A DNA stretch of 49,269 bases, taken from NCBI GenBank assembly GCA_025933775.1, contig JAICZH010000008.1, positions 1-49,269 on the forward strand, written 5' to 3'. Source of the DNA: Chitinophagaceae bacterium (GTDB taxonomy: Bacteria > Bacteroidota > Bacteroidia > Chitinophagales > Chitinophagaceae). The notes below the pieces were generated by a model. That model had not been told where the DNA came from. It was given only the letters and a program-made list of their open reading frames with translations, and did not search any database. Below, in pieces: positions 1 to 49,269 of this stretch (position 1 is its first letter; each line of letters begins with the position of its first letter). Position numbers and translations under genes: made by a program.

Positions 1-1502
1 TCTTCGCTGTTACCCAAACGATTTGCATTTGAAATGATGATCGTGTTATCCTTATTTAAGCCAAGGTCTTTGTTTTGTGTATATTTTAATTGCTGAAAAA
101 CGACAATCGTACAAATAATAAGTATTGTTGAAACTGCAAATTGAAAAATCACCAAACCATTGCGTATAAAAATATTTTTTGATGAACCTTTAAATGTTCC
201 GCTTCCTTTTAAAACATTTACAGGATTGAATGATGTTAAATAAAATGCAGGATAACTGCCCGCCAGTAAACCTGTGATGATGCAAAGGCACAATACTAAA
301 ATCCAAATGTCTTTCAAAAAAAATAAATTAAATAAAAGTGATTTGCCTGATACCTGGTTAAACAACGGAAGCAGCAATGCAACCAATACAACTGCAATAG
401 CATCAGAAATAAAACTGTACAGCATTGCTTCAGTTAAAAACTGTTTTATTAATTGCGATTTTACGGAGCCAGCAACTTTTCTTATACCAACTTCCTTTGC
501 TCTTTTTGTTGCTTGTGCTGTTGACAAGTTCATAAAATTTACACATGCAAGAATTGTGATGAAGAGTGCGATGGCTGAAAAAATATAAACATATTTTATA
601 TCGCTTAAGGTTGTTAAACGCGAAGACACACCTGCAGAATGCAAATGAATTGATGTAAGCGGTTGAAGATGCAAATCCCATTTGCCGCCTTTCTTTTCAA
701 ATTCATCAAACGGCTGACCGATGCGCTCAAATGCACTCGCGGCCTGCACTTTCACCATTGCGGGAAATTTGCTTTCCAATTTTTGAATGCTTGCAGCATC
801 GTTTGGTACAGCATCTTTTAATTTAACGAAAGTCATCATCTGCAACCAAATCCAGCTCCAGCTAAAATGTTTTACAACACCGTAAGAAGAAACGGAGGCA
901 AGCATATTAAATTTGAGTGAAGACTGCGAAGGCAAATTATATAAAACACCTGTTACTGTAAATGGTGTGCGTGCATCATCAAATAATAAAGTCTTTCCAA
1001 CTGCATTTTCGTTACCAAAATATTTTTTTGCCTGCTCTTCAGTTATCACAACTGAATTTATTTTTTGCAAACATGAAGCAACATCGCCTTCCTTCAAACG
1101 ATAATTAAATACCTGTAGGAAATTTGAATCAACTGCATATATATCATTCTCTGTAAAATATTTTTCTGAGTTGCCTGCATTGTAGCGAACCACTTCGCTG
1201 CCCGGCATAAATATTCTTGTGTATGTTTCAATTTCAGGAAAGGCATTTACAAGTGCAGCTCCTGTAGGGGGTGGTGTTGTACCGGCTAAAAATTCCTGTC
1301 CGCCTAAATTGCCGTTTACATTCACTTCATAAATGCGGTCAGCTTTTTTTATAAACTTATCATAACTTAATTCATCCTGCACATACATTACAATCAAGAT
1401 GACGCAAGTCATTCCAATTGCTAAGCCGGCAATGTTTATAAAACTATTTATTTTATTGCGCTGAATATTTCGCCATGCGATTTTGAAATAATTGCTAAAC
1501 AT
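1..1502 (-). CDS. MacB/FtsX-type ABC transporter permease (3' part outside window)
   Basis: The gene runs off the left edge, so about 500 N-terminal residues are visible, starting MFSNYFKIAWRNIQRNKINS from the ATG at 1502-1500. The layout is that of the roughly 800-residue two-module permeases. A first membrane helix (INIAGLAIGM...) is followed by an extracytoplasmic MacB-like domain, with the conserved stretch ending YFGNENAVGKTLLF. Then comes an FtsX-type helix bundle with the cytoplasmic motif KEVGIRKVAGS and the segment GLLAGSYPAFYLTSFNPV. The second module begins just before the edge. Family members are thought to work with a separate ATPase in export or envelope functions; none is encoded here, so the substrate is unknown. 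It is the most downstream of four tandem paralogues. Truncation is due to the window, not mutation. Confidence 0.9.
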   Translation of the reverse strand, partial: MFSNYFKIAWRNIQRNKINSFINIAGLAIGMTCVILIVMYVQDELSYDKFIKKADRIYEVNVNGNLGGQEFLAGTTPPPTGAALVNAFPEIETYTRIFMPGSEVVRYNAGNSEKYFTENDIYAVDSNFLQVFNYRLKEGDVASCLQKINSVVITEEQAKKYFGNENAVGKTLLFDDARTPFTVTGVLYNLPSQSSLKFNMLASVSSYGVVKHFSWSWIWLQMMTFVKLKDAVPNDAASIQKLESKFPAMVKVQAASAFERIGQPFDEFEKKGGKWDLHLQPLTSIHLHSAGVSSRLTTLSDIKYVYIFSAIALFITILACVNFMNLSTAQATKRAKEVGIRKVAGSVKSQLIKQFLTEAMLYSFISDAIAVVLVALLLPLFNQVSGKSLLFNLFFLKDIWILVLCLCIITGLLAGSYPAFYLTSFNPVNVLKGSGTFKGSSKNIFIRNGLVIFQFAVSTILIICTIVVFQQLKYTQNKDLGLNKDNTIIISNANRLGNSE

Positions 1503-1504
1503 AG

Positions 1505-1539
1505 AAAGCTCTCCTAAATCCTCTCAAAGGAGAGGACTT
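1505..1539 (-). repeat. Palindromic interspersed element, copy A
   Basis: A 35 nt element in reverse orientation. Read on the minus strand it begins AAGTCCTCTCC, turns in a short loop (7 bp stem TCCTCTC/GAGAGGA on the plus strand), and continues GAGAGGATTTAGGAGAGCTT. It aligns along its whole length with three other copies (1590-1625, 34568-34599, 35324-35359). It lies directly upstream of the first permease's start codon and faces copy B in opposite orientation. Confidence 0.75.
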
Positions 1540-1589
1540 TTTAGAATGTTGATAATTTAAAGTTTGTTCATATTGTATAAGCCTGTCGC

Positions 1590-1625
1590 AAGTCCTTCCC
1601 TTCGGGAAGGATTTAGGATGGGCTT
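1590..1625 (+). repeat. Palindromic interspersed element, copy B
   Basis: A 36 nt element AAGTCCTTCCC-TTC-GGGAAGGATTTAGGATGGGCTT. It has an 8 bp perfect stem (TCCTTCCC/GGGAAGGA) and a 3 nt loop. It sits 2 nt beyond the stop codon of the 1628-4042 permease gene. With copy A it forms an inverted pair 50 nt apart in the spacer between two minus-strand permease genes. The arrangement resembles paired REP units of other bacteria. Confidence 0.75.
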
Positions 1626-1627
1626 CT

Positions 1628-4042
1628 TTATTCCGTTCTTAAACTTTTCACAGGATTTGCTACTGCAGCTTTAATCGCCTGGAAGCTAACTGTGATTAAT
1701 GCAATTAATAGTGCTGATAATCCTGCTACAATAAAAATCCACCATGAAATATTAATGCGATAAGCAAAGCTTTGCAGCCATTTGTTCATTGCCCACCACG
1801 CAACCGGAAATGCAATAAGCGAAGCGATGAAAACTAACTTTAGAAACTCTTTTGAAAGCATTTGTGTAACCTGGCTTACACTTGCTCCTAATACTTTTCT
1901 TATACCGATTTCTTTTGTGCGTTGTTCGGCTGTATAAGTTACTAATCCAAACAAACCAAGGCATGCAACAAGAATAATCAGTACAGAAAAAATATTTAAG
2001 ATGTTGCCTGTTTTTTGTTCTGCTGAATATGTTTTATTAAAAAGATCATCCATAAAGTCGTACGTAAACGGGTCTTCCGTTTTATAGCTGTCCCAATTTT
2101 TTTTCATTGTTGCTAACAAGCCTGCAACATCAGTTGTTTTTATTTTAAAGATCAATCCGCCTTCAGGTTGCAGCGTCATGTATAAAGGGCTAATCGCTTC
2201 GTGCAGCGATTTAAAATTGAAGTTTTTTACCACACCAATTACATGAAAAGGAATATTATTTCCCCTGTCACTATTTTGTCTTATCACTGTTTTACCAATA
2301 GCAGTTATATCGTTCCAGCCAAGAGCATGTGCTGCTGTTTCATTTAAAATAATAGCGAGTGAATCTGTTGCAAAATCTTTGGAGAAATTTCTGCCGTTAA
2401 CCATTTTCATACCTAATGTTGGAATATAATTTTCATCCACATGATATTCTACACCGTCAACAACTAAATGATCGTTGCCCTGAGGATATGCTAATGCATT
2501 ATTATAATTACTTGGACCAGCAGGTTTATAATATGATGCAGTTGCATTTACAATGCGTGAATCTTGCAGCATTTGTTGTTTAAATACCTGCTCATTATTA
2601 CCCAATGCATAGGAATTTGGTATAATGAGAATTTGATCCTTATTAAAACCGAGGTCTTTGTTTTGTATATATTTCATTTGCCGATACACTACAATAGTTC
2701 CAATGATCAATGCAACGGAAATAAAGAACTGAAATACTACCAACCCACTTCGTAAACCAAAACTTTTATGATTGGCTGTAAGTTTTCCTTTTAATACTGC
2801 AATCGGTTTAAAAGACGATAAATAAAATGCAGGATAAATACCGGCAACAACACCAACCAATAATCCCAAGCCAATAAAAGCAAGAATAGGTTTTATATCA
2901 AAGCCTAAATGTTTCCCTGAAATATTATTGAATGCAGGCAATGCAAGTTCTACTAAAGCAAATGCAATAAACAATGCAAAAAATGCAATGAGTATTGATT
3001 CTGATAAAAACTGCCCGATGAGTTGCAATTTTCCTGAACCTGCCACTTTTCTTACACCAACTTCTTTTGCTCTTTTAGAAGCACCTGCAGTTGATAGATT
3101 AATGAAATTAATGCAGGCAACAATCAGCATAAAAATAGCAACGCCACCAAAAATATATACATAGGCTGCATTACCGCCAGGCTCAAATTCTGTAGTTGTG
3201 TTTGAATTAAGATGAATATCAGTTAATGGCTGCAATGCGAACCCAAGCGAGTTTCCTTTACTTGTAAATTGTTTTAAACTTAAACCCATTTGCTGCTGTA
3301 TTTGCGGACCCATATATTTTTCAACCATTGCCGGAAATCTTGCTTCCATTTTGTTCAAATCAGTTCCGGGTTTTAATAAAAGATAAGTGTGATAACCGCC
3401 ACTCAACCATGTTGCAGATTTAGCATCAGCCCAACCATTCATTGAAGCGAATAAATCGAAATGAAAATGTGAATTGGAAGGAATATTTTTTATAATGCCT
3501 GTTACTCTGTACAACCTGTTACTGTCTAAACTTACTGAAATTGTTTTACCAATTGCATCTGCATTTCCAAAATATTTTTTTGCTGTTTGTTGCGTAATTA
3601 CAACTGCATTAGGTTCAGCCAAAGCAGTTTTCGCATCACCTTCAAGCATAGGCAACGTAAATATGCTAAACAAATTTTGATCAGCCATAGCGAACTGATC
3701 ATTTTTAAAAACAGTGTTGTTATAAGTAATTTTTGGGGTGCCGAAACTTAATATCCTTGTTGCATCCTGCACTTCAGGAAAATCTTTTTTCATTGTTTGT
3801 GCTACAGGTGGCATTGTAACGCTTTCATCTATTTTGCCACCATTAAGATTTGCATGAAAAACAATCCTTGCAATATTGCCTGCATTTTTATTAAACTTAT
3901 CATAGCTCAATTCGTCCTGCACATACAACATAATAATAAAACAGGTTGCAATGCCAATAGATAAACCAAGAATATTAATAAAAGAAAAAAGTTTATTCTT
4001 TCTAATGTTTCTCCATGCTGTTTTTAAATAATTTCTAAACAT
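1628..4042 (-). CDS. MacB/FtsX-type ABC transporter permease, 804 aa
   Basis: A full-length two-module permease: N-terminal helix after MFRNYLKTAWRNIRKNKLFS, a MacB-like extracytoplasmic domain (about residues 45-280), and an FtsX bundle with cytoplasmic motif KEVGVRKVAGS (about 320). A second extracytoplasmic domain follows (about 450-660), then a second FtsX bundle with KEIGIRKVLGA (about 715), ending in NPVKSLRTE. The EIGIRKV-type loops are where FtsX-fold proteins contact their ATPase, so it is expected to sit in the inner membrane and work with an unlinked ATPase. Paralogues lie on both sides with spacers of about 105-125 bp, suggesting tandem duplication and possibly co-transcription from 9066 downwards. 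Substrate cannot be told. Confidence 0.93.
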   Translation of the reverse strand: MFRNYLKTAWRNIRKNKLFSFINILGLSIGIATCFIIMLYVQDELSYDKFNKNAGNIARIVFHANLNGGKIDESVTMPPVAQTMKKDFPEVQDATRILSFGTPKITYNNTVFKNDQFAMADQNLFSIFTLPMLEGDAKTALAEPNAVVITQQTAKKYFGNADAIGKTISVSLDSNRLYRVTGIIKNIPSNSHFHFDLFASMNGWADAKSATWLSGGYHTYLLLKPGTDLNKMEARFPAMVEKYMGPQIQQQMGLSLKQFTSKGNSLGFALQPLTDIHLNSNTTTEFEPGGNAAYVYIFGGVAIFMLIVACINFINLSTAGASKRAKEVGVRKVAGSGKLQLIGQFLSESILIAFFALFIAFALVELALPAFNNISGKHLGFDIKPILAFIGLGLLVGVVAGIYPAFYLSSFKPIAVLKGKLTANHKSFGLRSGLVVFQFFISVALIIGTIVVYRQMKYIQNKDLGFNKDQILIIPNSYALGNNEQVFKQQMLQDSRIVNATASYYKPAGPSNYNNALAYPQGNDHLVVDGVEYHVDENYIPTLGMKMVNGRNFSKDFATDSLAIILNETAAHALGWNDITAIGKTVIRQNSDRGNNIPFHVIGVVKNFNFKSLHEAISPLYMTLQPEGGLIFKIKTTDVAGLLATMKKNWDSYKTEDPFTYDFMDDLFNKTYSAEQKTGNILNIFSVLIILVACLGLFGLVTYTAEQRTKEIGIRKVLGASVSQVTQMLSKEFLKLVFIASLIAFPVAWWAMNKWLQSFAYRINISWWIFIVAGLSALLIALITVSFQAIKAAVANPVKSLRTE

Positions 4043-4147
4043 GTTTTTAGAATTTTAGAGTTATGAATTTTGTACAGGGACTCATTATGGAGGATTATGA
4101 ATTGTTTTCATCATTCAATATATAACATTCAACACTTAACATTTCAA

Positions 4148-6550
4148 TCATTCCGTTCTCAAACTCTTCACAGGATTTGCAATTGCTGCTTTTATTGATT
4201 GCAGGCAAATAACTAATGCTGTAATCAAACCCAAACACACAATAGAAATAATAAATGGTGTTGCCGTAATATTAATTCTGTAAGCATAACCTTGCAGCCA
4301 GTTATGCATAATCATATAAACCAGCGGGCATGCAATTAATCCGCCAATTAAAATCACCGTTAAAAATTCTTTTATAAATAATGTAAGAATGCCTGCTACT
4401 GATGAACCCAATACTTTTCTTATGCCGATTTCTTTGGTGCGCTTTTGAATGCTTAATGAAATCAATCCAAGAATACCAAGTAATGCTATAATGATTGAGA
4501 GAACAGTTGACGTGTAAGAAGCTTTTTTTAATTGTATTTCTGATTTATAAAGCTTAGCTAAAGTATCATCCATAAAATTGTACTCGAAAGGCGTTCCGGG
4601 CATTAATGCAGCCCATTTCTTTTGCAAAGCCGTAATGGTATTACTAACACTCCCTGGTTTTATTCTGAAAGAAAAGTAACGGTAAAAAGGATAAAATCTT
4701 ACGTTGGCAAAAACAACAGGCGAAATATTATTTTGCATACTTCCAAAATGAAAATCTTTTACAACACCGGAGATGGTGAACATTAAGTTTTTAAAAAATT
4801 CCTGGAATTTTATTTGTTTGTTTATGGCCTCGTTGGGATTCCACCCGAACGATTTTGCAAATGTTTCATTGATAACAATTTTTGAAGAATCGAAACCTCC
4901 GTTAGTATTAAAAAAACTTCCTGCGAGCAAAGGTATTTTATAAGCAGTAGCATAATTTTCATCAGCTGTTAAAAGCTCTGCTGGTTTTGATTGCGAGGAA
5001 TCTGCACTAGCTTGATAAGCGAGTACACTTCTGCCATTGTTTCCATCTGGTATTTCGTATGAAAGAGAAGCATCACTCACTTCAGGCATTGCTGAAAATT
5101 CATTACGGATTGTTTCCATGTGTGCCACACCTTCTCTACTCCAGTCTCTTGGTAATTGTACTGAAAGCATATATTCTTTATCATATCCTAAATCTTTACT
5201 GAAAAAATAGTTTACCTGTTTTGAAATAATGATACTTCCGGTTAATACGATAGCAGCAATGCAAAATTGGAATGCCACCAATGATTTACGCAACAAAATA
5301 TTTTCTTTTACAGATGTAAATTTACCTTTCAATACCTCCACCGGTTTCAAAGAAGATAATATTAATGCAGGGTAAATGCCGGCAAGCAAACCAATTACAA
5401 CTGCCAATGCAAATGGAATGGAATACATATAAAAAGGGAATGAGGTAACCGAAGGAATTTCTTTGCCTAATATATTACTTAGATAAGGTCTCGCAAATTG
5501 GTATACGATAAGAGCAAGAAGTGTTGACAATAAAACAAGTAAGATAGATTCAACCAGGAACTGCAAGACAAGTTGTTTCTTCATTCCGCCAATTACTTTG
5601 CGTACACCAATTTCCTTCATTCTTTCAGAAGAATTACTAATAGAAATATTGACAAAATTTACTATTGCCATTAATAAAATAAAAACTGCAATAAACGATA
5701 AAGTGTAGAGCATTTTTTTAATGAGCCCATTGTTGGCTGTGAGATAATAATTATTCAACGATACCAATTTTGGATGCAAATGAGTCCTGATGTCGAACGA
5801 TGTATTATGTTGTATGAGGTAACGCATTGGCTGATCAAGTTGCATTGGTGAAATACCTTTTTGCAGTTCAACATAGCTAACGACCCACGTATTCCAACCA
5901 TCCATTGTTCTATTAAAAAAATTTACGCCTGATGCCGGAATCATAATACCATTCAGATTATTCTCATTAATTTTTGTTACTGAATTCACTGGCATATCTT
6001 TCAATACAGCCGTTATCAGAAAATCATGTTTGCTGCCGGAGAAGTTTTCAAGTGTAAGAGTTCGACCAATCACATTTGTTTGACCAAAATATTTTTTTGC
6101 AATGTCCTCTGTTATTACTGCTGAAAAAGGATCGTTCAAAGCAGTTCTTGTATCGCCATATAAAACCGGAAAATTATACATTGGGAAGAAAGTACTGTCA
6201 TTAATCTGAATACTTTCTCTGAAATGTTTATCACCTTTTGAAACAATTGATTTTATACCATCCCATCGATAATAATTAGCAACCAGGCCGGGATATTGTT
6301 CTTTTAACTGCTTAGCCAAATTACCAACAATAGTATAATCAAAATCGGCATCATCTCCCCATCTGCTTAAAATGATGTATTGATCGTTTGCGTTTTTGAG
6401 GGTTCCGTTTACCTGCAAAGTATCATGTATATAAGCGCCGATTAAAAAACTAAATGCAATGCCAATAGCGAGTCCACCAATATTTATGAAAGAATAAACT
6501 TTGTTTCTTTTAATACTGCGCCATGCTGTTTTTAAATAATTTTTTATCAT
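4148..6550 (-). CDS. MacB/FtsX-type ABC transporter permease, 800 aa (divergent paralogue)
   Basis: It has the same two-module architecture as its neighbours: MIKNYLKTAWRSIKRNKVYS, first helix, extracytoplasmic domain, KEIGVRKVIGG loop, GLLAGIYPALILSSLKPVEV, second extracytoplasmic domain, KEIGIRKVLGS loop, and C-terminus NPVKSLRTE. It is the most divergent of the four in the extracytoplasmic domains (for example YIHDTLQVNGTLKNANDQ where the others read ELSYD). It also has LQSIKAAIANP instead of the usual SFQAIKA near the end. This suggests an older duplication or a different binding partner. No ATPase, membrane-fusion or outer-membrane component is adjacent. Confidence 0.92.
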   Translation of the reverse strand: MIKNYLKTAWRSIKRNKVYSFINIGGLAIGIAFSFLIGAYIHDTLQVNGTLKNANDQYIILSRWGDDADFDYTIVGNLAKQLKEQYPGLVANYYRWDGIKSIVSKGDKHFRESIQINDSTFFPMYNFPVLYGDTRTALNDPFSAVITEDIAKKYFGQTNVIGRTLTLENFSGSKHDFLITAVLKDMPVNSVTKINENNLNGIMIPASGVNFFNRTMDGWNTWVVSYVELQKGISPMQLDQPMRYLIQHNTSFDIRTHLHPKLVSLNNYYLTANNGLIKKMLYTLSFIAVFILLMAIVNFVNISISNSSERMKEIGVRKVIGGMKKQLVLQFLVESILLVLLSTLLALIVYQFARPYLSNILGKEIPSVTSFPFYMYSIPFALAVVIGLLAGIYPALILSSLKPVEVLKGKFTSVKENILLRKSLVAFQFCIAAIVLTGSIIISKQVNYFFSKDLGYDKEYMLSVQLPRDWSREGVAHMETIRNEFSAMPEVSDASLSYEIPDGNNGRSVLAYQASADSSQSKPAELLTADENYATAYKIPLLAGSFFNTNGGFDSSKIVINETFAKSFGWNPNEAINKQIKFQEFFKNLMFTISGVVKDFHFGSMQNNISPVVFANVRFYPFYRYFSFRIKPGSVSNTITALQKKWAALMPGTPFEYNFMDDTLAKLYKSEIQLKKASYTSTVLSIIIALLGILGLISLSIQKRTKEIGIRKVLGSSVAGILTLFIKEFLTVILIGGLIACPLVYMIMHNWLQGYAYRINITATPFIISIVCLGLITALVICLQSIKAAIANPVKSLRTE

Positions 6551-6651
6551 TTTATTTTCGTTTATGGATAACCGTTATATTATAGTAAGCCAACAAATAA
6601 TCTGAATTTTTATTTTCATATTTTCCAATTTTCTAATTTTCACATTTGCAT

Positions 6652-9066
6652 TCATTCACTCCTCAAACTCTTCACAGGGTTGGCGAGTCCCGCTTTTATT
6701 GCCTGAAAACTTATTGTAAACATTGCAATAAGCAACGCTGTAATTCCTGCTGCTAAAAATATCCACCAACTAATGTTTATTCTATATGCAAAATCCTGAA
6801 GCCATGTATGCATAGCCCACCATGTTACCGGCACGGAAATAATAAATGCAATACCAACAAGCAATAAAAACTCTTTTGAAACCAGCAGCAATACATTTTG
6901 CACGGATGCGCCTAATACTTTTCTAATGCCAATTTCTTTTGTGCGTTGTTCAATTACAAATGCAGATAAACCAAATAAACCAAGCGTTGCAATAATGATA
7001 GCAAGAATTGCAAACGCAGAAAAAATTTGTTGCGTTCTTATTTCGCTTGCGTATAACGCAGCAAACGTTTCATCAAGAAAATTATATTCCAATGGGCCGG
7101 ACGGATTAAATGCATCCCATTGTTTTTTTAAATCAGCAAGAAAACCTTTTACATCAGTTGTTTTAATTTTAATAATTAATCCTCCAAAATTATTTCCAAG
7201 CGTCATCATCAGCGGAGCTATCTTTTGCTTTGCAGAGGCATAATTAAAATCCGCAACAACACCGATTACTTTAAACTCTTGCTGGCCCGAACGAACAATA
7301 CTTTTTCCAACAGCATTATCATTCGTCCATCCAAGTTCACGCACAGCAGCTTCATTAATAACAACACCGGCGGCGGAATCAGTTGAAAAATCTTTTGAAA
7401 AATTTCTGCCCTTAATTATATGAATTCCTAAAGTGCGCAGGTAATCATAATCTACATGATAAATATTTGCATGAATTTCTGTTCCATTTCCATTTTCATT
7501 TCTTGGATAAATTTCTGTGCCATCCATAAATTCACCGCCGGGAACAGACCGTGCAATTGTTGCAGCAACCACACGATTGTCCTGCAATAATTTTTGTTTA
7601 AATGCAGTTTGATTTTTACCTAATAATCGTGCATCGGGAAGAAATAAAACCTGGTCTTTATCATAACCTAATTTTTTATTTTGCATGTAATGCAATTGCT
7701 GATACACAATTATTGTAGCAATAATTAATGCAATGGAAACAAAAAACTGGAATACAATTAAGCTGCTGCGCAAAGGTTTTCTTTGAGTTCCTTGTGAAAA
7801 TGATGCACCTTTTAAAACTTTTATTGCATTAAAAGATGATAAGAAAAATGCAGGATAAATTCCGGCTAATATTCCAGCCGCAAAACTTATCGCAAGCATT
7901 ACGAGTATTGATGGAAAGCTGAGAAAAAAATCAAATCCAATATTTTTATTTGCGAGCTGATTAAAATAAGGCAGCAATAAAAATATTAATAGATATGCAA
8001 ACAGCATAGAGAAGAATGTAAATAAAACCGACTCTGCAAGAAACTGAAATACGAGTTGCTTTTTTACAGAACCCATTACTTTGCGGATGCCTACTTCTCT
8101 TGCACGTTTTACGGCTCTTGCTGTGGAAAGGTTGGTGAAATTTACACAAGCCAATAACAAAATAAATAACGCTAATGCAGAAAAAATATAAACATATTGT
8201 ATATCGCCGTTGGGTTCCAGTTCATATTTTGTATGCGAGTATAAATGGATATCTGTGAGCGGCTGTAACGAAAAAATAAATGTATTAACTGATTTCTGCG
8301 CTTCAGCAAGGCTTACTCCCATATCGTGCTGAATTTCGGGAACTACATATTTTGCAACCAACTGCGGAAATTTTGCTTCCAGTTTTTTTGGGTCTGTTTT
8401 TTTATTTAAAAGAATATAGGTAAAAAATCCAACATTGCTCCATGTAGGATTTGTAATATGAAAAGTAGATAAACTTATAAAAGCATCAAAATGAAAATGC
8501 GAATTGTATGGCACTTTATCAATAACACCGGTAACTTTATAAGGCATATTTTGTGTACCGATTAATAAAGTTTTACCAAGTGCATTTTCATTACCAAAAT
8601 ATTTTTTTGCAAATGCTTTTGAAACAACAATACTATTTGGGTCCACCAAAGCATTTCTTTCATTTCCTTCAATTAATGGAATAGAAAACATTTGCAAAAA
8701 ATTAGAATCAACAAATGCAAGATGATCTTCTTTAAACTGTTTATCATTATATTTTACAAAGTCGCTTCTTGATGAAAGCCTTGTGGATGCTATCACTCCG
8801 GGAAAAGCATTTTTTATTCCTTCGCCAACTGCTGCATCAACCCTTGGATACACCGCTACATCGCCATTGCCGGTAGCGGAAAGTAGCACACGATAAATAT
8901 TCTTTGCTTCTGCCGGATAAGTATCATAACTCAGCTCGCTGTAAACAAAAACAGCAATCAGCATAAAGCAGGTAAGGCCAATTGACAGGCCAACAATATT
9001 GATGATAGAAAAAATTTTATTCTTTCTAAAATTTCTCAAAGCGATAGTAAAATAATTTTTAAGCAT
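6652..9066 (-). CDS. MacB/FtsX-type ABC transporter permease, 804 aa (first gene of the array)
   Basis: The upstream-most of four tandem permease genes. It starts MLKNYFTIALRNFRKNKIFS and shows the standard order: helix, MacB-like domain (YFGNENALGKTLLI at about 170), FtsX bundle with REVGIRKVMGS, second extracytoplasmic domain, second FtsX bundle with KEIGIRKVLGA, and C-terminus NPVKSLRSE. It is closest in sequence to the 1628-4042 protein, sharing DIHL, ELSYD and SWWIF segments. Any promoter for the array should lie in 9067-9231. I found no convincing TAnnTTTG box there on the minus strand. Confidence 0.93.
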   Translation of the reverse strand: MLKNYFTIALRNFRKNKIFSIINIVGLSIGLTCFMLIAVFVYSELSYDTYPAEAKNIYRVLLSATGNGDVAVYPRVDAAVGEGIKNAFPGVIASTRLSSRSDFVKYNDKQFKEDHLAFVDSNFLQMFSIPLIEGNERNALVDPNSIVVSKAFAKKYFGNENALGKTLLIGTQNMPYKVTGVIDKVPYNSHFHFDAFISLSTFHITNPTWSNVGFFTYILLNKKTDPKKLEAKFPQLVAKYVVPEIQHDMGVSLAEAQKSVNTFIFSLQPLTDIHLYSHTKYELEPNGDIQYVYIFSALALFILLLACVNFTNLSTARAVKRAREVGIRKVMGSVKKQLVFQFLAESVLFTFFSMLFAYLLIFLLLPYFNQLANKNIGFDFFLSFPSILVMLAISFAAGILAGIYPAFFLSSFNAIKVLKGASFSQGTQRKPLRSSLIVFQFFVSIALIIATIIVYQQLHYMQNKKLGYDKDQVLFLPDARLLGKNQTAFKQKLLQDNRVVAATIARSVPGGEFMDGTEIYPRNENGNGTEIHANIYHVDYDYLRTLGIHIIKGRNFSKDFSTDSAAGVVINEAAVRELGWTNDNAVGKSIVRSGQQEFKVIGVVADFNYASAKQKIAPLMMTLGNNFGGLIIKIKTTDVKGFLADLKKQWDAFNPSGPLEYNFLDETFAALYASEIRTQQIFSAFAILAIIIATLGLFGLSAFVIEQRTKEIGIRKVLGASVQNVLLLVSKEFLLLVGIAFIISVPVTWWAMHTWLQDFAYRINISWWIFLAAGITALLIAMFTISFQAIKAGLANPVKSLRSE

Positions 9067-9395
9067 AGAAAATTATTTAATGAAATGATATCAATTGCCA
9101 TTATTCACCAACCACAATGCCGATAATCTATTAAAATGATTTTCAGCCGATAAGAATCAGAAGATTTTTTTTAACTGTACGATTTTGATACAGTGGATGT
9201 GCGTTTTTGAGAACGAATTGCTATTCATTTTTAAAAAAACAAAATCCCGGGCTATTTAAAATCCGGGATAAATAAATAGATAGCGCGCAGTTAAATGCGT
9301 CAATAAAATAATGCAACAGAACAAAACTTTTACCTGCAATATTTTTTTTTATTTTATAAAAACATTTTTATTTTTTAAAAAAACTCTACAGTAAG
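9067..9395. other. Intergenic region with one terminator and no gene
   Basis: Between the first permease gene and the VOC gene, both on the minus strand. Apart from the terminator at 9232-9269 it is AT-rich with homopolymer runs, and I see no open frame with a recognisable product. The upstream signals of the permease array must lie in its left half. Confidence 0.6.
9232..9269 (-). terminator. Intrinsic terminator after the VOC gene
   Basis: Arms ATCCCGG (9244-9250) and CCGGGAT (9263-9269) with a 12 nt loop. Read on the minus strand, the hairpin is followed by TTTGTTTTTTT. It lies about 130 nt downstream of the stop codon of the 9396-9812 gene and would separate it from the permease array. 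Confidence 0.7.
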
Positions 9396-9812
9396 TTATT
9401 GCTTCTTCATCTTGCTCATGTCCATGTACAATGCATTCCAGCGATGGCCGTCGGGATCAATGAAAGCGAACCCATACATCCATCCCTGCATTTCGGCGGG
9501 ATGGCTAAAAATGATTCCACCGGCATCCGATACTTTTTTGGCCATATCATCTACTTCTTCCTTGCTTTCTGCATCAAAAGAAAATATTACTTCATTTCCT
9601 TTTCTGGTATCAGCAATTTCGTGCTGAATAAATTGTTTGAGTTGATCTTCTTTAAACAACATCACGGCAATTTTTTTTGTGCCAACCAAAATGCAGGCGG
9701 AAGTATCTCCATTGCTATGCTGTTCGTTAATTGAAAAACCAATTTTGCTGAAAAATGCTTTTGATTTATTCACGTCTGCTACAGGGAGATTTATCCAGAG
9801 TTCTTTTGTCAT
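9396..9812 (-). CDS. VOC-family (glyoxalase/bleomycin-resistance fold) protein
   Basis: This 138-residue protein shows the paired beta-alpha-beta-beta-beta modules of the vicinal oxygen chelate fold. Module 1 starts at ELWINLPVADVNKSKAFFSKIGF; module 2 ends GWMYGFAFIDPDGHRWNALYMD. The FAFIDPDGHRW segment is the typical C-terminal strand containing a potential metal or ligand residue. No signal peptide is seen, so it is probably cytoplasmic. The family covers glyoxalases, dioxygenases and antibiotic-binding proteins, and the sequence does not say which. It is transcribed alone, with its own terminator downstream. Confidence 0.85.
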   Translation of the reverse strand: MTKELWINLPVADVNKSKAFFSKIGFSINEQHSNGDTSACILVGTKKIAVMLFKEDQLKQFIQHEIADTRKGNEVIFSFDAESKEEVDDMAKKVSDAGGIIFSHPAEMQGWMYGFAFIDPDGHRWNALYMDMSKMKKQ

Positions 9813-9928
9813 AACAAATGATTTTAATTTTTTAAATACAAACTTACATATTGAAAATATTTTTGAAAAAGGGTAGTTACGACAGCTTAAGGGATTATTG
9901 CGACAAATCTACGCACAAAAAAACTAAT

Positions 9929-9953
9929 TGCGTATAGGCGTAACCGTTAGTTT
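9929..9953 (-). repeat. Interspersed 26-28 nt repeat, copy 1
   Basis: On the minus strand this reads AAACTAACGGTTACGCC followed by TATACGCA. It matches the family core TAACGGTARCGCATACACGA with about four differences. It lies 155 bp upstream of the GH144-like gene. The other copies are at 18561, 22420, 24131 and 46533. Confidence 0.45.
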
Positions 9954-10023
9954 AAATTTTTAACCTTGTATTTTTTATTTGGAGCAAAATTGAATTTAAA
10001 AAATTTTGTATTGATGTAACCAA

Positions 10024-10031
10024 TAACTTTG
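10024..10031 (+). promoter_or_regulatory. Possible -7 promoter box of the GH144-like gene
   Basis: TAACTTTG fits the Bacteroidota -7 consensus TAnnTTTG. It has a TTTTG at 10004-10008 upstream, but the 15 nt spacer is shorter than the usual 19-21. The box is 77 nt before the start codon. Confidence 0.35.
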
Positions 10032-10107
10032 AATGTTCAGCGACTTTGCCGTCAGGCAGGTTTGGGTAAAACAAAAATAATACACTACCGAATATTGAGG
10101 AACAATC

Positions 10108-11781
10108 ATGAAAAAATTACAATGTTTTAATTTTATTTTTATCATAATACTTTTTGCAGGATGTAAAAAAAAATCATCTGATAACCCTCCTGTTACACCG
10201 CCGCCATCTTCATTCAATGCAACGCTGATAACACTTAATGGTAAACAGGAAGCATCTTTAGATTATAATACGAATACAATTCCGATCATTAAATTTTCAT
10301 TTACGACAGCTATTGATCGTGCCTCTGCAAATAGCAATGTCTCTTTTGCAGATGCGAGTGGCAATCCGGTTTCTTTCAATACAAATTATTCCAATGGTGA
10401 TAGTGTTGTAATCATTCAGCCAACAGATTCTTTACAATATCTTACAAAATATATTTTAAATATTTCCACCAACTTAAAATCAAAACAAGGAGGCAGTTTA
10501 AAAACGGCGGCATCTTTAAATTTTATAACACAAATTGATTCCACTGATAAATTTGAAAGGATAAGCGATAGCGCTTTGTTAGATCTTGTTCAGCAACAAA
10601 CCTTCACATACTTTTGGGACTTTGGCCATCCCGTTTCGGGAATGGCAAGAGAAAGAAATACTTCCGCAGACGTTGTAACTACCGGTGGCACTGGTTTTGG
10701 CGTGATGAGCATTATTGTTGCAATTAATAGAAATTTTATTTCAAGAACCGCAGGTTTGCAACGCATAAATACAATTGTTAATTTTCTAACGGTGAAGTGT
10801 ACACGATATCATGGCGCATTTTCTCACTGGATAAATGGTATTACGGGCGCAACTGTTCCATTCAGCCAATATGATGATGGCGGAGATTTAGTAGAAACAT
10901 CTTTGCTTATGCAAGGTTTGTTATGTGCACGCCAATATTTTAATACAACAGATACCAATGAAGTTTTGCTTCGAAAAAATATTAATGCTTTATGGAATGC
11001 GGTTGAATGGAACTGGTATCGGCAAAATGGGCAAAATATTTTGTACTGGCATTGGAGCCCGAATTATAATTTTCAGATAAATCAAAAAATTACCGGGTGG
11101 AATGAAGCGTTGATTGTATATGTGCTGGCAGCCTCTTCCAATACTGATTCAATTCCTAAAATAGTTTATGATAATGGATGGGCAAATAATGGTGGAATAA
11201 AAAATGGAAATACTTATTATGGCGTGCAATTGCCGCTGGGACCGGCTTTGGGAGGTCCATTATTTTTTTCTCAATATTCTTTTTTAGGAATTAATCCGCA
11301 CAATCTTACTGATGCGTATGCAAATTATTTTACGCAAAATCAAAATCAAAGTTTAATTAATTATAATTATTGCGTTGCCAATCCTAATAATTATTATGGC
11401 TACAGTTCAATTGATTGGGGGCTTACCGCAAGTGACGATAATGTTTCAGGATACAAAGCCCATGCGCCTGATAATGATGATGGAGTGATTACACCTTCTG
11501 CTGCAATTGCATCGTTGCCTTATACACCGGTGCAATCAATGAATGCAATAAAATTTTTTTATTACACCTTGGGCAATAAATTGTGGAAGCAGTATGGTTT
11601 TGCGGATGCCTTTAATTTAAAAGATATTTGGTTTGCCAATTCATTTCTTGCAATAGACCAGGGGCCACAAATTATAATGATTGAAAATTACAGAAGCGGC
11701 TTACTTTGGAATTTATTTATGAGTTGCCCTGAAATAAAACGCGGCATGAAACGATTAGAATTTCAAAGTCCGGATTTATAA
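10108..11781 (+). CDS. GH144-like (glycoamylase-domain) lipoprotein
   Basis: A lipoprotein signal with lipobox LFAGC (Cys19) is followed by a proline-rich linker and an Ig-like domain of the Big_5 type at about residues 37-140. The catalytic domain occupies about 150-550. The catalytic part has QQTFTYFWDFGHPVSGMARERN near its start, which identifies the 'putative glycoamylase' family (PF10091). Characterised members of that family, including a Chitinophaga enzyme, are endo-beta-1,2-glucanases of GH144. The protein is therefore likely a cell-surface or periplasmic enzyme on beta-glucan-type oligosaccharides, but substrate is inferred from the family only. It stands upstream of the ROK/SusC/SusD cluster on the same strand, 223 bp away, so it may be a separate unit. 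Confidence 0.85.
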   Translation: MKKLQCFNFIFIIILFAGCKKKSSDNPPVTPPPSSFNATLITLNGKQEASLDYNTNTIPIIKFSFTTAIDRASANSNVSFADASGNPVSFNTNYSNGDSVVIIQPTDSLQYLTKYILNISTNLKSKQGGSLKTAASLNFITQIDSTDKFERISDSALLDLVQQQTFTYFWDFGHPVSGMARERNTSADVVTTGGTGFGVMSIIVAINRNFISRTAGLQRINTIVNFLTVKCTRYHGAFSHWINGITGATVPFSQYDDGGDLVETSLLMQGLLCARQYFNTTDTNEVLLRKNINALWNAVEWNWYRQNGQNILYWHWSPNYNFQINQKITGWNEALIVYVLAASSNTDSIPKIVYDNGWANNGGIKNGNTYYGVQLPLGPALGGPLFFSQYSFLGINPHNLTDAYANYFTQNQNQSLINYNYCVANPNNYYGYSSIDWGLTASDDNVSGYKAHAPDNDDGVITPSAAIASLPYTPVQSMNAIKFFYYTLGNKLWKQYGFADAFNLKDIWFANSFLAIDQGPQIIMIENYRSGLLWNLFMSCPEIKRGMKRLEFQSPDL

Positions 11782-11968
11782 AGAATAAAATATTTCAGCA
11801 TAAAAAACAATATTAAAAATTCTGATCGTTGTACAAACGACGTCAATTTCTCTTTTCCCGTGCAGCATTTTTAAATTCTATTTTGTCTTACATAATACAA
11901 AATAAATATTTTAAAATCTATTATAAAAATGCTTATAACTTTTAAAACTAATTAAATTTTTTAAAAAG

Positions 11969-12000
11969 TTTTGGTAAGTTCAATAAAAAAATTAATTTAG
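11969..12000 (+). promoter_or_regulatory. Possible promoter of the ROK regulator gene
   Basis: TTTTG (11969-11973) is followed after 19 nt by TAATTTAG (11993-12000), a near match to TAnnTTTG. The box ends 4 nt before the ATG, so the transcript would have almost no leader. The evidence is the two boxes and their spacing only. Confidence 0.3.
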
Positions 12001-12004
12001 CGCA

Positions 12005-13225
12005 ATGTTTAATAAAACACTGCTTTATAAAAGACAAATTTTAAAGGAATTATGCTTTGGGAAAGCCCTTTCGGCGCTTGATGTAAGCATCAGAATAGAA
12101 AAAAGTCTTCCACTAACCACACGGATTTTAAATGAATTGGTTGAAGAAAATATTTTAAAAGAAATAGGATATGCATCTTCTACTGGTGGCAGACGGCCTC
12201 AAACTTACTCATTAGTTCCGGGAAGAATGTATGCCATTTCTGTGGCGATGGATCAATTGGTAACCCGGGTCGCCATTATTGATTTGCAAAATTGCAATAT
12301 TGGATTTGAAAAAAAGTACAGCCTGATTCTTTTTCAAAATCCTAATGCACTTTCTTCCCTTATAAAATATATCAGTGATTTCATAAAAAAATCGGGAGTA
12401 AAAAAAGATAAAATATTAGGAATAGGAATCGGCGCACCGGGATTTGTGGATGTGGATAAAGGAATCAATTATACTTTTCTGGAGAATAAAGGACAAAGCA
12501 TACCGGCTTATATACAGGGCGCTCTTGAAATTCCTGTTTTTATGGACAATGATTCGAGCCTTATTGCATTAACGGAATTAAAACTGGGCATCGCAAGAGA
12601 TAAGAAAAATGCCATGGTAATAAATCTTGGATGGGGAGTAGGGTTGGGAATGATTATAAATGGAAAACTGTTCAGGGGAACGAATGGCTTTGCAGGCGAG
12701 TTCAGCCATATTCCTTTATTTGAAAATAATAAATTATGCGGCTGCGGAAAAAGCGGTTGTTTAGAAACGGAAACCTCATTATTAATAACAATAAAAAAAG
12801 CAAAAGAAGAATTAAGTAAAGGCCGCGTTTCAAGCATAAAAACAATTCCCGGAGATTTTGAAGAGGCATCTAATATTATTATTAATGCCGCAAAAGATGG
12901 AGATCAGATGGCGCTTGAATTACTTTCCGATATAGCTTACAATCTTGGTAAAGGAATTGCAACCCTCATTCACATTATGAATCCTGAATTAATAGTATTG
13001 AGCGGCAGAGGCGCATCGGCCGGAGATGTATTATTGGCGCCCATTCAGCAAGCGGTAAATAAATATTGTATTCCCCGGCTGGCAGCTTATACAAAAATAG
13101 TAGTATCATCATTCAGCAGTACAGCCGAATTAATTGGGGGAGCCGCATTAGTAATAGAAAATTATGATGGGAAACATTCAAAAAAAATTATTAAAAAAAG
13201 TGAATCTTCCAAATTGGTCGCTTAA
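12005..13225 (+). CDS. ROK-family transcriptional regulator (NagC/XylR type)
   Basis: This 406-residue protein has an N-terminal winged-helix domain (about 1-70; ILKELC...STGGRRPQTYSL) joined to a ROK sugar-kinase-like domain. Visible ROK signatures are GIGIGAPGFVD (139-149), DND (181-183), the zinc-binding region GEFSHIPL (231-238) and CGCGKSGCLE (245-254). ROK regulators bind a sugar or sugar phosphate and control uptake and catabolism genes. It sits directly upstream of susC/susD, so it is the likely local regulator, in place of the hybrid two-component or ECF/anti-sigma regulators common in Bacteroidota polysaccharide loci. With a hexosaminidase in the region, a GlcNAc-related effector is plausible, but this is inference. 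Confidence 0.9.
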   Translation: MFNKTLLYKRQILKELCFGKALSALDVSIRIEKSLPLTTRILNELVEENILKEIGYASSTGGRRPQTYSLVPGRMYAISVAMDQLVTRVAIIDLQNCNIGFEKKYSLILFQNPNALSSLIKYISDFIKKSGVKKDKILGIGIGAPGFVDVDKGINYTFLENKGQSIPAYIQGALEIPVFMDNDSSLIALTELKLGIARDKKNAMVINLGWGVGLGMIINGKLFRGTNGFAGEFSHIPLFENNKLCGCGKSGCLETETSLLITIKKAKEELSKGRVSSIKTIPGDFEEASNIIINAAKDGDQMALELLSDIAYNLGKGIATLIHIMNPELIVLSGRGASAGDVLLAPIQQAVNKYCIPRLAAYTKIVVSSFSSTAELIGGAALVIENYDGKHSKKIIKKSESSKLVA

Positions 13226-13338
13226 TTTTTTTTAAATAAGAAAAATTAATGGCTCTTAATTATTGCTGCCAATTTGAAATTATAAGAAAAGAAAACCATT
13301 TATTCTGCATATTTAAAATTCAAAAAAATCGAATTACA

Positions 13339-16300
13339 ATGAAACAAAAATCAAAACAGCTACTATGGCTCCTGTCAATGTTTTTTTGCGTGGCAATAGC
13401 ATCGGCGCAAGAAAGACAAATTACAGGAACTGTGAAAAACAACGACGGCGCCCCTATTGCCAGGGCATCTTATGAAGTAAAAGGAACAAAAAACGGAGGC
13501 ATTACAGATGAAAATGGAAATTTTTCTGTAAACGTAAATAGTTCCAAAGCAATTCTCGTATTTAGTTCTGTAAATTATAAAACTAAAGAAGTTGCTGTAG
13601 GAAAAAATTCTACATTAGATGTAACATTAGAATCGGGCGACAACAATCTTACCGAAGTAGTGGTAACAGCTTTAGGTATCAAGAAGCAAAAAAAATCTTT
13701 GGGATATTCTATTCAGGAGGTAAAGGGTTCTACTTTGGTGGAAGCAAGAGAAACAAATTTGGTAAATGATCTCTCTGGAAAAGTTGCAGGATTGCAAGTA
13801 GTACGTTCAGGTAACGGACCTGCAGGATCTTCGCAGATTGTTTTGCGTGGTAACAATTCTTTAACCGGATTATCACAACCTCTTATTGTAGTAGATGGAA
13901 TACCTATGGATAATTCTACAGGACGGGTAGGTATTGGCGCTTATGATGGCTTTTTTAATTCTACATTAGACATGGGTAATGGTTTAAGCGATATAAACCC
14001 AGAAGATATTGCATCTATTAGCGTATTAAAAGGGCCCGCAGCCGCTGCATTATATGGCTCTCTTGGTGGTAATGGCGTTATTTTAATTACTACAAAATCG
14101 GGTAAAAAGCAGCCGGGATTAGGAGTTACTGTTTCATCATCTGTTGGTTTTGAAAGTATTTTTACCAAGCCTGAAATGCAAAACCAATACGCACAAGGTA
14201 GTAATGGTGTATATGATTCCACTTCCACTTTAAGCTGGGGTCCGAAAATAAATGGGCAAATAGTTACTGATTGGTCTGGTAAGCAAGTAAAGCTTCAAGC
14301 TTATGATAATGCCGATAATTTTTTCAATAAAGGAATTATTTCAAATCAGAATATTTCGCTTCAGCAACAAATAAATGCAACTTCGATATATGCTTCTTAT
14401 AATCGGTTTGATGATAAGAGCATGATCCCTGGTGAAAAACTTTCACGAAATAATATTACAGCAAGGGCTGTAACCAAATTTGGCAATAATGAGAACTGGA
14501 CCCTTGATACTAAATTTCAATTTATAAATGCCACTGCAAATAACAGGTCCATCGAAGGACAAGACTTTAGTATTTTTGGTACTGTTTTTAATTTACCCCG
14601 AACTCTGGATATTCGCAACTTTAAAAATCCATTGGATTCTAATGGAAACATGTACTGGTGGCAAAAAGGAAATGGCATGAACCCTTACTGGGCAGCAAAG
14701 TACAATCTTAATTCGGATACCCGTAACCGTTATATTATGTATGCTTCTGTAAAACATAATTTTGCTAATTGGCTTACCGGCGAAATAAATGGCGGTGCAG
14801 ACATGTACACAACAAATACCGAAACTAAAGTATATGCAGGAAGCCCTGGCAATGAAACAGGAAGGTACGGGCTTGGCAGGCAAACCTATCAGCAAACCAA
14901 TTATAGTGGAATGCTTACTGCAAAAAAAGATAACTTGTTTGGAAAGTTTGGAGGATCAGTGATGGTGGGCGGAAATTTAATGGCATGGAAAAGCTCTGAA
15001 CTTGATGGTAGCGCCGGGGCTTTAAAAGTTCCCAATTTATTTACGGTCGGTAACTCTGATGGCAATCCTGGAGTAAGCCAGGCATTCAGCCAAAAGAAAA
15101 TTAATTCGCTTTATGGAGCGGTAGAATTAAATTATGATGGCTATTTATACCTGAGTGGAACTTTACGCAACGACTGGTCATCGGCATTAAGTCCGCGAAA
15201 CAATTCTTATTCCTATCCTTCTGTAAGTCTTTCTTATGTATTTACTGATATGATTAATCAAAATGGCGGAAAGCTTCCTTCATGGTTTAGCTATGGAAAA
15301 TTAAGAGCATCTTATGCGGCTGCGGGTAGTGATCTGGGGCCTTACAGTTTGTATAATGTTTATTTCACCGGTACAGATCCAAATGGAAATACTACTGCCA
15401 CCAGAAATGGAACCCTATATAATGACAGCGTAAAAAGCCAGTTGATTAAATCTTACGAAGCAGGTGCTGAACTAAGATTTTTTCAAAACAAGGTTGGAAT
15501 TGATGTGTCAGTTTATAAATCAAATGCGATTCATCAGTTAATTACCCTTCCGATGGATCCATTAAGTGGATATAGCGGCAGGATAATTAACGCAGGTAAT
15601 GTTCAGAACACGGGTATAGAAGTAACAGCTGATGCCCGTATTTTGGAAAACCCAAAATCTTTAAACTGGACAATGGGTGTGAATTTTTCACATAATAAAA
15701 ATACGGTACCTTCTATTTACCCTGGCGTAGATCAATACACTTTGCCCGGAGGAAGCATTGATGTATTTAAGATTTTAGCAGTTGCAGGACAACCTTACGG
15801 CGAAATATATGGTACCAAACTTTTGAGGGTTACAGATGCTAAAGATGCAAATTATGGTCAGCTTATTTTAACCAATAATGGCTTGCCTAAAGCAACTACC
15901 GATATATCAAGATTAGGAAATCAACAGGCAAATGCTCTGCTTGGTCTTAGCAATTCATTTTCTTATAAAGGCTTTGGGCTTTCAGTATTGCTTGATGCAA
16001 GATTCGGTGGAAAGATATTTTCTCAAACCTTAGACAATATGGAACGAAACGGAGTAGCCGCTATTACTGTAAACAATGGCACAAGAGATTCAATGGTAGT
16101 AAAAGGAGTGGTACTTGACCCGAATACGAATCAGTATGTGGCCAATACCAGTAGGATTTCAACCCAGCAATATTGGGGAGCGGTTGCAGGCTCAGGAAAT
16201 AGCGGTATTACCGAAGCCAACTTATATGATGCTTCCAGTGTGAGAATCCGAAACGTTCAATTGAGCTATAACTTTTCTAAAAAAATGTTGGGTAATAGTT

Positions 16301-16476
16301 TTGTTCAAAAAGCAGTAGTATCAGTATCCTGCAATAATGTATGGCTTATCAGCAGCCACATGCATGGGTTGGATCCGGAATCAGTATATGCTACAGGTAC
16401 TCCTTCAGTGGGTTTTGAAAACGGAAGCCCCCCAACTTCCCGTATATTTTATATCAATCTTTCATTAGGTTTCTAA
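13339..16476 (+). CDS. SusC/RagA-family TonB-dependent outer-membrane transporter
   Basis: Taking the ATG at 13339 gives 1045 residues with a clean signal peptide (MKQKSKQLLWLLSMFFCVAI, cleaved after ASA). The frame is open back to 13249, but that start would put 30 extra residues before the signal. A carboxypeptidase-regulatory-like domain (RQITGTVKNNDGAPIARASY) comes next. The TonB-dependent plug follows (NNLTEVVVTALGIKKQKKSL...GVILITTKSGKK), then a 22-strand-type barrel ending in the aromatic-terminated FYINLSLGF. It imports oligosaccharides across the outer membrane with its SusD partner 25 bp downstream. It starts about 110 bp after the ROK regulator and is probably co-transcribed with susD. 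Confidence 0.95.
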   Translation: MKQKSKQLLWLLSMFFCVAIASAQERQITGTVKNNDGAPIARASYEVKGTKNGGITDENGNFSVNVNSSKAILVFSSVNYKTKEVAVGKNSTLDVTLESGDNNLTEVVVTALGIKKQKKSLGYSIQEVKGSTLVEARETNLVNDLSGKVAGLQVVRSGNGPAGSSQIVLRGNNSLTGLSQPLIVVDGIPMDNSTGRVGIGAYDGFFNSTLDMGNGLSDINPEDIASISVLKGPAAAALYGSLGGNGVILITTKSGKKQPGLGVTVSSSVGFESIFTKPEMQNQYAQGSNGVYDSTSTLSWGPKINGQIVTDWSGKQVKLQAYDNADNFFNKGIISNQNISLQQQINATSIYASYNRFDDKSMIPGEKLSRNNITARAVTKFGNNENWTLDTKFQFINATANNRSIEGQDFSIFGTVFNLPRTLDIRNFKNPLDSNGNMYWWQKGNGMNPYWAAKYNLNSDTRNRYIMYASVKHNFANWLTGEINGGADMYTTNTETKVYAGSPGNETGRYGLGRQTYQQTNYSGMLTAKKDNLFGKFGGSVMVGGNLMAWKSSELDGSAGALKVPNLFTVGNSDGNPGVSQAFSQKKINSLYGAVELNYDGYLYLSGTLRNDWSSALSPRNNSYSYPSVSLSYVFTDMINQNGGKLPSWFSYGKLRASYAAAGSDLGPYSLYNVYFTGTDPNGNTTATRNGTLYNDSVKSQLIKSYEAGAELRFFQNKVGIDVSVYKSNAIHQLITLPMDPLSGYSGRIINAGNVQNTGIEVTADARILENPKSLNWTMGVNFSHNKNTVPSIYPGVDQYTLPGGSIDVFKILAVAGQPYGEIYGTKLLRVTDAKDANYGQLILTNNGLPKATTDISRLGNQQANALLGLSNSFSYKGFGLSVLLDARFGGKIFSQTLDNMERNGVAAITVNNGTRDSMVVKGVVLDPNTNQYVANTSRISTQQYWGAVAGSGNSGITEANLYDASSVRIRNVQLSYNFSKKMLGNSFVQKAVVSVSCNNVWLISSHMHGLDPESVYATGTPSVGFENGSPPTSRIFYINLSLGF

Positions 16477-16501
16477 AATTATAAATCATTAATTCAAAGA
16501 A

Positions 16502-18466
16502 ATGAAACATTTAACAAAAAGAACAGCTTTGTACATAACCTCTCTGCTGTTATTTTCTGCCTGTAAAAAAATTACAGACATTAATACAAATCCTGTTGCT
16601 GCCAATGCAGACCAGGTGCAAGTGGAATATTTTATTGACAATTCCATTGTACATGCCCAAATGAATCCCGGTGTTTCAGAAAGAGCATTCGTACTTTATT
16701 GGGTACCTGGTGGCCGTCAAATAGCCGATGCAGATGGCGCTACTTTTTCGTGGGGAAGTTATAATGATGAATGGATCGGCGAATATTATGATAACCAGTC
16801 CGGCGCTTTAAATTATATCAACAGTGCTATTGATGTAGCTAATCAGCAAATAACTGCCGGAACCAATAAAAATTATACAAATGATCTGCTGCAGGCAGCC
16901 CGTATATGGAGAGCCTATTTGCTAAGTGAAATGAGTGATAATTTTGGCCCGATGCCAACCACAGCATTCCAGGGGAAAAATCCTGATTTTACTGATGTAA
17001 AAAGTGTGTATTATTATATTCTTGATGAATTAAAAGATGCTACTTCAAAAATGGATCTTTCCATTCCGGCAGTACCTTCGGTTGTATCAAAAGAAGATCC
17101 TGCTTATGGTTTTAATTTTGCCAAATGGCAGGCTTATGGAAATTCTTTACGGCTTAGGTTAGCTATGCGTTTGTCTGAAGTTGACCCTGCCAAAGCGAAA
17201 TCAGAATTTGAAGATGCCGCGGCAAGCGGTAATTTACTTGAAGATAAATCACAAACATTTCAGATACAGGAAGGTCCGGATTGGAATGATCTTTCTGGTA
17301 TGTACACACGTTGCTGGTATCAATTGCCGGAATCCGTTACTCTCAATAATTTGGTAATAAATCTTGGAGGTGTTACATCTCAGCAACAGATACCTTCGGT
17401 TATTAGCGATCCCTCAGGGCAGGCAAGTGCAATAGCAAATATTAAACCTACTGATTATGCAGGGCAATATTATCCCGCACAATTAACTACCAAAACAAAT
17501 AATCCGTTTTCGGCTTATTGGTTAGATGGATTGCCTAATACCATAGACCCCCGAGCCTACCAGATTTTTTATATGCCCGGAAATAGCAACGATCCCTCGT
17601 TTCCAAATGGAACATGCGGAGCAGTTACCAGCAATACTACCGGAACTGTAAAGGACGATAATGGCAATGTGATAAAAACAATTGATGCTAAATATACATG
17701 GAATGGCACTCCTGATGGTAACTGGGGCACAAAGGGTGATTGGCACGATACGCATTTTCAGGGAATAGATATTGGTGCCTCTACAGGAATGGCTCCCTCT
17801 CTGAAAAATCAATTCAGAGATCACACTGCTAAAAGAGTATTTTTTGCTCCATGGGAAACTTATTTTCTTTTAGCGGAGGGTGCAGTAAGAGGCTGGACAA
17901 GCCCTGTTGACGCCCAAACTGCTTATGAAACTGGTATTGCCAAAAGTTTTGAATATTGGGGAGTTTCCAGCTATTTAGGAACCTACTTAGCATCTACAGA
18001 TTATAACAGAGACGGCACTTCTGTAAGCTGGGCGCATACTACAGAACCGGGAGATAGCCATGTAATGAATTATGTAGATGGATTGACAGGAACTCCCGGC
18101 ACTGCTACCATAAAATATCCTGTAAATAATTTATACCAAAATGGTACTGTAAGAAATGATCATCTCACAAAAATCATTACCCAGAAATTTATTGCTCAAA
18201 CGCCATGGTTGCCGCTTGAAACCTGGAGTGACCACAGGAGGCTTGGCTTACCTTTCTTTGAAAATGTAGTGCTTGAAGGGCCGATACAAACATTGCCTGC
18301 ATTAACCTCTTCCAACTATATGACCAGCAATCAACAGTTTTTTCCTCAACGGATGAAATATCCGTCAGGGTTAAAAAACAGCAATGTAAATGGTTATAAT
18401 CAGGCGTTGGGATTTTTAAATGGTCCCGATGAAGTAACCACGCCACTTTGGTGGGCTCAACATTAA
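16502..18466 (+). CDS. SusD/RagB-like surface glycan-binding lipoprotein
   Basis: A 654-residue lipoprotein with lipobox LFSAC (Cys21), then KKITDINTNP, the characteristic opening of SusD-like proteins of the SusD-like_2 type. The alpha-helical TPR-like scaffold region is visible (ARIWRAYLLSEMSDNFGPMP; WQAYGNSLRLRLAMRLS at about 215). The C-terminal part has the conserved FLLAEGAVRGW and LTKIITQKFIAQTPWLPLETWSDHRRLG segments. It caps the SusC barrel and binds the glycan at the cell surface. The paired position after susC, 25 bp apart, and the strong terminator 40 bp after its stop mark the end of this transcript. Confidence 0.93.
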   Translation: MKHLTKRTALYITSLLLFSACKKITDINTNPVAANADQVQVEYFIDNSIVHAQMNPGVSERAFVLYWVPGGRQIADADGATFSWGSYNDEWIGEYYDNQSGALNYINSAIDVANQQITAGTNKNYTNDLLQAARIWRAYLLSEMSDNFGPMPTTAFQGKNPDFTDVKSVYYYILDELKDATSKMDLSIPAVPSVVSKEDPAYGFNFAKWQAYGNSLRLRLAMRLSEVDPAKAKSEFEDAAASGNLLEDKSQTFQIQEGPDWNDLSGMYTRCWYQLPESVTLNNLVINLGGVTSQQQIPSVISDPSGQASAIANIKPTDYAGQYYPAQLTTKTNNPFSAYWLDGLPNTIDPRAYQIFYMPGNSNDPSFPNGTCGAVTSNTTGTVKDDNGNVIKTIDAKYTWNGTPDGNWGTKGDWHDTHFQGIDIGASTGMAPSLKNQFRDHTAKRVFFAPWETYFLLAEGAVRGWTSPVDAQTAYETGIAKSFEYWGVSSYLGTYLASTDYNRDGTSVSWAHTTEPGDSHVMNYVDGLTGTPGTATIKYPVNNLYQNGTVRNDHLTKIITQKFIAQTPWLPLETWSDHRRLGLPFFENVVLEGPIQTLPALTSSNYMTSNQQFFPQRMKYPSGLKNSNVNGYNQALGFLNGPDEVTTPLWWAQH

Positions 18467-18506
18467 GAATAAACTTTTCTCATAAACTAAGCAGTTAGTT
18501 AAAACC

Positions 18507-18533
18507 GGCTCTTATTTCTATAAGAGCCTTTTT
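18507..18533 (+). terminator. Intrinsic terminator after susD
   Basis: A 9 bp perfect stem GGCTCTTAT/ATAAGAGCC (18507-18515 and 18520-18528) with loop TTCT, followed by a run of six T. It ends the ROK-susC-susD transcript and shows that the three hydrolase genes downstream have their own promoter. Confidence 0.9.
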
Positions 18534-18560
18534 TCTTTCAATTATTTTTTTAAAAAATTA

Positions 18561-18586
18561 TTACTAACGGTAACGCATAAACGAAG
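18561..18586 (+). repeat. Interspersed 26-28 nt repeat, copy 2
   Basis: Contains ACTAACGGTAACGCATAAAC followed by GAAG, only two or three differences from the family core. It lies between the susD terminator and the GH29 gene, about 100 bp before the latter's start. Confidence 0.55.
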
Positions 18587-18683
18587 TTAAACGGTAAAAT
18601 TTATTTCTTAACATAAAATCAATTTCTACAAATAAATTTTGAACACAATCGCAATTAAGCATTAAATTGAAATTACTTCAATT

Positions 18684-20012
18684 ATGAAAAAAATATTTTT
18701 ATCTTTTACAATTTTTGCATTGCTTCAATTAAATTTATTTGCGCAAAATAAAATCAATTCCGATTCTATTCGCAGCAAAATGCAATGGTTTGCCGATGCA
18801 AAGCTTGGCATCTTTATTCATTGGGGAATTTATTCGGTAAACGGCATTGATGAAAGCTGGAGTTTTTATAATAAAAAAATTTCTTATGCTGATTACATAA
18901 ACCAATTAAAGGGTTTTACGGCTTCAAAATATAATCCTCAGGCATGGGCCGATTTAATAAAAGAAAGCGGCGCAAGATACGCTGTCATCACAACCAAACA
19001 CCATGATGGCGTTGCACTTTGGCCTACCAAACAAAATCATTTTAATGTGGTAGATAACACGCCTGCAAGAAAAGATTTGCTAAAACCTTTTTATAAAGCA
19101 TTGGATAAAGATGGAATAAAACGCGGTGCCTATTTTTCTTTGATTGACTGGAGCTATCCTGATTATCCCGGTTTTACAAAAGATAGTACACGATATAAAA
19201 TTGCTGACGAACCGGAGCGATGGAAAAAATTCCAACATTTTTTTCAATCACAAATTGAAGAAGTAAATGAAGCATATAAGCCCGACCTGTGGTGGTTTGA
19301 CGGAGATTGGGAACACAGCGCAGAAGAATGGCAGGCGCAAAAAGTTAGGCAGAAAATTTTAAGCAAAAATCCAAGTGCAATCATTAATGGAAGATTGCAG
19401 GGGTATGGAGATTACGTAACGCCCGAACAAAATTTTCCGGTAAGCCGGCCGAAATTTAACTGGTGGGAATTATGTATGACAACAAACAATAACTGGGGTT
19501 ATCATCCTGATGATACGAATTACAAAACTCCATTTGAAGTAATAAATATTTTTGTTGATGTGGTGAGTAATGGCGGAAATCTTTTACTGGATATTGGTCC
19601 AAAAGAAGATGGAACGATACCGGATGAGCAGATTTATATTTTAAAAGAATTGGGTAAATGGAATAAAAAAAATGGAGAAGCCATTTTTGGAACAATTGCA
19701 GGATTGCCGCAAGGACATTTTTATGGCGCTACCACTTTATCAAAAGATTCCACAACGCTGTATCTATTTTTACCAAACCAACAAGCTGGAAATATTATGC
19801 TGAAAGGATTAATAAATAAAATTAATGATGTACAGATTGTAGGAACTACTCAACATTTACAACCAAAAATAGTTGGAAAGATTTCTTGGAGTTCCGTACC
19901 AGGACTGGTTTTCATTCATGTTCCCGAAAAATATAAAGATGAATACATGACGGTTTTAAAATTAAAATTGGATGGACCGTTGAAACTATATCGCGGTGAA
20001 GGTGGTTTATAA
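18684..20012 (+). CDS. GH29 alpha-L-fucosidase, secreted
   Basis: A signal peptide (MKKIFLSFTIFALLQLNLFA) precedes a GH29 catalytic domain. Motifs seen: QWFADAKLGIFIHWGIYSV (34-52), the active-site HHDG (106-109), and the nucleophile region DLWWFDGDWE with Asp206 as the expected catalytic nucleophile. The segment VVSNGGNLLLDIGPKEDG lies near 310. At 442 residues it is a catalytic domain with a short beta-sandwich, without extra binding modules. It removes terminal alpha-linked fucose in the periplasm or at the surface. It is first in a three-gene hydrolase series with GH20 (38 bp downstream) and GH35, giving a set able to trim Fuc, GlcNAc and Gal from complex glycans. Confidence 0.95.
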   Translation: MKKIFLSFTIFALLQLNLFAQNKINSDSIRSKMQWFADAKLGIFIHWGIYSVNGIDESWSFYNKKISYADYINQLKGFTASKYNPQAWADLIKESGARYAVITTKHHDGVALWPTKQNHFNVVDNTPARKDLLKPFYKALDKDGIKRGAYFSLIDWSYPDYPGFTKDSTRYKIADEPERWKKFQHFFQSQIEEVNEAYKPDLWWFDGDWEHSAEEWQAQKVRQKILSKNPSAIINGRLQGYGDYVTPEQNFPVSRPKFNWWELCMTTNNNWGYHPDDTNYKTPFEVINIFVDVVSNGGNLLLDIGPKEDGTIPDEQIYILKELGKWNKKNGEAIFGTIAGLPQGHFYGATTLSKDSTTLYLFLPNQQAGNIMLKGLINKINDVQIVGTTQHLQPKIVGKISWSSVPGLVFIHVPEKYKDEYMTVLKLKLDGPLKLYRGEGGL

Positions 20013-20050
20013 ATTGTAAAATCTTTAAATAAAAAATAAAAAAATAATTG

Positions 20051-22375
20051 ATGATGAACAAAAAAATTGTATTGCTTTTAGTAATGATGTTTCCATTGTT
20101 TTTGTTTGCCCAACAAAAAATAAATATTATTCCGCAACCCGTAAGTTTAATACAAAGTGAAGGGAATTTTTTGATTGATAGTAATACAACAATCCGTTTT
20201 AATAAAACTGACAAAAATCTTTTTGCTGCTGCAAATTTTTTAAGATCCTACATACAAAAAATAAGCGTTTATGTGTTACCGTTAGATGCAGCTAAAACAA
20301 AATCTATTCAATTAATTATTAAAAAAACGCCTGCCATTGGTGATGAAGGTTATCTTTTGGATGTAACGCCAACTTCTATAAAAATTACTGCAAATACAAA
20401 GGGCGGCATTGTATATGGCATGCAATCGCTTTTTCAAACATTGCCTCAAATACGTACCAACGCTGCATTACAAGTGCCCGGTATGAAAATTATGGATTTA
20501 CCGCGCTTTCAATATCGTGGAATGCATCTCGATGTAAGCCGTCATTTTTTTTCGCCTGATATGATTAAAGAATACATTGATTTAATGGCAGCTTATAAAT
20601 TCAATACGTTTCATTGGCACTTAACTGATGACCAGGGTTGGCGCATTGAAATAAAAAAATATCCATTACTTACTTTGGTAGGTGCATGGCGAGCCGACAG
20701 AACCGGAATACCCTGGAGCGAATGCCAACCAACACAAAAGGGTGAACCTGCAACTTATGGCGGTTATTATACACAACAACAAATAAAAGATATTGTAGCG
20801 TATGCACAGGCAAGAAACATTACCATCATTCCTGAAATAGAAATGCCCGGCCATTCTGCAGCGGCATTAGCAGCGTATCCTTATTTATCATGCACACAAA
20901 TGCCGCAGCAAACCCTTACCGGTGGCGTATATCCACCCGGCAATCAATCTAATTATTGCGTAGGAAATGATAGCGTATTTATTTTTTTAGAAAATGTTTT
21001 AACCGAAGTAATGCAATTATTTCCATCAAAATATATTCACATTGGCGGTGATGAAGTAGATAAAACTTCATGGAAAAATTGCGCAAAATGCCAGGAATTA
21101 AAGAAGAAATTGGGATTAAAAAATGAAGATGAACTGCAAAGTTATTTTATTCAAAGAATAGAAAAATTTTTAATTGCGCATCACCGAAAATTAATTGGAT
21201 GGGATGAAATTTTAGAAGGAGGACTTGCACCCGAAGCAACCGTTATGAGCTGGCGTGGCGAGAGGGGCGGCATACAAGCGGCAAGGATGCATCATGATGT
21301 AATAATGACGCCGGGTAATCCGCTTTATTTTAATCAATACCAGGCTGCGCCTGAAACAGAGCCTGTTGCCAATGGCGGATTTAATACATTAAAAATGGTG
21401 TACGATTATGAACCCGTTCCGAAAGAATTAAATGCTGATGAAGCAAAATATGTATTGGGCGCACAGGGAAATTTGTGGACGGAATTTATTAGCACTAATC
21501 AGCATTTGGAATATATGGTATTGCCGCGAATGCTTGCATTATCAGAAGTATTGTGGTCTCCAAAAGAAAATAAAAACCAGGAAGATATCGGGTGGAAGAA
21601 TTTTTATGAACGTTTGCAAAATCAATTTAAAGCGTTTGATGAAAAAGGAATTAATTATTGCAAAGGAAATTTTGCTGTTGATATAAAACCTGTTTCACAA
21701 AATGGAAAATTATCAGTAACACTTTCTTCTGAAATTCCTGATGCAAAAATTTATTATACCAAAGATGGAATTGCCCCGGATTCTAATAATGCAAAGTACG
21801 AAAGCCCTATCAGCATTGATTCTACGGTTACTTTAAAAGCAGTAACTGTTGTGAATGGAAAGGTGATGAGCTCAAAACCTTCGGAACAAAAATTTGTGAT
21901 AGACAAAGCAACTGGCAGCTATGTAATATACCAATATCCCGTAAGTAAATCATATATGGCTGGCGGCCCTAATGCACTGACTGATGGCATAAGAGGAACA
22001 GATGCTTTAAATAAATACTGGCACGGCTTTGATGGAGAAGATTTAATTGCAACAATTGATTTAGGCGAAGAAAAATCAATTCAGGAAATTACTTTGGGAT
22101 GCCTGCAACATTACCGCGATTGGATCTTTTTACCACAATCAGTAATCTATCAAATTTCAAATGATGGAAAAAATTTTACTGAAATAGGAAGCATACAAAA
22201 TACCATTTCTGTTGATGAAAAAAATACAATTATTAAAAATTTCACTTTATACTTTGCAATACAAAAAGCAAGATATATAAAAGTAATTGCAAAAAATATC
22301 GGAGTTTGCCCGAAAGGCCATCCAGGCGAAGGCCAGCCTGCATGGCTGTTTGCAGATGAAATAGTGGTGGAATAA
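20051..22375 (+). CDS. GH20 beta-N-acetylhexosaminidase, secreted
   Basis: I take the ATG at 20051; an in-frame TTG lies 3 nt earlier. A signal peptide ends at FAQ, followed by the GH20b N-terminal domain (to about 150). The GH20 barrel has FHWHLTDDQGWRIEIKKYP (about 188-206) and the catalytic pair in HIGGDEVDKTSW (Asp-Glu at about 334-335, substrate-assisted mechanism). After the barrel is a chitobiase/Fn3-associated domain (KIYYTKDGIAPDS...). The C-terminal domain resembles F5/8 type C carbohydrate-binding modules (ATIDLGEEKSIQEITLGCLQ). It cleaves terminal beta-GlcNAc or GalNAc. It is 38 bp behind the fucosidase gene and probably co-transcribed with it. Confidence 0.95.
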   Translation: MMNKKIVLLLVMMFPLFLFAQQKINIIPQPVSLIQSEGNFLIDSNTTIRFNKTDKNLFAAANFLRSYIQKISVYVLPLDAAKTKSIQLIIKKTPAIGDEGYLLDVTPTSIKITANTKGGIVYGMQSLFQTLPQIRTNAALQVPGMKIMDLPRFQYRGMHLDVSRHFFSPDMIKEYIDLMAAYKFNTFHWHLTDDQGWRIEIKKYPLLTLVGAWRADRTGIPWSECQPTQKGEPATYGGYYTQQQIKDIVAYAQARNITIIPEIEMPGHSAAALAAYPYLSCTQMPQQTLTGGVYPPGNQSNYCVGNDSVFIFLENVLTEVMQLFPSKYIHIGGDEVDKTSWKNCAKCQELKKKLGLKNEDELQSYFIQRIEKFLIAHHRKLIGWDEILEGGLAPEATVMSWRGERGGIQAARMHHDVIMTPGNPLYFNQYQAAPETEPVANGGFNTLKMVYDYEPVPKELNADEAKYVLGAQGNLWTEFISTNQHLEYMVLPRMLALSEVLWSPKENKNQEDIGWKNFYERLQNQFKAFDEKGINYCKGNFAVDIKPVSQNGKLSVTLSSEIPDAKIYYTKDGIAPDSNNAKYESPISIDSTVTLKAVTVVNGKVMSSKPSEQKFVIDKATGSYVIYQYPVSKSYMAGGPNALTDGIRGTDALNKYWHGFDGEDLIATIDLGEEKSIQEITLGCLQHYRDWIFLPQSVIYQISNDGKNFTEIGSIQNTISVDEKNTIIKNFTLYFAIQKARYIKVIAKNIGVCPKGHPGEGQPAWLFADEIVVE

Positions 22376-22419
22376 ACTATTCAATAATTCATTTGTACTT
22401 TTTTTTAAAATAAAAAAAT

Positions 22420-22446
22420 AAACTAACGGGCAGGCACACACGAAAA
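22420..22446 (+). repeat. Interspersed 26-28 nt repeat, copy 3
   Basis: AAACTAACGGGCAGGCACAC followed by ACGAAAA has about four differences from the family core. It lies in the 199 bp spacer between the GH20 and GH35 genes, 129 bp before the latter. I see no other structure in this spacer. Confidence 0.4.
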
Positions 22447-22574
22447 TATGTGTCTCTAAATTTTCTTTAAAAATACGCAACCGTTTGCATGTTATTCGGG
22501 ATGTATCTTTCAGTAAGTTTGATGAATTGTGGTTGATAATTTTTTATATTCTGATTTTGCTTTAAATCTTTTTT

Positions 22575-24428
22575 ATGAAAAAAATATTTTTGTCAGCAGT
22601 ATTATTATCATTTGTTTCCATTTCTTTTTCTCAACAAAAACATTCATTTGAAATTAAAGGCGGTTCGTTTTTGTACGACGGAAAGCCGATACAAATTCAT
22701 TCGGGCGAAATGCATTTTGCAAGAGTCCCCAAACCTTATTGGCGGCAACGATTGCAAATGATAAAAGCAATGGGATTGAACACAGTGGCAACGTATGTTT
22801 TTTGGAATTATCATGAAACATCGCCAGGCATTTGGGATTTTAAAACCGGCAATAAAAATATCCGTGAGTTTATAAAAACCGCTCAGGACGTAGGTTTGAT
22901 GGTAATCTTAAGGCCAGGCCCGTATGCCTGTGCAGAGTGGGAATTTGGCGGTTATCCATGGTGGTTGCAAAAAGAAAAATCATTAGTGATTCGTTCAAAT
23001 AATAAACCATTTTTAGATTCGTGTAACAACTACATCAATCATCTTGCAACGCAGGTAAAAGATTTGCAAATAACGCATGGCGGCCCAATAATAATGGTGC
23101 AGGCGGAAAATGAATTTGGCTCTTATGTTGCGCAGCGAAAAGATATTTCGCTCGAAGAACATAAAGCATACAGCACTGCAATAAAAAAAGAATTGATTGA
23201 TGCAGGTTTTAATGTTCCTTTATTTACATCAGATGGAAGTTCATTATTTGAAGGCGGAACAATTGAAGGCGCTTTACCTGCGGCCAACGGTGAAGACAAT
23301 ATTGAAACTTTAAAAAAAGTGGTGAACGAATATCACCAAGGCCAAGGCCCTTACATGGTTGCAGAATTTTATCCGGGATGGCTTGATCACTGGAATGAAC
23401 CTTTTCAAAAAGTACCAACAGAAGATTTGGTAGAGCAAACTAAAAAATATTTAAATGCCGGTGTGTCTTTTAGTTTTTATATGATTCACGGAGGAACAAA
23501 TTTTGGTTTTACAAGCGGAGCAAATTATACTCGCAAACATAACATTCAGCCCGACATAACCAGCTACGATTATGATGCGCCGATAAGTGAAGCAGGATGG
23601 GAAACTCCAAAGTACAAAGCACTTCGCGAGTTATTTTTAAAAAATGTTTCTTATAAAATTCCTGATGTGCCCGATCCAATTCCTGTAATTACAATTCCCT
23701 CTATTAAATTAAACAAAGCAGTTGATCTTTTTAAATGGATAAAAAAAATTATTCCTGTTGAAAGCGATACGCCGCAAACGTTTGAATCGCTGAACCAGGG
23801 ATACGGTTATGTTTTATATTCTAAAAAATTTGAAAAATCAATGCAAGGAAAATTGCAAATTAACGGATTGAGAGATTATGCAATTGTGTATGTAAATAGA
23901 AAAAAAATTGCAACGCTTAATCGTAATGAAAATATTTATTCCTGCAACATTAGCTTACCTCCTGAAGCTACATTAAATATTTTGGTTGAAAATATGGGTC
24001 GCATAAATTACGGCGCTGAAATTATTCATAATCGTAAAGGAATTATAAACCCCGTAACCATTGATTCTGTTGAAATAAAAGGCAACTGGAAAATGTACCG
24101 GTTGCCAATGAGCGATGAACCGGATTTGAAAACTAACGGTAGCGCATACACGAAAAATAATCCTGTTATTTACAATGGCTCTTTTACTCTTGAAAAAACG
24201 GGAGATACATTTTTAGATATGCGTTCGTGGGGCAAAGGAATTGTTTTTGTAAATGGCCATAACCTTGGCCGCTACTGGAATGTAGGCCCGCAACAAACCT
24301 TATACCTGCCCGGTTGCTGGCTGAAAAAAGGAAAAAATACGATTGCGATTTTTGAACAACAAAATACTATAAAACAAAATATAATAAGCGCGATAGCAAC
24401 TCCCGCGCTTGATGATTTAAAGAAATAA
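22575..24428 (+). CDS. GH35 beta-galactosidase, secreted
   Basis: A signal peptide (MKKIFLSAVLLSFVSISFS) precedes a GH35 barrel. The acid/base lies in QAENEFGSY (Glu180) and the nucleophile in MVAEFYPGWLDHW (Glu264). Other family blocks are RVPKPYWRQRL, RPGPYACAEWEFGGYPWWL and GGTNFGFTSGA. The C-terminal half has the usual beta-sandwich domains, including GDTFLDMRSWGKGIVFVNGHNLGRYW split over about 545-575. It removes terminal beta-linked galactose. A copy of an interspersed repeat is translated at about residues 519-528 (KTNGSAYTKN), between the two sandwich domains. The stop lies 4 nt from that of the convergent M56 gene. Confidence 0.95.
   Translation: MKKIFLSAVLLSFVSISFSQQKHSFEIKGGSFLYDGKPIQIHSGEMHFARVPKPYWRQRLQMIKAMGLNTVATYVFWNYHETSPGIWDFKTGNKNIREFIKTAQDVGLMVILRPGPYACAEWEFGGYPWWLQKEKSLVIRSNNKPFLDSCNNYINHLATQVKDLQITHGGPIIMVQAENEFGSYVAQRKDISLEEHKAYSTAIKKELIDAGFNVPLFTSDGSSLFEGGTIEGALPAANGEDNIETLKKVVNEYHQGQGPYMVAEFYPGWLDHWNEPFQKVPTEDLVEQTKKYLNAGVSFSFYMIHGGTNFGFTSGANYTRKHNIQPDITSYDYDAPISEAGWETPKYKALRELFLKNVSYKIPDVPDPIPVITIPSIKLNKAVDLFKWIKKIIPVESDTPQTFESLNQGYGYVLYSKKFEKSMQGKLQINGLRDYAIVYVNRKKIATLNRNENIYSCNISLPPEATLNILVENMGRINYGAEIIHNRKGIINPVTIDSVEIKGNWKMYRLPMSDEPDLKTNGSAYTKNNPVIYNGSFTLEKTGDTFLDMRSWGKGIVFVNGHNLGRYWNVGPQQTLYLPGCWLKKGKNTIAIFEQQNTIKQNIISAIATPALDDLKK
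24131..24157 (+). repeat. Interspersed 26-28 nt repeat, copy 4, inside the GH35 gene
   Basis: AACTAACGGTAGCGCATACA followed by CGAAAAA is one mismatch from the family core derived from copies 2 and 6. It is read in frame as TNGSAYTKN in a linker between C-terminal domains of the galactosidase, a place that could tolerate an insertion. Confidence 0.5.
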
Positions 24429-24432
24429 AAAG

Positions 24433-26409
24433 TTAAGGCAAATCTGTTACTGAAATATTTATTACATCTGAAGGCTTTGATGACGGCGCATCATCAACAA
24501 CTGAAAATTGCATGAATTTTTTTTCGCGTTTAAGATGAGTTTTCTGTTTTGAATTTAGAGATATAACTATATTTTTAGAACTATGTGGGGTCAATAAAAT
24601 TTTATTTCCTTCAACATACAAAGCAGGTTCTTTTGTATCATTTTTTTCAGACTTAATTTGGTAGTTCGTATATGTTTTTACTGCCGCTGTGGCGCTTGCA
24701 CACTGATTTTCAGCTTTTTTAATGTTTTTATTCAGCATAATTATTTCAGTTGCGTTTACTGAATCCCTGATTTTGTTTTCCTTATTTATATTTTCTCTTA
24801 AAAAAAAATTTTCCTGTTGTTGTATCCCCTTTTTTGCAGAAAGGTTTTTTAATTGCTGTAAATAAAAACCAACCTCTTTTTTGTATAAAGATTTATCAAA
24901 ATGCGCATGGGCAAAGCTTTTTTGAATATCGCTCTGAACTTTGTTCCAATTAACCGCATCAATTTCTTTATATGCCTGCTGCAAATTTTCATTCAGCTTT
25001 TCAATATCAATTTTGGGTAAATCAATATTAAAGTTCATATTTTGAAATGAAAAATTCTGAATATTAACCGTTGCTGGCAATTTGAATTTATCTTTATCAA
25101 AGAAAAATTTCGACTGTTTTAAATTTAAAACTGAAGGTATAAATTCTTTGAAATTATTGCCAAAGAAAGTTGTGGAGTTATCAACTGAATTATCATTTTC
25201 TATTTCGGCAAAATTTTTTTTCTTATTATTAGTAATGGCATCAGGAATTTTTTTTATTAAAATTCCTTTTAAAATTTTAGCAGTTACATCTTCTTTTTGG
25301 GGTAATGTTTTTTGTATTTTTTTTGTTTTCACATTTGTATCCTGCTCTTTACTTACATTTTCTTTTACTATCATTTTTTTATTTATCACCAATTTTTTTT
25401 CGCCCGGTGAAAGCCACGCTACCGAACAAATAATTGAGGTAATTAAAACTAATGCAAGCAACTTTTGCCCATAATTAAATTGCTTTACAACTACCTGCCC
25501 GGCGGTAATTCTTTTTATACGGGATAATAATTGCTTTTTACCGGAAACCGCGCCTACAGCCAGTTTGATTGTATTTACACGGGATTGTTCCAACCTAAAT
25601 AACGCAGATGCATAAGAATGCGGATCATAACGGTATTGAAGCACAAAATCATCACAACAATTTTCTCTTTCTTTTTTAATAGCGTTTGAAAGCATCGCTA
25701 CAAAAGGATTAAAAAATAAAATTGTTTCAATAACAGAAAGGACAATATTAGTGATGTAATCATTCCTTTTTATATGCGATAATTCATGCAGAATAATCGC
25801 TTCGAGCTGTTCGCCCGATAAATTATTTAATGAAGCAAATGGAATAAGAATAACCGGTTTAATAAAACCAATGGTTGCCGGCACATCAATATGATGAGAA
25901 ATCCACACCGTTATTTTTTTTGCAATCTTCAATTGCTGCGCAACTTTCAATGCAAAAGTTTTTAATTCTGCCGGCGGAGCTACTAATCTTTTATTTGAAA
26001 TAATATATACATAACGATAAGCAGTAAAAAGTTTCGCCATCAAAAAAAATAAAAGAAAAATATATGCAATGGAAAGGTAGGATAGGGAAGAACCGGCATA
26101 TATTATTAATTGTTGCAAAGGCGATACGGAATGCGATGCGGACGCAGCAAAACCACTACCGGACTGTGTTACAGCGTTATCAGTTGCGTAATGAATTAGT
26201 TTAGAAATAAAACTGGTAACAAACCATGCAAAAGAAATGAATAATAAAATAGTGCTGAAATTATTTTTTAATCTTGCTGATGCATTTTTATAAGCAACTA
26301 AAAAAGTTTCATATAAAAGCCAAAGTATAAAACATTGCCACAAGCTGTTTAAAATGGCGCTGCCAAGCGCTTGCAGAAAAATTGAATGTTGTAATGAAGC
26401 AAAATCCAT
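24433..26409 (-). CDS. M56-family (BlaR1-like) membrane metallopeptidase
   Basis: A 658-residue membrane protein with helices at about 10-35, 50-72, 103-130 and 314-333. Zinc peptidase motif HELSH is at 208-212 (LEAIILHELSHIKRND), with the downstream ligand region KERENCCDDF at 246-255. This is the M56 signal-transducing peptidase that inactivates a BlaI/MecI repressor. The extracytoplasmic C-terminus (334-658) is Lys/Asn-rich and lacks any beta-lactam-sensor motifs that I can recognise, so the signal sensed is unknown. Its start codon overlaps the stop of the repressor gene by one base (TAATG), indicating translational coupling and one operon. Confidence 0.92.
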   Translation of the reverse strand: MDFASLQHSIFLQALGSAILNSLWQCFILWLLYETFLVAYKNASARLKNNFSTILLFISFAWFVTSFISKLIHYATDNAVTQSGSGFAASASHSVSPLQQLIIYAGSSLSYLSIAYIFLLFFLMAKLFTAYRYVYIISNKRLVAPPAELKTFALKVAQQLKIAKKITVWISHHIDVPATIGFIKPVILIPFASLNNLSGEQLEAIILHELSHIKRNDYITNIVLSVIETILFFNPFVAMLSNAIKKERENCCDDFVLQYRYDPHSYASALFRLEQSRVNTIKLAVGAVSGKKQLLSRIKRITAGQVVVKQFNYGQKLLALVLITSIICSVAWLSPGEKKLVINKKMIVKENVSKEQDTNVKTKKIQKTLPQKEDVTAKILKGILIKKIPDAITNNKKKNFAEIENDNSVDNSTTFFGNNFKEFIPSVLNLKQSKFFFDKDKFKLPATVNIQNFSFQNMNFNIDLPKIDIEKLNENLQQAYKEIDAVNWNKVQSDIQKSFAHAHFDKSLYKKEVGFYLQQLKNLSAKKGIQQQENFFLRENINKENKIRDSVNATEIIMLNKNIKKAENQCASATAAVKTYTNYQIKSEKNDTKEPALYVEGNKILLTPHSSKNIVISLNSKQKTHLKREKKFMQFSVVDDAPSSKPSDVINISVTDLP

Positions 26410-26792
26410 TATTCTCTTTTTAAGTTGTCAAGATATTTTTGAATTTCTTCCAATTCGTTTTTTGATGTTTTCTGGTTGCCTAACGCTTGTAAAACTAATT
26501 GCGTAGATGAACCATAAAATAAACCATTTATCATTTTATCCAAAAATTGTTTCTGTGTTTTTAGGCGGCTGATGGCCGGTTTGTAGATATGGGTTTTAGC
26601 GCTGTCATTTCTCGTAACCAATTTTTTTTCAAACATGATTTGCATTAGTTTGAGCGTGGTAGTATAGCCCGAAATTTTTGTTTTGGAAAGTTCTTCATGC
26701 ACTTCGCGAACCGTGGCAGATTCGCGCTGCCAAAGGATTTGAAGGATTTCTAATTCGCTTTCTGTTGGGCGTAAATTCTTATTGATTGCCAT
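26409..26792 (-). CDS. BlaI/MecI-family transcriptional repressor
   Basis: The protein starting MAINKNLRPTESELEILQIL (ATG at 26792) has 127 residues and shows the winged-helix domain of BlaI/MecI. The recognition region is around TVREVHEELSKTKISGYTTT, and the C-terminal dimerisation helices are TSKNELEEIQKYLDNLKRE. The frame is open to 26816, but that start would place coding sequence over a perfect palindromic operator, so the shorter form is chosen. The repressor is expected to bind the two palindromes at 26795-26835 and to be cleaved after activation of the adjacent M56 protease. Confidence 0.92.
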   Translation of the reverse strand: MAINKNLRPTESELEILQILWQRESATVREVHEELSKTKISGYTTTLKLMQIMFEKKLVTRNDSAKTHIYKPAISRLKTQKQFLDKMINGLFYGSSTQLVLQALGNQKTSKNELEEIQKYLDNLKRE

Positions 26793-26794
26793 TA

Positions 26795-26835
26795 TTACGA
26801 CTTTATTCGTAAGCAATATACGAGTTAGTTCGTAA
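26795..26835. promoter_or_regulatory. Two palindromic operators, likely BlaI-type
   Basis: TTACGA-CTTTAT-TCGTAA at 26795-26812 and ATACGA-GTTAGT-TCGTAA at 26818-26835 share the half-site TACGA/TCGTA with a 6 bp spacer. Their centres are 23 bp apart, about two helical turns, so dimers would sit on the same face. The first begins 3 bp upstream of the repressor start codon. Autoregulation by the adjacent repressor is the simplest reading; the half-site differs from the TACA/TGTA of Staphylococcus BlaI/MecI. Confidence 0.75.
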
Positions 26836-26927
26836 TATTTTGTAAAAATTTTGATAAATGGTTTTGGTATTCGCAGCCCGAATTACTCATTGCTGGAAAT
26901 ACTGCATATCCTTCGCTAATATATAGC

Positions 26928-27881
26928 CTACTTCTTCGGCCACTTATTTACAGAAACCGAATCAGCAATTGAAAAACTCATCAAATCTTCTCCCATAATT
27001 ATTTGTCCGGGATAATTCGCTTTTGTTTTTTTCATTATTTCTTCTTCAGTATGACCATACAACTTTACAATATGTGAATATGCAGCGAGCTTTGGTTTCA
27101 CTTCATTAAAAATTTTTGCAGCCTTCTCAGGTGTTGTATGATGCATTAATATGTTGTATTTAGGATCGGATTTGCTTAAAGTATCAGGAGCAATAATTAC
27201 TTCATGTATTAATAAATCTGCTCCTTTGGCAAAGCTGATTAAGTTTTCAGAATATTTTGTATCACCGGACAATACAACTGCGTGTCCATTGTATTCTATG
27301 CGATAACCGAAAGCAGGCTTTATAGCACCGTGATCAACCTGAAATGCAATTACTTTCACGCCATTGTTTTCATAAATGATGCCTTGCTGTATATCAGTAG
27401 CCAATAATTTACTGCCTTCTTCCGGCGCCTTATCATCTTCTATTCTTATGTTGATATCAAAAGCATAAGCCATTTGTAAATATTTAATCATTGTGTCGGT
27501 GCCGGTTGGCCCAAATACTTTTAGCGGCCTTGTTCTTTTTGTTATAAGCCATCCCGTAAGCCATAAATCAGGTAAGCCAACAATATGGTCTGAATGAAGG
27601 TGTGTTAAAAATAGCGCATCAATTTTATCATAAGAAATATTTATTTGACGAAGCCTTTGCAAACAACCACGTCCGGCATCGAACAGCAGCACTTCACTGC
27701 CAGCCTCTACAAGAATACTGGCTCCAAACCTTTCCATAATTGGTTGCGGAGTACCGGTGCCAAGTAAAGTAACTTTTATATCAGGCGCATTAGTTTGAGC
27801 GCTTTCTTTATTTGCATTGATTTGTGCAAAACAAATAAGAACAAGCAACGAAAAAATTATAGTGAGAGAAAATCGTGTCAT
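26928..27881 (-). CDS. Secreted MBL-fold (RNase Z-like) hydrolase
   Basis: A 317-residue metallo-beta-lactamase-fold protein with an N-terminal signal peptide (MTRFSLTIIFSLLVLICFAQ). Zinc motif THLHSDHIVGLPDLW gives His94, His96, Asp98 and His99. Further ligands are in the VLSGDTKYSENL and MHHTTPEKAAKI segments, and the GTGTPQP loop at about 42-48 is typical of the RNase Z/AtsA-like branch. Because it is exported, tRNA processing is unlikely; an esterase- or sulfatase-like activity on an unknown substrate is more plausible. It has its own transcription unit between the blaI-type operon and the divergent cytidine deaminase gene. Confidence 0.88.
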   Translation of the reverse strand: MTRFSLTIIFSLLVLICFAQINANKESAQTNAPDIKVTLLGTGTPQPIMERFGASILVEAGSEVLLFDAGRGCLQRLRQINISYDKIDALFLTHLHSDHIVGLPDLWLTGWLITKRTRPLKVFGPTGTDTMIKYLQMAYAFDINIRIEDDKAPEEGSKLLATDIQQGIIYENNGVKVIAFQVDHGAIKPAFGYRIEYNGHAVVLSGDTKYSENLISFAKGADLLIHEVIIAPDTLSKSDPKYNILMHHTTPEKAAKIFNEVKPKLAAYSHIVKLYGHTEEEIMKKTKANYPGQIIMGEDLMSFSIADSVSVNKWPKK

Positions 27882-28129
27882 AATTTTAGTTTTTATTTAT
27901 ACAATTTAAATTATTTGCAGTAAAGTAAATACAGCCAGCCAATATTTAATAAATATGGAATTAATAATTTTAGTCTCCTTATAAGTGTTGCTTTCTTTTT
28001 TGCAACAATAAAAAACTCTTCAATATTTTTAGATACAAAAAAATAAATACTTCTTATGACATTACAATAGTGCTGAATAATAATTTTTTTTGAAATGTAA
28101 ACTGATTAAGTTCGTTGTAAAATAAAAAG

Positions 28130-28615
28130 ATGAAAAAAGAATTGGTTCAAATAAATATTATAGAATATGATTCAATAGATGAATTGAATGAAGATGATGC
28201 ATCACTTTTAAAAGAAGCCCGAAAGGTTACTCAATATGCTTATGCGCCTTATTCCAATTTTAAAGTAGGCGCTTTCGCAAAATTAGTAAATGGGAAAACC
28301 GTAAGCGGAACCAATCAGGAGAATGCATCATTTCCTGCAGGAATATGCGCCGAAAGAACTTTGTTATCTGCAGCTGCATCATTATTTCCCGGAATTGGAA
28401 TTGAAACTATCGCTATTAGTTATAATAATTTGAATGGCGAAAGCAACAAGCCCGTAAGTCCTTGCGGCATTTGTCGTCAATCCTTATTTGAATTTCAGCA
28501 AAGAACGAAAAATAAAATTCGCATTTTATTAAGTGGCATGGAAGGAAAAGTGCAGCTTATTGAAAACGCACAAGACCTGCTGCCACTCGTATTTTGCGCC
28601 GATGATATGAAATAA
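28130..28615 (+). CDS. cdd: Cytidine deaminase
   Basis: A 161-residue enzyme that deaminates cytidine and deoxycytidine to uridine in pyrimidine salvage. Seen: AYAPYSNFKVGA (37-48), substrate residues in NQENASFPAG, zinc/catalytic CAERT (Cys73-Ala-Glu75) and PCGICRQ (Cys112 and Cys115 as zinc ligands). CAE in place of HAE is the form of the small homotetrameric enzymes. Its stop codon directly abuts the stop of the convergent ornithine aminotransferase gene with no bases between, so the two transcripts must overlap. Confidence 0.95.
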   Translation: MKKELVQINIIEYDSIDELNEDDASLLKEARKVTQYAYAPYSNFKVGAFAKLVNGKTVSGTNQENASFPAGICAERTLLSAAASLFPGIGIETIAISYNNLNGESNKPVSPCGICRQSLFEFQQRTKNKIRILLSGMEGKVQLIENAQDLLPLVFCADDMK

Positions 28616-29848
28616 TTAATCCAAAACTTTCAGGCTTTTCTCAATTATATTTATACAATTTTTTATTTCTTCTTTTGTAATAACCAATGGTGGCGCTAAA
28701 CGAATTCTATTGCCATGAGTTGGCTTTGCCAACAGCCCATTTTGTTTTAATTCAATACATAATTTCCATGCAGCATCTTCATCACTGTGTTTTATCACAA
28801 TGGCATTGAGAAGGCCTTTGCCACGCACTTCTACAATATGTGGTGAATTAATTTTTTTCAATCCATCTCTGAAAAAATTTCCTAATGTTGCTGTATTTTC
28901 AGCAAGATTTTCTTCTTTCAAAATCTGTAATGAAGTGATGGCAACTTTGCACGCCAAAGGATTTCCGCCGTACGTGCTGCCATGTTCACCGGGCTTAATG
29001 GTAAGCATTATTTCATCATCAGCAAGAACAGCGCTCACCGGCAAAGTGCCGCCACTAAGGGCTTTGCCTAATATCAAAATATCGGGGCGCACCTTTTCAT
29101 AATCGCAACAAAGCATACGACCGGTGCGGCACAAGCCTGTTTGTATTTCATCTGCAATAAATAATACATTGGCATCTGCGCAATATTGTTTTGCCTTTGA
29201 AATATAACCTTCATCAGGAACGATTACGCCTGCTTCACCCTGAATCGGCTCTACTAAAAATCCTGCAACATTTTTATCTTTCAATGCTTCGGCAAGCGCA
29301 GAAAGATTGTTGTAAGGAATTATTTCAAAGCCGGAAAGAAAAGGCCCAAATTTATTTTTTGCTGTTGGGTCTGTGCTAAAAGAAATAATCCCCAAAGTTC
29401 TTCCATGAAAATTTCCGGAGCATACAATTATTTTTGCTTTGTCTTTTTCAATTTTTTTTACAGCATATCCCCAATGCCTGCAAAGCTTCAAAGCGGTTTC
29501 CACTGCTTCTGCTCCTGTGTTCATTGGCAATACCTTATCGTAACCAAAAAAAGTGGTAATGAATTGCGTGAACTTACTAAGCGCTTCACTGTGAAAAGCC
29601 CTGCTGGTAAGGGTTAGTTCTTGCGCTTGTTCTATTAATGATTCAATAATTTTAGGATGGCAATGGCCTTGATTTACTGCTGAATAAGCGCTCAAAAAAT
29701 CGTAATATTTTTTTTCTTCCACATCCCACACATAAATGCCTTTTCCTTTTTTAAGCACTACGGGAAGTGAATGATAATTGTGTGCGCCATATTTTTTTTC
29801 GAGATCAATAAAGTAATCTGTGAAAGAAGCAACTGATTTTGCTGACAT
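28616..29848 (-). CDS. rocD: Ornithine aminotransferase
   Basis: A 410-residue class III PLP aminotransferase. It converts ornithine and 2-oxoglutarate to glutamate semialdehyde and glutamate in arginine/proline metabolism. Family features: [19 protein letters not shown] (49-67), [14 protein letters not shown] (109-122), [11 protein letters not shown] (233-243, Asp233 to the pyridine nitrogen) and the Schiff-base Lys262 in ILGKALSGG. The [12 protein letters not shown] segment follows. The [12 protein letters not shown] and [11 protein letters not shown] blocks favour ornithine aminotransferase over acetylornithine aminotransferase. It is monocistronic between convergent cdd and ispE. Confidence 0.94.
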
Positions 29849-30008
29849 AAAAATGAATTATAAAATAATAAAATAAAAATAGAGTAGAATGGATAATATC
29901 GTCAGCGCTGATGATCGAGAAAATCAAGATTAGCGGGGAGAAAATTTTGTATGTAAGAAAGAAGGATCAATTTTAAATTTTATTTGTACAAAGATATTTT
30001 ATTTTTTT

Positions 30009-30842
30009 TCAAAAATTATTTCCGTTTTCAACTACATCAACTATTTTATAGAAATAACCATGCTCAGTTGAATAATTAATGATTGCATCTTTTTTAAATA
30101 TTCCGAAAACGGCGCTGCCACTGCCAGTCATAGATGCATATATTGCTTCTGCTTTATAAAGATCTTCTTTAATTTTTTTTATATCAGGATATTTTTCAAA
30201 AACATATTTTTCAAAATCATTGTTCAATTCATTTTTCCATGTTTCAATTGGTTGCTGAATAATTTCTTTTATTTTTTTTCCGGGTGATGGAGGTTTTATT
30301 TTACTAAAAGCTTCGGCAGTGCTGATGGAAATGCCGGGATGTACGATTGCAATTTTATATTGGGCAAAAGAAATATTTATGGGTTCAAGCAATTCTCCGC
30401 GGGCGGTTGCAAGGCAAGGTTTATTCAAAATAAAAAAAGGGCAGTCACTTCCTAACAGTGATGCATACCCGAAAATTTTTTCTTCTGAAATATTGAGATT
30501 ACATTTTTTATTAAGTAATTGTAAGGTGAATGCAGCATCCGCAGATCCGCCGCCAAGGCCTGCTCCAACGGGTATCGCCTTGTGTAAATGAATATTTATT
30601 TCAGGCAATTCACGATAATCTTTTTTTAAAAGATGAAAAGCTTTTATACACAAATTATTTTCAGGGTTGCCCGCATCAATTCCTGTAACTGTAATGTGTG
30701 TTTCATTTTCAGAAGGAACTATTTCAAGCGCATCATGCACACGAACCGGTAAAAAAAAAGTTTCCAAATTGTGAAATCCATCTTCTCTTTTGCCCAAAAT
30801 ATTAAGGCCAAGATTTATTTTACAATTTGGAAAAGATATCAA
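30009..30842 (-). CDS. ispE: 4-diphosphocytidyl-2-C-methyl-D-erythritol kinase
   Basis: A GHMP kinase of the MEP isoprenoid pathway, phosphorylating CDP-methylerythritol. Seen: FPNCKINLGLNILGKREDGFHNL near the start, ATP loop PVGAGLGGGSADAAF, and C-terminal MTGSGSAVFGIF. I take a TTG at 30842 as start because homologues begin at the MISFPNCKINLGL-like strand; this gives 277 residues. A second in-frame TTG at 30881, directly after the stop of the upstream protease gene, would add 13 residues without family similarity. There is no ATG candidate. The gene follows the sigma factor/protease pair on the same strand and may be co-transcribed. Confidence 0.9.
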   Translation of the reverse strand: MISFPNCKINLGLNILGKREDGFHNLETFFLPVRVHDALEIVPSENETHITVTGIDAGNPENNLCIKAFHLLKKDYRELPEINIHLHKAIPVGAGLGGGSADAAFTLQLLNKKCNLNISEEKIFGYASLLGSDCPFFILNKPCLATARGELLEPINISFAQYKIAIVHPGISISTAEAFSKIKPPSPGKKIKEIIQQPIETWKNELNNDFEKYVFEKYPDIKKIKEDLYKAEAIYASMTGSGSAVFGIFKKDAIINYSTEHGYFYKIVDVVENGNNF

Positions 30843-30881
30843 GGTGTGAGTTGTGAATAGTGAATTGGCTGAACCGGGCAA

Positions 30882-31982
30882 TCAATTTCCTTTTACCATA
30901 TAAACAAAATCTTCCAGTTTTTGAATTTGATGAACTCTGTCAAGGCCTTTCAAAGAGTTTACTAAAGGAAGCCTTATTGAATCATCTTTCAGGTCTTTCA
31001 GCGCAGTGTAAATATTTTTTGATTTTATGGCAAATACTACTCCATCTGCATTTGTTTCTTTGCTACTGATGATTCCGATTATATCGCCATTTTTATTAAT
31101 TACCGGAGCCCCGCTGTTTCCCGGATTTACTGAAATGCTTATCTGATAAGAAGTGGTATCTCCATAATATCCTGATTTTGCGCTGAGGTACCCTTCACCA
31201 TACACTACTTCTTCGCGAGGATAACCTAAAGTAAAAATATGTTCGCCAAGCTCTGCAGAAGTTTTTGGAAATGTATAAGGAAGGTTAACAACTTTCTTAA
31301 ATGAAGTATCGGTAATTTTTAAAATGGCGAGATCGGTTGTTTTATCAGCATAAACGGGCCTGGCATAAAACTGTTCTCCTTTTTTATTTTCAACAATAAT
31401 ATTTTTTGCATTGTCTACCACATGGGCATTGGTAATGATGTAACCATCGCCATCTGCTAAAAATCCCGTTGCCCTGAAGTTGGCTTCAAACTTAGGCGCC
31501 GCTTCTGTTTTGGCCTGAGTGGAAGCATCATTCAACTTCGTTTCAAGTTGATTCAATCTGTTTTCTACCTGGTTTAATTTATGATCTACCAAAGGCATTA
31601 TTACTTCTTTCTTTTTTGTTGCAGAATACATGGAAACAATGGTAGCTGTTGAAATAGAAACAAGCCCTGCAATACAAGCTGCCACAGCAATGGTGCGGCG
31701 GTAGCGGTTCCACAAATAAATAATTTTGGCTTTCCTGTTTGCTTTTTTGTGCGAAATGGTTCCTTCGGTTATTAATTTATTTTCAACTTCATTAAGATTA
31801 TGGCGATACGCTTTTATTTCACTAAATTTATTAAGCTCACCCAAAAAGAAATTATGTTCTGCAGCTAATTGATCAATATCAGGATTATTTTTTCTTAGCT
31901 CTTCAAAAAAAATAATTTCCTGAGGAGACATTTCGCCATTCCTGTATCGCTCAATTGCGTCTAAAAGTAAAGTGTCATCCAT
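30882..31982 (-). CDS. Membrane-anchored trypsin-like serine protease with anti-sigma-like N-terminus
   Basis: A 366-residue protein in four parts. A cytoplasmic N-terminus (1-90; LDAIERYRNGEMSPQEIIFF) resembles the sigma-binding part of Bacteroidota anti-sigma factors. Then come a membrane helix (about 97-118), a short coiled coil (LNQVENRLNQLETKL, 136-150) and an S1C (DegP-like) trypsin domain (about 163-330). The catalytic triad is complete: His187 in ITNAHVVD, Asp217 in TTDLAIL, Ser290 in NPGNSGAPV. No PDZ domain is seen. It lies 12 bp after an ECF sigma gene on the same strand. I infer a one-piece sensor: an exported protease tied to an inhibitor of that sigma factor. The protease call is firm; the anti-sigma role is inference. 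Confidence 0.88.
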   Translation of the reverse strand: MDDTLLLDAIERYRNGEMSPQEIIFFEELRKNNPDIDQLAAEHNFFLGELNKFSEIKAYRHNLNEVENKLITEGTISHKKANRKAKIIYLWNRYRRTIAVAACIAGLVSISTATIVSMYSATKKKEVIMPLVDHKLNQVENRLNQLETKLNDASTQAKTEAAPKFEANFRATGFLADGDGYIITNAHVVDNAKNIIVENKKGEQFYARPVYADKTTDLAILKITDTSFKKVVNLPYTFPKTSAELGEHIFTLGYPREEVVYGEGYLSAKSGYYGDTTSYQISISVNPGNSGAPVINKNGDIIGIISSKETNADGVVFAIKSKNIYTALKDLKDDSIRLPLVNSLKGLDRVHQIQKLEDFVYMVKGN

Positions 31983-31994
31983 TTTTATAATTTT

Positions 31995-32561
31995 TTATTC
32001 AACATTTTTATACTGTGCAAAAAATATTTTTTTTAGTCGAACCAGGCATTTGTACTTCTGTGTTTTTGCATTATCGGCATTGGTATATCCAAACGTTTCT
32101 GCAATTTCAGGCATGCTTTTCTTTTGAATATAATACGCATCTAAAATACTTTTGCAAGGTTCGCCAATTTTATTAAGCGCCTGCTCCATTAAATTGAAGT
32201 TGGCATTTAATTTTTCATGAGCATCTATTTCTTCATCCACCGGCACTGCTTCATTTGTAAGCTCAAATGCTGGATAGTACCTGCTTTCCTGTTGAAGTTT
32301 TTTAAGCCAAAGCCGCCTGCATATAGAATATAAATACGTTTTAAGCTGGCAACTGAGCACAAAAGATTTCAATTTGGCTTTTTCAAAAAGAACTATCATA
32401 GCTTCCTGAAAAATATCTCTTGCATCTTCGGGATAGCCATTATTTTTAACTATAAAAGCCTGTATAGTTGTAAAATTCTCCCTGTAAATTGTTTCAATAG
32501 CATTGGTTTCATTGGCAGCAAGGCCGGCTAACAATGCTTGTTCCTTTTCATATATATTCAC
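31995..32561 (-). CDS. ECF-type sigma-70 factor
   Basis: A 188-residue sigma factor with region 2 (AIETIYRENFTTIQAFIVKN, then GYPEDARDIFQEAMIVLFEKA) and region 4 (ALNKIGEPCKSILDAYYIQK and the HTH SMPEIAETFGYTNADNAKTQ). It directs RNA polymerase to a small regulon. The next gene (12 bp downstream) encodes the membrane protease with an anti-sigma-like tail. The 136 bp upstream spacer, shared with a divergent lipoprotein gene, holds a 12 bp inverted repeat that may contain its recognition element on both strands. Confidence 0.92.
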   Translation of the reverse strand: MNIYEKEQALLAGLAANETNAIETIYRENFTTIQAFIVKNNGYPEDARDIFQEAMIVLFEKAKLKSFVLSCQLKTYLYSICRRLWLKKLQQESRYYPAFELTNEAVPVDEEIDAHEKLNANFNLMEQALNKIGEPCKSILDAYYIQKKSMPEIAETFGYTNADNAKTQKYKCLVRLKKIFFAQYKNVE

Positions 32562-32589
32562 CAGGCAATTATTAATTCTTACAATGTGG

Positions 32590-32642
32590 AAAAGTAACCC
32601 AAAAAATAAACCAAAAAAATTTTTTTAACATGGGTTACTTTT
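32590..32642. promoter_or_regulatory. 12 bp inverted repeat between sigma and lipoprotein genes
   Basis: AAAAGTAACCCA at 32590-32601 and its exact complement TGGGTTACTTTT at 32631-32642 are separated by 29 bp of AT-rich DNA. Because the flanking genes diverge, each arm presents the same GTAACCC sequence to one gene. That is the layout expected if the motif is a -35-type element of the adjacent ECF sigma factor or a regulator site. A cruciform or RNA hairpin is possible, but the loop is long. Confidence 0.6.
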
Positions 32643-32697
32643 TTAAAATATCGGTATAAATCTAAAATAATTCTAAAACTCTAAAATTAAATTTAAA

Positions 32698-32910
32698 ATG
32701 AAAAAATTATTGGTTATCGTTTGCACTTCAGCATTATTAGCGGCTTGTGGCGGTGGTTCTTCTACTGAATCTACTTCTGATTCAACATCTGTTTCAAAAG
32801 ATTCAACAATGGCCCCGATGTCGTCTGACACTTCATCAAAAATGTCAGCCGATACATCTAAAATGATGAGCGATACATCTAAAATGAAAGCTGATACTTC
32901 AAAAAAATAA
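32698..32910 (+). CDS. Small low-complexity lipoprotein, 70 aa
   Basis: A lipoprotein signal with lipobox LLAAC (Cys17) is followed by a tail of Ser, Thr, Asp, Lys and Met. It contains imperfect repeats of the type (S/A)DTSKM (for example SADTSKMMSDTSKMKADTSK). No fold or function is recognised. It is divergent from the ECF sigma gene and shares the inverted-repeat spacer, so it could be a target of that sigma factor. It has its own terminator 60 bp downstream and is a single-gene transcript. Confidence 0.75.
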   Translation: MKKLLVIVCTSALLAACGGGSSTESTSDSTSVSKDSTMAPMSSDTSSKMSADTSKMMSDTSKMKADTSKK

Positions 32911-32970
32911 TTTGAAAGTATTGCGATATAATGTCAAAGAAAAATTTTATTTGGCAGGCAATCTTAAAAG

Positions 32971-32996
32971 CCGTTCCATTTTTGGAACGGTTTTTT
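32971..32996 (+). terminator. Intrinsic terminator after the small lipoprotein gene
   Basis: Stem CCGTTCC/GGAACGG (32971-32977 and 32984-32990) with a 6 nt loop, followed by six T. It separates the lipoprotein transcript from the aromatic operon leader. Confidence 0.85.
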
Positions 32997-33061
32997 ATTT
33001 TTAAAGTTATCCGTAATGGCAACATTTTTTTAATTTTTTTTAATGAGCAAAAAAATTTTTA

Positions 33062-33091
33062 TTGAAAATTCATTTTGCCTTCTTATTTTTG
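33062..33091 (+). promoter_or_regulatory. Promoter of the aromatic amino acid operon
   Basis: TTG (33062-33064) and TATTTTTG (33084-33091), separated by 19 nt, match the Bacteroidota sigma-A consensus TTG / TAnnTTTG. Transcription would begin near 33097, a few bases before the leader-peptide start codon at 33104. Confidence 0.65.
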
Positions 33092-33103
33092 AAAAATCAA
33101 ATT

Positions 33104-33178
33104 ATGAACCATACGAAAGCATATTTCTTTTTTTATTTTAGCTACTATTTTAAAAATAGTGCGGGATGCTTTTGTTAA
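33104..33178 (+). CDS. Phe/Tyr-rich leader peptide of the pheA operon (24 codons)
   Basis: An ATG-to-TAA frame of 24 codons. Residues 7-16 are YFFFYFSYYF: five Phe and four Tyr in ten positions, with one more Phe before the stop. It starts just after a good promoter and stops 27 nt before an intrinsic terminator that directly precedes pheA, the first gene of a Phe/Tyr biosynthesis operon. This is the logic of enteric pheL-type leader peptides: ribosome stalling at Phe or Tyr codons when charged tRNA is short changes the folding of the RNA. The peptide itself probably has no other function. It is not expected to be called by gene finders because of its length. Confidence 0.85.
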   Translation: MNHTKAYFFFYFSYYFKNSAGCFC

Positions 33179-33235
33179 CGCTTAATAAAAAAAGATAAAA
33201 CATAAAAAAATCCCGGCACAAAAGCCGGGATTTTT
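33141..33235 (+). promoter_or_regulatory. Ribosome-dependent attenuator of the aromatic operon
   Basis: Three alternative pairings are visible. Pairing 1:2 is GC(T)ACTATT (33141-33149) with AATAGTGC (33155-33162), within the leader-peptide frame. Pairing 2:3 is CGGGAT (33162-33167) with ATCCCG (33210-33215), and nearby GCTTTTGT (33168-33175) exactly complements ACAAAAGC (33218-33225). Pairing 3:4 is the terminator. A ribosome stalled in the Phe/Tyr run would open 1:2 and free segment 2 to sequester the terminator's left arm. A ribosome at the stop codon (33176-33178) would cover segment 2 and allow termination. Confidence 0.78.
33206..33235 (+). terminator. Attenuator terminator immediately before pheA
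   Basis: Arms 33206-33217 and 33224-33235 pair perfectly over 12 bp (GC core ATCCCGGC/GCCGGGAT), with loop ACAAAA and a T-rich tail to 33240. It ends 7 nt before the pheA start codon. No gene between the previous terminator and this one needs it except the 24-codon leader, so it must act inside the pheA leader. Confidence 0.9.
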
Positions 33236-33246
33236 ATTTTAAAATA

Positions 33247-34071
33247 ATGAATAAAAAAATATCCATACAAGGTTTTGAAGGCAGCTTTCACCAGGTAGCT
33301 GCGCAACAATTTTTTGGCAATGATGTTGAAACCATTTGCTGCACTACATTTCGTGATGTTGTAAAAATAGCTTCAGATAAAAATAAAAGTGACGGCGGCG
33401 TAATGGCAATTGAAAACTCTTTAGCCGGAAGTATTTTGCCCAATTATAATTTATTGCAAAAAAGTCATTTAAAAATCATCGGAGAAATATATCTTCAAAT
33501 TAATCAACATTTATTAACAAGCCCAGGCGTAAAGCTGGAAGATATTCGAGAAGTGCATTCGCATCCGATGGCGCTTTTACAATGTATCGAATATCTTGAA
33601 AAGTATGATTGGAAATTAATTGAAACAGAAGATACGGCATTGAGTGCGAAACATATTCATCAACACAGGAGCAAACATATTGCAGCAATTGCAAGCAAGC
33701 TCGCTGCAGAATTATATCAGCTAAATATTATTGCGCCAAACATTCATACGCTTAAAAATAATTATACAAGATTTTTGGTTTTGGAAAGGCCTGAATCTGC
33801 AAAAGAAGTTGCAGGCGCTGATAAAGCATCAATCAATTTTCAAACTGATCATAGCAAAGGAAGTCTTGCAAAAGTATTATCAAAAATTGCTGATGGAGAT
33901 ATTAATCTTAGCAAGCTGCAATCATTTCCTATTCCCGGCAGCGATTGGAGATATTCTTTTCATGCAGATCTTGAATTTGAAAATTTGGAACAATTTAATA
34001 AAGTGATACAAGATATACAACCAATAACAGATGCATTGAAAATTTACGGCGTTTATAAAAAAGGTAAATAA
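33247..34071 (+). CDS. pheA: Prephenate dehydratase with ACT domain
   Basis: A 274-residue monofunctional enzyme converting prephenate to phenylpyruvate. The dehydratase domain (about 3-178) has GFEGSFHQVAA, MAIENSLAGSI (53-63) and the catalytic Thr-Arg-Phe in NNYTRFLVL (174-176). An ACT regulatory domain (about 193-270; KGSLAKVLSKIADGDINLSK) is expected to bind Phe for feedback inhibition. The chorismate mutase needed before it is fused to DAHP synthase further down the operon. Its stop overlaps the next start by one base (TAATG). Expression is probably governed by the upstream attenuator. Confidence 0.94.
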   Translation: MNKKISIQGFEGSFHQVAAQQFFGNDVETICCTTFRDVVKIASDKNKSDGGVMAIENSLAGSILPNYNLLQKSHLKIIGEIYLQINQHLLTSPGVKLEDIREVHSHPMALLQCIEYLEKYDWKLIETEDTALSAKHIHQHRSKHIAAIASKLAAELYQLNIIAPNIHTLKNNYTRFLVLERPESAKEVAGADKASINFQTDHSKGSLAKVLSKIADGDINLSKLQSFPIPGSDWRYSFHADLEFENLEQFNKVIQDIQPITDALKIYGVYKKGK

Positions 34072-35297
34072 TGAAAACAGCAAAAAGACTCGAAGGTGTT
34101 GGCGAATATTATTTTTCTCAAAAGCTGAGAGAGATTGATGATATGAATAAAGCCGGCAAAAATGTAATCAATCTCGGCATCGGAAGTCCTGATCTGCCGC
34201 CGCATTCATCAGTTATAAAAACATTAAATGAAGAAGCCGTCAAACCTAATGTTCATGCCTACCAGAATTATAAAGGCAGCCCTGTATTGCGCAATGCCAT
34301 TTCAAAATGGTATAAAAAATGGTATGATGTAACATTAAATCCTGATACAGAGATATTGCCTCTCATCGGTAGTAAAGAAGGTATAATGCATTTGTGTATG
34401 ACGTATATTAATGAAGGAGATGTTGTATTAATTCCTGATCCGGGTTATCCAACTTATAAAAGTGCAGCAACAATTGCCGGGGCTAACGTGCATGCCTATA
34501 CGCTGAAAGAAAAAAATAATTGGTTCCCTGATTTTAATGAATTGGAACAAATTATAGAGAACACCAAAAGCCTCCCCTTCGGGGAGGTTTGGAGGGGCTG
34601 TTTGATGTTTGTGAATTATCCGCACATGCCGACAGGTCAATTACCAACAAAAGAATTGTTTGAAAAATTAATTGCTTTTGCAAAAAAAAATAATATACTT
34701 CTTTGTCATGATAATCCATACAGTTTTATTTTAAATAAAAACCCAATGAGTTTGTTAAGCATTAAAGGTGCAAAAGATGTAACGATAGAATTAAATTCTT
34801 TCAGCAAAAGCCATAATATGGCAGGGTGGAGAGTAGGTATGTTATCAGGCAAAAAAGAAAAAATTGATGCAATACTTCGTTTTAAAAGTAATATGGACAG
34901 CGGCATGTTTCTTCCCATGCAACTCGCTGCAGCAAAGGCTTTGGAGCTTGATGAAAAATGGTTTGATGAACTCAATACTATTTATACAAAACGAAGAAAA
35001 AAAGTTTTTGAATTGCTGGATTTATTAAAATGTAATTATGATAAAAATCAGGCTGGCATGTTTGTTTGGGCTTCTATTCCTTCAAAATATAAAGACGGGT
35101 ATGAATTGAGTGATGCTATTTTGAAACATTCAAATGTATTTATAACGCCCGGAGGAATTTTTGGTAATGCTGGAAATAATTATGTAAGAGTAAGTCTGTG
35201 TACAACAGAAGAAAAAATTGAAGAAGCAATGCTAAGAATAAAAGAGTTGAAAGAAAAAACGAGTGATAAAAAAGAGAATAGAAAATTTATAAAATGA
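34071..35297 (+). CDS. Class I/II PLP aminotransferase of the aromatic operon
   Basis: A 408-residue fold-type I aminotransferase: VINLGIGSPDLPP near 32, IPDPGYPTYKS near 121, VNYPHMPTG (181-189), Schiff-base Lys246 in NSFSKSHNMAGWRVG, and the carboxylate-binding Arg in NYVRVSLC. By position between prephenate dehydratase and prephenate dehydrogenase, it probably transaminates phenylpyruvate and 4-hydroxyphenylpyruvate to Phe and Tyr. Related proteins are often annotated as aspartate- or methionine-type enzymes. Residues 166-177 (KSLPFGEVWRGC) are encoded by a palindromic repeat element inserted in frame just before the conserved VNYP strand. Start and stop overlap both neighbours (TAATG; ATGA). 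Confidence 0.9.
   Translation: MKTAKRLEGVGEYYFSQKLREIDDMNKAGKNVINLGIGSPDLPPHSSVIKTLNEEAVKPNVHAYQNYKGSPVLRNAISKWYKKWYDVTLNPDTEILPLIGSKEGIMHLCMTYINEGDVVLIPDPGYPTYKSAATIAGANVHAYTLKEKNNWFPDFNELEQIIENTKSLPFGEVWRGCLMFVNYPHMPTGQLPTKELFEKLIAFAKKNNILLCHDNPYSFILNKNPMSLLSIKGAKDVTIELNSFSKSHNMAGWRVGMLSGKKEKIDAILRFKSNMDSGMFLPMQLAAAKALELDEKWFDELNTIYTKRRKKVFELLDLLKCNYDKNQAGMFVWASIPSKYKDGYELSDAILKHSNVFITPGGIFGNAGNNYVRVSLCTTEEKIEEAMLRIKELKEKTSDKKENRKFIK
34568..34599 (+). repeat. Palindromic interspersed element, copy C, inside the aminotransferase gene
   Basis: AAGCCTCCCC-TTC-GGGGAGG then TTTGGAGGGGCT. The perfect 7 bp stem is CCTCCCC/GGGGAGG with loop TTC. It is read in frame as SLPFGEVWRGC. It matches copy B except for two single-base deletions and a few substitutions. 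Confidence 0.8.
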
Positions 35298-36199
35298 AAG
35301 CACACAACATTATAAAGCCTTCCAAAGTCTTCCCCTTCGGGAGAGATTTAGAGGGAGCCGTTGTTACCATTGTAGGCGTAGGTTTAATCGGCGGTTCATT
35401 TGCATTGGCATTGAAAGAAAATGGTTTTGCCAAAAAAATAATCGGCGTAAGCAGAACTGAAGGAAGTATCAATAAAGCAAAGCAATTGGGAATTATCGAG
35501 TATGCGTTACCGTTAGAAGAAGCCGTGAGGCAAAGCGATTTTATTTATGTTGCCATTCCGGTGGATGTTACTATTCCGGTAATGAAACAAATAATGAATT
35601 TGGTCAACGATAAACAAATTGTAGCCGATGCAGGTTCTACAAAATATGCCTTATGCAAAGAACTAACGGTGCACCCTATGCGAAAAAGATTTGTAGCAAC
35701 CCATCCCATGTGGGGAACGGAATACAGTGGCCCGGAAGCCGCCGTGAGAGGCGCTTTCAATGGCAGATCGTGTGTTATTTGTGAAAAAGAAAAAAGCGAT
35801 GAAGATGCTGTAAATGTTGTAGAAAATATTTATAAAAAATTAGGTATGCACATCACTTATATGGATCCTCAAAATCACGATTTACATGCGGCTTATGTAA
35901 GTCATATATCGCACATAACATCTTTTGCATTGGCAAATACTGTTTTGGAAAAAGAAAAAGAAGATGAGGCCATTTTTGAATTATCAGGCGGTGGTTTTGA
36001 AAGCACTGTTCGATTAGCAAAAAGCAGCCCGGCCACTTGGGCGCCCATTTTTATGCAGAATAAAGAAAATGTTTTAGATGTTTTGAATGAACATATTTCT
36101 CAATTAAGAAAATTTAAAAGTTGTCTTGAAAAAGAAAATATGGAATATCTAAAGGAGTTAATGGAACATGCGAATAAGATAAAAAGAATTATAAAATAA
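35294..36199 (+). CDS. tyrA: Prephenate dehydrogenase
   Basis: A 301-residue NAD(P)-dependent enzyme making 4-hydroxyphenylpyruvate from prephenate. The Rossmann motif is VVTIVGVGLIGGSFALAL, followed by IYVAIPVDVTIPVM, VADAGSTKYAL and the catalytic-site block FVATHPMWGTEYSGPEAA. AAYVSHISHITSFALANTV comes later. No C-terminal ACT domain is seen. The start overlaps the aminotransferase stop (ATGA). There is no other plausible start before the Rossmann strand, so residues 11-22 (KVFPFGRDLEGA), encoded by a repeat element, must be translated; homologues normally begin at the Rossmann strand itself. Confidence 0.93.
   Translation: MKAHNIIKPSKVFPFGRDLEGAVVTIVGVGLIGGSFALALKENGFAKKIIGVSRTEGSINKAKQLGIIEYALPLEEAVRQSDFIYVAIPVDVTIPVMKQIMNLVNDKQIVADAGSTKYALCKELTVHPMRKRFVATHPMWGTEYSGPEAAVRGAFNGRSCVICEKEKSDEDAVNVVENIYKKLGMHITYMDPQNHDLHAAYVSHISHITSFALANTVLEKEKEDEAIFELSGGGFESTVRLAKSSPATWAPIFMQNKENVLDVLNEHISQLRKFKSCLEKENMEYLKELMEHANKIKRIIK
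35324..35359 (+). repeat. Palindromic interspersed element, copy D, inside tyrA
   Basis: AAAGTCTTCCCC-TTC-GGGAGAGATTTAGAGGGAGCC is read as KVFPFGRDLEGA. It has the same orientation and the same reading frame as copy C in the preceding gene (both give PFG at the turn). The stem is imperfect on the right arm (GGGAGAG), suggesting drift or selection for the protein sequence. Confidence 0.78.
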
Positions 36200-36205
36200 A
36201 TAAAA

Positions 36206-36288
36206 TTGCCACGAAAACACGAAGCAACACAAAGAATTTTTTAAAGATTTTTTTAGTGAAACTTTTTGCCTTCGTGCTTAAGTAGCAA
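36206..36288. repeat. Imperfect long inverted repeat between tyrA and the DAHP synthase gene
   Basis: The left arm contains GCCACGAAAACACGAAGCAA and CACAAAG. The right arm contains CTTTTTGCCTTCGTGCTTAA and GTAGC. The arms are roughly 27 nt each around a T/A-rich centre and could fold into one hairpin. They resemble 'cacgaagcacgaa' type sequences scattered in Bacteroidota genomes; I know this only as a general impression. It fills most of the 115 bp spacer of an otherwise overlapping operon. Confidence 0.5.
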
Positions 36289-36314
36289 ACGAAACAAAAA
36301 TTTAATTTTACAAA

Positions 36315-37403
36315 ATGCAAACACAAACAAAAACAATGAAAGATGTAATGCAGGAAAAATGGAACAAACGCCCATTAATTATTAGCGGACCTTGCAGTGC
36401 AGAAACAGAAGAGCAAGTGCTGGAAACCGCTACACGACTGGCTAAAACAGGAAAGGTAGATGTGCTTCGCGCAGGTATATGGAAGCCGCGAACAAAGCCC
36501 GGGATGTTTGAGGGCATTGGCATGAAAGGCTTGCCGTGGATGGCGCATGCAAAAAAAATTACCGGGCTTCCCACCACTGTTGAAGTAGCAACAGCAAAAC
36601 ATGTGGAAGATGCTTTACATTTTGATGTGGACATGCTTTGGATCGGCGCAAGAACCACAGTGAATCCTTTCAGCGTGCAGGAAGTGTGCGATGCATTGCG
36701 TGGCGTAGATGTGCCTGTGCTAATAAAAAATCCCATCAATCCCGATCTTGAATTGTGGTGTGGTGGCATTGAGCGTTTGCAAAAAGTTGGCATAAAACAA
36801 ATAGGAATGATTCATCGCGGATTTTCAAATTATGGCAATACCGAATTTCGTAATGCACCGATGTGGCATTTGCCAATCGAGATGCGGCGCAGGTTTCCGG
36901 AGATGTTACTGATTTGCGATCCATCGCATATTTGCGGCAACAGAACATTATTACAATCTGTTGCACAAAAAAGTATTGACCTCGATTTTAATGGATTGAT
37001 GATTGAAACCCACATTGATCCTGATAATGCGTGGAGCGATGCGAAGCAACAAATTACTCCCGAACGTTTATTAGAAATGTTGGGTGAATTAATTTGGCGT
37101 TCAGAAAATACGGATGAAAAAGAATTTTTAACGGCGCTTGCTACTTTGAGAGAACAGATCAATCACATAGATGATGAATTGCTTACACTCATTGGGCAGC
37201 GAATGAAAATTGCTGATAAAATTGGTAAATATAAAAAGGAAAATAACATTACTATTTTACAAACCAATCGCTGGAACGATATACTGGCAAAGGCTTTCAA
37301 GAAAGGTGAAAAATTAGGACTGAGCAAAGAATTTATCACAAAATATTTTGATGCCGTTCACTTGGAAAGTATTAATCACCAGAATAAAATAATGAATGAT
37401 TAA
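36315..37403 (+). CDS. Bifunctional DAHP synthase / chorismate mutase
   Basis: A 362-residue fusion. Residues 15-265 are a type I-beta DAHP synthase, condensing PEP and erythrose 4-phosphate: RPLIISGPCSAET, LRAGIWKPRTKPGMFEG, WIGARTTVNPF, IGMIHRGF and ICDPSHICGNR. Residues about 270-355 are an AroQ-type chorismate mutase (LATLREQINHIDDELLTLIG, QRMKIADKIGKYKKEN). The pathway's first step is thus joined to the branch-point enzyme that makes prephenate, the substrate of pheA and tyrA upstream. Such fusions are known in Bacteroidota, where the mutase domain also serves feedback control. The last 8 nt overlap aroB. Confidence 0.95.
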   Translation: MQTQTKTMKDVMQEKWNKRPLIISGPCSAETEEQVLETATRLAKTGKVDVLRAGIWKPRTKPGMFEGIGMKGLPWMAHAKKITGLPTTVEVATAKHVEDALHFDVDMLWIGARTTVNPFSVQEVCDALRGVDVPVLIKNPINPDLELWCGGIERLQKVGIKQIGMIHRGFSNYGNTEFRNAPMWHLPIEMRRRFPEMLLICDPSHICGNRTLLQSVAQKSIDLDFNGLMIETHIDPDNAWSDAKQQITPERLLEMLGELIWRSENTDEKEFLTALATLREQINHIDDELLTLIGQRMKIADKIGKYKKENNITILQTNRWNDILAKAFKKGEKLGLSKEFITKYFDAVHLESINHQNKIMND

Positions 37404-38433
37404 AAAAATTCTTCCGCAGCAATATAAATTTTCAGAAAAAAAAGTAGATGTTTTTTTTGATGTTGATTTTTCTTTAATTGAAACAAAAGTTTCGAAAGAA
37501 AAATTAATTTTTATTACAGATGAAAATATTTATGCATTGCATAAAGAAAAATTTTCAGGTATAAAAACAATTGTAATAAAACCGGGAGAAAAATTTAAAA
37601 ATCAACAAACCGTAAATTCAATAATTGATCAGCTTATCAATTTACATGCCGACAGGCAAACATTTATTGTAGGCATTGGCGGCGGCGTTGTTACTGATAT
37701 AGCAGGATTTGCTGCATCAATTTATATGCGCGGAATAAAATTTGCTTTTGTTCCAACCAGCATTTTAGCTATGGTGGATGCGTGTATCGGCGGAAAGAAC
37801 GGAATAGACGTAGGCGTTTATAAAAATCTTGTTGGCGTAATCAATCATCCTGAATTTTTATTGTACGATTATACATTTTTAGAAACATTGCCCGATGATG
37901 AATGGATAAATGGCTTTGCAGAAATTATAAAACATGCATGCATTAAAGACAAAGAAATGTTTCATTTTTTAGAGCAACATTCAATCATGAAATTTCAATC
38001 ATCATTAAAAGATATTGCTACAATTGTAAAACGAAATGTAGATATAAAATATAATGTTGTATTAAATGATGAACAGGAAACCGGCGAAAGAAAATTATTA
38101 AATTTCGGGCATACCATTGGCCATGCAATTGAAAATACAAGCAAGCTTTCGCATGGAAAAGCAATCAGCATCGGAATGATTGCAGCCTGTCATATTTCTG
38201 AAGCGATAAATAATTTTCATAAAGCTGAGACAAAAAAAATATCTGATCTTCTTACTAAATATGAATTGCCAGTTTCATTTTCATTTGATAAACAAAAAAC
38301 ATGGGAAATATTATTGCACGATAAAAAAAAATCCGGCGACAACATAAATTTTATTGTGCTCGATAAAATTGGTTCAGCATCTGTAAAACCAATATCACTT
38401 CATCAATTACATAAAATTTTTAACAGCATATAG
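37396..38433 (+). CDS. aroB: 3-dehydroquinate synthase
   Basis: A 345-residue enzyme closing DAHP to 3-dehydroquinate, second shikimate step, with NAD and a metal. Seen: GIGGGVVTDIAGFAASIYMRG (NAD-binding/active site), PTSILAMVDACIGGKNGID, metal-site Glu in FAEIIKHACI, and the histidines in LLNFGHTIGHAIE and LSHGKAISIGM. Length is slightly below the usual 350-360. It overlaps the preceding gene by 8 nt, and its TAG stop shares a base with the GTG start of aroA, so translation is tightly coupled. Confidence 0.95.
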   Translation: MIKKILPQQYKFSEKKVDVFFDVDFSLIETKVSKEKLIFITDENIYALHKEKFSGIKTIVIKPGEKFKNQQTVNSIIDQLINLHADRQTFIVGIGGGVVTDIAGFAASIYMRGIKFAFVPTSILAMVDACIGGKNGIDVGVYKNLVGVINHPEFLLYDYTFLETLPDDEWINGFAEIIKHACIKDKEMFHFLEQHSIMKFQSSLKDIATIVKRNVDIKYNVVLNDEQETGERKLLNFGHTIGHAIENTSKLSHGKAISIGMIAACHISEAINNFHKAETKKISDLLTKYELPVSFSFDKQKTWEILLHDKKKSGDNINFIVLDKIGSASVKPISLHQLHKIFNSI

Positions 38434-39719
38434 TGATAGTAACCGTTTCTCCATCCGTAATTGCAGGAAGCCTGCAAGCCCCGCCATCAAAGAGTTGTAT
38501 GCAAAGGGCATGTGCAGCGGCGCTCATCAATAACGGCACAACCATTATTGAAAATGCGGGCAACAGCAATGATGAACAGGCAGCAAAAAATATTGTGCAA
38601 AAGTTAGGCGCCACTGTTGATTCTGTTCGTAAAGAAATTATCATTACATCAAATGACCATATTTTTTCTTCCACTTTTCCTGGTAAACATTCTATGATTT
38701 CAGTTGGCGAAAGCGGATTATCATTGCGAATGTTTGCGCCTCTTGCAGCATTGTTTAAATATGAAATTACATTCACCGGCGAAGGAAGTATTTTAAAAAG
38801 GCCGGTTGATTTTTTTGAAAAAGTTCTTCCGCAATTAGGAGTTGATGTAAACACAAATGATGGAAAAATTCCATTGGTAATAAAAGGTCCTTTGAAGCCA
38901 AAAAATATTACTGTTGACGGATCATTAAGCTCACAGTTTTTAACAGGCCTGTTGATGGCGTATGCAAAAGCGTGTACGACTCCCGTTAGTATTAAAGTAA
39001 ATAATCTTACCAGCAAACCTTACATTGATCTTACAGTTAATATTTTAAAACACTTTGGATTTAATGTTGAGAATAATCATTATGAAACGTTTCATATTTT
39101 ACCGCAAAAAAAAATAAATAATCATAGCATAAAATATACTGTGGAAGGCGATTGGAGCAACATTGCTTTTTTATTAACTGCTGCAGCAATTGCCGGTGAA
39201 GTAACCGTAAAAAATGCGGATATAAATTCAGCACAGGGCGATAAAAAAATTATCAATGCATTGGAACAGTGCGGTACAAAATTGTTGATCAATAAAAATG
39301 AAGTAAGGGTTTCAAGAAAAGATTTGCATGCATTTAATTTTGATGCAACTGATTCTCCTGATTTATTTCCGCCGTTAGTAGCGCTGGCAGCGTATTGCAA
39401 GGGAACTTCTGTTATAAAAGGCGTCAATCGTTTATTACACAAAGAAAGTGATCGGGCAAAAACATTGCAATCAGAATTTACAAAAATGAAAGTGGATATT
39501 GCCATCAATGATGATTTGATGATTATTAAAGGAGGCAAACAAATTAAAGGCGCAAAAGTATCTTCGCACAATGACCATCGTATTGCTATGGCGTGCGCCG
39601 TTGCTGCATTAGGGGCAAAAGGAAATACAATTATTCATAATGCAGAAGCTGTGAAAAAATCGTATCCTTCATTTTTTGATGATATAAAAATGCTAAAAGC
39701 ATCTTTGCAAATTTCCTAA
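38433..39719 (+). CDS. aroA: 5-enolpyruvylshikimate-3-phosphate synthase
   Basis: A 428-residue enzyme joining PEP to shikimate 3-phosphate, starting at GTG (38433). Family blocks: APPSKSCMQRACAAALI near the start, VGESGLSLRMFAPLAALF, DGSLSSQFLTGLLMAYA, catalytic Asp region DATDSPDLFPPLVALAAYC, and HNDHRIAMACAVAALGAKG. The loop normally reading GNAGTAMRPL reads GESGLSLRMF, so it is not the classical class I sequence; this is common in divergent Bacteroidota enzymes. Last gene of the operon. The steps from dehydroquinate to shikimate 3-phosphate and the final chorismate synthase are not in the window. Confidence 0.95.
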   Translation: MIVTVSPSVIAGSLQAPPSKSCMQRACAAALINNGTTIIENAGNSNDEQAAKNIVQKLGATVDSVRKEIIITSNDHIFSSTFPGKHSMISVGESGLSLRMFAPLAALFKYEITFTGEGSILKRPVDFFEKVLPQLGVDVNTNDGKIPLVIKGPLKPKNITVDGSLSSQFLTGLLMAYAKACTTPVSIKVNNLTSKPYIDLTVNILKHFGFNVENNHYETFHILPQKKINNHSIKYTVEGDWSNIAFLLTAAAIAGEVTVKNADINSAQGDKKIINALEQCGTKLLINKNEVRVSRKDLHAFNFDATDSPDLFPPLVALAAYCKGTSVIKGVNRLLHKESDRAKTLQSEFTKMKVDIAINDDLMIIKGGKQIKGAKVSSHNDHRIAMACAVAALGAKGNTIIHNAEAVKKSYPSFFDDIKMLKASLQIS

Positions 39720-39720
39720 G

Positions 39721-39743
39721 CGATACCTTTGAACAAAGTATCG
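39721..39743. other. Hairpin after the aromatic operon
   Basis: CGATACCTTTG and CAAAGTATCG form a roughly 10 bp stem with one bulged C, starting at the last bases of the aroA stop region. It is followed by A-rich rather than T-rich sequence on the plus strand, so it is not a classical intrinsic terminator there. It may stabilise the 3' end of the transcript. Confidence 0.45.
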
Positions 39744-39832
39744 AAAAGAAAAGTAAAAAGAATCATTGCGTTCTTTGCGATACTAATAAAATTTTCAATT
39801 CTTATAAATCATCTCACTTCAATAAAAATTTC

Positions 39833-41140
39833 ATGTCATTTACAGTTGCAATAACAGGAAGGCCAAATGTTGGCAAGAGCACTTTTTTTAATCGAATGCT
39901 TGAGCAGCGCAAAGCAATTGTGGATGACACAAGCGGCGTTACGAGAGACAGGCAATACGGCGTGGCAGAATGGACAGGGAAAACTTTCAACGTGATTGAT
40001 ACCGGTGGTTTTGTTGCGCATAGTGAAGATGTTTTTGAAAGAGAAATCCGAAAACAAGTACATATTGCTATTGAAGAAGCCAATGCAATTATTTTTATGT
40101 GCGATGTAACCACAGGCATTACCAACCTCGACCAGGAAATGGCTGAAATGCTGCGCCGGTCGCCAAAGCCGGTTTATCTTGTAGTGAATAAAGTAGATAA
40201 CCATGCGCGAATGTTGGAAGCATCAGAGTTTTATGGACTTGGTTTTACCAATACTTTTTTTATTTCATCAATCAGTGGCTCTGGCACAGGTGAATTACTC
40301 GATGCAGTAACTGCGTCTATGCCTCACCGTGAGGAAGAAGATGAAAAAGATTCGCTGCCAAAGTTTGCCATCATTGGCCAACCCAATGTTGGTAAATCAT
40401 CTTTATTAAATGCATTAACAGGAAAAGAAAGAACGATTGTAAGCAACATTGCAGGAACCACACGAGATTCCATTCATACAACATATAATCTTTTTAATAA
40501 AGAATTTATTTTAATAGATACAGCGGGCATCAGGCGAAAGGCGAAAGTAAATGAAGACCTTGAATTTTATTCGGTAATACGTGCTGTGAAAGCAGTTGAT
40601 GAAGCCGATGTTTGTTTGTTGTTACTTGATGCCAAACAAGGAATCACTGCGCAAGACCTTAATATTTTTTCTTTATGCGTAAAAAAAGGAAAAGGTATTG
40701 TAGTGCTTGTAAATAAATGGGATGCTGTAGAAAAGAAAACCAACACGGCAAGAGATTATGAAAAAGTTTTAAAACAAAAGTTAGCGCCATTTACTGATGT
40801 GCCTGTTATGTTTATTTCTGCAACAGAGAAATTGCGCATACTGCAATCAATGGAAATGGCGCTAACAGTATATCATAACCGAAAACAAAAAATAGCCACT
40901 TCAAAATTGAATGATGTAATGCTCAAAGCCGTAGCGGCTTACCACGCACCGGTTGTAAGAGGCCATCCGCTGAAAATAAAATACGTAACACAATTGCCTA
41001 CGGTGGTTCCTTCATTTGCATTTTTTTGCAATTATCCTGATGATGTAAAAACGCCTTATAAAAATTATCTTGAAAATCAACTGCGCGAAAAATTTAAATT
41101 TACCGGAGTTCCTATTCGTATTTTTTTTAGAAAAAAATAA
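39833..41140 (+). CDS. der: Ribosome biogenesis GTPase Der (EngA)
   Basis: A 435-residue protein with two tandem GTPase domains and a C-terminal KH-like domain, the defining layout of Der, which is needed for 50S subunit assembly. G-domain 1: GRPNVGKSTFFNRM at 8-21, DTGG, NKVD. G-domain 2: GQPNVGKSSLLNAL, DTAGIRRKAKV, NKWD. The KH-like region ends with PPSFAFFCNYPDD-type sequence (PSFAFFCNYPDD) and FKFTGVPIRIFFRKK. Normal length. It begins 113 bp after aroA and is probably a separate housekeeping unit. Confidence 0.96.
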   Translation: MSFTVAITGRPNVGKSTFFNRMLEQRKAIVDDTSGVTRDRQYGVAEWTGKTFNVIDTGGFVAHSEDVFEREIRKQVHIAIEEANAIIFMCDVTTGITNLDQEMAEMLRRSPKPVYLVVNKVDNHARMLEASEFYGLGFTNTFFISSISGSGTGELLDAVTASMPHREEEDEKDSLPKFAIIGQPNVGKSSLLNALTGKERTIVSNIAGTTRDSIHTTYNLFNKEFILIDTAGIRRKAKVNEDLEFYSVIRAVKAVDEADVCLLLLDAKQGITAQDLNIFSLCVKKGKGIVVLVNKWDAVEKKTNTARDYEKVLKQKLAPFTDVPVMFISATEKLRILQSMEMALTVYHNRKQKIATSKLNDVMLKAVAAYHAPVVRGHPLKIKYVTQLPTVVPSFAFFCNYPDDVKTPYKNYLENQLREKFKFTGVPIRIFFRKK

Positions 41141-41249
41141 CTTAGGAATGCCGTGAAATTTTATGATAAATAATTTTCAATAAATTTTTAAACTTCAGTT
41201 ACAATAAACCGTTCCTTTTTGTGTTATTGTAAAAAATAAAATTTACGCA

Positions 41250-42017
41250 ATGATTAAAAAAATTTTTATCTCTTGCTTTATCCTTACTTTTTTATCAGCT
41301 ATTTCTTTACAATCTTTTGCCCAGGAAAAGAAAACAACTGCGTCAAAGAATTTAATAAAAACCAATCTTACTGGTATCGCATTTAAAAATTATTCTCTTC
41401 AATATGAAAGAATAATAAATCGAAAATTTTCTGTTGCGCTGCAGTACAGAATAATGCCTTCATCTTCGATCCCACTACAAAAATTAATTTTAAAACATGT
41501 GGGTGATGATGACCCAGATACAAAAAAAATTATTGAAGATCTTCGAATCAGTAATTATGCTTTTACTCCCGAAGCACGTTTTTATGTGGGTAAAAAAGGC
41601 TACGGGCGCGGGTTTTACATTGCTGCTTTTTACAGGTATGCTTCTTTTACATCCAATGATCTGACTATTTTTTATACGGATGAAAATAATAATCAAAGTA
41701 GCATTAAGCTTTCAGGGAAACTTACCGCCAATACCGGAGGAATATTATTTGGTGTACAGCATTTTTTTGGAAAACGCATTGTGCTTGACGTGTGGCTTCT
41801 TGGTCCTCACTACGGATCTGGCGTTGGTAATTTCAATGGTATTCCTTCCAGTCCTTTAAACACTGATGAACAAAATGCATTGAGAGATCAATTGAACAGC
41901 ATGGATATTCCATTAACTCATAAAACGGTAGAAGTAAATGCGAATAGCGCTACCCTAAAACTTAATGGGCCGTGGGGTGGCGTGAGAAGCGGAATTTCTT
42001 TGGGAATTAAATTTTAA
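41250..42017 (+). CDS. Outer-membrane beta-barrel protein, DUF3575-like
   Basis: A 255-residue protein with a signal peptide (MIKKIFISCFILTFLSAISL, then QSFAQ). The body is predominantly beta: IKTNLTGIAFKNYSLQYERI, FTPEARFYVGKKGYGRGFYI, GGILFGVQHFF, and a C-terminal strand ending in Phe (GVRSGISLGIKF), as outer-membrane barrels do. The opening NLTGIAFKNYSLQYER is typical of DUF3575 barrels of Bacteroidota. Function unknown; a small porin-like or structural role is possible. Flanked by der upstream and a pseudogene fragment downstream. Confidence 0.8.
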   Translation: MIKKIFISCFILTFLSAISLQSFAQEKKTTASKNLIKTNLTGIAFKNYSLQYERIINRKFSVALQYRIMPSSSIPLQKLILKHVGDDDPDTKKIIEDLRISNYAFTPEARFYVGKKGYGRGFYIAAFYRYASFTSNDLTIFYTDENNNQSSIKLSGKLTANTGGILFGVQHFFGKRIVLDVWLLGPHYGSGVGNFNGIPSSPLNTDEQNALRDQLNSMDIPLTHKTVEVNANSATLKLNGPWGGVRSGISLGIKF

Positions 42018-42066
42018 AATCATTTTGCACAGCAATTTGTGTATTCGTGGCAATAAATAATTTTGA

Positions 42067-42205
42067 TTAAATTATAACCAGTTCTTTTCGCATCGCTTCC
42101 AATGCAAGCCCTACGCGGCTTTGCACTTTTAATTTTTGAAAAAGGCTTTCACGGTATCCATACACCGTGCGTTAGCTAAGGTGCTGATGGAAATATTAAA
42201 ATCCA
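42067..42205 (-). pseudogene. Remnant of a LuxR/NarL-type response regulator (C-terminal HTH)
   Basis: On the minus strand one frame reads RTVYGYRESLFQKLKVQSRV followed by GLALEAMRKELVII and a TAA at 42069-42067. This is the recognition-helix end of a NarL/FixJ HTH. The upstream part (DFNISISTLANA) is in the neighbouring frame, and nothing resembling a receiver domain precedes it. No intact start or domain remains, so this is a decayed or truncated gene in the 230 bp spacer. The rest of the spacer shows no other gene. Confidence 0.7.
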
Positions 42206-42247
42206 TGGAGGAGTAATTTCTCTTCGAAAGGAGCGGTTTTTTATTTT

Positions 42248-42655
42248 TTACACAACAACTTTTTCTTTCTTAACCGGCGTCTTTATTGGGTTTTCGCTTT
42301 CGAGATGTTTTTTTATAATCAGAAAACCAATTAAAATAATTATTAGAATAAGAATGATTGCAAAATACAGCCAGTTCAAATCTTTTATTTCGCGTTTTGT
42401 TTTCTTAGCTTTCTTTTTTTCAAGTTGTTTTTTAAGGCGAAGATTTAATTCATTAACAAATGTATTCAGTTCTTTTTTGTCTTTAAATTTTTCAAGCCCT
42501 TCCACCACATCATTCAGAATTTCAGAACTGGCCATTTCTTTTTCAAACTCATGTTTTTCTTCTGCCGATAATTTATCGCTCAGGTAATCCATCAACTTTT
42601 GGTTGTCAATATCTTTATTGCTGTTGGATAATATGTTTAATAAATCATCATTCAT
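42248..42655 (-). CDS. Putative membrane anti-sigma factor, 135 aa
   Basis: The N-terminal cytoplasmic part (about 1-90; DNQKLMDYLSDKLSAEEKHE, then FEKEMASSEILNDVVEGLEK) looks like the sigma-binding region of small Bacteroidota anti-sigma factors. It is followed by one membrane helix (WLYFAIILILIIILIGFLII, about 95-114) and a short charged C-terminus. It lies 27 bp downstream of an ECF sigma gene on the same strand, the usual position for its inhibitor. There is no zinc-binding HxxxCxxC motif and no large periplasmic sensor domain, so the signal route is unclear. The role is inferred from context. Confidence 0.65.
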   Translation of the reverse strand: MNDDLLNILSNSNKDIDNQKLMDYLSDKLSAEEKHEFEKEMASSEILNDVVEGLEKFKDKKELNTFVNELNLRLKKQLEKKKAKKTKREIKDLNWLYFAIILILIIILIGFLIIKKHLESENPIKTPVKKEKVVV

Positions 42656-42682
42656 TTTTATGTACGATTTTTAATTAGCTAA

Positions 42683-43234
42683 TTAGCTAATCAATTTCCT
42701 CAAATTTCTTTTTCCATTTTGTATATAACTTTTTACCTGAAGCATAGTAAATCCGGTTATCTCCGCAATTTCTGCATACGATTTTTTTTGCAGGTAAAAA
42801 AGATGAATGCATTGTTGTTGCTCTTCATTTAATTGCGGTATTGCGCTCATCATTTTATGTATCAAAACATCTTTTTCTATAAAAGAATTTTTTTCTTCCG
42901 CTTCATCCGGTACACGAATAATTTGTTCATTTAATTCAGCAGTAATTTTTCCTTTCTCTCTCAGCTGCATCAGGCAATGATTTTTTGCAATCATGTAAAT
43001 CCAGCTTTTAAAATAATCAACTTTATATTTATGAAGTTCGTTAATAACTTTTAAAAAAATTTGCTGCACGCAATCTTTGGCGTCTTGTTCATTTTTTAAA
43101 TATTTCATGCAAACGCCAAGCAGCAACAGCGTATATCGCGGAAGCAAAATTCCCAGCCATTCATTATTGTGGTCGTTATAAAAATTTTGCAGCAGCTCAT
43201 TATCATTTGTATCATTATGGCTTTGCGGTTTCAA
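42683..43234 (-). CDS. ECF-type sigma-70 factor
   Basis: A 183-residue sigma factor: region 2 (LGVCMKYLKNEQDAKDCVQQ, then IFLKVINELHKYK and FKSWIYMIAKNHCLMQLR) and region 4 (SAIPQLNEEQQQCIHLFYLQ, then HTH KKSYAEIAEITGFTMLQVKS). Together with the downstream membrane protein it forms a second sigma/anti-sigma pair in this window, unrelated in detail to the 31995-32561 protein. It is divergent from the NlpC/P60 gene. Confidence 0.93.
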   Translation of the reverse strand: MKPQSHNDTNDNELLQNFYNDHNNEWLGILLPRYTLLLLGVCMKYLKNEQDAKDCVQQIFLKVINELHKYKVDYFKSWIYMIAKNHCLMQLREKGKITAELNEQIIRVPDEAEEKNSFIEKDVLIHKMMSAIPQLNEEQQQCIHLFYLQKKSYAEIAEITGFTMLQVKSYIQNGKRNLRKLIS

Positions 43235-43285
43235 ACCTTTTTATATTTTTTTATTGAGATGTAAACATAAATAATTTCCATAATT

Positions 43286-43293
43286 TACCTTTG
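43286..43293 (+). promoter_or_regulatory. -7 promoter box before the NlpC/P60 gene
   Basis: TACCTTTG is an exact TAnnTTTG match 41 nt upstream of the start codon; no TTG lies at the right distance upstream. An imperfect palindrome (TTTGTC...GACAAA with inner CGAAGGA/TCCTTTG, 43290-43318) overlaps the box and could be an operator or a 5' hairpin. Confidence 0.45.
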
Positions 43294-43333
43294 TCCGAAG
43301 GACTCCTTTGGAGACAAAACATTATTAAATGAT

Positions 43334-44116
43334 ATGCAATACACTGTTTGTTGTGTGCCCGTAAGCCCTTTAAGAATTGAGCCTTCGCACAAAACTGAAA
43401 TGACTACCCAACAATTATTTGGAGAAAAATCTATAATTATAGAAACGGGAATAGATCCGGTGGCTATCGGATGGGTAAAAATTAAAATGAAATATGATGG
43501 CTATGAAGGTTGGTGCCAGCAAAGTCATTTGGCAGAAATTGATGAAGAACATTATACCAAAACAGACAAAGACCTTACAGCCGATTGGGTAAATGAAGTT
43601 GACTACAATGGCCACCGGATGTACGTTCCATTGGGTAGCTCATTATCGGCTTTTAAAAATGGAAAAGCATTTTGGAGAAAAAATGCAGTGCACTTTGCCG
43701 GTGAAATATGGAACCCTGAAGAAATAAAAATTACGCCGAAAATTATTAAACAAGTTGCTTATAAATTTTTAAACACTTCTTATTTGTGGGGCGGAAAATC
43801 AGTATTTGGAATTGATTGCAGCGGCTTTGCTCAAATGACGTATAAATTTTTAAACGTTCACTTGCCGCGTGATGCATGGCAGCAGGTAGAAAAAGGAACA
43901 GCTATAAATTTTTTACAGGAAAGCCATTGTGGTGATCTTGCTTTTTTTGATAATGATGAAGGGCGAATAACGCACGTAGGAATTTTATTGAATGAACATG
44001 AAATTATTCATTCGTCAGGAAAAGTAAGAGTTGATAAAATTGATACGCAGGGAATTTTAAATCTTGATACCAAACAAAGAACACATAAGTTAAGGATTAT
44101 AAAAAGATATTTTTAG
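43334..44116 (+). CDS. NlpC/P60 (C40) cell-wall peptidase
   Basis: A 260-residue protein with an N-terminal SH3-like region (about 1-70; VAIGWVKIKMKYDGYEGWCQ), a middle bridging part, and a C-terminal NlpC/P60 domain (about 135-260). The catalytic residues are Cys162 in FGIDCSGFAQ and His214 in RITHVGILL, with His226 in IIHSSG. These enzymes cut gamma-D-Glu-diamino acid bonds in peptidoglycan peptides. No signal peptide is seen, so recycling of muropeptides in the cytoplasm (as for YkfC-type enzymes) is more likely than wall hydrolysis, unless the start is misplaced. Stands alone, divergent from the ECF sigma gene. Confidence 0.9.
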   Translation: MQYTVCCVPVSPLRIEPSHKTEMTTQQLFGEKSIIIETGIDPVAIGWVKIKMKYDGYEGWCQQSHLAEIDEEHYTKTDKDLTADWVNEVDYNGHRMYVPLGSSLSAFKNGKAFWRKNAVHFAGEIWNPEEIKITPKIIKQVAYKFLNTSYLWGGKSVFGIDCSGFAQMTYKFLNVHLPRDAWQQVEKGTAINFLQESHCGDLAFFDNDEGRITHVGILLNEHEIIHSSGKVRVDKIDTQGILNLDTKQRTHKLRIIKRYF

Positions 44117-44185
44117 GGTTGAAGGTCTGATTATTTTGCAAATTACTCTTCTAAAACTCCCCACAATTATTTTTCTTTTTACCCT

Positions 44186-44193
44186 TATCTTTG
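44186..44193 (+). promoter_or_regulatory. -7 promoter box before pdhA
   Basis: TATCTTTG matches TAnnTTTG exactly and ends 19 nt before the TTG start codon of pdhA, implying a leader of only about 13 nt. No clear -33 TTG is present. Confidence 0.5.
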
Positions 44194-44212
44194 CGGCCTA
44201 AAAATTAAAAGA

Positions 44213-45205
44213 TTGGCTACAAAGTTTACCAAAGAAACTTATTTATATTGGTACGAATTAATGCTTTTGCTTCGCCGGTTTGAAGAAAAAGCAGGACAGA
44301 TGTATGGCATGCAAAAGATTCGTGGATTTTGTCATTTGTATATCGGCCAGGAAGCAATAGCCGCCGGATGTATGACGGCCACCCAGCCCGATGATATTTT
44401 TATTACAGCATATCGCGATCATGCACTTGCTATTGCCAAAGGCGTTTCAGCAAAATCGTGTATGGCAGAATTATATGCAAAAGCCACCGGATGCAGCAAA
44501 GGAAAAGGCGGCAGCATGCACATGTTTGGCGTGAAAGAAAAATTTTTTGGCGGACATGGAATCGTTGGCGCACAAATTGGAACCGGCGCGGGCCTTGCAT
44601 TTGCAGAGAAATATAAAGGAACAAAAAATGTAGTGCTCTGTTTCTTTGGCGATGGCGCCGCACGGCAAGGAATTCTTCACGAAGTTTTTAACATGGCTAT
44701 GCTCTGGAAATTGCCTGTAATTTTTGTTTGCGAAAATAATAATTATGCGATGGGCACTTCGGTAGAACGTACTTCAAACGTTTTGGATATTTATAAACTC
44801 GCCGATGCGTATGATATGCCCGGCGATAGGGTAGATGGCATGAATCCTGAAGCGGTGCATGAAGCAGTGGAAAGAGCCGTGAAAAGAGCAAAAGATGGCG
44901 GTGGCCCAACTTTGTTAGAAGCAAAAACATATCGCTACAAAGGCCATAGCATGAGCGACCCTGCAAAGTATCGCAGCAAAGAAGAAATGGAAGAATATAA
45001 AAAACAAGACCCTGTAGAAACCACTTTAGAAAAACTAAAAAAAGATTTTGGCGTAAGCGATGAAGAAATAGAAACCATCAATGAGAGAGTAAAGTCAGAA
45101 GTGGATGAATCAGTAAAGTTTGCTGATGAAAGTCCATTGCCTGATGATGATGAATTATACAAAGATGTTTATGCCGAAGAAGATTATCCTTTTATTGTAG
45201 ATTAA
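44213..45205 (+). CDS. pdhA: Pyruvate dehydrogenase E1 component, alpha subunit
   Basis: A 330-residue ThDP enzyme subunit that decarboxylates pyruvate for acetyl-CoA formation. Start is TTG (44213), giving MATKFTKETYLYWYELMLLL, which fits the family N-terminus; no ATG is available before conserved sequence. Motifs: RRFEEKAGQMYGMQKIRGFC, ThDP-binding GDGAARQG (146-153) through NNNYAMGTS (175-183), and the phosphorylation-loop-like YRYKGHSMSDPAKYR. The beta subunit is not adjacent, so E1-beta and E2 must be elsewhere. A TPR membrane protein follows 72 bp later. Confidence 0.94.
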   Translation: MATKFTKETYLYWYELMLLLRRFEEKAGQMYGMQKIRGFCHLYIGQEAIAAGCMTATQPDDIFITAYRDHALAIAKGVSAKSCMAELYAKATGCSKGKGGSMHMFGVKEKFFGGHGIVGAQIGTGAGLAFAEKYKGTKNVVLCFFGDGAARQGILHEVFNMAMLWKLPVIFVCENNNYAMGTSVERTSNVLDIYKLADAYDMPGDRVDGMNPEAVHEAVERAVKRAKDGGGPTLLEAKTYRYKGHSMSDPAKYRSKEEMEEYKKQDPVETTLEKLKKDFGVSDEEIETINERVKSEVDESVKFADESPLPDDDELYKDVYAEEDYPFIVD

Positions 45206-45224
45206 AAACTCAAACAAATATTAC

Positions 45225-45258
45225 ATTCGTGTAATGCGTGGTTTATAATTCGTGTAAT
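45225..45258 (+). repeat. 11 bp direct repeat upstream of the TPR gene
   Basis: ATTCGTGTAAT occurs at 45225-45235 and again at 45248-45258, 23 bp apart, with TGCGTGG between. It lies 20 bp before the TPR protein start. It may be a degenerate member of the same scattered sequence class as the inverted repeat at 36206, or a regulator site. Confidence 0.4.
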
Positions 45259-45277
45259 AAAAATAAAATAAATATAA

Positions 45278-46000
45278 ATGGCTGTTAAAGCAACACAACA
45301 CATACAACACAAAGAAGTAGATACCGTGCAAAGAATGCGTGGTTTTTGGTTGAACTATAGCAAACCCATTACGTACATTGGTTCTGCTATTATTATAATT
45401 TTAGTAGGATGGCTTGTATATAAATATATGTTTAAAGTTCCGAAAGAAGAGAGAGCCAATGATGCAGTTTTTGTAACACAAAAATATTTTACAGATTTTA
45501 CAAATGCGTCCGGTTCTGATTCTGCAAAAGCATTGATTGCTGCGAAAGTCTTAAATGGCGATGGAAGAAATGAGGGCGCTTTAAGAATCATCAATAAATA
45601 TTCAGGCACCGATGCCGCAAACCTTTGTGAATACTATGCCGGAGCCTGTTACCTGCATTTGCATCAATATGCAAAAGCTATAAATTTTTTAAAAGATTTT
45701 GATGCTGATGGCGCTACGCAAATAAAAAGCCGGGCTTATGGAATGATGGGCGATGCAAGTGCAGAGTTAAACAAAAATGATGATGCACTGAATTACTATA
45801 AAAAAGCAGCGAATGTAAATGATAAAGATGAATATACTTCTTCAGAATATCTTTTCAGGGCGGCGCTTTTTGCACAATCAATCGGCAAAACAAAAGATGC
45901 AATAGATTTATTTAAAAAAATAAAAGACGAATATCCGCTTACTGAAAAAGCAGCCGATGTGGACAGGTATCTTGCAAAGCTTGGCGATTTTTCAGAATAA
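45278..46000 (+). CDS. Membrane-anchored tetratricopeptide repeat protein (YfgM-like)
   Basis: A 240-residue protein with a short cytoplasmic N-terminus, one membrane helix (about 32-50; ITYIGSAIIIILVGWLVYKY), and an extracytoplasmic TPR domain. Typical TPR helices are ANLCEYYAGACYLHLHQYAK, GMMGDASAELNKNDDALNYY and FRAALFAQSIGKTKDAIDLF. The layout matches YfgM-like ancillary proteins that associate with the Sec translocon and periplasmic chaperones, but similarity is general. Located 18 bp before ribH, probably co-transcribed. Confidence 0.82.
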   Translation: MAVKATQHIQHKEVDTVQRMRGFWLNYSKPITYIGSAIIIILVGWLVYKYMFKVPKEERANDAVFVTQKYFTDFTNASGSDSAKALIAAKVLNGDGRNEGALRIINKYSGTDAANLCEYYAGACYLHLHQYAKAINFLKDFDADGATQIKSRAYGMMGDASAELNKNDDALNYYKKAANVNDKDEYTSSEYLFRAALFAQSIGKTKDAIDLFKKIKDEYPLTEKAADVDRYLAKLGDFSE

Positions 46001-46018
46001 ATTTTTTATAAAAATTTA

Positions 46019-46510
46019 ATGGCAGCAGCAAACGAAAATCAATATAATTTAAATGCAGGCATTCTTCCAAAGGATGCCTGTATTGTAATTGTACATACCG
46101 AATGGAATTTTGAAATTGTAAAAAAATTACTCGATGGCTGTGTTGCAAAGCTTCAGGAATTTGGAATGAAAAATTATAAAATTATAAGTGTGCCCGGCGC
46201 ATTTGAAATTCCTTTTGCCATAAAAAATTTTTGGAATACGTATCAGAATAAATTTGAAAAACCACAAGTGTTTATTGCTTTGGGTTGTGTGCTTCGCGGC
46301 GATACGCCGCATTTTGACTATGTATGCAAAGCCGTTACGGACGGGGTTTTGCAGCTTAATTTAACCTTGCCGGTTCCTACTATTTTTGGTGTGCTCACTG
46401 TAGATAATCAACAGCAGGCCGATGAACGTACCGGTGGAATTTATGGCAATAAAGGAGCGGAAGCGGCAGTATCAGCATTAAAAATGATTGGGATTAAATA
46501 TTCGATTTAA
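46019..46510 (+). CDS. ribH: 6,7-dimethyl-8-ribityllumazine synthase
   Basis: A 163-residue riboflavin pathway enzyme forming dimethylribityllumazine. Seen: VIVHTEWNFEIVKKLLDGC (phosphate/substrate region), VPGAFEIPFAIKNF, the loop ALGCVLRGDTPHFDYVCKAV with the catalytic His, and PTIFGVLTVDNQQQADERTG. Normal length for the icosahedral enzyme. Lies 18 bp after the TPR gene; no other rib gene is nearby. Confidence 0.95.
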   Translation: MAAANENQYNLNAGILPKDACIVIVHTEWNFEIVKKLLDGCVAKLQEFGMKNYKIISVPGAFEIPFAIKNFWNTYQNKFEKPQVFIALGCVLRGDTPHFDYVCKAVTDGVLQLNLTLPVPTIFGVLTVDNQQQADERTGGIYGNKGAEAAVSALKMIGIKYSI

Positions 46511-46532
46511 AACGATAATATTTTCAAAGAAT

Positions 46533-46558
46533 ATTTTCGTGTATCCGTTACCGTTATA
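46533..46558 (-). repeat. Interspersed 26-28 nt repeat, copy 5
   Basis: On the minus strand: ATATAACGGTAACGGATACA followed by CGAAAA, two or three differences from the family core. It sits in the 62 bp spacer between ribH and the Fe-S protein gene, about 15 bp before the latter's start. Confidence 0.5.
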
Positions 46559-46572
46559 TTCAACAACTCTAA

Positions 46573-47295
46573 ATGAAAGTACAAATATTTATACCATGCT
46601 TTATTGACCAGTTATATCCGCAAACGGCCTTCAATATGGTAAAAGTTTTAGAAAAAGCATGTTGTGATGTTGTGTATAATACCAATCAAACCTGCTGCGG
46701 TCAGCCCGCTTTCAACGCAGGTTTTTGGGATGATGCAAGGCAGGTGGCTACCAAATTTTTAAAAGATTTTGAAGGGACGGATTATATTGTAGCGCCTTCG
46801 GCTTCATGTGTAGGTTTTGTAAAAAATTATTATCACAATCTTTTTGAAAATTCTTCACTGCATAATAATGCAAAAGATATTTCTAAAAGAATATTTGAGT
46901 TTACTGAATTTCTTACCAGTGTTTTAAAAATTGATAACTATGGCGCTGTGCTTAATGCGAAAGCAACTTATCACGACAGTTGCGCTGCATTGCGTGAATG
47001 TAAAATAAAAGAAGCGCCAAGAAAATTATTATCAAAAGTAAAAGGGCTTGAATTAATTGAGATGGCTGAAACCGAAACCTGCTGCGGATTTGGCGGTTCA
47101 TTTGCTGTAAAATTTGAAGCTATCTCTATTGCTATGGCCGACCAAAAAGTAAATCATGCATTGCAAACCGGCGCTGAATATATTATCTCTACCGATCTGA
47201 GTTGCCTCATGCATCTCGATGGATATATCACTAAAAAAAATCTTCCGATAAAAACCATGCATATTGCTGATGTGTTGGCGAGCGGATGGGAATAG
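46573..47295 (+). CDS. CCG-domain Fe-S protein (LutA/LldE-like)
   Basis: A 240-residue protein with two CCG (heterodisulfide-reductase-like) domains: CCGQPAFNAGFWDDAR (41-56) preceded by FIPCFIDQLYPQTA, and TCCGFGGSFAVKF (169-181) preceded by TYHDSCAALREC. Single cysteines (Cys79 in APSASCVGF, Cys137) complete the sites. This is the (Fe-S)-binding subunit family of L-lactate oxidation (LutA/LldE) and glycolate oxidase GlpC-like proteins. LutB and LutC partners are not adjacent, so lactate utilisation is an inference from family. It begins about 60 bp after ribH. Confidence 0.9.
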   Translation: MKVQIFIPCFIDQLYPQTAFNMVKVLEKACCDVVYNTNQTCCGQPAFNAGFWDDARQVATKFLKDFEGTDYIVAPSASCVGFVKNYYHNLFENSSLHNNAKDISKRIFEFTEFLTSVLKIDNYGAVLNAKATYHDSCAALRECKIKEAPRKLLSKVKGLELIEMAETETCCGFGGSFAVKFEAISIAMADQKVNHALQTGAEYIISTDLSCLMHLDGYITKKNLPIKTMHIADVLASGWE

Positions 47296-47374
47296 ATATT
47301 TTTATACTGCTTATTTTTTCTCATCCTCTGTATATTTATAAAGTATATTTATCCTTTGCAAATGTTAAAGCTAA

Positions 47375-49269
47375 ATGTCTAAAGAAGCCAGATCCCGTAT
47401 TAAAATAAATAAACTGCTTGAAGAATCAGGGTGGCGCTTTTTTGATAATGCTGAAGGAAAGGCAAACATAATTTTAGAGAACCATGTTAAGATTGATAAG
47501 TCTTCTCAAAATAATCTCGGCGATAATTTTGAAAACACAACCAATGGTTATATTGATTATTTATTGCTTGATGACAAAGGATTTCCCTTTTTAGTTTTAG
47601 AAGCGAAGAAAGAAGAAATCAATCCGCTCTTTGCAAAAGAGCAAGCCCGCAAATACGCACAATCTCAAAATTGCCGGTTTATTATTTTATCTAACGGTAA
47701 TCAACATTACCTATGGGATTTGCAAAGAGGCAGCCCAAATATTATTACAACTTTTCCTTCGCCTGATAAAGTTATCGGTTACAGTTCCTTTAAACCTGAT
47801 ACAGACAGTTTAATTAATGAAAGTGTAAAGGAGGATTACATTGTAATTACTCAAAAGCCGGATTATTATCTCGACCCAAGATGGATAGACGAAGTACAAC
47901 GCAAAAATTATCTGGAAGAAAATAAACTTCGTTTATTGCGCAAATACCAGGTAAGAGCCATTGAAAGAATACAGGAGGAAGTTAAAAACGGAAAAGACAG
48001 ATTTCTTTTTGAAATGGCAACAGGCACAGGAAAAACATTAACCGCTGCGGCTGTTATAAAATTATTTTTAAGAACCCGTAATGCAAGGCGTGTATTGTTT
48101 TTAGTTGATCGTCTTGAATTGGAAGACCAGGCAAAAAAGTCTTTTGAAGCTTTATTTAAATCATCCGGAACATTTATAACATGCATCTATAAAGAAAACC
48201 GTGATAATTGGAGAAATGCAGATATAGTTGTCTCTACAGTTCAATCATTTCTTTTTAAAAATAAATACAAAAGAATTTTTATTCCTACAGATTTCGATTT
48301 GGTAATTTCTGATGAAGCACATAGAAGTATTGGCGGTAACAGCCGGGCAGTTTTTGAATATTTTATTGGTTATAAATTAGGATTAACTGCAACACCTAAA
48401 GATTATTTAAAAAAGATCGACACGGAGAAAGTGGGATTGAATGACCCGAGAGAATTAGAGCGTAGAATGCTGATGGATACTTACACCACTTTTGGTTGCG
48501 AAGATGGAAGGCCAACATTTCAATATAGCTTATTACATGGTGTAAGGGATGGTTTTTTGGTTAATCCTGTTGTAGCAGATGCAAGAACAGAAATTACAAC
48601 TCAATTACTTTCTGATGAAGGATATAGTGTTATTACAAATACTGATGATGGCGAAGAAACAGAAATTTCTTTTTCGCATAAAGATTTTGAAAAGAAAATC
48701 TTTTCGGATAATACCAACAATATTTTTTGTAAAACTTTTTTGGAAAATGCTTTACTCGATCCTGTTACCAATGAAATGGGAAAAACGATTGTATTTTGTG
48801 TAAGGCAAAACCACGCAGCAAAAATTACGCAGATATTAAATGAAATGGCAGATAAAATATATCCGGAAAAATATCAATCTGATTTTGCAGTACAGGTAAC
48901 ATCATCAGTAACAGGTGCACAACAGTTTTCAATAAACTTTGCAAATAATAATTTAAATGGCTCACGCAACTTTAATGAATTTTATAAAACAAGTAAAACA
49001 CGTGTATGCGTAACCGTTGGTATGATGACTACCGGCTATGATTGCCCGGATTTATTAAATGTTTGTTTGATGCGGCCAATTTTTTCGCCTACAGATTTTA
49101 TACAAATAAAAGGAAGAGGAACACGTAAACATAATTTTGTAAGTGACCTGTTGGATAAAGAATTATCTGCTTTAATACCTGAGCCTAACAAAACTAAGTT
49201 TAAACTTTTTGACTTTTTTGCAAACTGCGAATTCTTTGAAGAAAAATTTAATTATGATGAAGTATTAAA
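47375..49269 (+). CDS. hsdR: Type I restriction enzyme R subunit (3' part outside window)
   Basis: 631 codons are visible from the ATG at 47375 to the right edge, with no stop. The N-terminal nuclease is of PD-(D/E)xK type (Asp61 in YIDYLLLD; Glu76-Ala-Lys78 in LVLEAKKEE). The SF2 translocase follows: Walker A ATGTGKT (GTGKT 217-221), DEAH box ISDEAHRS (313-316), motif III LTATP, and in the second RecA domain VTVGMMTTGYDCPDLLNVCL and QIKGRGTRKH. This is the ATP-dependent translocation/cleavage subunit of a type I restriction-modification system. The M and S subunits must be beyond the edge or elsewhere. An 80 bp spacer separates it from the Fe-S gene. Confidence 0.9.
   Translation, partial: MSKEARSRIKINKLLEESGWRFFDNAEGKANIILENHVKIDKSSQNNLGDNFENTTNGYIDYLLLDDKGFPFLVLEAKKEEINPLFAKEQARKYAQSQNCRFIILSNGNQHYLWDLQRGSPNIITTFPSPDKVIGYSSFKPDTDSLINESVKEDYIVITQKPDYYLDPRWIDEVQRKNYLEENKLRLLRKYQVRAIERIQEEVKNGKDRFLFEMATGTGKTLTAAAVIKLFLRTRNARRVLFLVDRLELEDQAKKSFEALFKSSGTFITCIYKENRDNWRNADIVVSTVQSFLFKNKYKRIFIPTDFDLVISDEAHRSIGGNSRAVFEYFIGYKLGLTATPKDYLKKIDTEKVGLNDPRELERRMLMDTYTTFGCEDGRPTFQYSLLHGVRDGFLVNPVVADARTEITTQLLSDEGYSVITNTDDGEETEISFSHKDFEKKIFSDNTNNIFCKTFLENALLDPVTNEMGKTIVFCVRQNHAAKITQILNEMADKIYPEKYQSDFAVQVTSSVTGAQQFSINFANNNLNGSRNFNEFYKTSKTRVCVTVGMMTTGYDCPDLLNVCLMRPIFSPTDFIQIKGRGTRKHNFVSDLLDKELSALIPEPNKTKFKLFDFFANCEFFEEKFNYDEVL

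Follow-up and report, generated by a model that had tools for sequence, protein, structure and literature searches.

A putative bivalent Phe/Tyr leader-peptide attenuator at the head of an aromatic amino acid operon in Chitinophagaceae and other Bacteroidia

In enteric bacteria the prephenate dehydratase gene is preceded by a leader, that of pheL-pheA, which is rich in Phe codons and carries no Tyr content comparable to that of the leaders described here, and in the multivalent ilvGMEDA and thr leaders a single run of codons reports several end products. We analysed a window (the whole stretch of DNA under study, 49,269 nucleotides from a Chitinophagaceae bacterium, contig JAICZH010000008.1) in which pheA heads an operon for aromatic amino acid synthesis. 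Like the ilvGMEDA and thr leaders, the leader in this window devotes one run to several end products, the pair being Phe and Tyr; unlike enteric pheL-pheA, it mixes Phe with Tyr codons, precedes a longer operon and has a TAnnTTTG motif only a few nt before its ATG, and its relation to the enteric system is likely one of convergence. A permissive scan gave a weak full-length match of the window to RF01859 Phe_leader (34.1 bits, E 5e-4), which falls below the curated gathering cut-off of 55, so that by score the window is not a member of that family, and which tells little, since other families reach a similar E (Termite-leu, 9e-4). Rfam families, T-box and riboswitch families included, gave no match above the gathering cut-off, either in the window or in a set of 20 loci that comprised 11 pheA loci.

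An attenuator at such a place has been hinted at before. Table 7 of Bonner et al. 2005 enters a putative attenuator before pheA>hisHb>aroAIb-aroQ>tyrA of Bacteroides thetaiotaomicron, taken from Merino's website (PMC1173090). The entry shares with our window both the phylum and the type of operon, headed by pheA, and it qualifies the statement of the sequence-only reading, a model's earlier annotation of the window, that no description was known for the clade; the comparison is with the table entry, which as such gives no leader peptide, codons or conservation (PMC1173090). A B. thetaiotaomicron transcriptome study mentions small frames resembling leader peptides within long 5' UTRs (PMC7366714), and Bacteroidetes are among the organisms surveyed for predicted leader genes (PMC4833913). 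The proposed uORFC-13-1 before aroF of Acholeplasma resembles our leader in combining a Phe-codon uORF and a terminator before an aromatic gene, and differs, as presented in that source, in its organisms, its content of at least one Phe codon and its structure (PMC8632094). The kind of device being known (pheL/trpL) and its place hinted at (PMC1173090), what the present analysis adds is the leader with its Phe and Tyr codons, the helices that covary in it and the range of organisms that carry it.

The leader and its operon

The elements between the promoter-like motif and pheA are as follows.

33062-33091, plus strand: promoter-like element, TTG (33062-33064), 19 nt, TATTTTTG (33084-33091); direct reading
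33104-33178, plus strand: leader ORF, ATG start, 24 codons and TAA, MNHTKAYFFFYFSYYFKNSAGCFC; direct reading
33122-33151, plus strand: proposed regulatory codons 7-16, YFFFYFSYYF; direct reading
33113-33122, plus strand: segment 1, ACGAAAGCAU, codons 4-6 and the first base of codon 7; predicted protector stem with 33166-33175 (MFE fold, covariation)
33144-33160, plus strand: small inner hairpin within the 1:2 structure (MFE fold; covariation z -5.2)
33159-33177, plus strand: segment 2, GUGCGGGAUGCUUUUGUUA, whose partner is predicted to switch between segments 1 and 3
33199-33220, plus strand: segment 3, comprising the AACAUAA spacer, the left arm of the terminator (AUCCCGGC) and the initial bases of its loop; predicted antiterminator partner
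33206-33240, plus strand: intrinsic terminator 3:4, an 11-12 bp stem (about 33206-33235), 6-nt loop and U-rich tail

The promoter-like element and the 24-codon frame with its YFFFYFSYYF run were both already marked by the sequence-only reading and lie where it had placed them; the former fits what we take to be the -33/-7 consensus of Bacteroidota, in which TAnnTTTG figures. The fold predicted for the leader RNA has an energy of -34.4 kcal/mol (z -4.2), a stability equalled in 1 of 200 shuffles. One terminator scan listed the 12-bp stem at 33206-33235 on the minus strand only, and our own detector found it on the plus strand as an 11-bp stem with the tail TATTTTAAAA; hence it may act in both directions. 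Its T tract ends at 33240, 6 nt before the pheA ATG at 33247, which upholds the terminator of the earlier reading and corrects the 7-nt gap given with it. A further terminator-like site, of 13 pairs, occupies 32966-32995, in the stretch that separates the leader from the reading frame upstream of it.

The genes that follow are these.

33247-34071, plus strand: pheA, prephenate dehydratase (PF00800, E 9.5e-58; ACT_4 below cut-off)
34071-35297, plus strand: class I/II aminotransferase (PF00155, E 1.3e-63)
35294-36199, plus strand: tyrA, prephenate dehydrogenase (PF02153, PF20463)
36315-37403, plus strand: DAHP synthase-chorismate mutase fusion (PF00793, PF01817)
37396-38433, plus strand: aroB, 3-dehydroquinate synthase (PF01761, PF24621)
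38433-39719, plus strand: aroA, EPSP synthase (PF00275, E 1.3e-91)

These Pfam matches bear out the gene string pheA-aminotransferase-tyrA-DAHPS/CM-aroB-aroA that had been proposed from the translations. An aminotransferase gene adjoins the 3' side of pheA in 105 of 110 loci, that of the window among them. A leader ORF with a run of codons for the end products and an intrinsic terminator stand 5' of the first gene of this operon, an arrangement expected of leader-peptide attenuators.

Alternative helices and ribosome spacing

Comparison of the leaders indicates two conserved partners for segment 2, namely codons 4-6 (the protector stem, 1:2) and the AACAUAA spacer together with the left arm of the terminator (the antiterminator, 2:3, which in the window forms a duplex of -16.1 kcal/mol). 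The antiterminator 2:3 and the terminator 3:4 are predicted to be mutually exclusive, and the protector stem adjoins or overlaps the regulatory codons, as expected of an attenuator. The earlier proposal for the antiterminator had CGGGAT pairing with the left arm and GCTTTTGT with the loop. Both words are present at the sites then given (33162-33167 and 33168-33175, by direct reading), but the two half-pairings exclude each other: as the words follow one another along the RNA, they could not both enter a single antiparallel helix, and the GCTTTTGT-loop pairing was rejected as part of a single helix with the CGGGAT-left arm pairing. Similarly, the 1:2 hairpin that had been placed at 33144-33160 does appear in the MFE fold, with weak covariation (z -5.2), but the stronger conserved 1:2 pairing is that of 33113-33122 with 33166-33175.

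RNAalifold recovered the terminator as the sole helix from a MAFFT alignment (A1) that comprised every family leader except L059 and L066 (62 of 64) and is the basis of no count, presumably because MAFFT loses the register of the partners and the helices are mutually exclusive. A swap test was therefore used, in which the partners found in each genome were exchanged among 55 genus representatives, the phylogeny being uncorrected. In these 55 genera matched partners paired more stably than swapped ones both for 1:2 (-13.5 versus -10.5 kcal/mol, z -8.1) and, more strongly, for 2:3 (-22.1 versus -16.2 kcal/mol, z -13.7). The control 1:3 gave z 0.0, and the control 2:4, for which no pairing is expected, showed a weak gain (-8.1 versus -7.4, z -4.2), perhaps because segment 4 is almost a copy of segment 2. 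No swapped partner paired better than the matched one in just 5 of 55 cases for 1:2 and 9 of 55 for 2:3, similar words being common to many genera. Examples of words that change together are AAAGCAUA with AUGCUUUUG in one group and GCAAAUACA with UGUAUUUGC and AUACA in another; the pairing words of one genome (G049), CUGAGG with CCUCAG, are quite unlike the others.

The placement of these helices relative to the codon run is also consistent with a role for the ribosome. From the last Phe or Tyr codon to segment 2 the distance is 11 nt in the median, and 7-14 nt in 68 of 73 leaders, a spacing close to that between the A site and the leading edge of a ribosome, and it fits the ribosome edge. A partition-function model of the RNA made as far as the terminator loop, computed for 55 genomes, predicts an antiterminator probability above 0.5 in all 55 with the ribosome stalled mid-run (mean 0.89) and a lower value in all 55 with the ribosome at the stop codon (mean 0.38); the respective values for the window are 0.83 and 0.15. 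With the ribosome at the stop the modelled antiterminator still exceeds 0.5 in 20 of 55 genomes, the window not among them. In this model, then, a stall frees segment 2 and a ribosome at the stop codon covers it, as attenuation would have it. As long as the RNA does not yet extend to segment 3, segment 2 is predicted to pair with segment 1, at a probability above 0.5 for its best-paired base in 53 of 55 genomes. At equilibrium and with no ribosome, the predicted probability of the antiterminator exceeds 0.5 in 50 of 55 genomes and is 0.81 in the window; the stalled and ribosome-free states being nearly alike in the model, untranslated RNA would need kinetic folding in order to terminate.

Conservation of the leader and the likelihood of chance

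Leaders were scored in relatives as short frames upstream of pheA with at least 6 Phe or Tyr among 10 codons. Relatives of pheA occur in 86 of 149 related genomes, of which 83 loci were read (G105, G129 and G141 being left out). Of these 83, 73 have a Phe/Tyr-rich leader ahead of pheA: 64 of the 67 that belong to the family of the window and 9 of the 16 from elsewhere in the order. A terminator lies behind the leader in all 73, with scores that were reached by none of 365 mononucleotide shuffles. The conservation on which the sequence-only reading had staked its pheL/trpL-type interpretation is thus found on both counts, the short frame being kept in diverged sequence and both alternative stems covarying. 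TAnnTTTG occurs within 45 nt 5' of the leader ATG in 63 of the 73 leaders, as against 202 of 3650 mononucleotide shuffles, and in 53 of those 63 it lies 4-12 nt from the ATG; should it represent the -7 element of the presumed consensus, the untranslated 5' leader would comprise just a few nt.

By the scan, 10 of the 83 loci lack a leader. Among these, G008 has unknown bases within the leader, G067 (L052) has pheA close behind another coding frame, and G110 offered just 108 nt; no leader was found by scan in G060, G111, G090, G091, G123, G140 and G102. In a set of named records (the best 80 of 583, labelled Chitinophagaceae, Niastella, Segetibacter, Flavihumibacter, Filimonas, Terrimonas, Lacibacter and some other or broader names), whose genomes partly overlap the 83-locus set, a leader was present in 79 of 80 loci and a terminator behind 78 of 79. 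Wider sampling drew on a phylum set of 128 genomes with pheA, of which 52 new loci were read (26 within the class and 26 outside), 7 were already included and 69 outside the class were left out, and on a second class set, in which the search found pheA in 39 of 139 genomes, 22 of them new and 21 read (G383 left out). In other orders of the class 34 of 47 loci have the leader (22 of 26 and 12 of 21) and 13 of 47 are without, a terminator following 21 of 22 and 10 of 12 of these leaders, respectively. Outside the class the leader was found in 2 of 26 loci, G161 and G209, and G161 keeps it although its upstream region has 57% GC. Classical attenuation with a Phe and Tyr leader would, on this distribution, head the aromatic operon across many families of the class.

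Some loci carry more than one such frame. Tandem Phe/Tyr leaders, each with its own terminator, lie at -348 and -197 from the pheA match in G025 (L062) and at -354 and -192 in G106 (L078), and G215 has two Phe/Tyr frames upstream of pheA, for which terminators were not detected. Tandem attenuators might produce a steeper switch.

A trivial origin, in AT-rich intergenic DNA followed by a terminator that belongs to the upstream gene, was weighed against shuffled and local sequence. For this purpose the 83 upstream regions, none longer than 405 nt, were shuffled with their dinucleotides kept, and the best ATG frame was taken from each shuffle and from each of 490 tiles of the window. A content of at least 6 Phe or Tyr in 10 codons is weaker evidence taken alone, since it is reached by 27 of 2490 shuffles and 11 of 490 tiles (2 of these being the leader site itself) as well as by 72 of 83 real regions, and to that extent the trivial origin has something in its favour. 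At least 7, however, occur in none of 2490 shuffles and in 63 of 83 real regions, and the 2 of 490 tiles with 7 both cover the leader site. The conservation of leader and terminator with covarying helices in relatives, and the presence of a separate terminator-like site at 32966-32995 already behind the upstream reading frame, argue further against chance, which we regard as exceedingly improbable.

The proposed switch and its place among other leaders

Taken together, the frame and its codons, the terminator, the covarying alternative helices, the spacing and the content of the operon, all of them read from sequence, make us highly confident, with the support of the folding model, in a ribosome-mediated transcription attenuator of the pheL/trpL type that would sense charged tRNA-Phe and tRNA-Tyr, and that very probably turns the aromatic pathway on when Phe or Tyr is short. 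We infer the stalling, the termination in vivo and the response to both amino acids as follows. RNA polymerase would start just 5' of the leader ATG, and a ribosome would begin the leader immediately. With Phe and Tyr plentiful, the ribosome should reach the TAA and mask segment 2, whereupon 3 would pair with 4 and transcription would end before pheA. Were either amino acid short, the ribosome would stall in codons 7-16, masking segment 1 and leaving segment 2 exposed; 2:3 could then form ahead of 4 and block the terminator, and transcription would continue into the genes for Phe, for Tyr and for part of the pathway common to both. If the leader is not translated, 1:2 would form first and termination would follow, which is the weakest step of the scheme.

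The same RNA might in principle be governed without a translating ribosome: an RNA-binding protein, or an RNA element that senses a ligand, would control the terminator, and the short frame would be incidental. Helices 2:3 and 3:4 would by themselves suffice for such a switch, and the ribosome-free RNA already favours 2:3 in the model. Against this, the frame and its Phe/Tyr content are kept while the nucleotides and the end of the peptide vary (RPGMLLL versus SRVVFAKA), the spacing between Phe/Tyr codons and segment 2 suits a ribosome, and the window and the 20 loci lack Rfam matches above cut-off; we therefore consider such control very improbable. Nor is there much to be said for a leader peptide that is primarily a functional small protein acting in trans, to which we assign a similarly slight likelihood: peTrpL of Sinorhizobium is reported to act in trans (PMC7298713), but what is kept here is the Phe/Tyr content and the RNA pairing, and not the order of residues or the C-terminal part. 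The peptide may nevertheless have an extra role in trans besides attenuation.

Which amino acids the attenuator senses is a separate question. The earlier reading had found the mixture of Phe and Tyr in one run appealing in an operon that makes both, and indeed both residues occur in all 73 leaders, each with Phe plus at least two Tyr codons. The leaders themselves were chosen by Phe/Tyr content. When the runs are delimited by F or Y, 366 of their 719 codons specify Phe and 252 Tyr, and among codons one base from TTY there are 252 TAY versus 10 of all other pyrimidine-ended kinds. This definition favours Tyr, and the count was therefore repeated with runs defined by Phe alone, in which Tyr makes up 176 of 234 interior non-Phe codons, again with 176 TAY versus 10 of all other pyrimidine-ended kinds one base from TTY. 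The excess of Phe over Tyr codons in the runs and the example of enteric pheL, Phe-rich with no comparable Tyr content, could be taken to mean that Phe alone is sensed and that Tyr codons are fillers which keep the run U-rich and weakly structured. The presence of at least two Tyr in every leader, their marked preference over other pyrimidine-ended neighbours in Phe-defined runs, and a set of operon products that covers both amino acids make sensing of Phe alone unlikely, and the attenuator probably senses both end products.

The use of such leaders may extend to other pathways, as indicated by searches upstream of biosynthetic genes in relatives. A His-rich leader with terminator precedes hisG in 17 of 19 loci (one is without, and L244 was left out), a Trp-Trp leader with terminator precedes trpE in 17 of 18, and Thr/Ile-rich frames, scored as frames alone, lie upstream of thrA in 7 of 9; before ilvD an I/V-rich leader was found in just 2 of 17. 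When the terminator was not required, a threshold of at least 4 His in 10 codons was reached before hisG by 17 of 18 real regions (shuffles, 1 of 180), one of two Trp in 3 codons before trpE by 18 of 18 (shuffles, 8 of 180), and one of at least 8 Thr/Ile in 12 codons before thrA by 6 of 9 (shuffles, 0 of 90). On balance we lean towards a general picture in which Bacteroidia run several amino acid operons by leader-peptide attenuation, comprising an old bivalent Phe/Tyr leader of the aromatic operon that starts almost at the promoter and, in Chitinophagaceae, His, Trp and Thr leaders beside it. The attenuator points to an RNA family that lies below the Rfam cut-off, and leaders for His, Trp and Thr accompany it in one lineage. 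The general picture would also call for closely timed transcription and translation in Bacteroidota, a subject that to our knowledge has been little studied there, and the leaders would serve as natural reporters for whether ribosomes closely trail RNA polymerase in these organisms.

The genome of the window itself contains a His-rich leader, MKQTTHIHHHHFLPKGKLR, with terminator before hisG (L238, C179), similar arrangements being present in most relatives read among L237-L254, and a leader, MKINNTYNSWWHSIS, with terminator before trpE (L261, C185), with the like in most relatives read among L255-L272. Thr/Ile-rich short frames are found at L338, L340-L343, L345 and L346, before thrA, presumed to encode aspartokinase-homoserine dehydrogenase.
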